Below, one piece after another: positions 1 through 64,000 of a stretch of 64,000 nt of DNA (its first letter is position 1; every line of letters starts with the position of its first letter). The DNA lies in the NCBI GenBank assembly GCA_016869555.1, contig VGDY01000001.1, forward strand, positions 1 to 64,000, given 5' to 3'. The DNA is from Alphaproteobacteria bacterium. Its GTDB lineage: Bacteria; Pseudomonadota; Alphaproteobacteria; Rhizobiales; Beijerinckiaceae. Under the pieces are notes generated by a model. That model worked only from the letters and a program-made list of their open reading frames with translations. It was not told the origin of the DNA and did not search any database. A program made the position numbers and the translations under genes.

Positions 1-796
1 CGCCGCGCCAAAAGGCCGGACATATGACCGAAACCCGCCACCCAGGTTCTCCGCGCCGAGAAAAAACCGCTTGCCAAGCGGGGCCGTCCACATATGACAA
101 TCCTTGCTTCGTCGCGGAATCCGCGACGACGACGATGTCTCCCGGAAGCACCCGCGGGTCCGCCGCCGCGCCGCTGCGAATAGCATCAAAATCGTAGCGC
201 GCGACGGCGCGTGCGCCGTCGACCGTACGAAAGATCACCACGTCGCTCGATGACACGTCTCGATCGAGTCCTCCGCCTTTCGCGATCACCTGCATGAGCG
301 ATTCGCTCCCGCGCAGGGGAAAAACGCCAGGGGATCTCACCGCGCCTGAGACAGTGACCCGCTGGCTGTTATATTCCTTGACGAAGACGGAGACCTGCGG
401 CGATTTTATGTAGCGCGCGTCGAGCCGCGACGCGATTTCGCGCTCCAGCTGGGACGGGCTCTTTCCGGCGGCCGTCATCTGCCCGGTCAACGGAAAATTG
501 ATGGTTCCGTCCTCTGCGACCTGCAAGCTTTTGGACAGGTCCGGCGCCTTGAAGACGGTAACGTCCAAAACATCCTGTGGGCCAATCAGATAGCCTTTGG
601 CGCCCGGCGTCGAGACCCCGATATATTCGCTCGCCGCCCGCTCGATTTCCGCCCGGTCGCCGATCGGTCCTGGCGCGACTCCTCTCTCGCTCTGCACTCC
701 CGTGCAGGCGGCCAAAAGAACGTTAAGCCCCAACCCGACGGCTGCCGCGGCAAACGTTCGCGCGTATCCCGCCCTTGCGTGCTCAGTTGCGCGCAT
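1..796 (-). CDS. Polysaccharide export outer-membrane lipoprotein (Wza/ExoF-like), 3' end truncated by window edge
   Basis: Own translation of minus strand from ATG at 796: MRATEHARAGYARTF...LLAACTG (lipobox) ...YLIGPQDVLDVTVFKAPDLSKSLQVAEDGTINFPLTGQM...VTVSGAVRSPGVFPL; open to base 1, so absent from the ORF track. Confidence 0.85.
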   Translation of the reverse strand, partial: MRATEHARAGYARTFAAAAVGLGLNVLLAACTGVQSERGVAPGPIGDRAEIERAASEYIGVSTPGAKGYLIGPQDVLDVTVFKAPDLSKSLQVAEDGTINFPLTGQMTAAGKSPSQLEREIASRLDARYIKSPQVSVFVKEYNSQRVTVSGAVRSPGVFPLRGSESLMQVIAKGGGLDRDVSSSDVVIFRTVDGARAVARYDFDAIRSGAAADPRVLPGDIVVVADSATKQGLSYVDGPAWQAVFSRRGEPGWRVSVICPAFWRG

Positions 797-1100
797 CGCT
801 CCTTACACCGCTTCCAAGTATTTGGAAAACTTCAACTTAACGATCGCTCGTACGCCGGTCTTTTCGCGGCTCGGCTGCCGTCCCCCTAAGATCACACCGC
901 CTAGGGGCGGAATGCCGCAGAAGGCGAATAAGATATTAGATTTCAATAATTTAAAGCATTTTCGATGCGAACATTCGCGATCGGCCATTCCAGCGCGCGT
1001 GCGCGCACCATCGATCCATCTATCGCTCCCCAAGGTCGAGTCTCCATTCGCTCGCCTCTCATAGTATAATACCTCGCCTGAGCCTCAAGCGAAAGACCGT

Positions 1101-1260
1101 CTAGCTCGTTGGAATGAACTGCGTGAATAGAATGGCAACAAGCCGGAACGCTTGAATGGATGCTCCGTAAGTCCGCGTAATTTCATCATAGTCCCGCCGA
1201 AGGCGGAATTCTTCGCAATCATACGGCGACTTTCGTTTTTCTTTGAAACACGCCGCACAC
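1101..1260 (-). pseudogene. Possible remnant of an IS5-type transposase C-terminus
   Basis: Minus-strand translation ...CFKEKRKSPYDCEEFRLRRDYDEITRTYGASIQAFRLVAILFTQFIPTS* loosely resembles the CF..K..FRRIATRYDK.A..(F/Y).A C-terminal pattern of IS5-family transposases; no start or N-terminal part. Confidence 0.3.
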
Positions 1261-1647
1261 CCACCGCATAACTTTTGGATTAAAGGTCTGACTCGAAATA
1301 AACCTATTTTGTGTCAAGGTCTTGCGATGCATCGCGTAAGGGTGCGGCGGCGCGCGACGAGGAGCCATGCGACTGCGCTGAAAATTGTCGCTTCGAACTC
1401 CTTTGGAGGCACGGCGGCTACCCAGCCGCGCGAAGATCCGTTCGGCCTTTGCCTTTCAATGCGGCGGGCGCGCGAATCCGCAGCCGGGAGATTCGGTTGA
1501 CTTGCGCCGGCTGGGAATTTAAAAGCCCAGCCACATCTCTACGGAGAAACCGATCCCAGCCGAGCCGTCCGAGAGGCGGCAGGCCAACGCCCGGCAGCGC
1601 GATGCGCCCCCGGGCGCGATATGCTTTGAAATGCGTCGTGAGATCGT

Positions 1648-1694
1648 GAGGTAGTGAGTGGACGGGGCGCCCGCCACTCACTATTCACTACCTC
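1648..1694. repeat. Inverted repeat upstream of ffh (GAGGTAGTGAGTGG ... CCACTCACTATTCACTACCTC), followed by further CACTCACT copies to about 1722
   Basis: Seen directly: TAGTGAGTGG (1652-1661) / CCACTCACTA (1674-1683), GAGGTAGTG (1648-1656) / CACTACCTC (1686-1694). Confidence 0.7.
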
Positions 1695-1742
1695 GCCACT
1701 CACTCTCCTCACTACTCACTCTCCACCAGGAGACGCCAAGTC

Positions 1743-3278
1743 ATGTTCGAGAGCCTTTCCGACAAGCTCTCCGGCATTTTCGACAAGCTGACGCGGCGCG
1801 GCGCGCTTTCCGAAGCCGACGTCAACGAGGCGCTGCGCGAAATCCGCCGCGCCCTGCTCGACGCCGACGTCGCGCTCGACGTCGTGCGCTCCTTCGCCGA
1901 CAAGGTCCGCGACCGGGCGGTGGGCGCCGGCGTCATCAAATCGGTGACGCCCGGCCAGATGGTCGTGAAAATCGTCAATGACGTGCTGATCGAGACGCTC
2001 GGCCAGGACGCGGCGCCGATCGATCTCGCCGCCACGCCGCCGGTCGCGATCATGATGGTGGGCCTGCAGGGCGCCGGCAAAACCACGACCGCGGCCAAAG
2101 TCGCCAAGCGCTTGAAAGAGCGCTACGGCAAGCGCGTGCTGATGGCCTCGCTGGACGTTAAGCGGCCCGCCGCGCAGGAACAGCTCGCCGTGCTCGGCCG
2201 GCAGGTCGAGGTCGACACGCTGCCGATCGTGGCCGGCCAGACCCCGGTGCAGATCGCCAAGCGCGCGATGGAGGCCGCCCGGCTGCAGGGCTTCGATGTC
2301 GTTCTGCTCGACACCGCCGGCCGCACCCACATCGACGAGCCGCTGATGGCCGAGATGGCGGAGATCAAGACCTCCGCCAAGCCGCACGAAATCCTGCTGG
2401 TCGCCGACGCCCTGACCGGCCAGGACGCGGTCAATCTCGCCCAGAATTTCGATGAACGCGTCGGGCTGACCGGCATTGTATTGACGCGTATGGACGGCGA
2501 CGGCCGCGGCGGCGCGGCGCTCTCCATGCGCTATGTCACCGGCAAGCCGATCAAGCTGATTGGCGTCGGCGAGAAGATGGACGCGCTCGACGAGTTCTCG
2601 CCGACGCGCATCGCCAACCGCATTCTCGGCATGGGCGACATCGTCGCGCTGGTCGAAAAAGCCGCCCAGGCGATCGACGCCGAACAGGCCCGCAAGGCCG
2701 CCGAGCGGATGGCCAAGGGCAAGTTCGATCTGCAGGACCTTTGCGATCAACTCGCCCAGGTCGAAAAAATCGGCGGGCTCGGCGGCATCATGGGCCTCCT
2801 GCCCGGCGTCGCCAAGATGAAGGACCAGATCGCCGCTTCCGGCTTCGACGATAAAATGGTGAGGCGCCAGCGCGCCATCATTCTGTCGATGACGCCCAAG
2901 GAACGGCGCAATCCCGATCTGCTCAAAGCCTCCCGCAAGAAGCGGATCGCGGCGGGCTCGGGCGTCAAGGTCGAGGAGATCAACAAGCTCCTGAAGCAGC
3001 ACCGGCAGATGGCCGATCTGATGAAATCCTTCGGCGCGGGAAAACGCGGCGGGATGATGGGCAAGGCCGCGCAAATGATGGGGCTTGGCCCCGGCATGCA
3101 GATGCCGTCCCAGGAAGAGCTGCAGCAGTTGCAGGCGAAACTTGGCGTCCAACAGCCGAAGGGCGCCCCCGGCGGCATTCCGGCGGCGCCGCCGCCCGAT
3201 CTTTTCAACAAGCCGAGCCTGCCGGGGCTCGGCGGCGGACTGCTGAGCGGGCTCAACCCGTTCGGAAAGAAGAAGTGA
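1743..3278 (+). CDS. ffh: Signal recognition particle protein Ffh
   Basis: SRP54 GTPase motifs [38 protein letters not shown] and Met-rich M domain. Confidence 0.97.
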
Positions 3279-3326
3279 CGGCAGTCGGCAATCGGCAATC
3301 GGCAGTAGGACTCCTGCCGACTGCCG
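3279..3326. repeat. Hairpin-forming repeat between ffh and rpsP (CGGCAGTCGGCA...TGCCGACTGCCG) with a tandem CGGCAAT core
   Basis: Perfect 12-bp arms at 3279-3290 and 3315-3326, immediately after the ffh stop. Confidence 0.8.
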
Positions 3327-3366
3327 AAGACCGACAGCCCCATCCCAACGAAACAGGAAAGAAACC

Positions 3367-3729
3367 ATGTCGCTGAAAATTCGTCTCGCCCGCGGCGGCG
3401 CCAAGAAGCGCCCCTTCTATCGCGTCGTCGTCGCCGATTCGCGCTCGCCGCGCGACGGCCGCTACATCGAGAAGATCGGCCATTTTGATCCGTTGAAGGA
3501 GAAGGATTCGGCCGACCGTCTGGTGCTCGATGCCGAAAAGGCGAAAGCCTGGATGGAAAAAGGCGCCCAGCCGACCGATCGCGTCGCCCGGCTGCTCGAC
3601 GGCCTCGGCCTGTTGAAGCGCGAGGCGCGCAACAATCCGCAGAAGGCGCAACCCAAGAAGAAGGCGCAGGAGCGCGCCGCCGCCGCGGCCGAAGCCGCTG
3701 GCAAGGCCGCGGAAGCGCCGGCGGCGTAA
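3367..3729 (+). CDS. rpsP: 30S ribosomal protein S16
   Basis: [42 protein letters not shown]. Confidence 0.97.
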
Positions 3730-3776
3730 ATCTTCTGTGCGCGATGTTTCATTCGCCCTCATTCTGAGGAAATCGA

Positions 3777-4304
3777 ATGAAAGAGCCCGCAAAGGCGCTC
3801 GTCCTCCTCGGCCGTTTCGGCGCGCCGCATGGGGTGCGCGGCGAAATCCGGCTGCAGAGCTTTACGAGCGATCCGCTGGCGATCGCCGCCTATGACGGAA
3901 TCACCGACAAAGGCGGCGCGCGAAAATTCAAGCTGCTGTCCGTGCGTCCGCAGGGCAAGGACATGCTCGTCGCCAGGGTCGATGGCGTCGACGATCGCAA
4001 GGGCGCGGAGGCGCTGAACGGCGTCGAACTTTATCTGCCGCGCGAAAAACTGCCCGCGCCGGATGAGGACGAATTCTATATCGCCGATCTCATAGGCCTT
4101 CGCGCCAAAACGCCGGACGGCGTGGAAATCGGCGTGATCGTCGCGGTGAGGAATTTCGGCGCCGGCGACATTCTCGAAGTCGCGCCGGCGGCGGGCGGCG
4201 AGACGCTGATGTTTCCTTTTACGAAAGCGGTCGTTCCGACCGTGGACCTTTCCACCGGGCGCGTCGTCCTGGAGCCGCCTGCCGACGTCGAGGAAAATTC
4301 TTGA
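3777..4304 (+). CDS. rimM: Ribosome maturation factor RimM
   Basis: LGRFGAPHGVRGEIRLQSFT...; canonical rpsP-rimM-trmD order. Confidence 0.95.
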   Translation: MKEPAKALVLLGRFGAPHGVRGEIRLQSFTSDPLAIAAYDGITDKGGARKFKLLSVRPQGKDMLVARVDGVDDRKGAEALNGVELYLPREKLPAPDEDEFYIADLIGLRAKTPDGVEIGVIVAVRNFGAGDILEVAPAAGGETLMFPFTKAVVPTVDLSTGRVVLEPPADVEENS

Positions 4305-4425
4305 GCGCTTCCTTCGCATAGGCCGCGTGACGAGCAATCTCTAACGCCACATCCGGAATCCGGCGCCATTCACCACGTTCGAATGATGCGAGAATGTCGT
4401 CTTCGAGCTGGCGCTCTTCGTCCAT
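4219..4425 (-). CDS. Small antitoxin-like ORF (CopG/RHH-type antitoxin N-terminus), possibly degenerate; 3' end antisense to rimM
   Basis: MDEERQLEDDILASFERGEWRRIPDVALEIARHAAYAKEALKNF resembles N-termini of CopG-type antitoxins (EEEILESFENGEW...); the C-terminal part is only the rimM antisense. Confidence 0.35.
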   Translation of the reverse strand: MDEERQLEDDILASFERGEWRRIPDVALEIARHAAYAKEALKNFPRRRQAAPGRRARWKGPRSERPLS

Positions 4426-4502
4426 TTCACGCTCCCGAGCCTGTCGCCGCCGCAGGGCGCACGCTTTTCGATTATAGACGCCCCATGCCATAACCACACG
4501 CC

Positions 4503-5210
4503 ATGTTCCGCGCCACGGTCCTCACCCTCTTTCCCGAGATGTTTCCCGGTCCTCTGGGCCTGTCGCTGGCCGGCGACGCGCTTTCGCGCGGCGTCTGGGC
4601 GCTGGAGACGAAGCAGATTCGCGACCATGGGCTCGGGCGTCATCGCGCCGTCGACGATACGCCCGCCGGCGGCGGTCCCGGCATGGTGATGCGCGCCGAC
4701 GTGCTGGCGGCGGCGATCGACGCGGCGGCGCCCGCGGGCGATCCGCGGCCGCGCCTGCTGATGAGTCCGCGCGGCAAGCCTCTGACTCAAGCGCGCGCCC
4801 GCGAACTCGCCCAAGGCCCCGGCGCGCTTATCCTCTGCGCACGGTTCGAAGGCGTCGACGAGCGCATTATCGACGCCCGCGCGCTCGAGGAAATCTCGAT
4901 CGGCGATTTCGTTCTTTCGGGCGGCGAGATCGCGGCGCTGGCGCTCATCGACGCCTGTGTGCGGCTGATTCCCGGCGTGATGGGCGAAGAAGCGTCAGGC
5001 GTCGAGGAAAGTTTCGAATCCGGATTGCTCGAATATCCGCATTATACGCGTCCGCGCGACTTCGAGGGACGCGACATTCCGGACGTGCTGCTCTCCGGCG
5101 ATCACGCGAAAATCGCCTATTGGCGCCGTGAGCAGGCCTTGGCGCTTACCCGCGCGCGTCGCTCGGACCTGCTTGCGCCCCCGCCCGGCGAAGCGCCCCG
5201 CCGTCGCTGA
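4503..5210 (+). CDS. trmD: tRNA (guanine-N1)-methyltransferase TrmD
   Basis: [23 protein letters not shown]..., [25 protein letters not shown]. Confidence 0.97.
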
Positions 5211-5321
5211 TTCCCTCCGCCCTGCCCTATTTTTCATCTGGTCCGCCAACGCGCGCGATCTAGCTAATGAGCAGTTCCCCCGAGCTTCAGCCTGGAGCCA
5301 GGGCGCAAGGAGGCCCCGCAC

Positions 5322-5864
5322 ATGCAGCAAAAAGCAAAGACGCCGATGAAGCCGGACACCGACCGTGCGGCGCTCGATACGCCGACCGACCTCGAGAAGC
5401 AGTCGACGATGAAGATCGCCGAGGAAATCAACAGGCTCGTCGCCGACGCCCTGGCGCTTTATGTCAAAACGAAAAATTTCCATTGGCATATGAGCGGCCC
5501 GCATTTCCGCGACTATCATCTGCTGCTCGACGAACAGGCGAGCCAGATCTACGCCGCCGTCGACCCGTTGGCGGAACGGGTGCGCAAACTCGGCCAGCCG
5601 ACCCTGCGTTCGATCGGCCACATCGCCAAGCTCTCCCGCATCAAGGACAACAACGAGGAATTCGTTTCGCCCTACGACATGCTGAGCGAATTGCTGGAAG
5701 ACAATAAGTCGATGGCCGAGGCTCTACGCGACGCGCATAAGGTCTGCGACGACAATGAAGACATCGCGACCGCGAGCCTGCTCGAAAACTTTCTCGACGA
5801 AACCGAAAAGCGGACCTGGTTCCTGTTCGAGGCGGCGCGCGGCGCCGGCCCCGGCGGCCATTGA
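5322..5864 (+). CDS. Dps/ferritin-like DNA starvation protein
   Basis: LYVKTKNFHWHMSGPHFRDYHLLLDEQASQIYAAVDPLAERVRKLG Dps signature. Confidence 0.9.
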   Translation: MQQKAKTPMKPDTDRAALDTPTDLEKQSTMKIAEEINRLVADALALYVKTKNFHWHMSGPHFRDYHLLLDEQASQIYAAVDPLAERVRKLGQPTLRSIGHIAKLSRIKDNNEEFVSPYDMLSELLEDNKSMAEALRDAHKVCDDNEDIATASLLENFLDETEKRTWFLFEAARGAGPGGH

Positions 5865-5868
5865 GGCG

Positions 5869-6750
5869 TTAACGCGTCGGCACCGGCGCGCCGCTGCGAT
5901 AATCATAGAAGCCGCGCTGGGTCTTTTTGCCGAGCCAGCCGGCTTCGACATATTTCACCAGCAGCGGGCAGGGGCGGTATTTCGAATCCGCCAGGCCCTC
6001 ATGCAGCACCTGCATGACCGACAGACAGGTGTCGAGACCGATGAAATCGGCGAGCTGCAGCGGTCCCATCGGATGGTTGGCGCCGAGCTTCATCGCCGTG
6101 TCTATCGCCTCGACCGAGCCCACGCCTTCGTAAAGCGTATAGATCGCCTCATTGATCATCGGCAGCAGAATGCGGTTGACGATGAAGGCGGGAAAGTCCT
6201 CCGAAACGCTGATCGTCTTGCCGAGCTTGGCGATGAACGCCTTCGTCTCCTCGAAAGTGGCGTCGTCGGTGGCGATGCCGCGAATGAGTTCGACAAGTTG
6301 CATGCGCGGCACCGGATTCATGAAATGAATGCCGATGAAGCGTTCGGGTCGGCCGGTGACCGACGCCAGGCGCGTGATCGAAATCGACGAGGTGTTGGAG
6401 CTGATGATCGTCCCGGGCTTCGTCACTTGCGCGAGGTCGGTCAGAATTTTGCGCTTGACGTCCTCGACCTCAGTCGCCGCTTCGATGACGATGTCGGCGT
6501 CGGCGAAATCGCCCATTGTCGGCGCGGCGGAAATGCGCGCCAGAGCGGGTTCCACCGCCTCGCTGGCGACCAGGCCGCGCTCGACGCTGCGGCGCATTTG
6601 CGCGCCGACATCGGCAATGCCAGCGTCGATCCGCTCTTGCGACACGTCATTGAGCGCCACGTCGAAGCCGGCGAGGGCGCAGACATGCGCGATGCCCTTG
6701 CCCATCTGGCCTGCGCCGATGACGCCGATCTTGCGAATCTCGAAGCCCAT
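5869..6750 (-). CDS. 3-hydroxybutyryl-CoA dehydrogenase
   Basis: MGFEIRKIGVIGAGQMGKGIAHVCALAGFDV...HFMNPVPRMQLVELIRG; ORF extends to 6789 but MGFEIRK start is more likely. Confidence 0.93.
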   Translation of the reverse strand: MGFEIRKIGVIGAGQMGKGIAHVCALAGFDVALNDVSQERIDAGIADVGAQMRRSVERGLVASEAVEPALARISAAPTMGDFADADIVIEAATEVEDVKRKILTDLAQVTKPGTIISSNTSSISITRLASVTGRPERFIGIHFMNPVPRMQLVELIRGIATDDATFEETKAFIAKLGKTISVSEDFPAFIVNRILLPMINEAIYTLYEGVGSVEAIDTAMKLGANHPMGPLQLADFIGLDTCLSVMQVLHEGLADSKYRPCPLLVKYVEAGWLGKKTQRGFYDYRSGAPVPTR

Positions 6751-6953
6751 GTTGTGACCACCGTCAGCCAAGCCAGCGCCGGACAGCAAGCGACGCGCCG
6801 CGCTGGGGCGTGCCGCAGTGCAATATAACTTGCGTTCCTCTGCAAGGAAAACAAAGAAAAAGCAACTGCGGCGCCCCTGCGACCGAGCCTTTCGCCAATT
6901 TCGCAGCCGCCACGCCGGCCATCGGAGCCGGCGCGGTGGGCGCCGTTTTCCTA

Positions 6954-7904
6954 TCAGCGGCCGATTTTCGCCAGCTCCGCCTCGAGCTCGGGCAGAGCGG
7001 TGAAGAGGTCGGCGACAAGGCCATAGTCGGCGACCTGGAAGATCGGCGCCTCCTCGTCCTTGTTGATCGCGACGATGACTTTCGAATCCTTCATGCCCGC
7101 AAGATGCTGGATCGCGCCGGAAATCCCCGCGGCGATATAGAGATCGGGCGCGACCGCTTTTCCGGTCTGGCCGACCTGCAGATCATTGGGCGCATAGCCG
7201 GCGTCGACGGCGGCGCGGGAGGCGCCGATCGCGGCGTTGAGCCGCGTCGCGACGGGATCGAGCACTTTTTGAAAATTCTCCGCCGAGCCGAGCGCGCGGC
7301 CCCCGGAGAGAATGATCCGCGCCGAGGTGAGCTCGGGCCGCTCGGATTTCGCCAGCTCTTCGCTCTTGAAGGCGGAAACGCCGGGGTCGGCCGACGCGGC
7401 GATCGCCTCGACCGGCGCCGACCCGCCTTCGGGCGCCGCCGCGAAGGCCGTGGTGCGCACCGTGATAACTTTCTTTGCGTCCTTCGCGCGCACGGTCTGG
7501 ATCGCGTTGCCGGCATAGATCGGCCGCTCGAAAGTGTCGGCGGAAACGACTTTGATAATGTCCGAGACCTGCATCACGTCGAGCAGCGCCGCGACCCGCG
7601 GCAGCACGTTTTTCGTCGCCGAGGTCGACGGCGCGAGAATCACGTCATAGGCGCCGGCGAGCGAAACGATCAGCGCCGCGACGGTCTCGGCGAGAACATG
7701 ATCGAGCGAGGCGTCTTCGGCGTAGAGAACCTTCTCGACGCCGCCGAGCTTGGCCGCCTGCTCGGCGGCGCTCTTCAACCCAGGCCCGGCGACGAGAATG
7801 TGAATCGGTCCGCCGATCTCCTTGGCGGCGGTCAGCGCCTTGGCGGTGGCCGGCGCAAGCGCGCCATTGGCGGTTTCGGCGAGAAGCAGAATCGTCATCG
7901 TCAA
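6954..7904 (-). CDS. etfA: Electron transfer flavoprotein alpha subunit
   Basis: C-terminal FAD-binding motif [46 protein letters not shown]. Confidence 0.96.
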
Positions 7905-8647
7905 ATCACTCCCGCTTCCTTGAGCTTGCCGACGAGTTCGACCACCGAGCCGACCTTGACGCCGGCCTTGCGCTTCGCCGGCTCGGCGGTCTTTAGGACT
8001 TCGAGGCGCGGCGCAATGTCGACGCCATAATCGGCGGGCGACTTCACCGCGACCTCTTTCTTCTTCGCCTTGATGATATTGGGCAGCGAGGCGTAGCGCG
8101 GCTCGTTCAAACGCAAGTCCGTGGTGACGACCGCCGGCAGTTTCAGGCTGACGGTCTGCAACCCGCCGTCGATTTCGCGCGTCACGTCGACGGCGCCGTC
8201 CGCCATCTCGACCTTCGACGCGAAAGTGCCCTGACCCCAGCCGAGCAGCGCCGCGAGCATCTGGCCGGTCTGGTTGCAGTCGTCGTCGATCGCCTGCTTG
8301 CCCATGATGACGAGCTGCGGCTGTTCCTCGGCGACGATTTTGGCGAGAATCTTGGCGACCGCGAGCGGCTCGACGGTCTCGTCGGTCTTGACCAGAATGC
8401 CGCGGTCCGCGCCCATGGCGAGGCCGGTGCGCAAGGTTTCGTCCGCCTTGGCCGGGCCGATCGTGACCACGACCACTTCCGTCGCCTTGCCGGCTTCTTT
8501 CAGGCGCAGCGCCTCTTCGACGGCGATTTCGTCGAAGGGGTTCATCGACATTTTGACATTGGCGAGATCGACGCCGGACCCGTCCGCCTTGACCCTGATC
8601 TTGACGTTGTAATCGACGACCCGTTTGACGGGCACGAGAATCTTCAT
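7901..8647 (-). CDS. etfB: Electron transfer flavoprotein beta subunit
   Basis: [20 protein letters not shown]... and [20 protein letters not shown]. Confidence 0.97.
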
Positions 8648-8797
8648 CGCGCGACCCCTTAGGTCTCTTTAGACCCTTTGGCGAGACGGTTTAGGAGCGC
8701 CGGCTTCGCGCGCTCCGCTTCGGCTAAAGCCGTTGCGCGGTCTGGTAGCGGGGGCGCGCGCGCGAGTCAAACCAGGCCGTCAGGGGGACGCAAGCGC

Positions 8798-9616
8798 TCA
8801 CGGCGCATCCTCGCCCGCATCCCGCGGTCCCGGCGCCGGGGTGAGCGGTCCACCGCGGTCGAAGAGCCTGTGCCGGCGGCGTTTGAACAGCGGCGTCAGC
8901 ACGAGACCGGCCGCAATCCCGCCGACATGGGCCATCCAGGCGACCGCGCCGCCCTCGCCCATCGAGGCGTTGATGAGCTGCATCACAATCCAGGCGCCGA
9001 CGAACAGCCAGCCGGAGGCGACGAAGGAGAACAGCGGCGCCCGCAGCCCCAGGATCGACTTCAGGCGCGTCCCCGAGAGCCAGGCGCCGAGCCAGATCGG
9101 CGCGAGCGCCAGGGAGAGCGGCGGAAAGATTCCCGCGACCGTCGCGCGCGGATGAAGCAGCAGAAAGGCGGCGCAGACGCCCGAGATCGCGCCGGACGCG
9201 CCGATCAGCGGCGTGATCGAATGCGGCGTGGCGTAAATATAGAACACGCCGGAGGCGACGCCGCAGGAAAGGTAGAACAGCAGATAGTGGAGCGAACCCA
9301 TCGCGTCTTCGACATTGTCGCCGAAGACATAGAGGAACAGCATGTTCGAGCCGAGGTGCACCAGAGACGAGTGAAAGAACAGCGCGGTGACGAGCGTGGC
9401 CGCCGCCGGCGGTCCGACGATCCAGTCGGCGAGCTCGGCTTCGCCAAAGAGCACGCGCGGGATGATCGCGAAGCCGCGGACGACGGTCAGCGGATCGCCG
9501 AACAGTTCGCTCTGCACGACAAGGAAGACGATGACGTTGAGCGCGATCAGCGTCCAATTCACGATCGGCCGGCGCAAATAACGCAACGGCGCGTCGTCAT
9601 AGATCGGCATCACCAT
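8798..9616 (-). CDS. Rhomboid family intramembrane serine protease
   Basis: VHLGSNMLFLYVFGDNVED, GASGAISGVCAAF, WMAHVGGIAAGL. Confidence 0.92.
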   Translation of the reverse strand: MVMPIYDDAPLRYLRRPIVNWTLIALNVIVFLVVQSELFGDPLTVVRGFAIIPRVLFGEAELADWIVGPPAAATLVTALFFHSSLVHLGSNMLFLYVFGDNVEDAMGSLHYLLFYLSCGVASGVFYIYATPHSITPLIGASGAISGVCAAFLLLHPRATVAGIFPPLSLALAPIWLGAWLSGTRLKSILGLRAPLFSFVASGWLFVGAWIVMQLINASMGEGGAVAWMAHVGGIAAGLVLTPLFKRRRHRLFDRGGPLTPAPGPRDAGEDAP

Positions 9617-9672
9617 CGGCTAAGCTCCTTGTCGATCGCAAGCCTAACATATGGCGACGCCCAGACGCGGCG

Positions 9673-11100
9673 TCACGGGCGGACGAACCGGCGCCCGAAC
9701 CAAGTCGCGACGAGATCGCCCAGCCCGGCGATGTCGAAGGCCACGGTCAACAGCCCGTAGACGGAAGCGCCGACCAGGATTTGCGCGATCAGCGTGAGAG
9801 CGCCGGGCGTCATTTCGCGCAGAGGCGTCAGCGCCAGCGACATCGCGCCCGTCGCCACGAGCGCCGCGAACATGTCCCAGAACGACGGCCAGACCGGCTG
9901 CGTGCGCAGCGCGAAATAGACCGTCGCGACAAGCGCCGCGACATAGGCGCCGGCCTGCGCGATAGCGAGATTGGAGGCGTCCTCGCCCCACGGCAGGATG
10001 AAGAGCAGCGCGAGGCCAAAGGCGACAGCGGCAAGCGCCGCGACGATGAGCGGCGTCGTCTTCTTTTCGATCTGAAACACCGGATTGACGCCAAATAGGA
10101 TGACGCCCATCGCGAACAGTCCCGTCAGCAGCAGGCCGAGATAATGACCGAACGGACCGCGATATTGGGCGGGCACGATCAGCGTTTCGATCGAGGGCAT
10201 GACGAACCAGAGTCCGGCGCAGGCCGGCAGCAGAAAGGCGACGACGATCCCGAGATTGCGCGCGACCTGCTCTTTCGCGCGATCGGCGCCATGTCGCTCA
10301 TGCGCGGCGACGGCGATCTGAAACAACAGCACGTCGAGCGCGGAGCCGAGCGCCTGCACCGCGCGCACGCCGAGATCATAGGCGAGCGCGAACTGGCCGG
10401 TCTCGGCGAAACCGAACACGCTGGCGACGATGGAGCGCGCGGCGAGCGGCATCGCCTGATAGAGAAGATGCGCGGCGACGATCGGCGCGCTATAGGCGGC
10501 GAGCGCGCGCGCATTCTGACTCGAGGCGGCGCGGATGTCGGCGCCCGGATCGAGCAGCGCGCCACGCCCGAGAACGACCGTGCCGAACAGGCTTGCGACG
10601 CCGCCGGCAAGGGCGATGGCGGCGGACTGAAAAATGAAGGCGCCGCCGCCGATAAAAACCAGCGCCAGCGCATTTTTTGCGAGCATCAGCCGCACATAGG
10701 CGCGGTCGTGAAAGCGCGCGCGCACCAGCGCCGTGCAATAGTCGAACAATCCGTTGGCGACCGCGGTCAGCAAGGCGAGCAGAATAAGGTTGGTTTCGAA
10801 ATCGAGCGGCGGGCCGACGAGCGCGTAAATCCCTGTCGCCGTTCCAAGGAACAGCGTGACGGCGATGAAGGACGCATCGAGAGTCGAGCGCACGACCGGC
10901 TCCTTGTCGCGCGTGCGCTTCGAATAAAAGCGCGTCGCCGACAGGCGCAGCCAGTCATAGAGCGCGGTCTGCACGACGACCGCGATGGAGAAGGCGAGCG
11001 CGAAACGGCCGAATTCTTCGGGGCCGAGAAATTTCGCGACCGTCAGCCCGATAACGAAATTGACGATCGTATTGGCGAGAAAGGCGAGAAGAACGTTCAC
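9673..11100 (-). CDS. Lipopolysaccharide biosynthesis / oligosaccharide flippase (Wzx/MATE-like)
   Basis: Multi-TM: MNVLLAFLANTIVNFVIGLTVAKFLGPEEFGRFALAFSI...; GTG start abutting the ileS stop. Confidence 0.8.
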   Translation of the reverse strand: MNVLLAFLANTIVNFVIGLTVAKFLGPEEFGRFALAFSIAVVVQTALYDWLRLSATRFYSKRTRDKEPVVRSTLDASFIAVTLFLGTATGIYALVGPPLDFETNLILLALLTAVANGLFDYCTALVRARFHDRAYVRLMLAKNALALVFIGGGAFIFQSAAIALAGGVASLFGTVVLGRGALLDPGADIRAASSQNARALAAYSAPIVAAHLLYQAMPLAARSIVASVFGFAETGQFALAYDLGVRAVQALGSALDVLLFQIAVAAHERHGADRAKEQVARNLGIVVAFLLPACAGLWFVMPSIETLIVPAQYRGPFGHYLGLLLTGLFAMGVILFGVNPVFQIEKKTTPLIVAALAAVAFGLALLFILPWGEDASNLAIAQAGAYVAALVATVYFALRTQPVWPSFWDMFAALVATGAMSLALTPLREMTPGALTLIAQILVGASVYGLLTVAFDIAGLGDLVATWFGRRFVRP

Positions 11101-14100
11101 TTAAGAGCCTGCCCCGCTCCAGCGCCCCAGCGCGACAAGTTCGCGTAACGCCAGCGCGTCGCGCGGCGTCACGTCGGGATAATCCGGATCCGCCGTCGCC
11201 GGATCGAAATATTTCCAAGAGCGGGCGCATTTGACTCCCGGCGCGCGTTGCGTAACCACCGCGACGCCCGGCGCTTCCGGCAGGCGGAACGCCTCCGCCG
11301 GGCCGTCTCCGGCCACAATACGAATGTCGGATGCGATGCAGATTTCCGCGAAATCGACGCCTGCCAACGCCGCGCGCAATGACTCATCGGCGACGTAAAC
11401 GATCGGCGCCGCCTCCAGCGAAGAGCCGATGCGCTTTTGCGCGCGCTCGATTTCGAGCGCGCCGGTGACGACCGAGCGGATTTTACGAATCTTCTCCCAT
11501 TTCGCGGCAAGCGCGTCGTCGCGCCATGCGTCGGGAATGGCGGGAAAATGCTCCAGATGCACGGAGAGCGCATTCGGATAGCGCGCGAGCCACGCCTCCT
11601 CCGCGGTGAAGACGAGAATCGGCGCGAGCCATGCCGTGACGCTGCGGAAAATCCGGTCGATGGTCGCGAGCGCCGCCTTGCGTTTGACGCTCGACGGCGG
11701 ATCGCAATAGAGCGCGTCCTTGCGCACGTCGAAATAGAAGGCCGAAAGCTCGCTCGTCATGAAATGCGTGAGCAACGCGACGACGCGCTTATAGTCATAG
11801 GCCGCATAGGATGCTCGGATCGACTCGTCGAGCTGATGCAGACGTTGCAGCATGAGGCGTTCGAGCTCTCCCGCCTCGCGCATCGCCGAATCGTCGTTTG
11901 GCTGATAATGCTCCAGAGCGCCGATCATCCAGCGCAGCGTGTTACGCAGCTTGCGATAAAGCTCGACGAAGGTTTTCAGGATTTCCGGCCCGACGCGCAG
12001 ATCGTCGGCGTAATCCGACGCCGCGACCCAGAGCCGCATGATGTCGGCGCCGGAATCGGCGATGATTTTTTGCGGCGCCACGACATTGCCGAGCGACTTC
12101 GACATTTTGCGCCCGCGCTCATCGAGCACGAAGCCATGCGTCAGCACGGAATCGTAGGGCGCGCGGCCGCGCGTGCCGCAGCTTTCGAGCAGCGAGGAAT
12201 GAAACCAGCCGCGATGCTGGTCGGAGCCTTCGAGATACATGATCTCGTCTTCGCCGCCGTCGCGCTTGCGGCGGATGCCGGCGAGCATCGGGAAATGAAC
12301 GGGGTCTTCGAGCGTGAAGGCGTGGGTTGAGCCTGAATCGAACCATACGTCGAGAACGTCGGCGATTTTCTCGTAATCCGCCGCGTCGTAATCGGGCGAC
12401 AGAAAGCGCTCGGCGGCGTTCGCCTCATACCAGGCGTCGGCGCCTTCCTTCTCGAAGGCGTCGATGATGCGGGCGTTGACGCGCGCGTCGACCAGCGGCT
12501 CATGCGTCCCCTTCCTGACGAAGACCGCGATCGGCACGCCCCAGGCGCGCTGGCGCGACACAACCCAGTCGGGACGATTGGCGATCATGCCGCGAATGCG
12601 GTTCTCTCCCGCCGCCGGCGTCCATTGCGTGCGCGCGATTTCCTCGAGCGCGATCTCGCGCAGGGTCGGCGCATTGCCCACCTCCCCCTTGAGGGGGGAG
12701 GTCGCGTCGCGCAGCGACGCGGGAGGGGGTGACGATTCCGATCCCGCGCTGTGTTCACCCCACCCCGCGCCTTCGGCGCGACCCTCCCCCTCAAGGGGAG
12801 GGTGGGAGAGCGGTTTATCCATCGCGATGAACCCGGACGCGATGGGTTTATCCATCGCGATGAACCATTGCGGCGTATTGCGGAAAATCACCGGCTTCTT
12901 CGAGCGCCATGAATGCGGATATTGATGCTTCAATTTTCCGCGCGCGATCAGATTGCCGGCCTGAACCAGCGCGGCGATCACCGCTTCATTGGCGTCGCCC
13001 TTGTCGCCCTTGTCGGTGATGACGCGCTTGCCTTCAAAGCCCGGCGCGTCCTTCGTGTAGAAGCCGTCCTCGTCGACTGTGTAAGGAATGCGCGTATCGA
13101 TCCCGCGCGCCTGCAACTCGCGCGCGTTCGACATCCAAATGTCGAAGTCCTCGCGGCCATGGCCGGGTGCCGTATGCACAAAGCCCGTGCCGGTATCGTC
13201 GGTGACATGCTCGCCGTCGAAGAGCGGCACGTCGAAATCGTAGCCAAGATGCGCAAGCGGATGCGCGCAGATCAATTCGTCGAGCATCGCGGCGGGCACG
13301 TCGTGCAAACGCTCATAGCCATCGACCTTCGCCGCCTTGAACGCCTCGCTCGCAAGCTTGTCGGCGATGACGAAGGTTGCGCCCGGAAGCGCCCAGTTGC
13401 CTGCGGGCGCATGGGTGACGTGATAGAGGCCGTAGTCGATCTTCGAGGAGAAGGAGATCGCGCGATTGCCGGGAAGCGTCCAGGGCGTCGTCGTCCAGAT
13501 GACGATGCGCGCGTCGCTCAGTTCGCCCTCGGCGCCCCGCGGGATCGGAAACGCCACCCATACCTGGTCGCTCGTATAATCCTCATATTCGACTTCGGCT
13601 TCGGCGAGCGCAGTCTTTTCGACGACGCTCCACATCACCGGCTTCGAGCCGCGATAGAGCAGGCCGTTCGCGGCGAATTTCATGATCTCGCGCGCGATCG
13701 TCGCTTCCGCCGGAAAAGCCATCGTCGAATAGGGATGGTCCCATGCGCCGGCGACGCCCAGACGCTTGAACTCCTCGCGCTGCACGGAAAGCCAATGTTC
13801 GGCATAGGCGCGGCATTCGCGCCGGAAAGCGATCATCGCCTCGGGATGGGAAAAATCGGGCTTCTGCTTTCCCAAGGCGCGATAATTCTCCTCCTCGATC
13901 TTCCATTCGATCGGCAGGCCGTGGCAGTCCCAGCCCGGCACATAGACGCAATCCTTGCCGGTCATGCGCTGGCTGCGCGTCACCAGATCCTTGAGGATTT
14001 TATTCAGCGCATGGCCGATATGAATATTGCCGTTGGCGTAGGGCGGCCCGTCATGCAGCGTGAATTTCGGCCGGCCGGCGGCGGCCTCGCGCATTTTCTG

Positions 14101-14235
14101 CTCTAAGCCGATCGCCTCCCAGCGCTTGAGGAATTCCGGCTCGCGCTGCGGCAGGCCGGCGCGCATGGGAAAATCCGTGACCGGCAGATAGAGGCTCTTG
14201 GAATAATCCGGCCCCTTGGGGCTGTCGTCGTTCAT
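11101..14235 (-). CDS. ileS: Isoleucyl-tRNA synthetase, carrying an in-frame low-complexity insertion
   Basis: [58 protein letters not shown]; internal [47 protein letters not shown] segment. Confidence 0.97.
12677..12810. repeat. Composite palindromic repeat inserted in ileS (CCCACCTCCCCCTTGAGGGGGGAGG ... ACCCTCCCCCTCAAGGGGAGGGTGGGAG)
   Basis: Terminal inverted arms and internal hairpins read directly; encodes the HPPLEGEG...SPLKGEVG segment of IleS. Confidence 0.85.
12812..12866. repeat. Tandem direct duplication in ileS (22-bp GGTTTATCCATCGCGATGAACC twice, 33-bp period)
   Basis: Copies at 12812-12833 and 12845-12866; protein [18 protein letters not shown]. Confidence 0.9.
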
Positions 14236-14450
14236 TGTCGTGAAAACCGCCTCAAGCGACGCCGCGCGCCATAACCTCAGCCGCCGCCGCGCTCATTAGA
14301 AGATTTCTAGGAAGAGCGCCAATCGCGCCGCGCCCGGTCCTCGCGCGAGCCTTTAGCTCCAAGCGCGAGCCGGGCCGGTAATTCGACGGGCGGTCAGGAA
14401 ACGCATCCGCTCCTCATTAGCAGCGCAAACCTGACCGGAAAAGAGGCCAA

Positions 14451-14726
14451 TCAACGGGGGCGTCTAAGTCCCAGCAGGCCGGCCAGAAAAGCGAGGCCGC
14501 CCGCCACGACGGCGATGACGAGCAACACCAGAAACGCCCCGGACAGCAGCGTAAAGCCGATGAACAGAAACAGCAGCAGCGCCGCGGTGACCATCAGGCT
14601 CTGCCATGGCGACAGCTTGACGACCTTGACCCGGTCGGCGCGCCCGGTCGCGACCCAGATGCGGGAGGCGTCGGTCTCCTCCCCCGGTAGAATGATTTCG
14701 ACCCGTCCCTTGGGCTCTTCGGTCAT
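14451..14726 (-). CDS. Small hypothetical membrane protein
   Basis: VEIILPGEETDASRIWVATGRADRVKVVKLSPWQS plus two hydrophobic segments. Confidence 0.6.
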   Translation of the reverse strand: MTEEPKGRVEIILPGEETDASRIWVATGRADRVKVVKLSPWQSLMVTAALLLFLFIGFTLLSGAFLVLLVIAVVAGGLAFLAGLLGLRRPR

Positions 14727-14791
14727 GGCGCTTTCCCTCCCGTCGAGGATGATGTCTCCAAGCTAGATCGGCCGCCGATCATGGCAACAGA

Positions 14792-15763
14792 TCATGGTCT
14801 CGACCCGGCCGCGCCGCTTTCGGCCAGTATTTTGCGCGCCTCTTCGACGTCGACGCGCATTCTTTCGACGAGCGCCTCGACGCTGTCGAATTTCGCTTCG
14901 GCCCGTATAAAGCCGTAGAAAGCGACTTCCACCTCCTTGCCGTAAAGATCGCCGTCGAAATCGAAGACGAAGACTTCGAGCAGCGGCGCGCCATTGTCAA
15001 AGGTCGGCCGCCGGCCGAAGCTCGCGACGCCCTGATGAATCATCCCCTCGATCTCGATCGTCACGGCGTAAATCCCGTGCTTGAGCCGATTGGCGGGATC
15101 GAGGGCGATGTTCGCGGTGGGAAAGCCCAGTTCGCGCCCGCGCTTGTCGCCGTGACGCACCACGCCACGAATGAAATAGGGATGGCCGAGAAGGCGGCGC
15201 GCCAATGCCGCGTCGCCCCGTTCGAGCGCTTCCCGCGTCGCCGTCGAGGAAACGGCCTCTAAGCTGCCCTCCTCGTCCTGGGTGATGCGGTCGACGATTT
15301 CGACGATCATCCCCAGCCGCTCGCCTTCCGCGCGCAGGAACTCCGGTCCGCCCTCGCGGCCGGCGCCGAAGCGGAAGTCATAGCCGGCGACGACGGCCGA
15401 AAGCCGCAGGCGCTCGTGCAGGATTTTCTCGGTGAAGATTCGCGCCGGACTTTGCGCGAAGTCTTTGTCGAAGGTGAGCACGATCATGCCGTCGAGACCG
15501 AGGCGCGCCGCCTGCGCCGCTTTGGCGTCGGGCGGCGTTAGGCGAAAAATCACGGTCTCGCCAGCGAAGACATCCGCCGGATGCGGCTCGAAGGTCAGGA
15601 GAATGCAGGGGCGCGAGAGTTTTGCGGCGAGCGCCTGGGCGCGAGCGATGACGCCGCGGTGGCCCCTGTGCAGCCCGTCGAAATTGCCGATCGCCGCGAC
15701 GGCGCCTTCGAGGCCAGGCGGCGGCGCTTGCGGGTCGCGCGCGACGATGAAGGACGAGGACAA
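14792..15763 (-). CDS. ribF: Bifunctional riboflavin kinase/FAD synthetase
   Basis: AIGNFDGLHRGHRGVIARA...LLTFEPHP; HGDKRGRELGFPTANIAL. Confidence 0.96.
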   Translation of the reverse strand: MSSSFIVARDPQAPPPGLEGAVAAIGNFDGLHRGHRGVIARAQALAAKLSRPCILLTFEPHPADVFAGETVIFRLTPPDAKAAQAARLGLDGMIVLTFDKDFAQSPARIFTEKILHERLRLSAVVAGYDFRFGAGREGGPEFLRAEGERLGMIVEIVDRITQDEEGSLEAVSSTATREALERGDAALARRLLGHPYFIRGVVRHGDKRGRELGFPTANIALDPANRLKHGIYAVTIEIEGMIHQGVASFGRRPTFDNGAPLLEVFVFDFDGDLYGKEVEVAFYGFIRAEAKFDSVEALVERMRVDVEEARKILAESGAAGSRP

Positions 15764-15779
15764 GGCGCGGGCCGGAAAT

Positions 15780-16265
15780 TCAAGCCGAGGCCGGTTTTTC
15801 CTCCAAGGGCGCCGGCGCCGCGGCGCGGACGACTTGTTCGCGGCTCGGCACCATGACGAAGGCTTCGCCGTCGAGCACGACCTTGCCGTCGACCAGACAT
15901 TCGCATTTGAGCTTGGCGCGCCGGCCCTTTTCGATCAGCTCGACGACCTCGACGATGACGGTGATGACGTCGCCGATCTTGACCGGGGCGCGGAAATTCA
16001 GGGTCTGCGACAGATAGACGGCGCCGGGGCCGGGCAGATACATGCCGATGACCGTCGAAATCAGCGACGCCGTATAGAGTCCGTGGACGATGCGCTCGCC
16101 GAAGCGCGTCTTCGACGCGAAGTGATCGGAGAGATGAATCGGATTGCGGTCGCCGGAAAGATCGGCGAAGGCGATCACGTCGTCGTCCATCACCGCCTTC
16201 ATCAGCGTCTCGCGCATGCCGACGCTCAGATCTTCGAAATAATAGATTTTGAACGGCGTCGACAT
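15780..16265 (-). CDS. MaoC family dehydratase (hotdog fold)
   Basis: YYFEDLSVGMRETLMKAVMDDDVIAFADLSGDRNPIHLSDHFASKTRFGERIVHGLYTASLIS. Confidence 0.9.
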   Translation of the reverse strand: MSTPFKIYYFEDLSVGMRETLMKAVMDDDVIAFADLSGDRNPIHLSDHFASKTRFGERIVHGLYTASLISTVIGMYLPGPGAVYLSQTLNFRAPVKIGDVITVIVEVVELIEKGRRAKLKCECLVDGKVVLDGEAFVMVPSREQVVRAAAPAPLEEKPASA

Positions 16266-16327
16266 GAAGGCACCGGAAGGTTGCGTGGCTGATCGTAACC
16301 GCAGGAACGAGGCCCGCGCAGCCCCTT

Positions 16328-17230
16328 TTACCAGAAAAGCTCGCGAGCCAAAGCCTTGGGACGCGCGCCGGCGCGGGCGAAAAGCGATTCGAGCGCCGCC
16401 TCGTCCAACGCGCCGCCTTCGGGGTGCAGTTCGTCGCGATGCACCCCATGGAGGACGAACAGGCAGTCGAACCCGGCGCGGCCGGCGCCGGCGAGATCGG
16501 TGAAGGCGCCGTCGCCGATCGCCAAAATCCGCGAAGGGTCGACATCGCCACGCAATTTCTGCAGCCGTTCCCTGGCCGCGGCGTAGATCGGCGCATGGGG
16601 CTTGCCGAAGGTCAGGACACGGCCGCCGATCGCCGCATAGCGCTCCGCCAGGGCGCCGGCGCAGTAGACGAGATCATTGCCGACCGCGACGACGATGTCG
16701 GGATTGGCGCAGAGCATCGTCAGGTCGCGCGCCTTCAGAATCGCGAGCTGTTCGTCGTAATCCGCGGGGGCTTCATTGCGCTCGTTGAGGAGGCCGGTGC
16801 AGACGACGTAATCGGCGGCTTCCGGTCCGACGCGCATCACGGGCGCGCCAAGACGACGCGCCGCTTCGCGGAACAGACCGTCGTCGCGCGAAGGTCCAAG
16901 GTGATAGACCGCCTGGCCGACGCGGGCGACGATTTCGCGCAGCGCAAGCTCCCCGGCCGATACGAGATCGTCGAAACAGTCCTGCGGAACGCCGAGGCCT
17001 AGAAGCTGGCGGCGGATCTCGTCGTCAGGCCGCGAGGCGTTGGTGATCAGCACCACGGACCCGCCCCTGGCGCGAAAGCGCTTCAGCGCCTCTGCCGCTT
17101 CCGGAAAGTGACGCCTTCCATCGATCAGCACCCCCCAGCCGTCGCAAAGGATCGCGTCATAGCCGGCGGCGAGTTCATGAAGTCCGGCGACGAAGGGAAC
17201 GCGGCTCCTCTCAGAGGCGCCCGACGTCAA
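16328..17230 (-). CDS. HAD-superfamily hydrolase, subfamily IIA (TIGR01459-like)
   Basis: YDAILCDGWGVLIDGRRHFPEAAEALKRFRARGGSVVLITNASR...AIGDGAFTDLAGAGRAGFDCLFVLHG; proposed TTG start at 17230 gives a TTGA overlap with the upstream carbonic anhydrase stop. Confidence 0.88.
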   Translation of the reverse strand: MTSGASERSRVPFVAGLHELAAGYDAILCDGWGVLIDGRRHFPEAAEALKRFRARGGSVVLITNASRPDDEIRRQLLGLGVPQDCFDDLVSAGELALREIVARVGQAVYHLGPSRDDGLFREAARRLGAPVMRVGPEAADYVVCTGLLNERNEAPADYDEQLAILKARDLTMLCANPDIVVAVGNDLVYCAGALAERYAAIGGRVLTFGKPHAPIYAAARERLQKLRGDVDPSRILAIGDGAFTDLAGAGRAGFDCLFVLHGVHRDELHPEGGALDEAALESLFARAGARPKALARELFW

Positions 17231-17943
17231 AAGCGCGCCTCGGCGAAAGCGGCGGCATGGGCCTGTTCGCACACGGGATTGAAGGCCCCGGTCGATTCGT
17301 CGAGCAGAAACAGACGCCCGTCCATGATTCGGAACAATGCGCCGTGCAGCTGCAGATGGCGGTGATGCTCGAGCACCTGGATCATTGGGAATGAGCGTAG
17401 ATTGCGCAACGTCAGTTTCACCGCCTCGAATTCGAGCCGCTCCACATAATGCCGGTCCCTGGGATTGGGGGGGACGCCCAGGCGATCGACCGCCGGACCA
17501 AGCATCTTGATCCAGTCGCCGATGAAGTCGCTGTGGCTCAGCCGAGGCGTATCGGGATCGGCCGCGATTTGGGCGTACGCTTGGACGCCGCCGCACTGGC
17601 CATGCCCCAGAACGACGATATCGGAGACTTTCAGCGCCATGACGGCGTATTCGAGCGCCGCCGACGCCCCGTGATAGTGATCGTCCGGCTCATAGGGCGG
17701 CACCAGCGCCGCGACGTTCCGCAGGACGAAAAGCTCGCCGGGCCCGGCGCTGAAAATCGCCTCCGGCGCGACGCGGGAATCGCAGCAGCTGATGACCATG
17801 GTTTTGGGCGTCTGCCCCTTGACCGACAATTCCTCGAATCGGCCGTGGTCGGCGAGAAACCGGCCGCTGACGAAGGATTCATAGCCCTCGATGAGCGCTG
17901 CCGGCAATGTGGGCGCGCCGGGCGACAGCTCCTGATCGGCCAT
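17227..17943 (-). CDS. Beta-class carbonic anhydrase
   Basis: VISCCDSRVAPEAIFSAGPGELFVLRNVAALVPP...VLGHGQCGGVQA. Confidence 0.95.
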   Translation of the reverse strand: MADQELSPGAPTLPAALIEGYESFVSGRFLADHGRFEELSVKGQTPKTMVISCCDSRVAPEAIFSAGPGELFVLRNVAALVPPYEPDDHYHGASAALEYAVMALKVSDIVVLGHGQCGGVQAYAQIAADPDTPRLSHSDFIGDWIKMLGPAVDRLGVPPNPRDRHYVERLEFEAVKLTLRNLRSFPMIQVLEHHRHLQLHGALFRIMDGRLFLLDESTGAFNPVCEQAHAAAFAEARF

Positions 17944-18058
17944 TTAATAACCTTCCCTCCTGCGCATCGCCCGGGCGGATGGCGGACACTGGGGTTATTG
18001 TGTAGATCACGCGGCGGGGTCAAGAGAAGGCCAGACCGTTCCGATACTGGAGTTTTGA

Positions 18059-18928
18059 ATGATTTCGCGACTGAAGCGCAGCGTGCTGGCCATGCCGGGC
18101 TCGAACGTCCGAGCGTTGGAAAAAGGCAAGACGCTTTCCGCCGACGTCCTGATGTTCGAACTCGAAGACGGGGTGGCGGAATCCGCCAAGGCGACGGCCC
18201 GCGATCAGGTCGCGGCGGCGGTGTCGCAAGGCGGCTATGGCGCCCGCCAGCTGGCGGTGCGGGTCAATGCGCGCGGCTCGGAGTGGTATAAGCCCGACCT
18301 TTCCGCGATCGCGTCGCTGGGGCCGGACGCGATCGTCATTCCCAAGGTCAATTCGCGCGACGAGATTCTGAAGGCGGCGGCTGATATCGTCGCCGCCGGC
18401 GCGCCGCGCAAGACGCGTCTATGGGCGATGATCGAGACCCCGCGCGCGGTCCTCGACATTGAAAAGATCGCGAGCGCCGCCGACGATGCGGCCTCGCGCC
18501 TCGAAGTTCTGATTCTCGGCCCCAACGACATCGCCAAATCGACGCGGGCGCGCCTGACGCCGGGTCGGCAGGCGCTGCTCTCCTGGCTTTCCGCGGGCGT
18601 GCTCGCGGCGCGGGTCCACAACATCGAGATCATCGACGGCATCTACAACGACTTCAACGACCTTGATGGTCTTCGGCGCGAGGCGGAGCAGGGCCGCGAC
18701 TTCGGCTTTGACGGGAAAATGCTCATTCATCCAAGCCAGATCGCGCCGGTGAACGAGATTTTCGCGCCGAGCGCCGAGGAGGTTGATTTCGCCCGAAGGA
18801 TCATCGCGATATTCGACGAGCCGGACAACGCCGATAAGGGCGTCGTGCAGATCGACGGGAAAATGATCGAGCGTCTGCATCTCGACATCGCCCGGCGCAC
18901 ATTGCAGCTTGTCGAAGCGGCGGGCTGA
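18059..18928 (+). CDS. HpcH/HpaI aldolase / CitE-like CoA ester lyase
   Basis: LKRSVLAMPGSNVRALEKGKTLSADVLMFELEDGVAESAKATAR...AMIETPRAVLDIEKIA...KMLIHPSQIAPVNEIF. Confidence 0.9.
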   Translation: MISRLKRSVLAMPGSNVRALEKGKTLSADVLMFELEDGVAESAKATARDQVAAAVSQGGYGARQLAVRVNARGSEWYKPDLSAIASLGPDAIVIPKVNSRDEILKAAADIVAAGAPRKTRLWAMIETPRAVLDIEKIASAADDAASRLEVLILGPNDIAKSTRARLTPGRQALLSWLSAGVLAARVHNIEIIDGIYNDFNDLDGLRREAEQGRDFGFDGKMLIHPSQIAPVNEIFAPSAEEVDFARRIIAIFDEPDNADKGVVQIDGKMIERLHLDIARRTLQLVEAAG

Positions 18929-18996
18929 CGCGGCCGCCTGTTTTGCGGGCGCCGAACGCATCAACTATAAGAGGCCGGGAAGTCAAGGATTAGCCA

Positions 18997-20292
18997 ATGG
19001 TCTCGCCGGACGACGAAGAACCGAACCGCATCGACCTGTCCGAACCGCCGCCCGAGGCTGCGGAGTCCTCGCCTGAACCGCCGCCGCCCGTCCAACGCAA
19101 GCGCCGCTCCTTTTTCGGCTCGCTGCTGTCGACGCTGCTGCTTGTCGCCGTCCTCGCAGGCGCCGCTCTTTTTGCGGCGATCGCTTTCAAGGACCAGGAC
19201 GAGCGTTTGAAGGTCGTCGCCGATTATGCGGAGCCTTACGTCGGTCAAGCGAGCGGCGCCTTCGACGAGGCGAAGAACCGGCTCGCCGCGCTGCTTGGCG
19301 AGGAAAAATCGGCGCAAACGTCCGCGATCCCGCCCGAGGCTCCGCCAGCCCCGCCGACCGAGCCCGTCCAAATCGCGCCGGCGAAGCCTGCCGAAGCCGC
19401 GTCAAGCGAGCGGGGCCTAGATCCCGGGGCGAACGCCGCCATCGAAACGCAGAAGGCGGCTGTCGCGGCCTTGCAGAGCCGCGTCGATGTCGCCGAGGAA
19501 TTGGCGCAGCGAGCCTTGCGCGCCGCTGAAGCGGCCGGGGCGGCCGCCAACGCCGCTCAGGCGGCCGCGGAAGCGGCGGCAAAAGCGCGTCCGGCGACCG
19601 AGCCCGCCGCGAGCGGCGAGGGCGCAACGCTCACCGCCAATGATCAATTGACCGCGCTGGAAGGCCGCATCGACGAACTCGGCGATGAAATGAAAGCGCT
19701 GCGCGGGCGGCTCGAGTCGCCCAAGCATGAAACGCGCGCGGCGCCGGAAGCTTCCGCGGCGAAGACGCCAGAAGGCCCCGCCGCCCTTGTCGTCATCGCC
19801 TATGCGCTACAGCGCGAGCTCGAGGCGGGCCGGCCCTATGCCGTGGAGGCTAAGGCGCTGGCGCGGCTCGGCGCCGATTCCGCCGCTCTGGCGGCGCTTT
19901 CGCCCTTCGCCGAAAAGGGCGCGCCGACCGCGGCGCAGCTGAAAGCCGACTTCGCGCCCGCCGCAAAGCGCATTCACGCGCTCGAGGCTGGAGACTCCGG
20001 GGATATCGCGCAGCATTTGATGAAAGGCGCGAGCAAGCTCGTGCGGGTTCGTCCGTCCGGCGCGCCGACCGGCGAGGCTCAGTCGGTCGAGGAGAAAGTC
20101 GTCCATATCGACGCCGCTCTGGCGCATGGCGACTTTGCTCAGGCGAGCGCGCTGTTCGCGGCGCTTCCTGAAGCGGCGCAGAACGAGGCCAAGGAGTTCG
20201 GCGCCGCGCTGCGGGCGCGCATCGACGCGGCGCGGGCGGCTGAAAATCTCTTGCATGGCGCGATCGCCGCGCTCGTCGCAACGAAGGAATGA
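18997..20292 (+). CDS. Mitofilin-like inner membrane protein (COG4223)
   Basis: Pro/Ala-rich N-terminus, single TM, Ala-rich coiled coil, directly upstream of a HemY-family gene as in other alphaproteobacteria. Confidence 0.75.
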   Translation: MVSPDDEEPNRIDLSEPPPEAAESSPEPPPPVQRKRRSFFGSLLSTLLLVAVLAGAALFAAIAFKDQDERLKVVADYAEPYVGQASGAFDEAKNRLAALLGEEKSAQTSAIPPEAPPAPPTEPVQIAPAKPAEAASSERGLDPGANAAIETQKAAVAALQSRVDVAEELAQRALRAAEAAGAAANAAQAAAEAAAKARPATEPAASGEGATLTANDQLTALEGRIDELGDEMKALRGRLESPKHETRAAPEASAAKTPEGPAALVVIAYALQRELEAGRPYAVEAKALARLGADSAALAALSPFAEKGAPTAAQLKADFAPAAKRIHALEAGDSGDIAQHLMKGASKLVRVRPSGAPTGEAQSVEEKVVHIDAALAHGDFAQASALFAALPEAAQNEAKEFGAALRARIDAARAAENLLHGAIAALVATKE

Positions 20293-20307
20293 GCGGGATC
20301 AATCGCC

Positions 20308-21711
20308 ATGCTGTTTCTCCTCTTTTTCATCATTGCGCTCGCGGCGGTCGCTTACGGCCTCGAATTGCTGATCGAACAGCCCGGTTCGCTGACGCTCGAT
20401 TTCGCCGGCTATCAGTTCGAGGCGTCGATACCGGTGGCTGTCGGGGGACTGCTGCTGATCGTCGCCGCGACGATCGTGCTCTGGGCGATCGTCATGGCGC
20501 TGCTGCGCATGCCCGGCCGCTGGACCGGCGGCTCGCGGCTGAAGCGCCGCGACAAGGGGTTCGACGCGCTGTCGCAGGGGCTGATTGCGGTCGGGACCGG
20601 CGACGCCGCCCGCGCCAAGAAGGCGGCGCATGTCGCCGAACGGCTCCTGCCGAACGAGCCGCTGACTCAATTTCTGAAGGCCCAGGCGGCGCAGCTCGCC
20701 GGCGACCGGCGGCTCGCCGAAGAAACCTTCCATAAGATGACGCTGAAGCCGGAAACCAAGCTTCTCGGCCTGCGCGGCCTGCACATCGAGGCGCGACGAC
20801 GCGACGACGCCGACGCCGCGCATCATTTCGCCAAGGAGGCGCACGCCATCGCGCCGGTCCCCTGGGCGGGGTCCGCCATGCTCGAACATCTCGCCGCGCA
20901 GGGCGACTGGGAGAAGGCGCGCGAGGCGATCGAAGCGAGTCTCGCCGCCAAGGCGCTCGACCCGCAGACCGCCCAGAACCTGCGCGCCGTCGTCGAGACC
21001 GCGATGGCGATGGAGAAGGAGCGCGATCATCCCCATGACGCGCTGCATCTCGCGCGCCAGGCGCTGAAGCGCCGACCGGGCTTCGCCCCCGCCGCCGTCG
21101 CCGCCGTCCGCGTGCTCGCGCGCCATGGCGACCGCAAGCAGGCGCTGAAGCTCATCGAGACGGTGTGGGCGACGAAGCCCCATCCCGATCTTGGCGCCGC
21201 CTATCTCGAAGCGCTCACGGGCGAGTCGAACGCCGCGAAGCTCGCGCGGGTCGAAAAGCTGGCGCGGGCCGCGCCCCATGCGCCGGAGAGCCGGCATCTT
21301 GTCGCCGAGGTGGCGCTGTCGAACCGCAATTTCGCCAAGGCCCGCGACGCGCTTGCGCCGCTCGTCGCCAGCGGCCGGCATCCGACCGCCCACACCTGCC
21401 TGCTGATGGCGGAAATCGAGGATGGGACGCAGGGGCCCTCGGGGCCGGTGCGCGAATGGCTGGCGCGCGGCTCACGGGCGCCACGCGATCCGGTGTGGAT
21501 CGCCGACGGCGTCGTCTCGAAGACCTGGCTGCCGATGTCGCCGGTCACCGGCAGGCTCGACGCCTTCGAATGGAAGCCGCCGCCGGACTCGGCGCAACAT
21601 CTGACCGAAGAGGGCAAACCCAATATTCCGGCCGCCTTTTTGACGGCTCCCCCCGAACCCGTCGCGCTGCCTTCGGGCGAGGTCTCGCAGCAAACATCCG
21701 CCGAACAATAG
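20308..21711 (+). CDS. hemY: HemY-family protein (heme biosynthesis associated, TPR)
   Basis: MLFLLFFIIALAAVAYGLELLIEQPGSLTLDFAGYQFEASIPVAVG...; HemY_N-like membrane region plus repeats. Confidence 0.87.
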   Translation: MLFLLFFIIALAAVAYGLELLIEQPGSLTLDFAGYQFEASIPVAVGGLLLIVAATIVLWAIVMALLRMPGRWTGGSRLKRRDKGFDALSQGLIAVGTGDAARAKKAAHVAERLLPNEPLTQFLKAQAAQLAGDRRLAEETFHKMTLKPETKLLGLRGLHIEARRRDDADAAHHFAKEAHAIAPVPWAGSAMLEHLAAQGDWEKAREAIEASLAAKALDPQTAQNLRAVVETAMAMEKERDHPHDALHLARQALKRRPGFAPAAVAAVRVLARHGDRKQALKLIETVWATKPHPDLGAAYLEALTGESNAAKLARVEKLARAAPHAPESRHLVAEVALSNRNFAKARDALAPLVASGRHPTAHTCLLMAEIEDGTQGPSGPVREWLARGSRAPRDPVWIADGVVSKTWLPMSPVTGRLDAFEWKPPPDSAQHLTEEGKPNIPAAFLTAPPEPVALPSGEVSQQTSAEQ

Positions 21712-21744
21712 CGCCGAAAGGCGTGCGGCCGCAGGCGCCGCCGC

Positions 21745-22290
21745 CTACCGCACGCGGTCGGCCCGCCGGATGCGCACATAGAGCGCGCCTTCGCCGCCGT
21801 GATGGCGCGCGGCTTCGCCAAAGCCCACCACCACGTCGCGCAGATTCGGCGCTTCGAGCCACATCGGCACGACGCGGCGCAGCACGCCGCCCTCGTCGCG
21901 AGTCATGCCCTTGCCGGTCACCACAATCGCGATGCGCGCGCCATTCGCCTGACATCTGCGCAGGAACGCCGTCAGGGAGCGCTGCGCCTCGGCCTGCCGC
22001 ATGCCGTGAAGATCGAGCTTGGCGTCGACTTCGAGCCGACCGCGCTTGATCTTAGTGAAGGTGCGCGGATCGATGTCGATCGGCGGCGGCGCAGGCTTGG
22101 GCGGCGGCGGTCGGTCATGCGCGACGGCGGCGGCCGGCGGCGGCGCGTCAACGTCGACGAAAGGCGCCGACGGCGCAGGCTTTTTCGGCCGCGCGCGGGT
22201 CGGCCGGACGTCGGCGGTCACCGTCGTCCAGAGCTCCGCTTCGGCCTGCGACAGCCGTCGGGCGTATCGGCGAGAATTCTCCTCGCTCAC
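21745..22290 (-). CDS. Smr/MutS2-domain protein (DNA endonuclease SmrA-like)
   Basis: KLDLHGMRQAEAQRSLTAFLRRCQANGARIAIVVTGKGMTRDEGGVLRRVVPMWLE; GTG start at 22290 overlaps the mltA stop (GTGA). Confidence 0.88.
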   Translation of the reverse strand: MSEENSRRYARRLSQAEAELWTTVTADVRPTRARPKKPAPSAPFVDVDAPPPAAAVAHDRPPPPKPAPPPIDIDPRTFTKIKRGRLEVDAKLDLHGMRQAEAQRSLTAFLRRCQANGARIAIVVTGKGMTRDEGGVLRRVVPMWLEAPNLRDVVVGFGEAARHHGGEGALYVRIRRADRVR

Positions 22291-23405
22291 CGATCGTCTC
22301 CAATCTCCTTCGGCAGCAGCACGATCATTTCGGCGGCGTGCCGAATGTCGCCGGCCCGCCGGCCCGCCGCTTCGCCCGCGCCGAAAAAAAGATCGGCGCG
22401 CGCAGGTCCTATTATGGCGGAGCCGGTGTCCTGCGCGATCATCAGCCGACGAAATTGCGTTTCGGCCTCGCTTTGCCAGGGAATGCGCGCCTCGATCCAG
22501 AACGGCAGGCCGTAGCACCAGATCGAGCGATCGACGGCGATCGACCGAAACGGCGTCAGCGGCGCGCCCTGCCCGCCGATCGGGCCGATTCTGCGCTCTT
22601 CCGACGCGTCGATCTCGAAGAACACGTAGGAGCGATTTTCCTGCATGATCCGGCGACCTGCTTCGCCGGACCCCGCCCCGAGCCGCCGCAGCGTCGCCTT
22701 CATCAGATCGAGCGACATGTCCGCCGGCTTGACCAGACCCCGCTCGATCATCAGCCGGCCGATGGACGTATAAGGCCAGCCGTTGCGCCCGGCATAGGTC
22801 AGCGCCAGCGCGCCGCCGCCGGGCAGCCGCAGCCGCGCGGAGCCCTGCACCTGAATGAGGAACAATTCGACCGGATCTCGGACATAGGCGAGCGGATGGG
22901 CGCTCGGGGCCGCGCCTTCCTCTTCGATCGCGCGCCGGTCGGGATAGGGCGCCAGCGCGCCATCGGCCTGGCGGCGCGCGCTTGTCAGCTTTTCTCCGGA
23001 AGGAAGCTGGAGCGGCGCCTCGTTCAGCGTGACGAGATCGAGCGGTCGCGACAGGACCGGCGTAACGAAACCGGGCTCTGGCGACAGTCTGGCCTCGACC
23101 TCGACCTCATAATAGGCGGTGACGAAGCCTTGGGCTTTGATGAGATGCGGGCGGAACCAGCGCCGAAAGAAATGTGCGGGATCGTCGACGCCGTCGAGCG
23201 CGGCGCGCGCGGCCGCGACAAGCGATTGCGAGGGCGGAACCGCGCCGCGCTGCTCCTGCGCTTTCGCGGCGATGAGTTTTGCTGAACGGCCGAAGGCGGC
23301 GAAGGCTGCTGGAAGATCGTCGGCGGGAAAGCCGTCGATCTCTTCATAGCCAATTTGTTGCAGCAGATCGGACGCGGAAAACTGCGGCGCGTTTTCCCGC
23401 GACAT
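22287..23405 (-). CDS. mltA: Membrane-bound lytic murein transglycosylase A
   Basis: AQGFVTAYYEVEVEARL...; FLIQVQGSARLRLPGGGALALTYAGRNGWPYTSIGR...QDTGSAIIGPARADLFFGAGEAAG. Confidence 0.93.
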   Translation of the reverse strand: MSRENAPQFSASDLLQQIGYEEIDGFPADDLPAAFAAFGRSAKLIAAKAQEQRGAVPPSQSLVAAARAALDGVDDPAHFFRRWFRPHLIKAQGFVTAYYEVEVEARLSPEPGFVTPVLSRPLDLVTLNEAPLQLPSGEKLTSARRQADGALAPYPDRRAIEEEGAAPSAHPLAYVRDPVELFLIQVQGSARLRLPGGGALALTYAGRNGWPYTSIGRLMIERGLVKPADMSLDLMKATLRRLGAGSGEAGRRIMQENRSYVFFEIDASEERRIGPIGGQGAPLTPFRSIAVDRSIWCYGLPFWIEARIPWQSEAETQFRRLMIAQDTGSAIIGPARADLFFGAGEAAGRRAGDIRHAAEMIVLLPKEIGDDR

Positions 23406-23407
23406 GT

Positions 23408-24139
23408 TCAGTCTTCGGCTTGGGTCGCGACGAGTTTCCAGTTGGGATCGCCTGCCTTCGGATCGCGCGCGAAGGTCCAGCGCTCGATGACCCTGCGGGT
23501 CTGGCCGCCATCGATGGTCTCGCCGGCGCGGTCTCGGCGCTCGCTCATCAGCCGGGCGACGAAACGCACTGTCACTTCGTTACGGCCGGCGATGGCGCGG
23601 GCGGCGTCGACCGTCGAAGAATCGATCGCCACCACGGCGGTCTCCATGGTCTCGCCCTGCTGCTCGCGCCGCGCGATCTCCGCCGAGAAGCCGTCGAAGA
23701 CGTCCTGCGACAGGAGCGGTTTCAGCGTCTCGCGGTCGCCCTTGGCGAAGGCGGTGACGATCAATTCATATGCCCGCCGCGCCCCGCTGAGGAAGGCCTT
23801 GCCGTCGAAGCTCGGATCTGAGGCGGCGATGGCGTCGAGCCCGCTCCAGGCGGAAGCGACGCCCTTCTCGGCGACGCCCTCCCAGCGCTCAGCGCCGCTG
23901 GGGCGCGCCGCCGCCGCGACGGGCGCAGCGCTCTGCACAGGCGCGACTGCGGCGGGCGCCGCAGGACGCGGCGCGAAACGGGCCGGCGGCGTGTCGCGAT
24001 CCACCCGCATCCCCAGCACTGAGCGCAGCTTCCAGATAACGAAAACCGCGAGCGCCGCGAAGACGATGAGGGTCGGATCGAAGAGGTCGCCGGTCGCCGG
24101 CATTAGCAACTCCCGAAGAATTCCGTGCTCGGCTATCAT
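23408..24139 (-). CDS. Tim44/TimA-domain protein
   Basis: FDPTLIVFAALAVFVIWKLRSVLG...FLSGARRAYELIVTAFAKGDRETLKPLLSQDVFDGF. Confidence 0.88.
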   Translation of the reverse strand: MIAEHGILRELLMPATGDLFDPTLIVFAALAVFVIWKLRSVLGMRVDRDTPPARFAPRPAAPAAVAPVQSAAPVAAAARPSGAERWEGVAEKGVASAWSGLDAIAASDPSFDGKAFLSGARRAYELIVTAFAKGDRETLKPLLSQDVFDGFSAEIARREQQGETMETAVVAIDSSTVDAARAIAGRNEVTVRFVARLMSERRDRAGETIDGGQTRRVIERWTFARDPKAGDPNWKLVATQAED

Positions 24140-24219
24140 GTCGCTCCGTATATGTCACGAATCAAGGGGCGCGTTGCCGCGGACCGGGGACGCGAAGAAA
24201 GCAAAATGCGGATGAATCG

Positions 24220-24669
24220 GTGAATTCAAAGCTTGTCGGCGCAGGCCTTGCCGCCTGGATCGTGCTGGAAATACTCGCTTTCGCGCTCATCGTGCGGGCC
24301 GTCGGGCTTCTCGCGGCGATTCTGCTCGCCCTCGGCGCGTCGCTGCTGGGCCTTGCCGACGTCAAGCGCGTCCTCGAATTCTTTCGTAAGGCAGTCGCGG
24401 CCAGGGCGCGCGGCGAAACCGCCGCAGCCGCCGACGGCGCCATGCTTGACGGCGCCATGCAGGCGCTCGCCTCGATTCTTCTCATTCTGCCGGGTTTCGC
24501 CTCCGATTTTGTCGGACTGGCGCTCAAATCTCCTTCGGTCCGTGAAAGTCTGGCGCGGCGCTGGCGATCTCGCGCCCATGCGGCCGATCCGCGGCTCATC
24601 GACCTCGACCCTCGCGAATGGCGGCGGGAAGCGCGCCGCCCGAGGCGCAGCGCGGCGAAGGATGTCTGA
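24220..24669 (+). CDS. FxsA family membrane protein
   Basis: WIVLEILAFALIVRAVGLLAAILLALGASLLGLADVK...LILPGFASDFVGLALKSPSVR; GTG start. Confidence 0.8.
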   Translation: MNSKLVGAGLAAWIVLEILAFALIVRAVGLLAAILLALGASLLGLADVKRVLEFFRKAVAARARGETAAAADGAMLDGAMQALASILLILPGFASDFVGLALKSPSVRESLARRWRSRAHAADPRLIDLDPREWRREARRPRRSAAKDV

Positions 24670-24752
24670 GCAGGACGCGCCTTGTTCGCATCTGGCAGAC
24701 GTGTTAGGCGGGCGCGAATTCTCGTCGCAACGGCTTGGCTGGAGGCCCTTAC

Positions 24753-25241
24753 ATGACCGATACGAATGGCAACGGCGCGCAAGGAGCGCCGGGCGGCGCT
24801 CCGGCCCTCAATTCGCTCGCGCAATATATGAAGGATTTCTCCTTCGAAAATCCCAATGCGCCGCGCTCGCTCGGTCCGCAGGAAAATGCGCCGAACATCG
24901 CGATCCAGGTCAATGTCAACGCCAAGCAGCTGGCGCCCACCGACTTTGAAGTGAGCCTGACGCTCGACTGCAAGGCCGGCGAGGGAGAGGCGCTGCTCTT
25001 CAAGCTCGACCTCGAATATGGCGGCGTGTTCCGCCTGCTGAACATTCCTGAAGACCAGGTGCATCCGATCGTGATGATCGAATGCCCGCGCATGCTGTTC
25101 CCCTTCGTGCGCCAGATCGTGGCCGACGCCACCAGCAAGGGCGGCTATCCGCCGCTCTATATCGACCCGATCGACTTCGTCGCGCTCTATCAGCAAAAGG
25201 CCGCCGAAGCCTCGGGTCAGGCCTCGGCCTCGGCGAATTAA
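24753..25241 (+). CDS. secB: Protein-export chaperone SecB
   Basis: [13 protein letters not shown]...[24 protein letters not shown]...[35 protein letters not shown]. Confidence 0.96.
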
Positions 25242-25930
25242 TCGCCGCCCGCGAGATAGCGATCCCAGATCGGCGACTTGATCGTCGCGACAAAGGCGAA
25301 ATGGGCCTCTTCTTCTTCGCCGCTCAATCGCGGCGCGAGAGGCTCCGGCCGGCGGCGCAGCAGGCCGCTTGCGGCGGCGACGCGCACGGCGTGGACGGTC
25401 TGAAGCGACAGCGCCGCCTGCCGCCCGCCGCAAAGCTCGGCATAGACTTCCGCGAGAAGATTGGCGTCGAGCAGCGCGCCATGCTTGTCGCGCCGCGAGA
25501 GATCGATCGCGTAGCGCTGGCACAGAGCGTCGAGAGAATTGGGGCCGCCGGGATGGCGCCGCCGGGCCATCGCCAGCGTGTCGACGATTCGCGCGCCGCC
25601 CAGCGGCGGCAAATTCATCAGCGCCAATTCAGCGTTGAGAAAGCGCGTATCGAATTCGGCGTTGTGAATGACCAGCGGAACATCCTCGATGAAGTCGAGG
25701 AATTCGGCGGCGATCTCCTTGAAGACCTTGTGCTGCGCCAGAAATTCGTAAGAGAGTCCATGCACGCGGAACGCCTCTTCCGGCATGTCGCGCTCTGGAT
25801 TGAGGTAGCGATGGAAGGAGCGGCCGGTCGGGATGAGATTGGAGATTTCGACCGCGCCGATTTCGACGACGCGGTGGCCGCTCGACGGATCGAGTCCGGT
25901 GGTTTCCGTATCGAGAACGATCTCGCGCAT
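25238..25930 (-). CDS. dnaQ: DNA polymerase III epsilon subunit
   Basis: [27 protein letters not shown]...[16 protein letters not shown]. Confidence 0.95.
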
Positions 25931-26005
25931 ATTAAGCGAACCCCGCCTGATGCATTGGCTTGAGCCGTGTCATACGAATTCCGGCCGATCGGTTCGCTCG
26001 GGCGG

Positions 26006-26110
26006 TGTCATGCCCGGCAGGCCGAAGGCCGACCGGACAATCCAGAGCCAATCAAGGAGCGCTGGTTTTGCTCTGGATTCCCGATCGCGCTGCGCGCGTC
26101 GGGAATGACA
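26006..26110. repeat. Composite palindromic intergenic element (TGTCAT...AATCCAGAGC...GCTCTGGATT...ATGACA)
   Basis: Nested inverted repeats between dnaQ and coaE, read directly. Confidence 0.8.
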
Positions 26111-26135
26111 TTCCTGCTATTCGGCAATCGCCGCA

Positions 26136-26729
26136 TCATATCTCCAGGCGCGCCTTGAGCGTTTTCAATATATCACGCACCTCTTCCCGAGCCGCGTCCA
26201 GACCTTTGTCGGTGTGGACCACGAAATCGGCGCGGGCGCGCTTTACTGAATCAGGCGTCTGCTTCGATAGAATGGACGCAAATTTCTCCGCCGTCATGCC
26301 CTCGCGCGCCAGCACGCGGGTCTTTTGCACATCTTCGGGCGCGGTGACGACGACGATGGCGTCGAAATCCTTTTCGGCGCCGGTTTCGAACAGCAGCGGA
26401 ATATCGAAGACGACGATACGATCGCCTTTATTCCCGCGCTCTTCAACCAGCGCGTCACGCGCCGCCCAGACCATCGGATGCACGATGTCTTCGAGACGTT
26501 TGAGCGCCGCAGGGTCATTGAGCACGCACGCGGCGAGACGTTGACGGTCGACGACGCCATCGATGACGACGCCCGGAAAGGCGCGTTCGATTTCCGCCGT
26601 CGCCGGACCCTGGTAAAGCTCATGCACCAGTCGATCCGAATCAAGCACGGCGACGCCTTCAGCCCGAAACATTTCGGCGGTGGTCGACTTGCCCATGCCG
26701 ATCGAACCGGTGAGCCCGATGCGCAGCAT
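26136..26729 (-). CDS. coaE: Dephospho-CoA kinase
   Basis: MLRIGLTGSIGMGKSTTAEMFRAEGVAVLDSDRLVHELY. Confidence 0.95.
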   Translation of the reverse strand: MLRIGLTGSIGMGKSTTAEMFRAEGVAVLDSDRLVHELYQGPATAEIERAFPGVVIDGVVDRQRLAACVLNDPAALKRLEDIVHPMVWAARDALVEERGNKGDRIVVFDIPLLFETGAEKDFDAIVVVTAPEDVQKTRVLAREGMTAEKFASILSKQTPDSVKRARADFVVHTDKGLDAAREEVRDILKTLKARLEI

Positions 26730-26740
26730 TTTCGCTTCGC

Positions 26741-27367
26741 TCACGAAAGCAGCGCTCCCTCGCGGCGGAGCGCTTCGAGCAACGCAAGCAGCGGAAGGCC
26801 CATGATCGTCCAGTGATCGCCTTCGACTGTCGAGAAGAGCTGCGCGCCCAAGCCTTCGATCTGATAGGCGCCGGCCGACGTCAAAGCGTTGTCGCCGACC
26901 GCCGTCAGATAGGCGGCGATGAAAGCGTCGCTTAACTCGCGCATCGTCAGATAGGCGACGCCGACCGTCTCAAAAATCACGGCGCCATCCCGTACCAGCG
27001 CGATCGCAGAATGCAGACGGTGCCGCCTTCCAGAAAGGAACCGCAACAGCGCCTCGGCTTCGCGCCGATCCGCTGGCTTGCCGAAAATCCGGCCTTCGCA
27101 ACTCGCCATCTGATCCGCGCCGAGCACAAGCCGGCCCTTCGCGGATACCGCCAGCGCTTTCGCCCGCGCAAGCGTCGAGGCGATCGCGTCGGCGTCAACC
27201 GTTGCGAGCCGCGATTCGATCGCCCGCTCATCGACATCCGCCGCCATGGATTCGAACGGGACGCCCGAATGCAACAACGCCTGCCGTCGGCCGGCGCTTT
27301 TCGAGGCGAGAATCAGCGGCGCCGATTCGCGCCAGAACGGCGACGTCGAACCAATGGTCACGTCCAC
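26741..27367 (-). CDS. maf: Maf-like nucleotide pyrophosphatase
   Basis: LILASKSAGRRQALLHSGVPFESMAADVDERAIE...VLGADQMASCEGRIFGKPADRREAEALLRFLSGRRHRLHSA; GTG start near 27367 preferred over the 27439 ORF start. Confidence 0.9.
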   Translation of the reverse strand: MDVTIGSTSPFWRESAPLILASKSAGRRQALLHSGVPFESMAADVDERAIESRLATVDADAIASTLARAKALAVSAKGRLVLGADQMASCEGRIFGKPADRREAEALLRFLSGRRHRLHSAIALVRDGAVIFETVGVAYLTMRELSDAFIAAYLTAVGDNALTSAGAYQIEGLGAQLFSTVEGDHWTIMGLPLLALLEALRREGALLS

Positions 27368-27439
27368 AGCCCTCGCATGAAAGCCGAAGAGCGGGGATAA
27401 AGCGCTGTCAAAACGCCCTGCGATTTTGTCAGCGGGCAT

Positions 27440-27764
27440 AGACCGGCCGAACGCTCAACAGGCAAAAGCCTGTCGAACGGATTCTCACAGAGTCCGGTAC
27501 AAGCGGGATTCACAGCTCATCCACAGGCCGTAGCGCGAGGAAAATCCGATATAGCGATGATTCCATTCCCTGTCTTGGGTTCTCCCGCAAGCGCCGCTGG
27601 CCCCTGCCTGTGGGCGTTCGCCTGTGGGCGACTGGTTAATGAAAATTAACCTTCGTGTCTTCCAAGTCATAAGTGAAGAATCAATTCTTAATAAAATGAA
27701 TTTTGTTTTAAAGACGTTTCGCGCTACGCCGACTCCAACGAACGTCAGGGATGGATCGAAGGCG
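27440..27764. other. oriC: Putative chromosomal replication origin (oriC)
   Basis: maf/coaE/dnaQ-hemE junction as in other alphaproteobacteria; AT-rich tract about 27632-27716 in a GC-rich context; DnaA-box-like TCATCCACA at 27517-27525; parS sites and parAB within 9.3 kb. Confidence 0.75.
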
Positions 27765-28799
27765 ATGGCGGAGGAGAAGACGCTTCTTTCGGTTCTGCAT
27801 GGGGAGGCGCGAAAAATCCCGCCGCTGTGGCTGATGCGCCAGGCCGGCCGCTATCTTCCCGAATATCGCGACCTGCGGGCGACGACGACAAGCTTTCTCG
27901 ATTTCTGCTATTCGCCGAAAAAGGCGGCGGAAGCGACGCTGCAGCCGATCCGGCGCTTTCACTTCGACGCGGCGATACTCTTTTCCGACATTCTCGTCGT
28001 GCCGGACGCGATGGGTCAGCGGGTGTCTTTCGAGAGCGGCGAAGGGCCTCGTCTCGCGCCGATCGAAACGCCGGAGCAGGCGGAGCGGCTCGGCGCCTTC
28101 AAAATCGAGCATCTGGCGCCGGTGTTCGAGGCGATCGAACTCGTCAAAACCGCGCTGCCGCCCGATGTCGCCTTCATCGGCTTTTGCGGCGCGCCCTTCA
28201 CCGTCGCAAGCTATATGATCGCCGGGCAGGGCACGCCCGATCAGGCGCCGGCGCGTCTCTTCGCTTATCGTTTTCCGCGCGCTTTCGCCCAGCTCATCGA
28301 CCGCGTGGTCGAGGCGTCGATCGACTATCTTGCGCGCCAGATCGAAGCGGGAGTCGAGGTCGTGCAGATTTTCGACAGCTGGGCCGGCGTTTTGCCGGCG
28401 GCTGAATTTATGCGCTGGTCGGCGGCGGCGGTGCGCCGCATCGTCGAGGGGGTCAAGGCGCGCCATCCGCAAACGCCAGTGATCGCCTTCGTGCGCGGCG
28501 CCGACGCCCATCTGCCGATGCTGACGCGCACGATCGGGGCCGACGCTTACGGAATCGATACGGCGCTCGATCCCGCCTGGGCCGTGGCGCAGACGGCGGC
28601 CGATGTTGTGCTGCAAGGCAATCTCGATCCGCTGGCGCTCGTCGCCGGCGGTGAAGCGCTCGACCGCGAAGTCGATTCTATTCTCGCGGCCTTCGACGGC
28701 CGTCCGCATATTTTCAATCTAGGCCATGGCATCTTGCAGCAAACGCCGATCGAAAATGTCGAGCGACTCGTCGCGCGCGTGCGAGGGACGGGGGGCTGA
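27765..28799 (+). CDS. hemE: Uroporphyrinogen decarboxylase
   Basis: PPLWLMRQAGRYLPEYRDLR...FGFCGAPFTVASYMIAGQG-like motifs; internal ATG at 27765 preferred. Confidence 0.96.
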   Translation: MAEEKTLLSVLHGEARKIPPLWLMRQAGRYLPEYRDLRATTTSFLDFCYSPKKAAEATLQPIRRFHFDAAILFSDILVVPDAMGQRVSFESGEGPRLAPIETPEQAERLGAFKIEHLAPVFEAIELVKTALPPDVAFIGFCGAPFTVASYMIAGQGTPDQAPARLFAYRFPRAFAQLIDRVVEASIDYLARQIEAGVEVVQIFDSWAGVLPAAEFMRWSAAAVRRIVEGVKARHPQTPVIAFVRGADAHLPMLTRTIGADAYGIDTALDPAWAVAQTAADVVLQGNLDPLALVAGGEALDREVDSILAAFDGRPHIFNLGHGILQQTPIENVERLVARVRGTGG

Positions 28800-28801
28800 C
28801 C

Positions 28802-29221
28802 ATGTACGTCTGGATCAAGGCGCTGCATGTCATCGCCATCATCTCCTGGATGGCGGGGCTTCTCTATCTGCCGCGGCTCTTCGTCTATCACGCAGGCGCC
28901 GGCAAGGGCGCGCTCTCCGACACCTTCAAAATCATGGAGCGGCGGCTCTATCGCTACATCATGACGCCGGGCATGCTCGTCGCCTGGATCACCGGCATCT
29001 ATCTCGCAATTGAGGGCGGGGCGCTGACGGGAGGCTGGTTTCACGCCAAAGCGACGCTGGTCGTGCTGCTCACCGCGGCGCATCTCCACGACGGCGCGCT
29101 GATGCGCCGTTTCGCGCAAGACGCCAATGTTCATTCGCCGCGCTACTATCGCGTCCTCAATGAACTGCCGACCCTGCTGATGATCGGCGTCGTCATTCTG
29201 GTCATCGTCAAGCCGTTCTGA
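28802..29221 (+). CDS. hemJ: Protoporphyrinogen oxidase HemJ (CopD-like)
   Basis: YVWIKALHVIAIISWMAGLLYLPRLFVYHA...MRRFAQDANVHSPRYYRVLNELPTLLMIGVVILVIVKPF. Confidence 0.92.
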   Translation: MYVWIKALHVIAIISWMAGLLYLPRLFVYHAGAGKGALSDTFKIMERRLYRYIMTPGMLVAWITGIYLAIEGGALTGGWFHAKATLVVLLTAAHLHDGALMRRFAQDANVHSPRYYRVLNELPTLLMIGVVILVIVKPF

Positions 29222-29267
29222 TTTTCGCGGACCCGCCGGGCAAGCGATGGAGGAGACGGCGGGAGAG

Positions 29268-29295
29268 GCGCCGCCCTCGCAGGGCGCGCTTTTTT
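29268..29295 (+). terminator. Rho-independent-like terminator after hemJ
   Basis: GCGCCGCCCT CGC AGGGCGCGC TTTTTT hairpin with one bulge followed by six T. Confidence 0.65.
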
Positions 29296-29487
29296 CGAAG
29301 GTCCCGCGCCGCTCTTGATTCGCGTCTGGAAATTGTCTAAGGGAGCTTATCCCTCTGAGGCCCGTGTCTGCTTATAGCGGCTCGCCGGAATTTCCCCCGG
29401 CGCTCGGGAAGGCCATCTCCCCCCGCCCCTACCGCTTATCCCCCGGCTCCTCTCCACCTGCGCGCAAAACCCCAAGGTTCACCCTGA

Positions 29488-30753
29488 ATGCGGGAAATTA
29501 AACTCTCGGACTTGAAAGCCAAGTCCGCCGCCGAACTCCTCGCTTTCGCCGAAGAGCATGAAGTCGAAAACGCCTCTCTTCTGCGCAAGCAGGAGCTGCT
29601 ATTCGCGATTTTGAAACAATTCGCCAGCCGCGACGTCGAAATCGTCGGCGTCGGCGTCGTCGAAGTGCTGCAGGACGGCTTTGGTTTCCTGCGCTCGCCC
29701 GACGCGAACTATCTCGCCGGTCCCGACGACATTTACGTCTCGCCCTCGCAGATCCGAAAGTTCGGCCTGCGCACCGGCGACACGGTCGAAGGCATGATCC
29801 GCAGCCCGAAGGAAGGCGAACGCTATTTCGCGCTGCTCAAGGTCAACAGCATCAATTTCGAAGATCCCGAGAAGGTGCGCCACAAGGTGCCCTTCGACAA
29901 TCTTACCCCGCTCTATCCGGACGAACGGCTGAAGCTCGAAATCGAAGACCCGACCAAGAAGGATTATTCTTCCCGCGTCATCGATCTCGTCGCGCCGATC
30001 GGCAAGGGGCAGCGCGCGCTGGTCGTGGCGCCGCCGCGCACCGGCAAGACCGTGCTGCTGCAGAATATCGCGCAGTCGATCGCGACCAACCATCCCGAGT
30101 GCTATCTGATCGTGCTGCTCATCGACGAGCGGCCCGAGGAAGTGACCGACATGCAGCGTTCGGTGAAGGGCGAGGTCGTCTCCTCGACCTTCGACGAGCC
30201 GGCGGTGCGCCATGTGCAGGTCGCCGAAATGGTGATCGAAAAGGCGAAGCGTCTCGTCGAACATGGCCGCGACGTGGTGATCCTTCTTGATTCGATCACG
30301 CGGCTCGGGCGCGCCTACAACACCGTGGTGCCGTCGTCTGGCAAGGTGCTCACCGGCGGCGTCGACGCCAACGCATTGCAACGGCCGAAGCGCTTCTTCG
30401 GCGCGGCGCGCAATATCGAAGAGGGCGGTTCGCTCACCATCATCGCGACGGCGCTGATCGACACCGGCTCGCGCATGGACGAAGTGATTTTCGAAGAGTT
30501 CAAGGGCACCGGCAACAGCGAGATCATTCTCGACCGCAAGGTGTCCGACAAGCGCATTTTCCCGGCGCTGGACATCACCCGTTCCGGCACCCGCAAGGAA
30601 GAGCTGCTGGTCGCCGGCGATATCCTCAAGAAGATGTATGTGCTGCGCCGTATCCTCAATCCGATGGGCACGGTCGACGCGATCGAATTTTTGCTTGGGA
30701 AGCTTCGCGAGACCAAGAACAATCAGGGCTTCTTCGATTCGATGAATACGTAG
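29488..30753 (+). CDS. rho: Transcription termination factor Rho
   Basis: [58 protein letters not shown]. Confidence 0.98.
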
Positions 30754-30779
30754 CGCGAAACTATCGCGGGACGGATGTT

Positions 30780-31292
30780 CTAACTTTTCATGCGAAGCGC
30801 CATGAGCGTTTCATCGAGATAATCGCCGTCGCCGTTCTTCGCTGAGCGTTCTTCGACGCCATAGGCGCGAAATCCCCATCGCTCGTAAAAGCGCAGCGCG
30901 CGGAGATTTGTTGAGACGACGGTGAGCGTCACGATTTCGACCTTCGCGCGCGCTTCGTCGATCAGTCCTTTCATGATTTCATCAGCGGCGCCCGATCCAC
31001 GATGCGCCGCCTTCACATACATGCCGTAGAGCAGCGCCTTGTGGCGTGTCTTTACGCCGTCGCTCCATGCGAGTCCGCCGACGCCGATAAGTTGAGAGCG
31101 TTCGGCGTTGAAGGCGCCGATGACAAAGTCGCGCGTAAGGCGGGCGGCGACGGCGGACAGCGCGACATGCGCTTCATCCTCCGGCGCATAGCGAAACGCC
31201 CGGGGCTCAAGCGTGAAGCTCTCGAAGCGCAGCGACTGAAAGTCCTGCGCGTCCGGCGCATTGAGCCGGCGACATATTGCCCGCATTCGCAT
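30780..31292 (-). CDS. GNAT family N-acetyltransferase
   Basis: LLYGMYVKAAHRGSGAADEIMKGLIDEARAKVEIVTLTVVSTNLRALRFYERWGFRAYG. Confidence 0.88.
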   Translation of the reverse strand: MRMRAICRRLNAPDAQDFQSLRFESFTLEPRAFRYAPEDEAHVALSAVAARLTRDFVIGAFNAERSQLIGVGGLAWSDGVKTRHKALLYGMYVKAAHRGSGAADEIMKGLIDEARAKVEIVTLTVVSTNLRALRFYERWGFRAYGVEERSAKNGDGDYLDETLMALRMKS

Positions 31293-31491
31293 ATGTCTTT
31301 GTGCCGGACAGGCCTTGCGAATTCCAGCGGCGAAAGGAATAAGCGGCGCGCATGTTCAAGGATTTCGCCAAGTTTCGGTCCCCGATTCACGACGTCGCGA
31401 GGTGGATCGACAAATACCGTTTTGTGCGGTGCAGCATCTATCGTCTCGGGTTCTCGAGGTCTGCGTGGCGCCGCCGGGAAGACGCGGCGCC

Positions 31492-32790
31492 GTGAGTTCG
31501 CCCGACACGATTTTCGCGCTGGGCACGGCCGCAGGACGCGCCGCCATCGCCATCATCCGGATTTCGGGGCCGGGGGCGGGGGAGGCGCTCAAGGCGCTCG
31601 CCGGCAGGCTTCCGGAGCCGCGGCGGGCGGCATTCGCGATCCTGCGCGATCCCGCGAGCGGCGAGACGCTCGACCGCGGCGTCGCGTTGTTCTTTCCCGG
31701 CCCCGCGTCCTCGACCGGCGAGGATTGCGCCGAGCTGCAGCTCCATGGCGGCCGCGCGGTGGTCGAGGGGGCGCTTGCCGCGCTGAAGCGGCTTCCCGGC
31801 CTGCGGCCGGCGGAGCCCGGCGAATTCGCCCGGCGGGGCTTCGCCAATGGCAAGCTCGATCTCTCCCAGGCGGAGGCGCTCGCCGATCTTATCGATGCGC
31901 AGACGCAGACGCAGCGCCGGCAGGCGTTGCGGATCGCCGGCGGCGCGCTTCGGCGCAAAGTCGAGGGCTGGCGGGGCGTGCTCGTCGAGGCGTTGGCGCT
32001 GCTTGAAGCCGAGCTCGATTTCAGCGACGAGGGCGATGTCGGGGCTTTCGCGCCGGCGCGGGTCGCCGCGCTGCTGGCGCCGCTCGCCGAGGATATGCGC
32101 GCGGCGCTGCGTCTCGCTCCGGCGTCCGAGCGCATGCGCGAGGGCTTCACGGTGATGATCCTCGGCCGGCCTAATGTCGGAAAATCGACATTAATCAATG
32201 CGTTAACCGAGCGTGACCTTGCCATCGTGTCGACCATCCCCGGCACGACACGGGACATGATCGAGGCACATCTCGACATCGGCGGTCTGCCGGTCACTCT
32301 CATCGACACGGCGGGGCTGCGGGAGGCGTCGGACGAGATCGAACGGATCGGCGTCGATCGGACGTTGGCGCGCATCGAGTCCGCCGATCTGGCGTTGTGG
32401 CTGTCGGATTCGGGCGAGGCGCCGCCGAGCGGAGACGTCGAGACGATCCGAGTCGCAACCAAAACCGATCTGCGACCTGCGTCCGAGGGCGCGATCGGAA
32501 TCTGCGCGTTGACCGGCGATGGCCTCGAAACGCTCGCCGCCGCGATCGAAGCCCGCGCCCGCGCGCGGCTGGGCGACGGCGCGTCGGCGCTGATCGTGAG
32601 AGAAAGGCATCGCCTTGCGCTGGAACAGGCGGTAGAAGGCGTCGAAGCTGTGATCGGCCGGGACGCGGCGCTGGAGCTTCAGGCCGAAGAATTGCGCCGC
32701 GCGGCGCGCGCGCTGGGGCGGATCGTCGGCGCCGTCGATGTCGAGGACGTGCTTGACGCGGTTTTCTCGCGATTCTGTATCGGCAAATGA
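31492..32790 (+). CDS. mnmE: tRNA uridine-5-carboxymethylaminomethyl(34) synthesis GTPase MnmE
   Basis: DTIFALGTAAGRAAIAIIRISGPGA...VMILGRPNVGKSTLINALTERDLAIVSTIPGTTRDMIEAHLDIGGLPVTLIDTAGLRE...FCIGK. Confidence 0.96.
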   Translation: MSSPDTIFALGTAAGRAAIAIIRISGPGAGEALKALAGRLPEPRRAAFAILRDPASGETLDRGVALFFPGPASSTGEDCAELQLHGGRAVVEGALAALKRLPGLRPAEPGEFARRGFANGKLDLSQAEALADLIDAQTQTQRRQALRIAGGALRRKVEGWRGVLVEALALLEAELDFSDEGDVGAFAPARVAALLAPLAEDMRAALRLAPASERMREGFTVMILGRPNVGKSTLINALTERDLAIVSTIPGTTRDMIEAHLDIGGLPVTLIDTAGLREASDEIERIGVDRTLARIESADLALWLSDSGEAPPSGDVETIRVATKTDLRPASEGAIGICALTGDGLETLAAAIEARARARLGDGASALIVRERHRLALEQAVEGVEAVIGRDAALELQAEELRRAARALGRIVGAVDVEDVLDAVFSRFCIGK

Positions 32791-32792
32791 TA

Positions 32793-32808
32793 TGTTTCAC
32801 GTGAAACA
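32793..32808. promoter_or_regulatory. parS: parS site TGTTTCACGTGAAACA
   Basis: Perfect 16-bp palindrome between mnmE and mnmG. Confidence 0.93.
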
Positions 32809-32811
32809 GGC

Positions 32812-34662
32812 TTGCCCATGAGAAGAGATTTCGACGTGATCGTGATCGGCGGCGGCCACGCCGGCTGCGAGGCCGCTGCCGCGGCGGCGCGGCTCGGCGC
32901 GCGCACCGCGGTGGTCACCCAGAATCGCGACAAGATCGGCGAAATGTCCTGCAACCCGGCGATCGGCGGGCTGGGGAAGGGTCAGCTGGTTCGCGAGATC
33001 GACGCGCTTGACGGGCTGATGGGCCGTGTCGCCGACGCCGCCGGCATTCAGTTCCGGGTGCTCAACCGCTCCAAGGGCCCTGCGGTGCGCGGTCCGCGCG
33101 CCCAGGCCGACCGCAGGCTCTATCGCGCGGCGATGCAGGCGGCGCTGGCCGAAACTGAAAATCTGACGATCGTCGAAGCCGCCGTCGAAGATCTTCTGGT
33201 CGAGCGCGGCGACATTCGCGGGGTCGTCACGCCGGACGGCGAGATTCGGGCGTCGAGCGTGGTCGTCGCTACCGGCACCTTCCTCGGCGGCGTGATCCAT
33301 ATTGGCGATGAACGAACGCCGGCCGGCCGGATGGGCGATGCGCCCTCGAACGCGCTGAGCCGGCGGTTGCGCGCGGCGGGCTTTGCGGTGGCGCGGCTCA
33401 AGACCGGCACGCCGCCGCGGCTCGACGGCCGCACCATCCGCTGGGCGGCGCTCGAAGAACAATGGGGCGATCCGACGCCGGAGCCCTTTTCCTATCTGAC
33501 GACGAAGATCGACAATCGGCAGATCGCCTGCGGCGTCACCCGCACGACACCTGCCGCGCATCGCATCATTCTCGACGATCTGCATCGCTCGCCGATGCGC
33601 ACCGGGGCGATCTCCGGCCCAGGACCGCGCTATTGCCCGTCGATCGAGGATAAGGTCACGCGTTTCGCCGACCGCGACGCGCATCAGATTTTCCTCGAAC
33701 CCGAGGGGCTCGACGACGACACCGTCTATCCGAACGGGGTCTCGACCTCGCTGCCGGAAGCGACCCAGCAGGCGTTCATAAACGCGATACCGGGCCTGGA
33801 GGAGGCGCGAATTCTGCGGCCGGGCTATGCGATCGAATATGATTATGTCGATCCGCGCGAATTGTCGGCGACGCTCGAAACCAAGCGGATCGGCGGGCTT
33901 TTCTTCGCCGGCCAGATCAACGGCACCACCGGCTATGAGGAGGCAGCGGCGCAAGGATTGCTGGCCGGACTCAATGCCGCGCGCCATGCCGCGGGCGGCG
34001 CCGCGATCGTCTTCGATCGCGCCGAGGCCTATCTCGGCGTGATGATCGACGATCTCGTCACCCGCGGGGTCGCCGAGCCCTATCGCATGTTCACCTCGCG
34101 CGCCGAATATCGCCTGTCGCTGCGCGCCGACAACGCCGACGAGCGGCTGACGTCGCGCGGGATCGAGATCGGCTGCGTTGGCGCCCGGCGCGCCGGGCAT
34201 TTTCGCGACCGCGCCGAACGTCTCGCCGCCGGCCGCGCGCTGCTGCAGTCGCGCGAACTGACGTCGGCGGCGGCGAAGCGCCACGGGCTGCCGGTCAATC
34301 AGGACGGTCTACGCCGCAGCGCCTATGCGCTGCTGTCATTCCCCGACATCACGCTCGATCGCCTCGCATCGATCTGGCCGGAGTTCGGCGGAATCGATCA
34401 GGACACAACGGAACGGCTTGAGACGGAGGCGCGCTACGCCGTCTATCTCGACCGCCAGCAGGCCGATATAGACGCGTATCGACGCGACGAACGCCTCGCT
34501 TTGCCGGAGGGGTTAGACTATGCGGCGATCGCCGGCCTGTCGGCGGAATTGCGCGGCAAGCTCAGTTTTCTGCGCCCGCGCACGATCGGCCAGGCGCAGC
34601 GCATCGACGGCATGACGCCGTCGGCGCTCACCTTGTTGGCGGCGCGGGCGCGCCGCGCGTGA
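32812..34662 (+). CDS. mnmG: tRNA uridine-5-carboxymethylaminomethyl(34) synthesis enzyme MnmG
   Basis: [32 protein letters not shown]...[25 protein letters not shown]. Confidence 0.97.
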
Positions 34663-35297
34663 CCGGCCAATCGGGCCGGGACGAAGCGCTGAAACTTTTT
34701 CCGGCGCTCGCGGCGATTGAGGCGGAGCTGGGGACTTACGCCGATCTGCTGAAGCGCTGGCAGGCGAAGATCAATCTCGTGTCCACAGCGACGCTCGACG
34801 ACATCTGGCTGCGGCATTTCGCCGATTCGGCGCAGGTCCTAGCGGCGGCGCCGCATATCTCGCGCTGGGCGGACTTGGGCTCGGGCGCGGGCTTTCCGGG
34901 AATGGTGACGGCGTTGTTGCTGAAATCGACGCCGGGCGCCGTGGTCCATTTGATCGAAAGCGATCAACGCAAGGCGAGCTTCCTGCGGGCTGTTTCACGT
35001 GAAACAGCGGCGTCGGCGATCATCCATGCCGAACGGATCGAAGCTGCTCTACCCAAATTGGCCGGAAAAATCGACGGCGTCAGCGCCCGCGCGCTCGCGT
35101 CGCTGCCGCGCCTCCTGCAGCTTGCCGAAAAGCCGCTGACGGCAGGCGCCATTGGCGTGTTTTTAAAGGGGGAAGAATGGCAAGATGAATTGACCGCCGT
35201 CGAAGCGCTCGGTAGTTTCACTTGCGAGTCGGCGGAAAGCCGCACCCGCCCGGGCGCGCGCATCGTCGTGATCAAGCGCAAGGCTTCCCCATCGTGA
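34659..35297 (+). CDS. rsmG: 16S rRNA (guanine(527)-N(7))-methyltransferase RsmG
   Basis: [59 protein letters not shown]. Confidence 0.96.
34991..35006. promoter_or_regulatory. parS: parS site TGTTTCACGTGAAACA within rsmG
   Basis: Perfect 16-bp palindrome, lying in frame and encoding part of AVSRETAAS. Confidence 0.93.
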
Positions 35298-36106
35298 CCG
35301 CTTCGACGTCGCCGCGCATCCTTGTGCTGGCCAATCAAAAGGGCGGCGTGGGCAAGACGACCACCGCCATCAATCTCGGCACCGCGCTCGCGGCGGTCGG
35401 CGAGGACGTGCTGGTCATCGACCTCGACCCGCAAGGCAATGCGTCGACAGGGCTCGGCATCGATCGCCAGCACCGGCCGATTTCGACCTATGACGTGCTT
35501 CTCGGCGAATCGAGCCTCGCCGACGCGATCATCGCCACGGCGGTGCCGCGCCTGTCGATCGCGCCGTCGACTTTGGATCTCCTCGGCGTCGAGCTCGAAA
35601 TCGCCAATGACAAGGACCGCGCCTACAGGTTGAAGCGCGCCTTCGCCGAGCTGGCGGCCGAGCATGATGAAGAGCGGCGCTACAGCTATATTCTCATCGA
35701 CTGCCCGCCGTCGCTAAATCTATTAACTATCAATGCATTAGCTAGCAGCGACGCCGTCGTCGTGCCGCTCCAGTGCGAATTTTTTGCGCTCGAAGGCCTG
35801 TCGCAACTGCTCTCGACCGTCGAACAGGTCAAGCAGACACTCAACCAGAAGTTGTCGATCCACGGGGTCGTTCTGACCATGTACGACCCGCGCAACAATC
35901 TCGCCAATCAGGTCGCCGCCGACGTGCGCCGCTTCATGGGCGAGAAGGTCTATGACACGATGATTCCGCGCAACGTCAGGGTTTCCGAGGCGCCGTCGCA
36001 CGGCAAGCCGGTGCTGCTCTATGACCTCAAATGCGCCGGCAGTCAGGCCTATCTCAAGCTCGCCTCGGAAGTGATCCAGCGCGAGAAGCGGCTGCGCGCG
36101 GCTTAA
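35294..36106 (+). CDS. parA: Chromosome partitioning ATPase ParA/Soj
   Basis: RILVLANQKGGVGKTTTAINLGTALAAVGEDVLVIDLDPQGNASTGLGI; GTG start overlaps the rsmG stop. Confidence 0.97.
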   Translation: MTASTSPRILVLANQKGGVGKTTTAINLGTALAAVGEDVLVIDLDPQGNASTGLGIDRQHRPISTYDVLLGESSLADAIIATAVPRLSIAPSTLDLLGVELEIANDKDRAYRLKRAFAELAAEHDEERRYSYILIDCPPSLNLLTINALASSDAVVVPLQCEFFALEGLSQLLSTVEQVKQTLNQKLSIHGVVLTMYDPRNNLANQVAADVRRFMGEKVYDTMIPRNVRVSEAPSHGKPVLLYDLKCAGSQAYLKLASEVIQREKRLRAA

Positions 36107-36128
36107 CGGAAAGAGGAGCGTCTCGAAG

Positions 36129-36998
36129 ATGGCGGAGGATTCCCGGCGCCGGCTCGGCCGCGGATTGGCGGCGCTTCTCGGCGAGGCCGCGGCGGACACA
36201 GCTCCGATCGAACGACCGCGGGGACCGCGTAAGGCGCCGATCGAATTCCTGCGCGCCAATCCGCGCAATCCGCGCACTTCCTTTGGCGAGGAAGATCTCG
36301 CCGAACTGACCGCGTCGATCCGCGAGAAGGGCGTGATCCAGCCGATCATCGTGCGCGTCATCGCCGGCGTCGCCGACGCTTATGAAATCATCGCTGGAGA
36401 ACGTCGTTGGCGCGCGGCGCAGATGGCGGGACTCTCCGACGTGCCGGTCGTCATTCATGAGGCCGACGACAAGGAAGCGCTCGAACTCGCGATCATCGAA
36501 AATGTTCAACGCGCCGATCTCAATGCGATTGAGGAAGCGAAGGGCTATGAGCGGCTCGGCGCGGAGTTCGGCTATGCGCATGGCGAGATCGCGAAAATCA
36601 TCGGCAAGAGCCGTTCTCACATCGCCAACACGATACGTCTGCTGAATTTGCCGGAAGCGGCGAAAAAGCTCGTGAGCGAAGGCGCGATCTCCGCCGGCCA
36701 TGCGCGCGCGCTGCTCGCGGTCGCCGACCCGGCGGCGGTGGCGCGGCGCATCGTCGAACAGGGACTGACGGTTCGCGACGTCGAACGACTGGCTCAAGAG
36801 CAGAGCGAGAAGGTTCGACCGACGAAACATGCCGCGCGCGTCGCCAAGGACGCCGATACGCGCGCGATCGAAAAGAGTTTAAGCGACGCGCTCGGCTTGA
36901 ACGTCGAACTGCGGCCGAACGGCGAGAAGGGCGAAGTGCGGATCAAATATCGCTCGCTCGATCAGCTTCAATCGATCTGCCGTCTCCTTACGGAATAG
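36129..36998 (+). CDS. parB: Chromosome partitioning protein ParB/Spo0J
   Basis: RLGRGLAALLGE...NPRNPRTSFGEEDLAELTASIREKGVIQPIIVR...YEIIAGERRWRAAQMAG. Confidence 0.97.
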   Translation: MAEDSRRRLGRGLAALLGEAAADTAPIERPRGPRKAPIEFLRANPRNPRTSFGEEDLAELTASIREKGVIQPIIVRVIAGVADAYEIIAGERRWRAAQMAGLSDVPVVIHEADDKEALELAIIENVQRADLNAIEEAKGYERLGAEFGYAHGEIAKIIGKSRSHIANTIRLLNLPEAAKKLVSEGAISAGHARALLAVADPAAVARRIVEQGLTVRDVERLAQEQSEKVRPTKHAARVAKDADTRAIEKSLSDALGLNVELRPNGEKGEVRIKYRSLDQLQSICRLLTE

Positions 36999-37043
36999 GC
37001 TGTCGCGCGGACGCGTTTCGTCGCCTCGGTTCACGGCCTCTCC

Positions 37044-37153
37044 GCGTCATGCCCGCGCTTGTCGCGGGCATCCACGCGGCGCCGCCTCGCTAGCTTTGCA
37101 GCCTTTGCGAATCGTCTCGACGTGGATGGCCGGGACAAGCCCGGCCATGACGC
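37044..37153. repeat. Composite palindromic intergenic element (GCGTCATGCCCGCGCTTGTCGCGGGCATCCACG ... CGTGGATGGCCGGGACAAGCCCGGCCATGACGC)
   Basis: Outer GCGTCATG/CATGACGC arms plus two inner hairpins, read directly. Confidence 0.85.
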
Positions 37154-37170
37154 CTGAGGAGCGCCGCCGC

Positions 37171-37848
37171 TTACGCGTGCAGGCCTGGCGAGAGCATCCG
37201 ATGGACGCGAGTCATGAAGGCGACGGCGAAGAGCGGCGTCAGCACATTCAGTCCCGGCGTCGCGACGAAGACGGCGATGAACAGTCCTGCGACGAACAGC
37301 CAGAAGGCGTGGCGACGGCGCAATTCTTCCGACTCCTGCAGAGAACGAAAGCGCGTCGCCGCGAAGAGAAAATATTCGCGACCGAACAGATAGGCGTTGG
37401 CCAGCAGAAAGGCCGCGGCGTTTATTCCCGGCACGAACAGCAGCAGCAGCGCGAAGAAATTGACGATCGCCGAGACGCCGGCAAAGCGCAGCCCCATGAA
37501 AATCGCCTGCGTCGCGGGAATGGTGCGCCCGCGCTGTCCGAGCGGATAGAGGTCCGCTTCGACATGATCGGCGAGATCGTCGAGAAACAGTCCCGACACG
37601 AGCACCGAGACCGGCGCGATGAGAAAGGCCATCAGAAAAAACAGGCCGGCGCCGGTCGCATAGGATAGCGCCGTCCGCAGCCAGGGATGGTCGACCATCA
37701 CGAAGGACAAGGCGAGTCTGTCGAGACCGACCCAAGCCAATGCAAGCAGCAGCAAGGTCATGCCGAGACTCTTGACGAGGACCGCGCGGAACGGCGGCGT
37801 CATGATCTGGCGCAGCGCCGCCAGGGCGGCTTCGAACATTTCGGTCAT
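37171..37848 (-). CDS. EI24-domain / CysZ-like membrane protein
   Basis: MTPPFRAVLVKSLGMTLLLLALAWVGLDRL...GREYFLFAATRFRSLQESEELRRRH. Confidence 0.85.
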   Translation of the reverse strand: MTEMFEAALAALRQIMTPPFRAVLVKSLGMTLLLLALAWVGLDRLALSFVMVDHPWLRTALSYATGAGLFFLMAFLIAPVSVLVSGLFLDDLADHVEADLYPLGQRGRTIPATQAIFMGLRFAGVSAIVNFFALLLLFVPGINAAAFLLANAYLFGREYFLFAATRFRSLQESEELRRRHAFWLFVAGLFIAVFVATPGLNVLTPLFAVAFMTRVHRMLSPGLHA

Positions 37849-37961
37849 GGCGAGATGATCACCGCGAGTCGATCCTGGCGGCGCGAGAGGCGCGTCGCAT
37901 CCGCCATGCAGATGGCGCGTCGCGCGACTCAGCGCAAGCGCGTTTACGCGATTCGCTCGCG

Positions 37962-38561
37962 CTATTTGGCGAGATGCGCTTCGAGATTATGAAGGCCTTT
38001 CTCGAACATATCGCCGATCATTCTGTCGCGGCTGACGAAAATATTCATCGCCCGGCTCATGAGGCCGGCGTCGCCCGACATGCTCCAGACGACATGAGTC
38101 TTATGGGCGGCGGAGTCGCCCCCGAAACCGAAAGTGCGCGCGAGCCACCGTCCCTGCGTCACTTCGCCGTCGGGCGCGAGAAAAAAGGTCGCCTCATTGG
38201 TCGCGGCGAAGGGTTTTCGCATATCGAGCTTGAGGTGGACCCGCTCGCCCGGCTGACTGTCCAATATGGTCATGCGTCCGGCGCCGACCGTCCTGTCGCC
38301 GGACCATTCGAAAGCGGCCCCGGGACCGGCCGCAGGTCCCTCGTAGCGGGTTTCAGCGTTGGGATCGAGCTTCGCCCAGGGCGACCAGTATTCCCAATTG
38401 CGCAGATCGTTGATCGCGGCGAACGCCGCGCGCGGCGGCGCGTCGATCACCGTCTCGCGCCGCACCACGAAACGATCCGGCTGAAGATAAACCGCCAGTG
38501 CGAGCAAAGCGGCGCCGTAGCAAATCACGAGAAACAGCAAGCCGGTCATCAATGCCTCCAA
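37962..38561 (-). CDS. SRPBCC family protein (polyketide cyclase/dehydrase-like)
   Basis: DRFVVRRETVIDAPPRAAFAAINDLRNWEYWSPWAKLDPNAETRYEGPAAGPGAAFEWSG. Confidence 0.88.
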   Translation of the reverse strand: MEALMTGLLFLVICYGAALLALAVYLQPDRFVVRRETVIDAPPRAAFAAINDLRNWEYWSPWAKLDPNAETRYEGPAAGPGAAFEWSGDRTVGAGRMTILDSQPGERVHLKLDMRKPFAATNEATFFLAPDGEVTQGRWLARTFGFGGDSAAHKTHVVWSMSGDAGLMSRAMNIFVSRDRMIGDMFEKGLHNLEAHLAK

Positions 38562-38612
38562 ATGCCTGCGCCGCGCGAGCCCGCGACTGAACTAGCGCGC
38601 CGGGCCTGGGCT

Positions 38613-40525
<1,913 letters not shown>

Positions 40526-40582
40526 CTATCGCATATGTCGAGAGATTCAAACCCGCGCAGGCGAGATATGGAATAATTGGCG

Positions 40583-40972
40583 TCAGCCCTGCTGGGCGGG
40601 GGTCGTAACGACCAGTCCCTCGAGCTCCGGCCTCACCGTGATCTGGCAGCACAGCCGGGAATTCGGCTTCACGTCGAAGGCGAAGTCGAGCATGTCCTCT
40701 TCCATCTGCGACGCTTTGCCCGCCTTTTCCGTCCAATTTTCATCGACATAGACATGGCAGGTGGCGCAGGCGCAGGCGCCGCCGCATTCGGCGGCGATTT
40801 CGGGAATGTCGTTGCGGCGCGCGGTCTCCATGACGGTGGAGCCGACCTCGCCCTCGACGGTGCGGGCTTGACCGTGCGAATCGATGAAGGTGATCTTGAC
40901 CTTTGTCGGCGCGCCGCCGCCGGGCTCGGCGCCATAGCGGGTCGCCGCATCCTCAAAGCTCATTTTCGCCAT
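40583..40972 (-). CDS. 2Fe-2S ferredoxin
   Basis: AAECGGACACATCHVYVDENWTEKAG...NSRLCCQI; ORF extends to 41002. Confidence 0.94.
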   Translation of the reverse strand: MAKMSFEDAATRYGAEPGGGAPTKVKITFIDSHGQARTVEGEVGSTVMETARRNDIPEIAAECGGACACATCHVYVDENWTEKAGKASQMEEDMLDFAFDVKPNSRLCCQITVRPELEGLVVTTPAQQG

Positions 40973-41200
40973 GACGCCTGTCTCTTCCTCGTACATGCTC
41001 AAAGTTCCCGGCGCTTCCGATGTCCGCAGGGCGGAAAGCCATGATCTTTGTTCGTTCGCGCCGCGCGCGGTTCGCCGGCGGGCGCCTAAATCGTCGCCGT
41101 CCAGTTACCACCCGCCCGTTGACGGCGCTAGCCCCTCCTGGCGCGCCCCCGGGGCCGCATTCCAGTGGCTTAGCGGATTGAAGCCGCAAGAGGCGCGCTG

Positions 41201-42004
41201 ATGACGGACATCGCTTTAGGCTTTCGCAACGCCGACGGCGCCATGCGGCCCGACCTGACCCGCTGTCTCGATTTCATGAACCGGACGCCCTTTTTCAGGC
41301 GCTACAAGCAGGAGACCTGGGACGCGCTGCAGATATCGGGAAACAGCAGAATATTGGACGTGGCCTGCGGCGTCGGCTTTGACGTCATCGAACTGGCGCG
41401 GCGTTTCCCAGACGCAAATGTCTGCGGTCTCGACCCGTCGCTGGGCTTTCTCGAGCTGGCGCGGCAACGAGCGCAGGGCCTCGCCAATGCGCGCTTCGTT
41501 GGCGGCGACTCGCGCCGTCTGCCGTTCGGCGACGGCCGCTTCGACGCGGTCCGGATCGACCGCTCGTTGCAGCATATCAGCGCCCCTGTCGAGGCGTTAC
41601 GCGAAATGGTTCGGGTGACCCGCAGGGGCGGCAGAATCGTCGTCGCCGAGCCCGATTGGGGAACTTTTTTCGTCTACAACGGCGATCTCGCAAGCAGCGC
41701 CAAGATCGCCGGATTCTGGGAAAAGTCTTTTGCCAATCCCTATATCGGCAGAGAAGCCGGCGTTCTGCTGCAGCAGTGCGGCGTCGAGAGCATCGGCTGT
41801 CAGGCGCAGGCGCTCGTCGTCAGGGACGAGGCGGCGGCGGACATTATTTTCGATCTGACGCGCGTGACGGACAATTGCGTCGCCGCGCGCGTGTTGACGC
41901 AAGTCGAGGCGGAACGTTGGCGCCTGGCGACTCAGGCGGCCTGCGAGAGCGGCGCGTTTCTCGCCTGCCTCAATATCATGCTGTGGGACGGCTCGATCCC
42001 CTGA
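41201..42004 (+). CDS. Class I SAM-dependent methyltransferase
   Basis: SRILDVACGVGFDVIELARRFPDANVCGLDPSLGFLELARQRA. Confidence 0.88.
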   Translation: MTDIALGFRNADGAMRPDLTRCLDFMNRTPFFRRYKQETWDALQISGNSRILDVACGVGFDVIELARRFPDANVCGLDPSLGFLELARQRAQGLANARFVGGDSRRLPFGDGRFDAVRIDRSLQHISAPVEALREMVRVTRRGGRIVVAEPDWGTFFVYNGDLASSAKIAGFWEKSFANPYIGREAGVLLQQCGVESIGCQAQALVVRDEAAADIIFDLTRVTDNCVAARVLTQVEAERWRLATQAACESGAFLACLNIMLWDGSIP

Positions 42005-42029
42005 ACGGGGCGCGTCGGCGTCGGCCACG

Positions 42030-42626
42030 CTACAGCCGCGCCCGCGTCCACTGGCCGATGCGCAGCGCGACGCGCGCGGCGGCGTCGCTGAGCGCCCGCG
42101 CCGCCTGCGACCCGACATGCTCGGGGGCCGGCGTCTCCTCGACGAAGACTCGCGCCGCCCGCGCCCGGCCGCCCGCGCCATCGACGAGCTCGACGGAAAC
42201 TTCAATGACGGCGAGATCGCGGGCGATGTCGATCTCGAAGCGCCGCACGTCGGTCTGCAGCGTGCTTGGCGCGCCGATGTTGGATGAGGCCGAAAGACCG
42301 CATCGCTGCAGCGCTTCGATCAGCCGGCGCTGAAACAGACGCGGCAGCGGGTCGGACCATTGCACGCCGGGAAGAACGGCGACGCTGTCATCCGCCGCGC
42401 GAACCACGATTCGATCCGTGGAGGTCGGCGCGACCGCGGCAGGCTCCGGAACGAAGACCGCGGGGCCGCTGCGCAGGGCGGCGCTGCGCAAAGCGCCCGT
42501 GTCGGCGGTCAGATCGAAGGTCTCGCGCGGCGCGCTGGCGCAGGCGGCGACGAACAGCGCGAGCGATGCAAGCGCCGTCGTCCGCGCGGCCTTGCGCTGC
42601 GTGGCCGTAGACGCCTTCAGATTCAT
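42030..42626 (-). CDS. ABC-type transport auxiliary lipoprotein (PqiC-like)
   Basis: Signal/lipobox LFVAACASAPRETFDLTAD...; downstream of Mla genes. Confidence 0.82.
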   Translation of the reverse strand: MNLKASTATQRKAARTTALASLALFVAACASAPRETFDLTADTGALRSAALRSGPAVFVPEPAAVAPTSTDRIVVRAADDSVAVLPGVQWSDPLPRLFQRRLIEALQRCGLSASSNIGAPSTLQTDVRRFEIDIARDLAVIEVSVELVDGAGGRARAARVFVEETPAPEHVGSQAARALSDAAARVALRIGQWTRARL

Positions 42627-42851
42627 GCCGACCCGTCGCCTCATTCCGCCCGCGCGCCGCGCCGGGCTACGTCCTTCTATCCGATCCGCGCATCGGCTCA
42701 AAGCCACGCTTGCGGTCCTGGATCACGCCGCATTTAGACGTCTTCGCACAAATGCGCATGACATGATCGATCTTAAAAACTTAGAGCGCGCTTAACGCCA
42801 GATGCCGGCCGCCGCCTTTTTCGCGAGCCGCGCGCTCGTTTCTTGATTTGA

Positions 42852-42896
42852 AGCATTTTCTGCGCCGAACCGGCGGCCGCTTCGGCGGAAAATGCT
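42852..42896. repeat. REP-like palindrome (AGCATTTTC..CGCCGAA...TTCGGCG.GAAAATGCT) abutting the mlaD-like stop codon
   Basis: Arms 42852-42860/42888-42896 and 42863-42869/42881-42887 read directly. Confidence 0.8.
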
Positions 42897-43802
42897 CTAG
42901 CGGCCCTGATATTCCGGCACGGACTCGGACGGTCCGAAGATGAATTGTGACGGGTTTTTCTCGACCGAACGCAACGTGCGGTCGAATGTGTCGACCGCCT
43001 TGCGTCCGTCCACCGCTAGCTGCTCATACTCGCGAAGCCCTGTCCCGGCGAAGCGGTTGATACGTTCCGTCGCGCCGGCGATATTGCCGGTGATCGCCTT
43101 GATCTGCTTGGGGTCGATCGCCGCGATCAATTTTTCGCCGGTCGCCAACACCTTGTCGAGCCGCGCCGCCACGGGCTTCATCGATTGCGCGACATCGGAC
43201 GCGTCGCGGATGAAGCTCGAGATGGAAGCGGAATTGTCGGCGAGAGTCTTGCTGACTTTCTCGGCGTTTTTGAGCGTCGCCGTGATCGCCGGACCATTGT
43301 CGTCGATCAGCTTGTCGAGTTTGGTGAGGAGTTCGGCGGCCTTTGTCGACAGGTTCTGAACATTGCCGAGCAGATTCTGGAATTCGGAGCGCTCGGCCTG
43401 AATTTGAGGATATTTCTGATCGTTTTGCGCCGTCAGAGCCGGCGCGCCATGCGTGCCGCCAACCAGCAGAACGTCGGAGACGCCGGTAAAGCCCCGTGTC
43501 TCAAGCCGTGCGCGGGTATCGGTCTTGACCGGCGTCCGGCTGTCGATCCTGACCAGCACGTCGACCTTGCTCGGGTCCTGTTCGGAAATGCCAAGATGGG
43601 TGACCTCGCCGACCTTCACGCCATTGAACAGCACCGAGGAGCCGCGGGTCAGCCCAGAGACCGCGCCGGTGAAGACGATCTGATAGGTCTCCTGCCGGCC
43701 AAGCTGGCTCGGTCCCGAGAACCAGTAGACGAAGAGGAAGGCGGCGAAGGCCGCCGCCAGCGTGAAAGCGCCGATCAGCGCGTAGTTGGCGCGGGTTTCC
43801 AT
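42897..43802 (-). CDS. MlaD/MCE family lipid transport protein
   Basis: METRANYALIGAFTLAAAFAAFLFVYWFSG...RGSSVLFNGVKVGEVTHLGI. Confidence 0.92.
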   Translation of the reverse strand: METRANYALIGAFTLAAAFAAFLFVYWFSGPSQLGRQETYQIVFTGAVSGLTRGSSVLFNGVKVGEVTHLGISEQDPSKVDVLVRIDSRTPVKTDTRARLETRGFTGVSDVLLVGGTHGAPALTAQNDQKYPQIQAERSEFQNLLGNVQNLSTKAAELLTKLDKLIDDNGPAITATLKNAEKVSKTLADNSASISSFIRDASDVAQSMKPVAARLDKVLATGEKLIAAIDPKQIKAITGNIAGATERINRFAGTGLREYEQLAVDGRKAVDTFDRTLRSVEKNPSQFIFGPSESVPEYQGR

Positions 43803-44644
43803 TCCTCGTCCTTGTGCTCGATGCGCGCCGCGGACAGCCGCCCGCCGCGCACGCCGTGAAAATAGGCTTTCAGCCACGGGTGGTCGGACTCAAGCAGGGT
43901 TTCCAGAGGCCCTGCGGCGATCACCCGACCTTCAGCAAGCGCCGCCACCCTGTCGCAGATAGAATAGAGACTATCGAGATCATGCGTCACCATGAACACG
44001 GTCAGTCCGAGGGTCTGCTGCAACGTGCCGATCAGCTCGTCGAATTCGGCGGCGCTGATCGGGTCGAGCCCCGATGTCGGCTCGTCCAGGAATACAAGCT
44101 CGGGATCAAGCGCCAGAGCGCGCGCCAGGGCCGCGCGCTTCACCATGCCGCCCGACAATTCTGACGGAAATTTGTCGGCGGCGTCCGGTGGAAGGCCAAC
44201 CAGCTCAAGCTTGAGCATAGCCAGTTCGTCCATCAGATGGTGCGAAATTTCGCGCGTTTCGCGCATCGGCATCTGGATGTTCTGCTTGACCGTCAGCCCC
44301 GAGAAAAGCGCGCCATTCTGAAACAACACGCCCCAGCGCTGTTCGAGATTACGGCGTTCGGCCGGCGTCAGGGCGTCCCGGTCCTGCCCGAAAATCCGAA
44401 TGGCTCCGGCCCGCGCCGGCACCAGTCCGAGGATGGCGCGGGTAAGCACGGACTTGCCCTGACCCGACCCGCCGACGACGCCAAGCACCTCGCCGCGAAA
44501 AACGTCGAGATTGAGCCCCTTGACGATGGTCCGGTCGCCGAAGCCGACGACGAGGTCGCGCACGCCAATGACGACATCGCGATTTTGCCGCTGTTGAACG
44601 GCGCCGTCGGCGGAGGTCGAGGGGCTGCTCATCTGCGCGCTCAA
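43775..44644 (-). CDS. ABC transporter ATP-binding protein (MlaF-like)
   Basis: GVVGGSGQGKSVLTRAILGL, LSGGMVKRAALARALALDPELVFLDEPTSGLDP. Confidence 0.94.
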   Translation of the reverse strand: MSAQMSSPSTSADGAVQQRQNRDVVIGVRDLVVGFGDRTIVKGLNLDVFRGEVLGVVGGSGQGKSVLTRAILGLVPARAGAIRIFGQDRDALTPAERRNLEQRWGVLFQNGALFSGLTVKQNIQMPMRETREISHHLMDELAMLKLELVGLPPDAADKFPSELSGGMVKRAALARALALDPELVFLDEPTSGLDPISAAEFDELIGTLQQTLGLTVFMVTHDLDSLYSICDRVAALAEGRVIAAGPLETLLESDHPWLKAYFHGVRGGRLSAARIEHKDEEWKPAPTTR

Positions 44645-45789
44645 TAGTCGATCGACGCGAAAAATATGGCGAACAAGCCATCCATCACGATAACCATGAA
44701 GATGGATTTAACCACCGAGGACGTGACCTGGCGACCGAGCGATTCGGCGGACCCCTTCGTTGCGAGCCCGTCCATCGAGGCGATGAGGCCGATGACCAGC
44801 GCCATGAAGGGCGCCTTGATGATGCCGACGAGGAACGTATGCAGCGCGATCGCTTCCTTGAGCAATGACGCGAAAGCCACCGGGCTGATGCCGCCGTACC
44901 ACCAGGACACGATCATGCCGCCAAAGAGCGCCGCCATGTCCGCGATGAAGGTCAGGATCGGCAAGGAGATGATCAGGCCGAGCACGCGCGGCGCGATCAG
45001 CACCTCGATGGGAGACAGTCCCATCACCAGCAGCGCGTCGACCTCCTCGCGCATTTTCATCGAGCCGAGTTCGGCGGTGATCGCTGAGCCCGAGCGGCCG
45101 GCGATCATGATTGACGTGAGCAGAACGCCGAGTTCGCGCAAGACCAGAATGCCGATCAGGCTGACCGTGTAGCTCGACGCGCCAAACCTGAGCAGCTGGA
45201 AGATGCCCTGCTGCGCGACGATGGCGCCTACCAGCACGTTGATGAGAACGATGATCGGAACGCTACGAAAACCGATGAGCTCGATCTGTGCGACAAGCGA
45301 GGTCAGTCTGAAACGGTGCGGACGGCTCGCCACATAGATCATCGACGAAATGAATTCGCCGAGAAAGCTGACGCCGCGATAGAATTCGCGGAGGGCGTCG
45401 ACGGTCGATTCGCCGAGGTCCGAAAGCAGGACGAAAACCAGATTGAAACGCGGCCGGGCCGGCGCCTCGAAAGCGCGATAATGCGCCTCTTCGAGCAGAG
45501 TGGAATATTCCGGGCGCACATGTTCGAGCGCGACGGCGACGCCGCGGCGCGCGAGTTCATGCCGAGCGCGATTGATCAGCCAGGCGCCGGCGGTGTCGAG
45601 CCGCGAGACCTGCGCGAGATCGAAGATGATCATCCGATCGCGGCTTGCCTCCTCGACAATGCGCGCCGCCGCCGCTTCGAGACGATCCGAGGCGACGAGA
45701 GTCCAGTCGCCAGACAGCGACAGTCGCGCGCCTTCCGGCGAAGACTGGCGTGTGAGATTGGGCGGACGTTCCATCGCCGCGACGGTCAT
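44641..45789 (-). CDS. MlaE family ABC permease with N-terminal STAS domain
   Basis: STAS-like N-terminus (IIFDLAQVSRLDTAGAWLINRAR) plus MlaE core (VGAIVAQQG...ELGVLLTSIMIAGRSGSAITAELGSMKMREEVDAL). Confidence 0.93.
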   Translation of the reverse strand: MTVAAMERPPNLTRQSSPEGARLSLSGDWTLVASDRLEAAAARIVEEASRDRMIIFDLAQVSRLDTAGAWLINRARHELARRGVAVALEHVRPEYSTLLEEAHYRAFEAPARPRFNLVFVLLSDLGESTVDALREFYRGVSFLGEFISSMIYVASRPHRFRLTSLVAQIELIGFRSVPIIVLINVLVGAIVAQQGIFQLLRFGASSYTVSLIGILVLRELGVLLTSIMIAGRSGSAITAELGSMKMREEVDALLVMGLSPIEVLIAPRVLGLIISLPILTFIADMAALFGGMIVSWWYGGISPVAFASLLKEAIALHTFLVGIIKAPFMALVIGLIASMDGLATKGSAESLGRQVTSSVVKSIFMVIVMDGLFAIFFASIDY

Positions 45790-45912
45790 CGGAATTCGCT
45801 CTGCGCTCGCGTCAATATTCGGCTCATCGATGGCGTCATCCTATCCGCCGATTGTGGCGCGGCGCCGACGCCGGCAGGCGCGGCCGAAGGAAAAACGTGA
45901 TAACGCCGTGAA

Positions 45913-46968
45913 TTGACGCCAGCAAGCGCGTCGGCGCACAGCGCAGCGAAGGCGCGCTACGCAGCGCCAGCGCCGGAGAGCCGATTGTCACGAAAATTAT
46001 CCATCGCCATAGAGACTTATCCAATCGCCGGCCGCTTCGTGATTTCACGCGGCGCCAAGACTGAAGCCGTGGTCGTCACCGCGATTTTGATCGAAGGCCG
46101 GGGCGCGGGGCGAGGCGAATGTGTGCCCTACGCCCGATATGGGGAAAGCGTCGACAGCGTCGTCGCGACGATCGAGAGCCTGCGCTACTCGATTGAAGCC
46201 GGCGCCGGCCGGGCTGACCTGCAGCGTCTCCTGCCCGCTGGCGCGGCGCGCAATGCGCTCGACTGCGCGCTCTGGGATCTCGAGGCCAAGCTGTCCGGCG
46301 TCCCGGCCCATGCGACGGCCGGCTTCGAAGCGCTTTCGCCGCTCGTGACCGCCTATACGATTTCGGTCGGCGCGCCCGAGGAGATGCGCGCCGCGGCGGC
46401 GAAGGCCGCCGACCGGCCGTTGCTGAAGATCAAGCTCGCCGGGGAAGGCGACGAAGCGCGTCTGGCCGCCGTTCGGGCGGGAGCGCCCGTTTCCACTCTC
46501 ATTGTCGACGCCAATGAATCATGGGACGAGGCGACGCTTGCCCGCCGCCTCGCCGTCTGCGCCGATTTCAGCGTCGCGCTCGTCGAGCAGCCGCTGCCGG
46601 CCGGCCGGGACGAAGCGCTCGCGCGTCTGGCGCATCCCGTGCCGATCTGCGCCGACGAAAGCGTCCATGACCGCGCCTCGCTCGCGGCGCTGAAGGGCCG
46701 CTACGACGCGGTCAACGTCAAACTCGACAAGACCGGCGGGTTGACCGAAGCGCTGGCCCTCGCGCGCGCGGCGCGGGACATGGGCTTTTCGATCATGGCC
46801 GGCTGCATGGTGGGAACTTCGCTCGCCATGGCGCCGGCGGTTCTCGTGGGTCAGATGGCGAAATTCGTCGACCTCGACGGGCCGCTGCTTCTCGCCCGCG
46901 ACCGCGATCCCGGACTGATCTACGAGGGCTCGATCCTGAAACCCCCGGACGCAAAGCTGTGGGGATAA
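45913..46968 (+). CDS. Enolase-superfamily dipeptide epimerase (L-Ala-D/L-Glu epimerase-like); true start may be internal
   Basis: ALDCALWDLEAKLSG...LLKIKLAGEGDEARLAAVRAGAPVSTLIVDANESWD...CADESVHDRASLA...AGCMVGTSLAMAPA. Confidence 0.88.
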   Translation: MTPASASAHSAAKARYAAPAPESRLSRKLSIAIETYPIAGRFVISRGAKTEAVVVTAILIEGRGAGRGECVPYARYGESVDSVVATIESLRYSIEAGAGRADLQRLLPAGAARNALDCALWDLEAKLSGVPAHATAGFEALSPLVTAYTISVGAPEEMRAAAAKAADRPLLKIKLAGEGDEARLAAVRAGAPVSTLIVDANESWDEATLARRLAVCADFSVALVEQPLPAGRDEALARLAHPVPICADESVHDRASLAALKGRYDAVNVKLDKTGGLTEALALARAARDMGFSIMAGCMVGTSLAMAPAVLVGQMAKFVDLDGPLLLARDRDPGLIYEGSILKPPDAKLWG

Positions 46969-47181
46969 CGCGAGTGCGATCTGGACTTGTTGACCGGCGC
47001 AGGTCTCGTAAACTAAATGTTAGCAGATGGGGATGGAGTTCCCCGATAACCGCCGAAAGGCTGATGACTCCTACGAACTCGTCGCCGCGTTCACCGACCG
47101 TTGGCGCAGGGTAGGAGCGTTTTCGTGCATCAACAGCCCGCAGCCCGTCGTGCGCCTTGCGTTTTGCGCTGCGGCGGCGGC

Positions 47182-48765
47182 ATGAGCGCCGCTCGGCGTA
47201 ACGGCGTTTTGCGGTTCGGCGCGCGGCGCAGACATCTCTTCTGCGGACTTCCGGTCGCGCTCGCGCTCGGCGGTTGCGCGCCAACCATGCAAGACGAGCG
47301 CGCGCAGTTTCTCGGTCCCCCCGCCATGGAGCGCTCGATTGCAAGATCCGGGCTCAGGGTCGCCGACCAAACGTCCTGGCCGCGCGAAGAATGGTGGCGC
47401 GCCTTCCGCAGCCCCGAACTCGACGGCGTTGTCGACAAGGCGCTGCGCGACAATCAGAGCCTGAGAAAGGCGGTGGATGCGCTGCATGGCGCCGACGCGA
47501 TGGTGCAGGTCGCGGGCGCAAGGCTGCTCCCCGAAGTCCAGGCGACCTTCGGCATGCGGCAATCCCGCAATCCTCTGCACGGCGTCGTCGCGTCCTACAA
47601 TCCGGCGCAGGGCGGATTGCAGAAGACCATGGCCTTCATCAATCCGCTGGCGCTGACCTATGAGCTCGACTTCTGGCAGAAGAACCGGGCGCTGCTCGAT
47701 GCGGCGATCGGCGAGTCGGCGGCTCAGGAGGCCGAACTGGAGCAGGCGCGGCTGCTGCTGACCGCTTCGGTCGCGCGCGCCTATCTGCGCGGCTACGCCG
47801 CGGCGCGCCAACTCGAAGTGGCGAGAGCCCTGACGCGGGTGCGTCGCGATTTGATTTCGCTCGCCGAAACTCGATATGGCGCGGGCCTCGACTCCCTGGA
47901 CGGGGTGCAGGTCGCCCGCGCCGATTTCGAAACCGCGGTCCGGCGCGAAGCCGCCGTTCAGGCGCTTCTGACGCTGCAGAAGGATGCGATCGCCCGTCTC
48001 ATGGGCGAAGGACCTGACGCCGCGCACGATCTTTACGCCGGCCGAAAGGCGCCCTCGCCGGCCGCGCCGCCGCTGCCGCGCAGCCTGCCGATCGAATTGC
48101 TCATCCACCGCCCCGATCTCGCCGCCGCTTTGCGCCGCGCCGAGGCCGCGGCGGCCCGCGTTCACGTCGCCAAGACGCTGTTTCTTCCCTCGATCGACCT
48201 TGCGATCACGGGCGGCTTCGAAGGCTCGGTGACCTCGACGAAAATCAGCAAGCTCGCCGGCTATCTCTTCACGCCTTCGGCGATCGGCTATGCGGTCATG
48301 CCCACCCTGCGCCTGCCGGTTTTTCAAGGCGGCAGGCTCAGCGGCATTCTGGAGGCCCAGCGCGCCGAATATGATCAGGCGGTCGATTCCTATAACGAGA
48401 CGCTGCTGCAGGCCGCGCAGCAGGTCGCCGACGCCGGCGCCAATCTCAGGCGCGCCGCCGCCGAATATGAGGCGCAGAGCCGCTTTCTGCGCGCGGCGCG
48501 CGCGCAATATGATCTCGCGCAAACGCGCCTGCGCGACGGGCTGAAGGACCGCCGCGAAATCGTCGTCGAACGCGCCGAACTCCTCGAATCAGGCTTCGCC
48601 CAGCGCGCGCTCGAAGGCGACCGGCTTGTCGCCGCTGTCGATCTGTATCAGGCGCTGGGCGCCGGCTATGCCGGCGGTCCGCCGCCCGACGCGCCGAAGC
48701 CGGCGCCGGAATCCGACCCTTTGACGCCGGCCGTCGAGGCGATTCAGTCGCTCGGCGGCGGCTGA
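47182..48765 (+). CDS. Efflux transporter outer membrane factor (NodT/TolC-like lipoprotein)
   Basis: LALGGCAPTMQDERAQF..., WWRAFRSPELDGVVDKALRDNQSLRKA; internal ATG at 47182 preferred. Confidence 0.9.
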   Translation: MSAARRNGVLRFGARRRHLFCGLPVALALGGCAPTMQDERAQFLGPPAMERSIARSGLRVADQTSWPREEWWRAFRSPELDGVVDKALRDNQSLRKAVDALHGADAMVQVAGARLLPEVQATFGMRQSRNPLHGVVASYNPAQGGLQKTMAFINPLALTYELDFWQKNRALLDAAIGESAAQEAELEQARLLLTASVARAYLRGYAAARQLEVARALTRVRRDLISLAETRYGAGLDSLDGVQVARADFETAVRREAAVQALLTLQKDAIARLMGEGPDAAHDLYAGRKAPSPAAPPLPRSLPIELLIHRPDLAAALRRAEAAAARVHVAKTLFLPSIDLAITGGFEGSVTSTKISKLAGYLFTPSAIGYAVMPTLRLPVFQGGRLSGILEAQRAEYDQAVDSYNETLLQAAQQVADAGANLRRAAAEYEAQSRFLRAARAQYDLAQTRLRDGLKDRREIVVERAELLESGFAQRALEGDRLVAAVDLYQALGAGYAGGPPPDAPKPAPESDPLTPAVEAIQSLGGG

Positions 48766-48815
48766 GCGCCTCGCTTTACCGTCTCACTCGAATAGAAGAA
48801 CGCGAATCCCGATAG

Positions 48816-50006
48816 ATGCCGCTCTCCCGCAAAAACATCCGCTTCCGCAGGGAATTTCTGCTCAGGATCGTCATTGCGGCGGTCGCGATCGGCGCGGTCG
48901 TCGCAGTGGCGCGATGGCTGTTTTTTGATCGCGACTGGGTGACGACGGACAACGCCTATGTCGCCGGCAACATTATTCCCGTGCAGGCCGACGCAACGGG
49001 AGTCGTCGCCGCCGTTCTGGCGGAAGAAACCCAGTTCGTGAAGAAAGACGAAGTGCTCGTGCGCCTCGACGGACAACGGGCCAGAGCGGCGCTCGCGCAG
49101 GCCGAAGCCGATCTCGGCCGCGCCGTCCGCGCCGTCGGCGCGCTTTACGCCCAGCGACGCCAGATATGCCAGAAGGTCATCTCGCGCGCGGCGATTCGCG
49201 ACAGGACCCGACACGATCTCGCGAGATACAGGCAGGCGACGGCGAGCGGCGCGTCGTCGCGGCAGGTGCTGCAGAACACCGAGGACCACCTCGCCGCGCT
49301 GGAAGCCGATCTGCGCGAGGCGCAAGCGGAATATCAGGCGGTCGAGGCGCGAGTCGGCGGCGTGACCCGCATGAATCATCCCGACATCGCGGCGGCGCGA
49401 GCCAAATACTACGACGCCTATATTGAATTCGCGCGCCAGAACATTCGCGCGCCGGCGAGCGGCTTTGTCGCCAAACGCCGCGTCCAGGTCGGCGATCGGA
49501 TGCGCCCCGGAGATCCGATTCTCAACATCGTGCCGCTCGACCATCTCTGGGTGGAAGCGAATCTGTGGGAGAACAGAATGGCCCGGGTTCGTCCCGGGCA
49601 GCCGGCGATCATCACGGTCGACCTGTATGGATCGAAACAGATCTATCACGGAGAAGTTGTTGGACTCGTTCCCGGCTCCGGCGCCGTCTTCGCCACTCTG
49701 CCTCCCGACAACGCCGTCGGCAATTTCATTCGAATCGTTCAGCGCATTCCGGTGCGAATCGCATTGCGGGCCGACGAGCTCGAGAAACAGCCCTTGCGTC
49801 CCGGCCTGTCCACCACCGCTTCGATCGACGTGTCCGGGCCGCTGCAATCGCCGAACAAGTCAATCGTGAAGACCACGGCGAATGAATATCTGACCAATGT
49901 CTACGACAAGGATCTCGCGGATGCGAAGGCGCACGCGGAGAAGATCGTCAAGGATAACGTCGCCGGCGCGTCGGACGACGGCGTCGCCTGCGCCGCCGCC
50001 GAATAG
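48816..50006 (+). CDS. HlyD/EmrA family periplasmic adaptor
   Basis: DRDWVTTDNAYVAGNIIPVQADATGVVAAVLAEETQFVKKDEVLVRLD...YIEFARQNIRAPASGFVAKRRVQVGDRMRPGDPILNIVPLDHLWVEANLWEN. Confidence 0.93.
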   Translation: MPLSRKNIRFRREFLLRIVIAAVAIGAVVAVARWLFFDRDWVTTDNAYVAGNIIPVQADATGVVAAVLAEETQFVKKDEVLVRLDGQRARAALAQAEADLGRAVRAVGALYAQRRQICQKVISRAAIRDRTRHDLARYRQATASGASSRQVLQNTEDHLAALEADLREAQAEYQAVEARVGGVTRMNHPDIAAARAKYYDAYIEFARQNIRAPASGFVAKRRVQVGDRMRPGDPILNIVPLDHLWVEANLWENRMARVRPGQPAIITVDLYGSKQIYHGEVVGLVPGSGAVFATLPPDNAVGNFIRIVQRIPVRIALRADELEKQPLRPGLSTTASIDVSGPLQSPNKSIVKTTANEYLTNVYDKDLADAKAHAEKIVKDNVAGASDDGVACAAAE

Positions 50007-50126
50007 TTTGCGCGAGCTCGGTTTTGATTCAGCGCGCGCCGTTTTCGGCGGCGCTATTGGCGCGCGCCGGATGACGCCGTAACATCGGCGCCGATATTTT
50101 GACGCGGATGCCGTGGGAGAGAAAGC

Positions 50127-52688
50127 ATGCCGGACGCCAGCGCGAATTCGTCGGCAGGCCAAGCTTCGCCAGCGTTTTCCTTGGACCCGACGCAGGCGAA
50201 AATCGCGCAGCGGCTCGAGGCGCTGAAGACCAGCGAGACCGGCCTGACCTCGGCCGAAGCGGCGCGGCGGCTCGCCGAATATGGCCGCAACGCGCTGGAG
50301 GACAGGACCGAAAGCAAATGGCGCCGTCTGCTGAAATATTTCTGGGGGCCGCTGCCGTTCCTCATCGAAGCCGCTGCGCTGATATCCGGCCTGCGCAAGG
50401 ACTGGCCGGATTTCGGCGTCGTCACCGGCCTTCTGATCTATAACGCCGTCGTCGGCTTCTGGCAGGACAACAAGGCCGCGAATGCGCTTGCGGCGTTGAA
50501 GAAAAACCTTGCGCCCCGCGCGCGCGTGATGCGCGACGGGGCCTGGACGACGATCGCCGCCGCCGAACTGACGCCGGGAGATATCGTCAGCGTCGCCGCC
50601 GGACAGATCATCCCGGCCGATCTGTTGCTCATCGAAGGCGACTATTTGAGCTGCGACCAGGCGGCGCTCACCGGCGAATCGCTGCCGGTCGCCAAGAAGA
50701 TCGGCGACGACGCCTATTCCGGCGCAATCGCCAAGCAGGGCGCGATGACCGGCGTGGTGACGGCGACCGGCGATCGCACCTTCTTCGGCCGCACCGCCAA
50801 GCTTGTCGGCGCCGCCGGCGCGGTTTCGCATTCGCAGCGGGCGGTGACGCAGGTCGGCGATTTTCTGCTGTTGCTCGCCTTCCTGCTGGCGCTGGTTCTG
50901 GTCGGCGCGCAGCTCTATCGGGAAGTCATCGCGCCGGATATCTGGCGCTGGGATCGCGTCGGCTCCATCGCCCAATATGTGCTGGTGCTGCTGATCGCAT
51001 CAATTCCGGTCGCGCTGCCGGCGGTCATGTCCGTGACGATGGCGATCGGCGCCTATACGCTCTCCTTGCAGAAGGCGATCGTTTCGCGCCTCAGCGCGAT
51101 CGAGGAGCTTGCCGGCGTCGATGTGCTGTGCAGCGACAAGACCGGCACGCTGACGATGAACCGGCTCACGGTGCAAAACGCCCTTCCCTATGGCGTATTC
51201 AAAAGCGACGACGTGCTGCTCTTCGCCGCGCTGGCGACTCAAAGAAGCAGCGAAGACGCCATCGACCTCGCGGTGATGGCGGCGCTGCCGGCGCATAACG
51301 CGCTCGACGGCTTCAAGCAGAAAGCCTTTACGCCGTTCGATCCCGTCAGCAAGCGCACGATTTCGACCGTCGCCGACGCCGCCGGCGGCATCCGTCATTA
51401 CGCGAAAGGGGCGCCGCAGGCGATCTCCGCCCTCGTGCGGCCCGATTCGCAAACGCTGCAGCGCTATCACAACGACGTCGCGGCGCTCGCCGCCAAGGGC
51501 CAGCGCGCGCTCGGCGTCGCCATGTCGGAAGACGGCGCCAAATGGGCGCTGGTCGGACTGATCTCGCTCATGGATCCGCCGCGCGCTGACGCCAAGGAGA
51601 CGATCGCCAGGGCGCGCGCGCTCGGCCTCAACGTCAAGATGGTGACCGGCGACGACGTCGCCATCGGCGACGAGATCGCCGCCCAGCTCGGCATGGGCTC
51701 CCATCTGCTCGTCGCCAGCGACGTCTTCAAAGGCGGCGCGAAGGCCGACGCTCTGCCGCGCAGCGTCGTCGAAACGGTGGAACGCGCCGACGGTTTCGGC
51801 AGAGTATTCCCGGAGCACAAATATGAGATCGTCAAGGCGCTCCAATCGGTCGGCCATATCGTCGCGATGACCGGCGACGGCGTCAATGACGCGCCGGCGC
51901 TCAAACAGGCGGATTGCGGCATCGCGGTCAGCGGCGCGACCGACGCCGCGCGCAGCGCCGCGGCGTTGATCCTCACGGCGCCGGGACTCTCCACCATCAT
52001 CAATGCGATCCGCGTGTCGCGCCAGATTTTCCAGCGCATCGAAAGCTACATCCACTACCGCATCGCGATGACGCTCGACATCATGATCGTCGTCGTCGCC
52101 TCGATCGTTTTCCTGGATTTTCAGCCGCTGACCGCGATCATGATCGTCGCGCTCGCGCTGCTCGACGACATTCCGATCATGACCATCGCCTATGATAATG
52201 TCCCGGTCGCGCCGCAGCCGGTGAGATGGGACATGCATCGCATCTTCATTTTCTCTTCGCTGATGGGACTGCTGGCGGTGGCCGAGACTTTCGGTTTCCT
52301 GCTGATCGGCATGCGCTGGACGCTCGACGATTTGCTGCAGGCGATCATCCCGATCGATCCGGGCCAACTTCGGACCTTGCTGTTCTTGCAGCTCGCCGTC
52401 GGCGGTCATCTGCTGCTGTTCAGCGTGCGCACCAAGAAGGCGATCTTTGCCCCGCCCTATCCGAGCGCAAGGCTGTTCTGGGCGATCGCGGCGACGCAGG
52501 TCGCGGCGGTGCTGCTCTGCCTCTATGGCGTCGGCGTCGACGCCGTCCCCGGCGCGGCGATCGTCGGCGTGTGGCTATATTGCCTGCTCTGGGTTGTGGC
52601 GGCGGAAATTGTAAAGGTCATTTACTGGCGTCTTGCTGACAAGCGCGACAAAGACCTGAAGGCCGGCGGCGTCGCGCTCGCCGGTTGA
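50127..52688 (+). CDS. Plasma-membrane proton-efflux P-type ATPase (P3A-like)
   Basis: DVLCSDKTGTLTMNRLTV, LTGESLPVAKK, MTGDGVNDAPALKQADCGIAVSGATDAARSAA. Confidence 0.94.
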   Translation: MPDASANSSAGQASPAFSLDPTQAKIAQRLEALKTSETGLTSAEAARRLAEYGRNALEDRTESKWRRLLKYFWGPLPFLIEAAALISGLRKDWPDFGVVTGLLIYNAVVGFWQDNKAANALAALKKNLAPRARVMRDGAWTTIAAAELTPGDIVSVAAGQIIPADLLLIEGDYLSCDQAALTGESLPVAKKIGDDAYSGAIAKQGAMTGVVTATGDRTFFGRTAKLVGAAGAVSHSQRAVTQVGDFLLLLAFLLALVLVGAQLYREVIAPDIWRWDRVGSIAQYVLVLLIASIPVALPAVMSVTMAIGAYTLSLQKAIVSRLSAIEELAGVDVLCSDKTGTLTMNRLTVQNALPYGVFKSDDVLLFAALATQRSSEDAIDLAVMAALPAHNALDGFKQKAFTPFDPVSKRTISTVADAAGGIRHYAKGAPQAISALVRPDSQTLQRYHNDVAALAAKGQRALGVAMSEDGAKWALVGLISLMDPPRADAKETIARARALGLNVKMVTGDDVAIGDEIAAQLGMGSHLLVASDVFKGGAKADALPRSVVETVERADGFGRVFPEHKYEIVKALQSVGHIVAMTGDGVNDAPALKQADCGIAVSGATDAARSAAALILTAPGLSTIINAIRVSRQIFQRIESYIHYRIAMTLDIMIVVVASIVFLDFQPLTAIMIVALALLDDIPIMTIAYDNVPVAPQPVRWDMHRIFIFSSLMGLLAVAETFGFLLIGMRWTLDDLLQAIIPIDPGQLRTLLFLQLAVGGHLLLFSVRTKKAIFAPPYPSARLFWAIAATQVAAVLLCLYGVGVDAVPGAAIVGVWLYCLLWVVAAEIVKVIYWRLADKRDKDLKAGGVALAG

Positions 52689-53575
52689 CGGAGAGCGACG
52701 GGACGAAGGAGGCGGCGCACATGAATTTCCTCAAGAAGCTCCGAGTCGATCCGGGATCGGATGTCGATCTTGGATCAATCGATCCGGGGTTCCATGGCGA
52801 TTTCGCCAATGACGCGGAAGCGGCGCAGGAGCTGCAGCGCCATCTGGCGCGCATCACCGAACTGCAGCGCAAACTCTATGCCGACCGCACGCATTCCCTG
52901 CTGATCGTCTTGCAGGGCATCGACAGCGCCGGCAAGGACGGCGCCTGCTGGCATGTCATCAGCGCCATGGACCCGCAGGGCGTCGAGGTGACGGGCTTCA
53001 AGCAGCCGACTCCCGAAGAGCAGGAGCATGATTTCCTGTGGCGCGTTCACCCGCATGCGCCGCGCCGCGGCTATGTGTCGATCTTCAATCGCTCGCATTA
53101 CGAAGACGTGCTTGTCGTGCGCGTGCACAAACTCGCGCCCAAGGACGTCTGGAAGCCGCGCTACGATTTCATCAATGAATGGGAAAAGCTGCTCACCGTC
53201 GAGAACAGGACGACCATATTGAAATTTTTCCTCTATATTTCGAAGGAGGAGCAGCTCAAGCGCTTCAAGGAGCGGCTCGACGATCCGGCGCATCAATGGA
53301 AGATCAGCGCGAGCGATTATTCCGAGCGCGAAAAATGGGACGATTACATCAAGGCCTTTGAGGCCGCGCTGTCGCGCTGCTCGACCGAACATGCGCCCTG
53401 GTACGTGATCCCGTCGAATCACAAATGGTTTCGTAATCTCGCCGTGTCGAGCATCATCGCCGATGCGCTGGACAGTCTCGATCTGAAGCTGCCGAAGCCG
53501 ACCGTCGACATCGAAGAGATTCGTAAGCTCTATCACCAGGCCAAAGTCGAAGAGAAAGGGAGCAAGGCGCAGTGA
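52685..53575 (+). CDS. PPK2-family polyphosphate kinase/nucleotide phosphotransferase
   Basis: LLIVLQGIDSAGKDGACWHVISAMDPQGVEVTGFKQPTPEEQEHDFLWRVHPHAPRRGYVSIFNRSHYEDVLVVRVH; TTG start overlaps the ATPase stop, alternative ATG 52721. Confidence 0.94.
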   Translation: MTESDGTKEAAHMNFLKKLRVDPGSDVDLGSIDPGFHGDFANDAEAAQELQRHLARITELQRKLYADRTHSLLIVLQGIDSAGKDGACWHVISAMDPQGVEVTGFKQPTPEEQEHDFLWRVHPHAPRRGYVSIFNRSHYEDVLVVRVHKLAPKDVWKPRYDFINEWEKLLTVENRTTILKFFLYISKEEQLKRFKERLDDPAHQWKISASDYSEREKWDDYIKAFEAALSRCSTEHAPWYVIPSNHKWFRNLAVSSIIADALDSLDLKLPKPTVDIEEIRKLYHQAKVEEKGSKAQ

Positions 53576-55002
53576 CCGTGCCGCCGGCGCGCGCCGCCTC
53601 GGTCTTTTCGGCGCTCGACGAAGCGCCGATGACATGGCGCCATTACGCCTATTGGCTCGCGGCGAGCGGCGGCGCGTTCCTCGACGGTTTTTCGGTGTCG
53701 GGGCTCGGCGTCGCGCTGCCGCTGCTCAAGAGCGAATTCGTGATCAGCCCGGTTTTCGTCGGGCTCATCGGGTCGGCGCTGGTGCTGGGCGCGGTGCTGG
53801 GCGCGGCGATCGGCGGCTTGGGCGCGGACAGATTCGGTCGCAAGCGCACATTCATCGCCGACATGGCGATCATCGCGTTCGCCTGCTTGATCGGCGCGCT
53901 GGCGCCGAACGCGCGCCTCATCCTGCTCTCGCAGTTTCTACTCGGCGTCGGCGTCGGCATCGATTTTCCGACGAGCGGCGCCTATGTTTCCGAGCTCATG
54001 CCGCGCAAGGCGCGCAGCCGAATGACCGTCGCGACCATCGCCCTGCAGTCGGTCGGCATGGCGGCGGCGGCGCTCGCCGGCCTGGCGATATTGAAGCTGC
54101 GGCCATCGACGGAAGACTGGCGGCTGCTGTTTGGCGCAAGCGGCGCGATCGCGCTGCTGTTCCTGGGCGCGCGCCTATGGGCGCCGGAAAGCGTGCGCTG
54201 GCTGGCGGCCAAGGGGCGCATCGGCGAGGCGACGGCGCTGCTCAAGACCCTGTCGATCGAGTTCGGGGAGAAGCCTGCGACTAACGTCGGCGCCGAAGCG
54301 ATCGACCCGCCGGCGTCGAGTCCAGCTGCGACGCCGGCCGCGCGGCAGGTCGGCTATTCGACGCTGTTCGCGGCGAAATATCGCGCGCGGACGATTCTCG
54401 TCTCCCTGCCCTGGATGCTGATGGACGTGGCGACCTATGGCGTCGGCCTGTTCACCCCGGTCATTCTCGGCGCGATGCATTTCGGCGGCGCAGATTCGGG
54501 TCCGATCGCGGCGGATTTTGTCGGGGCGGAAGGCAGCGCCGCCGTCGACGCCTTCCTCGTCATCGGCTTTGCGGCGAGTCTCTACGCGGTTCCGCGCTTT
54601 GGCCGGATCACCATGCAGGTTGCGGGCTTCAGCGGCATGGCGCTCGGCATGCTGCTGCTGCTGTTCGCCGCGATGACCGACGATGGCGCGAAGGCCCATC
54701 TCGCTTTCGTCATCGGCGGCTTCATGCTGTTCAATTTTGCGATGAACGCCGGACCGAACGCCACGACCTTCACGCTCGCGCCGACTCTGTTTCCAACCGC
54801 GATCCGCGCGTCGGCGAGCGGCTTTGCGGCGGCCTGCGCCAAGATCGGCGCAACAATTGGCACATTTGTCGTGCCGCAACTGCAGGACGCCTGGGGGCTC
54901 GTCGGCGTCGTCGCGGTCATGGTCGCGGTCAGCGTCGCCGGTCTATTGGCGACGGCCGGCCTGGCGCATGCGGTCAATGAAGAAGGCGCGCTGGAGGAAT
55001 AG
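53572..55002 (+). CDS. MFS transporter (sugar-porter type)
   Basis: GGLGADRFGRKRTFIADM..., GVGVGIDFPTSGAYVSELMPRKARSRM; GTG start overlaps the PPK2 stop. Confidence 0.92.
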   Translation: MTVPPARAASVFSALDEAPMTWRHYAYWLAASGGAFLDGFSVSGLGVALPLLKSEFVISPVFVGLIGSALVLGAVLGAAIGGLGADRFGRKRTFIADMAIIAFACLIGALAPNARLILLSQFLLGVGVGIDFPTSGAYVSELMPRKARSRMTVATIALQSVGMAAAALAGLAILKLRPSTEDWRLLFGASGAIALLFLGARLWAPESVRWLAAKGRIGEATALLKTLSIEFGEKPATNVGAEAIDPPASSPAATPAARQVGYSTLFAAKYRARTILVSLPWMLMDVATYGVGLFTPVILGAMHFGGADSGPIAADFVGAEGSAAVDAFLVIGFAASLYAVPRFGRITMQVAGFSGMALGMLLLLFAAMTDDGAKAHLAFVIGGFMLFNFAMNAGPNATTFTLAPTLFPTAIRASASGFAAACAKIGATIGTFVVPQLQDAWGLVGVVAVMVAVSVAGLLATAGLAHAVNEEGALEE

Positions 55003-55059
55003 GCGCGCGGCGCATCGTGGCGCCGGATCACGCCGGTATGCAGCGCGCTCCGTTCCGCG

Positions 55060-55959
55060 TCAGAAAAATCGTCCAAACCATGCGGAAAGGCCGGATTCAT
55101 TGTTGCGGCCTGCCTGCGGCTTGCCGCTATTTCGCGCGCCCAGCCAAGGGAACCTTGAGTTGGCGGAACGAATTTCTGGTTCGAGACCGGGCGTTCCGAA
55201 TTCAGAGCTCATAGATGAAGCGCCGGCGGGCGCGCGCACGTCGGATGGCGCGGCGTTTTCCAAAATCGCGCGCGGGCGTAGAGAGACAAGCTGCTCGGCT
55301 TCTTCCTCGCCAAGCCATTTCGCCGCCGCCGCGCGGCCCTCCGCGAGGTCGGGCGGCCGGCGACGCGCGCCATGCGCGTCCGACGCCAATATGTGCACCA
55401 GCGCTTCGCTCAACATGCGCTCGGCCCAATATCTGGGTCTTCGTCCAAAAGCGCCGGTCAATGCGCCGGCCGTGACCTGCATCCAGACGCCGGCGCGAAA
55501 CAATTGAACGATCGTCTCATAGCGCGTCTCGATCCAGGTCAGCCTTTCGGGATGAGTCAGAATGGGCACATAGCCCGCGGCGAGCAATTCGAAGAAGAAA
55601 TACTCCAGTCGCGGGGGCGCCACGTGATGCGGCGGTTCGACCAGCACATATCTTGTGTCGGCGAGCGAAAGGATTGCGCCCGTCTGCAATCCCTTGACCA
55701 TATTTGGAACGACATGAACGTCAGCGCCGGTGACGAGCCGCAGGGGAATTCCCCGCTCGTCCAGATGGCGCTGCAGCTCCTGCGCCGCAAGTCGAATTTG
55801 AGGTCCCGAATTGTCGAACAGTCCCGGGAAGATATGCGGCGTGCAGGCCTGGACGACCACGCCATTAGCGACCGCGAGACGCGCCATTTCGAGCGCGACG
55901 CCGAGGTCGGGGGCGCCATCGTCAATTCCTGGCAGAATATGGGAATGGAGATCGATCAT
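55060..55959 (-). CDS. CpsB/CapC-type tyrosine-protein phosphatase (PHP family)
   Basis: MIDLHSHILPGIDDGAPDLGVALEMARLAVANGVVVQACTPHIFPG...PILTHPERLTWIE...HILASDAHGARRRPP. Confidence 0.92.
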   Translation of the reverse strand: MIDLHSHILPGIDDGAPDLGVALEMARLAVANGVVVQACTPHIFPGLFDNSGPQIRLAAQELQRHLDERGIPLRLVTGADVHVVPNMVKGLQTGAILSLADTRYVLVEPPHHVAPPRLEYFFFELLAAGYVPILTHPERLTWIETRYETIVQLFRAGVWMQVTAGALTGAFGRRPRYWAERMLSEALVHILASDAHGARRRPPDLAEGRAAAAKWLGEEEAEQLVSLRPRAILENAAPSDVRAPAGASSMSSEFGTPGLEPEIRSANSRFPWLGARNSGKPQAGRNNESGLSAWFGRFF

Positions 55960-56228
55960 CGCGTGGCCCCCGACATCAGCCCGATGGACAATGTCTAAGG
56001 CCGAACGGTAAATAGCGCGTTTGATTTTGGCGCGAGTCATCCTTCGCCAAGGATGCGTCGCCCGCTTTCTTATTACCGCGATTGCTGCTGGGATTCAACA
56101 TGCGCACGCGCGGGACAATAATCGAATTGAGTAGAATGCGCAAACTTTGATGGTAGAATCAGGGTGTTTGAGGAAATGCGCTGATTGAATGAGAGCGGCG
56201 CAACCAGGCGTCAACAAGAAGAGCAGGC

Positions 56229-56882
56229 ATGATTGATACAGCCATGAGAAATAGACTTTATGATTTGGCGATGGCGTCGCCGCTAATCATGTGGTTGGGA
56301 CTCGGCATTGTCGGATCAGCCGTAAGCATCTCGCAGATGATTCCCGAATGGGGCGCGGCGCTCGCAATATCCTCTCATCTCGCAACCATCGTCCTCCTGG
56401 GGCTCGTTATCGCCTGCCTCGTCATCCGCAGGCCGACGGTTGCGAAAGCGCCGGGCGTGACGCCACGACTGGTCGCGATCATCGGCTGCGCCTTCCCGTC
56501 GCTTGTCGCCTTGGCGCCTCGAACCGATGCGTCCCCGACGACAATAGTTCTTGCGTCGGCGATCGCCCTCATAGGGACTGGCGCGGCGATTTATGCGGTA
56601 TTCTTCCTCGGGCGCGCCTTCAGCGTCTTTCCGCAAGCGCGGCGGCTGACGACTGACGGACCATACAGAGTGGTCCGCCACCCGCTTTATCTTGCGGAAC
56701 TCGCGGTGATCTCGGGCGCTCTTTGGGACATCCGACAGCCCTGGCCGCTCGTCATATTGGTTTGCGCCGTCGGCATTCAAATCCTTCGCATGCATTTTGA
56801 GGAGAAAATATTGGCTGAAACATTTCCCTCCTATCGCGATTACGCGAAACGGACGCCGCGTCTGGTGCCTGGCATTTATTGA
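56229..56882 (+). CDS. Isoprenylcysteine carboxyl methyltransferase / PEMT-like membrane methyltransferase
   Basis: LTTDGPYRVVRHPLYLAELAVISG...RMHFEEKILAETFPSYRDYAKRTPRLVPGIY. Confidence 0.88.
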   Translation: MIDTAMRNRLYDLAMASPLIMWLGLGIVGSAVSISQMIPEWGAALAISSHLATIVLLGLVIACLVIRRPTVAKAPGVTPRLVAIIGCAFPSLVALAPRTDASPTTIVLASAIALIGTGAAIYAVFFLGRAFSVFPQARRLTTDGPYRVVRHPLYLAELAVISGALWDIRQPWPLVILVCAVGIQILRMHFEEKILAETFPSYRDYAKRTPRLVPGIY

Positions 56883-57223
56883 ATTTGATTCCGCGGCTGG
56901 CGCCGAATTCTTGGCGCCTGACGTCTTCTCTCTCCGCCATATTCACTCCGGGTATTTCTCGGCGCCGATCGCGGCCGCTGTTCGCCCCATCACAACGGCG
57001 ACGGAGATAGGCGCATCGACTTGCGTTTTGGCGAGCGCTCACATAATTTTCGGGCCAGGGCGGCGTGATGCGTTGTCGCGGAGAGGTAGATCGCTCCAGA
57101 CCGTTCCGCCGCGAGGCGCCGTTCGCATACGCCAAGGGCGGCTCCGGCAATCCGCTCTTGATCCTCATACGGAAGCCGGCAAGTCCCTATGGGTCCGATT
57201 TGACCTCGCGTCGGTAGGACGAA

Positions 57224-58654
57224 TTGTTCATTTTCGTCTCAGCTTTCGGTCTGTTGTCCTGTCTCCTTTTGGGCGGCGGAACGCGCCAGGGGTTGCTTTC
57301 CGACGCGGTTCTTCAACTTCTTTCAATCCCCGTTTTCCTCTTGGCGCTTTGGCGCCTTCTGGATGCGCCGCTCAGCCGCGACCGGCGTTGGCCCTTGATC
57401 TTTTGCGCAGCGATCGTCGCGGTCCCAATCCTGCAGCTCGCGCCGTTGCCGCCCGCGATCTGGACGCGTTTGCCAGGGCGCGCGCTCGTCGTCGAGAGTT
57501 TTGAACTGCTTGACCGCACGCCTACATGGGCGCCGATCAGCATGACGCCAGAGGCGACCTGGCTCGCCGCTCTTTCGCTTCTGCCTCCGCTCGCGATCTT
57601 TCTTGCGGTTCTAACGCTCGATCGACGCGATCGTCGGCGGCTGAGCTATGCGATTGTCATTGTTGGGGTCATCAGCGTCTTTCTCGGATTGATTCAGCTC
57701 GCGCAGGGGCAGACAAGCCCGCTGCGCTTTTACGAAATTACCAACGCCGGCGATCCAGTAGGGTTTTTCGCGAACCGCAATCATTTCGCGGCGCTGCTCT
57801 ATAGTTCGATGTTGCTGGCCGCGGCGGCGCTTGCGCCTCGCCTGGCCGCCTTTTCGCCCGGATCCGGGTCGTCTCGCCGCGGGATCGACGCGTCTTCGGC
57901 CATTGGTCCCGTGGGCGCCATCGCCGCCGGCGTCGCGCTGATCGTGCTGATCGCCGGCGAAGTCGCCGCCCGTTCCCGGGCCGGCGTAATATTAGCCGCG
58001 ATCGGTCTTTCCCTGTGTTTCGTCATCGGCGACGAAAGGCGTCGAATCGTCGAGAAAAAAACCTTCCCTCGGGCGTTGGCCGCGATTGTCGTCGCCGCGA
58101 TCTTTCTCCTCGGACAGGCCGCGCTGTCTCGACTGCTTGACCGATTTGACGCCGACCCCCTCGCCGGCGCGCGACTGGTGTTTGCGAGAAATACGATAAC
58201 GGCCGCAAAGAGCGTGACTCCCATCGGCGCGGGATTGGGAAGCTTTCCCTCCTTCTACATGACGTTCGAAAAGCCGGCCGATCTGCAGGCGGACGCATAC
58301 GCCAATCACGCGCATAATGATTTTCTCGAATTATGGCTCGAGACGGGACTCATCGGTCCAATCATGCTCGGCCTGTTTCTGGTTTGGCTGGCGCGCAAGG
58401 CGATCGCCGCCTGGACGACGCCGGATCCTGGCCGGCTCCCCGTTGACCGGCCTTTGGCGCAGGCGTCAGTCATTGTCATTCTTCTGCTTCTCTGCCATTC
58501 GCTTGTCGATTATCCGTTACGTACCGGCGCGATGACGGCGGTCTTCGCATTTTGTTGCGGCCTGTTGATCGATCCGCCGCCGGTTTCGGGCCGCGCCCCT
58601 TTCGCGCGCCGGCGAAGAACGCCGCCGCCGTCGAGACAAGCGCAACGAAATTGA
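57224..58654 (+). CDS. O-antigen ligase/polymerase family protein (Wzy/WaaL-like)
   Basis: Multi-TM; GFFANRNHFAALLYSSMLLA..., TPIGAGLGSFPSFYMTFEKPADLQADAYANHAHNDFLELWLETGLIG. Confidence 0.9.
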   Translation: MFIFVSAFGLLSCLLLGGGTRQGLLSDAVLQLLSIPVFLLALWRLLDAPLSRDRRWPLIFCAAIVAVPILQLAPLPPAIWTRLPGRALVVESFELLDRTPTWAPISMTPEATWLAALSLLPPLAIFLAVLTLDRRDRRRLSYAIVIVGVISVFLGLIQLAQGQTSPLRFYEITNAGDPVGFFANRNHFAALLYSSMLLAAAALAPRLAAFSPGSGSSRRGIDASSAIGPVGAIAAGVALIVLIAGEVAARSRAGVILAAIGLSLCFVIGDERRRIVEKKTFPRALAAIVVAAIFLLGQAALSRLLDRFDADPLAGARLVFARNTITAAKSVTPIGAGLGSFPSFYMTFEKPADLQADAYANHAHNDFLELWLETGLIGPIMLGLFLVWLARKAIAAWTTPDPGRLPVDRPLAQASVIVILLLLCHSLVDYPLRTGAMTAVFAFCCGLLIDPPPVSGRAPFARRRRTPPPSRQAQRN

Positions 58655-59017
58655 AGACGAGACCTGCCACGCTTGCGCGTGGCGCCGAAGCGCACAAATA
58701 GCGCGGCGCGTTCTTCGGCCTTCGGCAATTTATCCTAAAGCCCCATAACTATTGGGCAGTTGACATTCGAGACGCGCTTTTTCACGCTGTCGCGACGGCG
58801 CGCTTTTTTGGCACGTCTTGATCGTTTCCCAACGGCGTATAAATTGCTCGGCCAAAGCCAGATTCTCGACGATTGGACCATTTTGGCGCGCATCGCTGAA
58901 TCAGCCGTTGTCGGGGTGGGCGTAGGCGAATGCGTTTTGGCGTCTTGGCGGAGGCCAAGAGCGCAGCGAAGAAAGATTGGGATCGCGTCGCCTTTTCACG
59001 GAATCGGTCGAGGGCGA

Positions 59018-59026
59018 GGTAGCGTG
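59018..59026 (+). promoter_or_regulatory. ops-like motif GGTAGCGTG in the leader of the NusG-like gene
   Basis: GGGCGAGGTAGCGTGATCG, same 9-mer as at 59883-59891. Confidence 0.35.
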
Positions 59027-59147
59027 ATCGATCTCGAAAAAAATATTGAGCGCGCGCTGCGAAATGCCGGGTTCCACTTTTTCGCGAGCCGCGCACCATG
59101 GCTGGGAGGCAAGCGTGTATTTGGAGCGCATTGAGCGATCGGAGACA

Positions 59148-59684
59148 ATGCTTCCGAGAACGTGGGATGTTCGGAGCCCCCTTGAGAAGGGAGAGCGGTG
59201 GTACGCCGTCCGCTCCTTGCCGCGACAGGAAGCGAGAGCCGAGTTCCAACTTCTTCGGCAGGGCTTTCCCGTTTTTTCCCCGCGCGCGATAAAAACCGTC
59301 CGGCATGCGCGAAAGCTGCGCATGGTGAAAGGCCCCGTATTTCCCACCTATATGTTCGTCGTGCTCGACGTCGAACGCGATCGCTGGCGGTCGGTGAACG
59401 GCACCGGCGGCGTCGCGAGCTTGATCATGCAGGGCGATACGCCCCAGCCGGTTCCTGTCGGCGTCGTCGAAAATCTGCTCGATCTTGTCGACGAGGAAGG
59501 CATGGTCCGGTTCGATCGCAATTTGCGCGAAGGTCAAACGGTGCGAGTCGTCGCCGGCGTTTTTGCAAATGCAATTGGCGTGTTGGAGCGATTGGACGCC
59601 AATGGGCGCGTACGCGTGTTGTTGGACATCATGAACGGCAAAGTGCCCGCGCATCTCGATCGCCTCGCGTTGGAGGCGGCGTGA
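59148..59684 (+). CDS. NusG-family transcription antitermination factor (RfaH/UpxY-like paralogue)
   Basis: GERWYAVRSLPRQEARAEFQLLRQGFPVFSPRAIKTVRHARKLRMVKGPVFPTYMFVVLDVERDRWRSVNGTGGVASLIMQGDTPQPVP plus KOW-like C-terminus GQTVRVVAGVFANAIGVLERLDANGRVRVLLDIM. Confidence 0.9.
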   Translation: MLPRTWDVRSPLEKGERWYAVRSLPRQEARAEFQLLRQGFPVFSPRAIKTVRHARKLRMVKGPVFPTYMFVVLDVERDRWRSVNGTGGVASLIMQGDTPQPVPVGVVENLLDLVDEEGMVRFDRNLREGQTVRVVAGVFANAIGVLERLDANGRVRVLLDIMNGKVPAHLDRLALEAA

Positions 59685-59879
59685 CGCAAAGCGAATGGCG
59701 AAGGCGTCAGGCGTTGAGAGCGTCAAACGCGTACAACGGTAGCAGGAGCCCGGCGGCGTCGCGGTTGATCATCCGACGCCGCATGAGCCGTTAGCGGCTT
59801 GCAAATGATCGGCGTCGCGCAGGATGGCGCGGCGCCAATAGTCGGCGATAGCGAGTGAGGAGACCCTCTTCACCCGAAC

Positions 59880-59891
59880 GGCGGTAGCGTG
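59880..59891 (+). promoter_or_regulatory. ops-like element GGCGGTAGCGTG in the asnB leader
   Basis: Sequence matches the enterobacterial ops/JUMPstart core GGCGGTAGCGT as remembered; 150 bp upstream of asnB, same strand. Confidence 0.45.
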
Positions 59892-60040
59892 GCGCGCATG
59901 CGCCGCCGCCTGCAGCTGATGGCGTCGAAGCCGGTTCGACCGGCCCTTCGGGCCAATCCGCAAAACGCCGACGCAATAAGAGGCGATCTCGCAAATGTCA
60001 CGATCAAGGCCAAGTCATTGCTTCCCATGCGAACCGGCTG

Positions 60041-61900
60041 ATGTGCGGAATTAACGGCGTCTTTGCTTACCAAAGCCTCGCCAACCCGGTCGACCGTCGG
60101 GAGCTGTTGGCGACGCGCGACCACATGACCGCAAGGGGGCCGGACGGCGCAGGTTTCTGGATCAGCGATGATCAACGTGTCGGCCTGGGGCACCGTCGCC
60201 TGGCGATCATCGATCTATCCGAGAGCGGGGCGCAGCCGATGCGCACGATGGACGGTCGGTTGGCGGTGACATTCAACGGCGAGATCTACAACTACCGCGA
60301 TTTGCGATCCGAACTCGAAGCGAAAGGCTATGTCTTTCGTTCGCGTTCCGACACCGAAGCGCTTCTGCACCTCTATGCCGATCGCGGCCCCGACATGGTC
60401 CATGCGCTGCAGGGAATGTTCGCCTTCGCGATCTGGGACGAGGCCAAGCGCGAACTCTTGCTGGCGCGCGATCCTTACGGCGTCAAGCCAGTCTATTACG
60501 CCGACGATCGCAAAACCTTCCGTTTCGCTTCACAGGTGAAGGCGCTCATCGCCGGCGGCGCGGTCGCGCGAGACCCCGATCCGGCGGGTCAGGTCGGTTT
60601 CCTGCTGTGGGGCAGCGTGCCGGAGCCCTTCACCACATACCGCGCCATTCGCATGTTGCCTGCCGGATGTCGGCTTGTCGTCAATCAAAGCGGCGTTGGC
60701 GCGCCGGCCCGATATCATTCGATCGGACAGGTCTATTGCGATGCGCAGGCTCGCATGCGGGGGCCAGGCGTTCGTCAATTCGCCATTCGCGACGAGCTGG
60801 CGCAGCAGACGCGAGACGCGCTGCTTGACGCCGTCCGGCGCCACCTTGTGGCCGATGTTCCTGTAGGGGCGTTCCTGTCGGCCGGAATCGACTCAGGCGC
60901 GCTTGTCGGCTTGATGCGAGACGCGGGCCAGGCTGAAATCAAGACCGTCACAATCACGTTCGATGCATTTCGGGGCGGCCCGGAAGACGAAGCGCCGCTC
61001 GCCGCCGAAGTGGCTCGGACCTACGGCGCGGCGCATGCGACGCGCGTTGTCGCCGAACAAGAGTTGCGAGCAGAGCTGCCCAAAATCCTCGCCGCGATGG
61101 ACCAGCCTTCGATCGACGGCGTCAACACATGGTTTGCGTCGAAGGCCGCGCGAGAGCTTGGCCTCAAAGTCGTCGTTTCGGGCCTTGGCGGCGACGAATT
61201 GTTCGGCGGCTATCCCTCGTTCCGGGACATTCCGCGATGGGTGGCGCGTCTTGGCGCGCCCGCGCGCCTCGCGAAACTTGGCGCGGTCGTACGCCGCTTG
61301 CTGGTCGCCAGCGGGCTCGACCAGCGGCTGCCGAGCCCGAAAGCCGCTGGACTCCTCGAGTTGGGGGGGAGTTTCGCCGGCGCCTATATGCTGCGCCGCG
61401 GCCTCTTCATGCCTTGGGAGCTTGATCGCCTGATTGACGCCGACATGCTGCGCGAGGGCCTTGCGACGTTGCAACCGCTCGAGCGCGTGCAGGAAGCGAT
61501 GACGCCATGTCCGGCGACGCCGTTCGCCACGGTCGCGACGCTTGAGTCGTCGCTCTATATGCGCAATCAGCTTCTCCGCGATACGGATTGGGCCAGCATG
61601 GCGCATGGATTGGAGGTTCGCGTTCCGCTGGTTGACGCGACGCTGCTTGAGCGGATCGTCGCGCTTGGCGAACCCCCACGGAGCGACGCGCCAAAATCGC
61701 TTCTTGCGCAGGCGCCGCGGCGCCCGCTTCCGGACGCGGTGGTCCGACGGTCAAAGACCGGCTTCGTTGCGCCAACGCATGCCTGGATCGCCGCCGACAG
61801 CATGGGACAATCGCGATCCGCGTCGGGCGGCGATCGTTCCCGCAGGGGAATCGACTCGCGTATCTGGGCGCAACGGGTTCTGGCGGACGCCATAGCGTGA
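60041..61900 (+). CDS. asnB: Asparagine synthase (glutamine-hydrolysing), EPS-cluster type
   Basis: MCGINGVFAYQS...RGPDGAGFW...FNGEIYNYRDLRSELEAKGYVFRSRSDTEALLHLYAD; SAGIDSGALVGLM. Confidence 0.95.
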   Translation: MCGINGVFAYQSLANPVDRRELLATRDHMTARGPDGAGFWISDDQRVGLGHRRLAIIDLSESGAQPMRTMDGRLAVTFNGEIYNYRDLRSELEAKGYVFRSRSDTEALLHLYADRGPDMVHALQGMFAFAIWDEAKRELLLARDPYGVKPVYYADDRKTFRFASQVKALIAGGAVARDPDPAGQVGFLLWGSVPEPFTTYRAIRMLPAGCRLVVNQSGVGAPARYHSIGQVYCDAQARMRGPGVRQFAIRDELAQQTRDALLDAVRRHLVADVPVGAFLSAGIDSGALVGLMRDAGQAEIKTVTITFDAFRGGPEDEAPLAAEVARTYGAAHATRVVAEQELRAELPKILAAMDQPSIDGVNTWFASKAARELGLKVVVSGLGGDELFGGYPSFRDIPRWVARLGAPARLAKLGAVVRRLLVASGLDQRLPSPKAAGLLELGGSFAGAYMLRRGLFMPWELDRLIDADMLREGLATLQPLERVQEAMTPCPATPFATVATLESSLYMRNQLLRDTDWASMAHGLEVRVPLVDATLLERIVALGEPPRSDAPKSLLAQAPRRPLPDAVVRRSKTGFVAPTHAWIAADSMGQSRSASGGDRSRRGIDSRIWAQRVLADAIA

Positions 61901-62814
61901 CGATGCCGCAAACCGAGCATGGCGGCGCAAGCCCGGCAGGCGACGTCATGCAGACGCATGTCGAGCGCGCGCCTGGCGCGACGATGACTGGCGAACGCGT
62001 GGTGGTGCTTGAGGCCGGACGCGCCGAGAGCAATTATTGGCGCGATCTGTGGAATTATCGCGAGCTGTTCCTGATCCTCGCGTGGCGCGACGTTTCGGTG
62101 CGCTACAAGCAGACCATGATCGGCGTCGCCTGGGCGGTCATCCGCCCGCTGGCGACAATGGTCATTTTCACCATCATCTTCGGCAGGCTCGCGAAGCTCC
62201 CGAGCGATGGCGCGACGCCCTATCCGATCCTGGTGCTGTCGGGGATGCTGGCGTGGTTCCTCTTCTCGGGCATATTGGGCGACGCTTCAAGCAGCATGAT
62301 CGGCAACGCCAATTTGATCGGAAAAGTCTATTTCCCCCGGATCATCCTTCCCGCTTCGACAGCGGTCGTGGCGCTCGTCGACCTGGCGATCAATCTTGTC
62401 GTCCTGCTCGCCCTGATGGCGTTCTACGGCTTTCTGCCGGGCTGGAGGATCGCGCTGCTTCCAGCGTTCATCGCCTTCGCGGTCGTTGCGAGCCTCGGGC
62501 CCGCGCTGCTCATCGCCGCGCTCAACGTCAAATACCGGGACTTTCGCTTCATCCTGCCCTTCTTGCTGCAGTTCGGGCTCTATGTTTCGCCGGTCGGCTT
62601 TTCCAGCAGCGTGGTGCCTGACGGCTGGCGGTTCCTCTACAGCCTCAATCCAGTGGTCGGGGTCATCGACGGCTTTCGCTGGTGCCTGCTCGGCGGCGAA
62701 AGCCAACTCTATATGCCGGGATTCGTCGGAAGCTGCGCCGTCGCCGTCGCGCTCGCCTGGCTTGGCGTCGCTTATTTCCGCAAATTCGAGCGGTCCTTCG
62801 CGGATGTCATCTGA
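61897..62814 (+). CDS. Polysaccharide ABC exporter permease (Wzm/KpsM-like)
   Basis: YRELFLILAWRDVSVRYKQTMIGVAWAVIRPLATMVIFTIIFGRLAKLPSDGATPYPILVLSGMLAWFLFSG. Confidence 0.94.
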   Translation: MTMPQTEHGGASPAGDVMQTHVERAPGATMTGERVVVLEAGRAESNYWRDLWNYRELFLILAWRDVSVRYKQTMIGVAWAVIRPLATMVIFTIIFGRLAKLPSDGATPYPILVLSGMLAWFLFSGILGDASSSMIGNANLIGKVYFPRIILPASTAVVALVDLAINLVVLLALMAFYGFLPGWRIALLPAFIAFAVVASLGPALLIAALNVKYRDFRFILPFLLQFGLYVSPVGFSSSVVPDGWRFLYSLNPVVGVIDGFRWCLLGGESQLYMPGFVGSCAVAVALAWLGVAYFRKFERSFADVI

Positions 62815-62832
62815 GCGCGTAGGAGCGGCGGC

Positions 62833-64000
62833 TTGAGCGGCGACGTCGTCATTCGGGCCGACGGCCTCGGCAAGGCTTATATGATCAGCCACGGCGCCGG
62901 CGGCAACGAAAGATACGTCGCCCTGCGCGACGTCCTGGCCGGCGCGGCGCGCGGCGCCATGCGCAGGATTCGCGATCCGGCGCGCGGCGTGAGCCTTTCC
63001 GGCGGCGCGTCGACCGAGGAGTTCTGGGCGCTCAAGGATGTGAACTTCGAGGTCAGGCGCGGCGAGGTGGTCGGCGTCATCGGACGCAACGGCGCCGGCA
63101 AGTCGACGCTGCTAAAGGTGCTCTCGCGCATCACCGAGCCGACGCGGGGCAGGGTCGAGATCAGGGGACGTCTCGCGAGCCTGCTCGAAGTCGGCACCGG
63201 CTTTCATCCGGAACTCACCGGGCGCGAGAATATTTTTCTCAACGGCGCGATCCTCGGCATGACGCGCGCGGAAATCCGTAGGAAGTTCGACGAAATCGTC
63301 GCTTTCGCCGAGGTCGAGAAGTTTTTAGACACGCCGGTCAAGCGCTATTCGTCCGGCATGTATGTGCGGCTGGCCTTCGCGGTCGCCGCGCATCTGGAGC
63401 CGGAGATATTGGTCGTCGACGAGGTGCTGTCGGTCGGCGACGCCGAATTTCAGAAGAAATGCCTTGGGAAGATGCAGGATGTGGCGGGGCAGGGTCGCAC
63501 GGTGCTGTTCGTGAGCCACAATATCGGCGCTGTAAATGCGCTTTGCTCCAAATGTATGTTGCTTCACTCTGGCCGCAAGAGAATTTTTGGCGATGTGCGA
63601 TCAGCGACAGAGGCCTATTTAACTGCGGCTATCGAACATGGATACAGCGTCGAATTCTCGAAGCAGGATGCATCGTCGGGAAATTCAGCTGTGGCGGTGC
63701 GCGGCGCTCGCATCAGACATGAAAGTGGACAAGTTTCAGGGTGCGTTGCAATCGGCGAAGGCGTATGGATCGAAATAGATTATGATATTTTACAATCAAA
63801 TCCGCTGCCACGATTGAATCTTCATTTAATTGCCGAAGACGGCGTACATGCGTTCGCTTCATTCGAAAACACGGCAACGCCTCGTAGGATTGGTCGATTC
63901 TCGGCGCGCATGTGGATTCCGCCGAATTTTCTCAACGCAATGCGTTACCATATATCGATCTATTTTACTTCTGTCCGGCCCGCGCATTTGCATTTCGCGT
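62833..64000 (+). CDS. Polysaccharide ABC exporter ATP-binding protein (Wzt-like, with C-terminal extension), truncated by window end
   Basis: Own translation from TTG 62833: VIRADGLGKAYMI...WALKDVNFEVRRGEVVGVIGRNGAGKSTLLKVLSRITEPTRGRVEIRGRLASLLEVGTGFHPELTGRENIFLNGAILGM...VKRYSSGMYVRLAFAVAAHLEPEILVVDEVLSVGD; open to the edge. Confidence 0.93.
   Translation, partial: MSGDVVIRADGLGKAYMISHGAGGNERYVALRDVLAGAARGAMRRIRDPARGVSLSGGASTEEFWALKDVNFEVRRGEVVGVIGRNGAGKSTLLKVLSRITEPTRGRVEIRGRLASLLEVGTGFHPELTGRENIFLNGAILGMTRAEIRRKFDEIVAFAEVEKFLDTPVKRYSSGMYVRLAFAVAAHLEPEILVVDEVLSVGDAEFQKKCLGKMQDVAGQGRTVLFVSHNIGAVNALCSKCMLLHSGRKRIFGDVRSATEAYLTAAIEHGYSVEFSKQDASSGNSAVAVRGARIRHESGQVSGCVAIGEGVWIEIDYDILQSNPLPRLNLHLIAEDGVHAFASFENTATPRRIGRFSARMWIPPNFLNAMRYHISIYFTSVRPAHLHFA

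Follow-up and report, generated by a model that had tools for sequence, protein, structure and literature searches.

How does a NusG paralogue encoded beside a long polysaccharide operon in an alphaproteobacterium find its way onto RNA polymerase? According to a 2020 survey, E. coli RfaH was the only RfaH whose mode of recruitment was known in detail, the recruitment of NusG paralogues encoded inside their own operons was unknown, and about 18% of the rfaH genes found were alphaproteobacterial (PMC7593976). The window (the whole stretch of DNA that was analyzed, 64 kb) carries an RfaH-like gene followed by an ops-like sequence and by genes for polysaccharide export. The sequence-only reading had taken two ops-like motifs flanking this gene as duplicate copies of one signal, through which the factor would act on its own transcript and on the export operon. 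The features of the locus are as follows.

59018–59026, + strand: GGTAGCGTG 5' of the paralogue, judged to be a chance or relic match and not an element
59148–59684, + strand: RfaH-like NusG paralogue (NusG-SP), 178 aa from the ATG (domain and family models; AlphaFold)
59852–59876, + strand: conserved stem-loop predicted in the nascent RNA, CTCTTCACCCG (RNAfold, covariation, covariance-model match)
59880–59891, + strand: ops element GGCGGTAGCGTG with a predicted pause at 59890/59891, ops T11/G12 (motif search; conservation in relatives)
60041–61900, + strand: asnB-type amidotransferase, opening the operon proposed to be under control (domain and family models)
61897–62814, + strand: wzm, ABC-2 polysaccharide exporter permease (domain and family models)
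62833–64000, + strand: wzt, polysaccharide exporter ATPase, running on to contig position 64122 (family models)

The RfaH-like NusG paralogue

The product of 59148–59684, for which an alternative TTG start is possible at 59181, is a specialised NusG paralogue. It possesses an NGN domain [PF02357, E 4e-15] and is encoded besides the housekeeping NusG, which is the one other NusG of this genome. The assignment made from the sequence was thus sound, and RfaH [TIGR01955] is the best NCBIfam model, its score of 99.1 bits lying below the cut-off of 144.5; none of the alphaproteobacterial matches among 143 genomes passes that cut-off. The paralogue also falls below the cut-off of the LoaP model [NF033641, 40.5 vs 125]. 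Its AlphaFold model has a pLDDT of 84 (62 to 84 over the five models), and E. coli RfaH in complex with ops DNA is among its best PDB matches. The C-terminal domain is modelled as a mixed helix/strand fold, which is uncertain.

In E. coli RfaH the side chains of K10, H20, R23 and R73 are in direct contact with ops (PMC5995543). The corresponding residues of the paralogue are L, Q, R and G, such that R23 alone is kept (K10L, H20Q, R73G); among all the residues listed as ops-contacting in that study, it keeps R23, Q24, N70, T72, G74 and V75. Since K10, H20 and R73 are lost, the E. coli structures do not explain how the paralogue might read ops. The autoinhibition residues E48, I93 and F130 are replaced by G, V and L, none being kept. 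An alignment of 23 sequences shows AR to be invariant in the NGN loop and the RH before it nearly so, most members reading RHAR; the tip of this loop in E. coli RfaH, R40, touches upstream DNA (PMC11001881).

The repeated 9-mer

The 9-mer GGTAGCGTG occurs at exactly two sites in the window, 59018–59026 and 59883–59891, both on the + strand and just where the sequence-only reading had placed them, the second being the end of the full 12-mer GGCGGTAGCGTG, which has a single site. Shuffles gave 0.09 expected sites, and none of 100 shuffles held two. The genome-wide count that had been proposed as a check, run over the whole 3.95 Mb genome (295 contigs), returned seven sites for the 9-mer vs 24 for its reversed control, and the 12-mer was unique.

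Comparison of leaders, the other proposed check, separated the two sites: it was positive for 59880–59891, at orthologous as well as distant loci, and negative for the copy at 59018. Only the closest relative (94% protein identity) shares the latter (CGAGGTAGCGTG). No hairpin was found upstream of it, and it was missing among the covariance-model matches of this genome even at E values up to 1. We accordingly dismissed the motif at 59018 as a candidate second ops. The two motifs are not equivalent, the copy at 59880 being the end of a longer element, and the proposed action of the factor on its own leader finds no support. Nor did bare 12-mers elsewhere in relatives qualify as targets; the unlinked ones have no upstream CACCCG box, so that a 12-mer by itself does not make the signal.

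A composite element 3' of the paralogue

The longer element spans 59852–59891. It consists of a stem-loop (5' CGGGTGA...TCACCCG 3'; 5' arm 59852–59862, loop 59863–59865, 3' arm 59866–59876), three bases, and the ops core (T/G)GCGGTAGC-N-TG, in which ops bases 2–9 (GCGGTAGC) occupy 59881–59888 and T11 and G12 occupy 59890–59891. The CACCCG box is part of the 3' arm (RNAfold, 5' CGGGTGA-loop-TCACCCG). In relatives that were found through the protein and not the motif, the 12-mer or a near copy lies 3' of the paralogue with CACCCG before it, and distant loci retain CACCCG-N4-GCGGTAGC.

A pattern scan across the order (398 genomes) showed that sites in which 4 nt separate CACCCG from GCGGTAGC recur. 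In 30 of 62 such sites the fetched locus had an RfaH-like gene on the same strand, mostly 42–236 bp upstream of the site and in two instances farther, vs none of 20 sites with a 3-nt spacer (p 2.7e-5). The 3-nt sites were discarded as chance occurrences because none adjoins an RfaH-like gene. In a scan of GTDB genomes, 51 of 81 sites among the matches listed adjoin an RfaH-like gene, these records being mostly alphaproteobacterial. The distance from stop codon to CACCCG in 105 linked sites was 36–236 bp (median 63). Ops positions 1 and 10 vary among the alphaproteobacterial elements. The spacing is fixed. The consensus is shaped by the search patterns; independent of them are the 5' arm, the co-occurrence described below, and T11 and G12, which are kept in 79 and 71, respectively, of 96 non-redundant sites.

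No Rfam family matched the locus at threshold, a consensus promoter scan found none, and terminator-like matches within 58600–60100 were not above those in shuffles.

Several individual loci deserve mention. One genome (locus L094) has two copies of the element on the same strand, 1.76 kb apart, the first 50 bp after an RfaH-like gene. In another (L012/L049) the asnB-type ATG starts two bases past ops, which places hairpin and ops in the ribosome-binding region. Linked elements also occur in metagenome-assembled genomes labelled Gammaproteobacteria and Planctomycetota (L243, L262 and L246), where transfer or misbinning is possible.

The stem-loop

A sequence-only alignment of 77 sites has 88.2% of its stem cells paired; sliding the partner by one to three columns lowers this to 23–50%, and none of 500 shuffles reached the covariation score observed. 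In a second test, anchored on the core pairs alone, loop-side positions were paired well beyond what permutation gave, position -2 in 67 of 72 sites vs 43 +/- 3.4. The first test refers to an 8-pair stem checked against shuffles and slides; the consensus of RNAalifold itself, a 3-pair CCG/CGG hairpin, was set aside, its pairs being invariant and of no evidential weight. The stem in the window has one A-C mismatch and one G-U pair. Among sites the bases and length of the loop vary, as does, widely, the distance between the half-sites.

At three distant alphaproteobacterial loci the G of CACCCG is replaced (L316 and L318, CACCCA; L321 at -522, CACCCT). Judged by eye, the 5' arm of each seems to pair with the replacement base, as in CTGGG...CCCAG of L316.

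An inverted repeat (CGGGTGA/TCACCCG) that is intergenic and ahead of polysaccharide genes might also be the operator of a conventional dimeric repressor or activator, the NusG paralogue being incidental. We regard this as very improbable: the distance between half-sites varies widely, the stem includes G-U pairs, the element is strand-oriented with ops at a fixed distance after the stem, and its occurrence follows that of the NusG paralogue.

If the stem is extended to the spacer bases it ends about 11 nt from the predicted RNA 3' end. Pause hairpins lie at this distance from the RNA 3' end, and so the stem might lengthen the pause or prevent backtracking. In E. coli the non-template DNA at the ops pause is itself reported to form a hairpin, with pairs G2:C9, C3:G8 and G4:A7 and a G5-T6 loop (PMC11001881). 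The conserved ops bases 2–9 coincide with the bases of that hairpin and, together with the conserved stem, the element thus reads as an RNA hairpin plus a DNA hairpin.

One might then ask whether the RNA hairpin is the recognised part, with the RfaH-like protein binding the nascent stem-loop in the manner of LoaP and GCGGTAGC merely pausing the polymerase. The stem is conserved and covarying, most E. coli ops-contact residues are gone from the protein, an invariant basic motif (RHAR in most) stands in its NGN loop, and LoaP itself requires a leader RNA hairpin (PMC12691694). We nevertheless think it unlikely. Loop bases and length vary, unlike those of the UNCG hairpin of LoaP; the ops-hairpin bases are the part held most strictly in common with gammaproteobacterial targets; and JUMPstart of E. 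coli likewise has a stem-loop before ops (PMC2864571).

Co-occurrence with RfaH-like genes

A covariance model of 49 positions (R2) found two strong matches in the genome itself, C149:3648–3695 (42.0 bits) and C1:59841–59893 (39.9 bits), the next-best match scoring 19.5 bits. Within the genus, this genome not counted, 12 of 18 paralogue-bearing genomes contain the element vs none of 18 that lack the paralogue (E up to 1e-5; p 3e-5). Across the class the element was found in 18 of 32 RfaH-like-positive genomes vs one of 34 negative ones (E up to 0.001; p ~ 1e-6), the 18 being a lower bound because this search used stricter filters which lose weak matches. Nearly every family in this sample was represented by a single genome, with RfaH-like genes called independently by TIGR01955; the negatives were picked from the larger, more complete genomes of the list, and none of the matches was in the training set of the model. 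An ops-type signal such as had been suggested for this locus, lying in the leader that separates an RfaH-like gene from an export or polysaccharide operon, is hence conserved, tracks the RfaH-like gene and is nearly missing where that gene is absent.

That the element is a random match in a GC-rich leader is, on this evidence, exceedingly improbable. The copy at 59018 does look random, and unlinked bare 12-mers lie mostly in unrelated sequence lacking CACCCG; for the copy at 59880, chance is contradicted by conservation together with covariation, by the fixed spacing and by co-occurrence across the phylogeny.

The RfaH-like genomes without a strong element, 14 of 32 or about half across the class, may use another signal. 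Within the genus, five loci with a close paralogue (L020, L021, L023, L025 and L029) have no element in the local flank, and L021, L023 and L025 form one protein subgroup. For these members, action in trans or a different signal is possible. The genome of L020 has no element beside its paralogue and has one on another contig, before a nucleotide-sugar dehydrogenase gene, which fits action in trans.

Downstream operons and a second site

The genes asnB, wzm and wzt had been named correctly from the sequence. They open a run of same-strand genes of approximately 27 kb 3' of the element, from asnB (60041) to about 86778, which also includes methyltransferases, glycosyltransferases, epimerases and a carbamoyltransferase. 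No evident Shine-Dalgarno sequence was seen in the 22 bases before the asnB ATG.

The second strong match, on contig C149, is unlinked to the window locus. Its neighbours are a bacterial sugar transferase gene on one side and a UDP-glucose/GDP-mannose dehydrogenase gene on the other, and it precedes nucleotide-sugar dehydrogenase, Asn_synthase-type and HisH-type genes. Standing before a second polysaccharide cluster, it is the candidate target in trans. Contamination of the genome bin is estimated at 8.6%, and C149 could therefore be a foreign contig, though its GC content is close (0.613 vs 0.606).

The gene that comes first after a linked element in other genomes most often specifies a nucleotide-sugar epimerase/dehydratase, a polysaccharide synthesis protein, a dehydrogenase or a sugar transferase. 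Among genes 3' of the elements overall, nucleotide-sugar epimerases/dehydratases, sugar transferases and exporters predominate. Unlinked sites are followed by a similar and more mixed set, as expected if some of them are perhaps chance matches.

Comparison with known systems

The closest parallel is E. coli RfaH/ops. The window contains the exact 12-base ops of that system, of which bases 2–9 are conserved across relatives, and shares with it a specialised NusG paralogue whose best fold matches include RfaH-ops complexes, the leader of a long polysaccharide operon and the predicted pause at T11/G12. Unlike the E. coli factor, the alphaproteobacterial one is usually encoded directly upstream of the element, in cis; it has not kept the contact side chains other than R23 nor E48, I93 and F130, ops 1 and 10 vary, and the adjacent hairpin has its own sequence.

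JUMPstart, a stem-loop followed by ops in the leaders of polysaccharide genes, is listed as gammaproteobacterial (PMC2864571). Its model (RF01707) aligns over its full length to 59853–59891, where stem-loop, ops and polysaccharide leader stand in the same arrangement, but with 13.7 bits vs a gathering score of 35 (10.9 bits at locus L138), and the CGGGTGA/TCACCCG stem is not that of JUMPstart.

Bacillus LoaP is also a specialised NusG, for which a hairpin in the dfn leader RNA is needed for antitermination (PMC12691694). In the window, however, the hairpin has no conserved UNCG tetraloop and is followed by ops, and the target is a set of polysaccharide and not polyketide genes. Bacteroides UpxY resembles the present factor in being a NusG paralogue encoded at the polysaccharide operon which it is thought to serve (PMC7593976); the paralogue, by contrast, scores below the UpxY cut-off [NF033644, 65 vs 100], and no UpxZ-type partner was noticed among the listed ORFs.

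Proposed mechanism and significance

Based upon these comparisons we consider it likely that 59852–59891 is an alphaproteobacterial loading site of the ops/JUMPstart type for the RfaH-like factor encoded upstream, giving readthrough of the operon. RNA polymerase leaving the rfaH-like gene would transcribe the hairpin and then pause at ops T11/G12, where the exposed non-template GCGGTAGC would adopt the fold of its E. coli counterpart. The RfaH-like protein would dock at the paused ops, displace NusG and remain on the polymerase, with NusG and Rho excluded. The ~27 kb asnB-wzm-wzt-glycosyltransferase operon would then be read, in cis, through Rho- and pause-prone stretches, an antitermination probably accompanied by ribosome recruitment. 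The same protein probably acts in trans at the C149 element. Against the loading-site reading stand the retention of R23 alone among the four ops-contact side chains and the 14 positive genomes without a strong element. The sequence-only reading had missed the RNA hairpin, the C149 target and the loss of most of the E. coli ops-contacting residues.

We are more doubtful, while holding it a serious possibility, that a large alphaproteobacterial branch of NusG paralogues reads the composite of RNA hairpin and ops DNA hairpin with residues other than those of E. coli RfaH, for instance with the invariant basic loop of the NGN domain touching the upstream hairpin or DNA. Such a dual RNA/DNA loading code, if real, would bridge LoaP-type and RfaH-type recruitment.

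In kind the system appears to be a known one, RfaH with JUMPstart/ops; what seems new is an alphaproteobacterial variant with its own hairpin sequence and a predicted mode of loading. We found no earlier description of the element in the open-access literature that was searched, which leaves out most subscription journals. The question it poses is how the same ops word is read with most of the known contact residues gone. Recurring at RfaH-like genes across Alphaproteobacteria, the element predicts how these factors may load onto RNA polymerase: it is a concrete, sequence-level candidate loading site for the alphaproteobacterial RfaH-like group, and the 49-position model predicts their target operons genome-wide.
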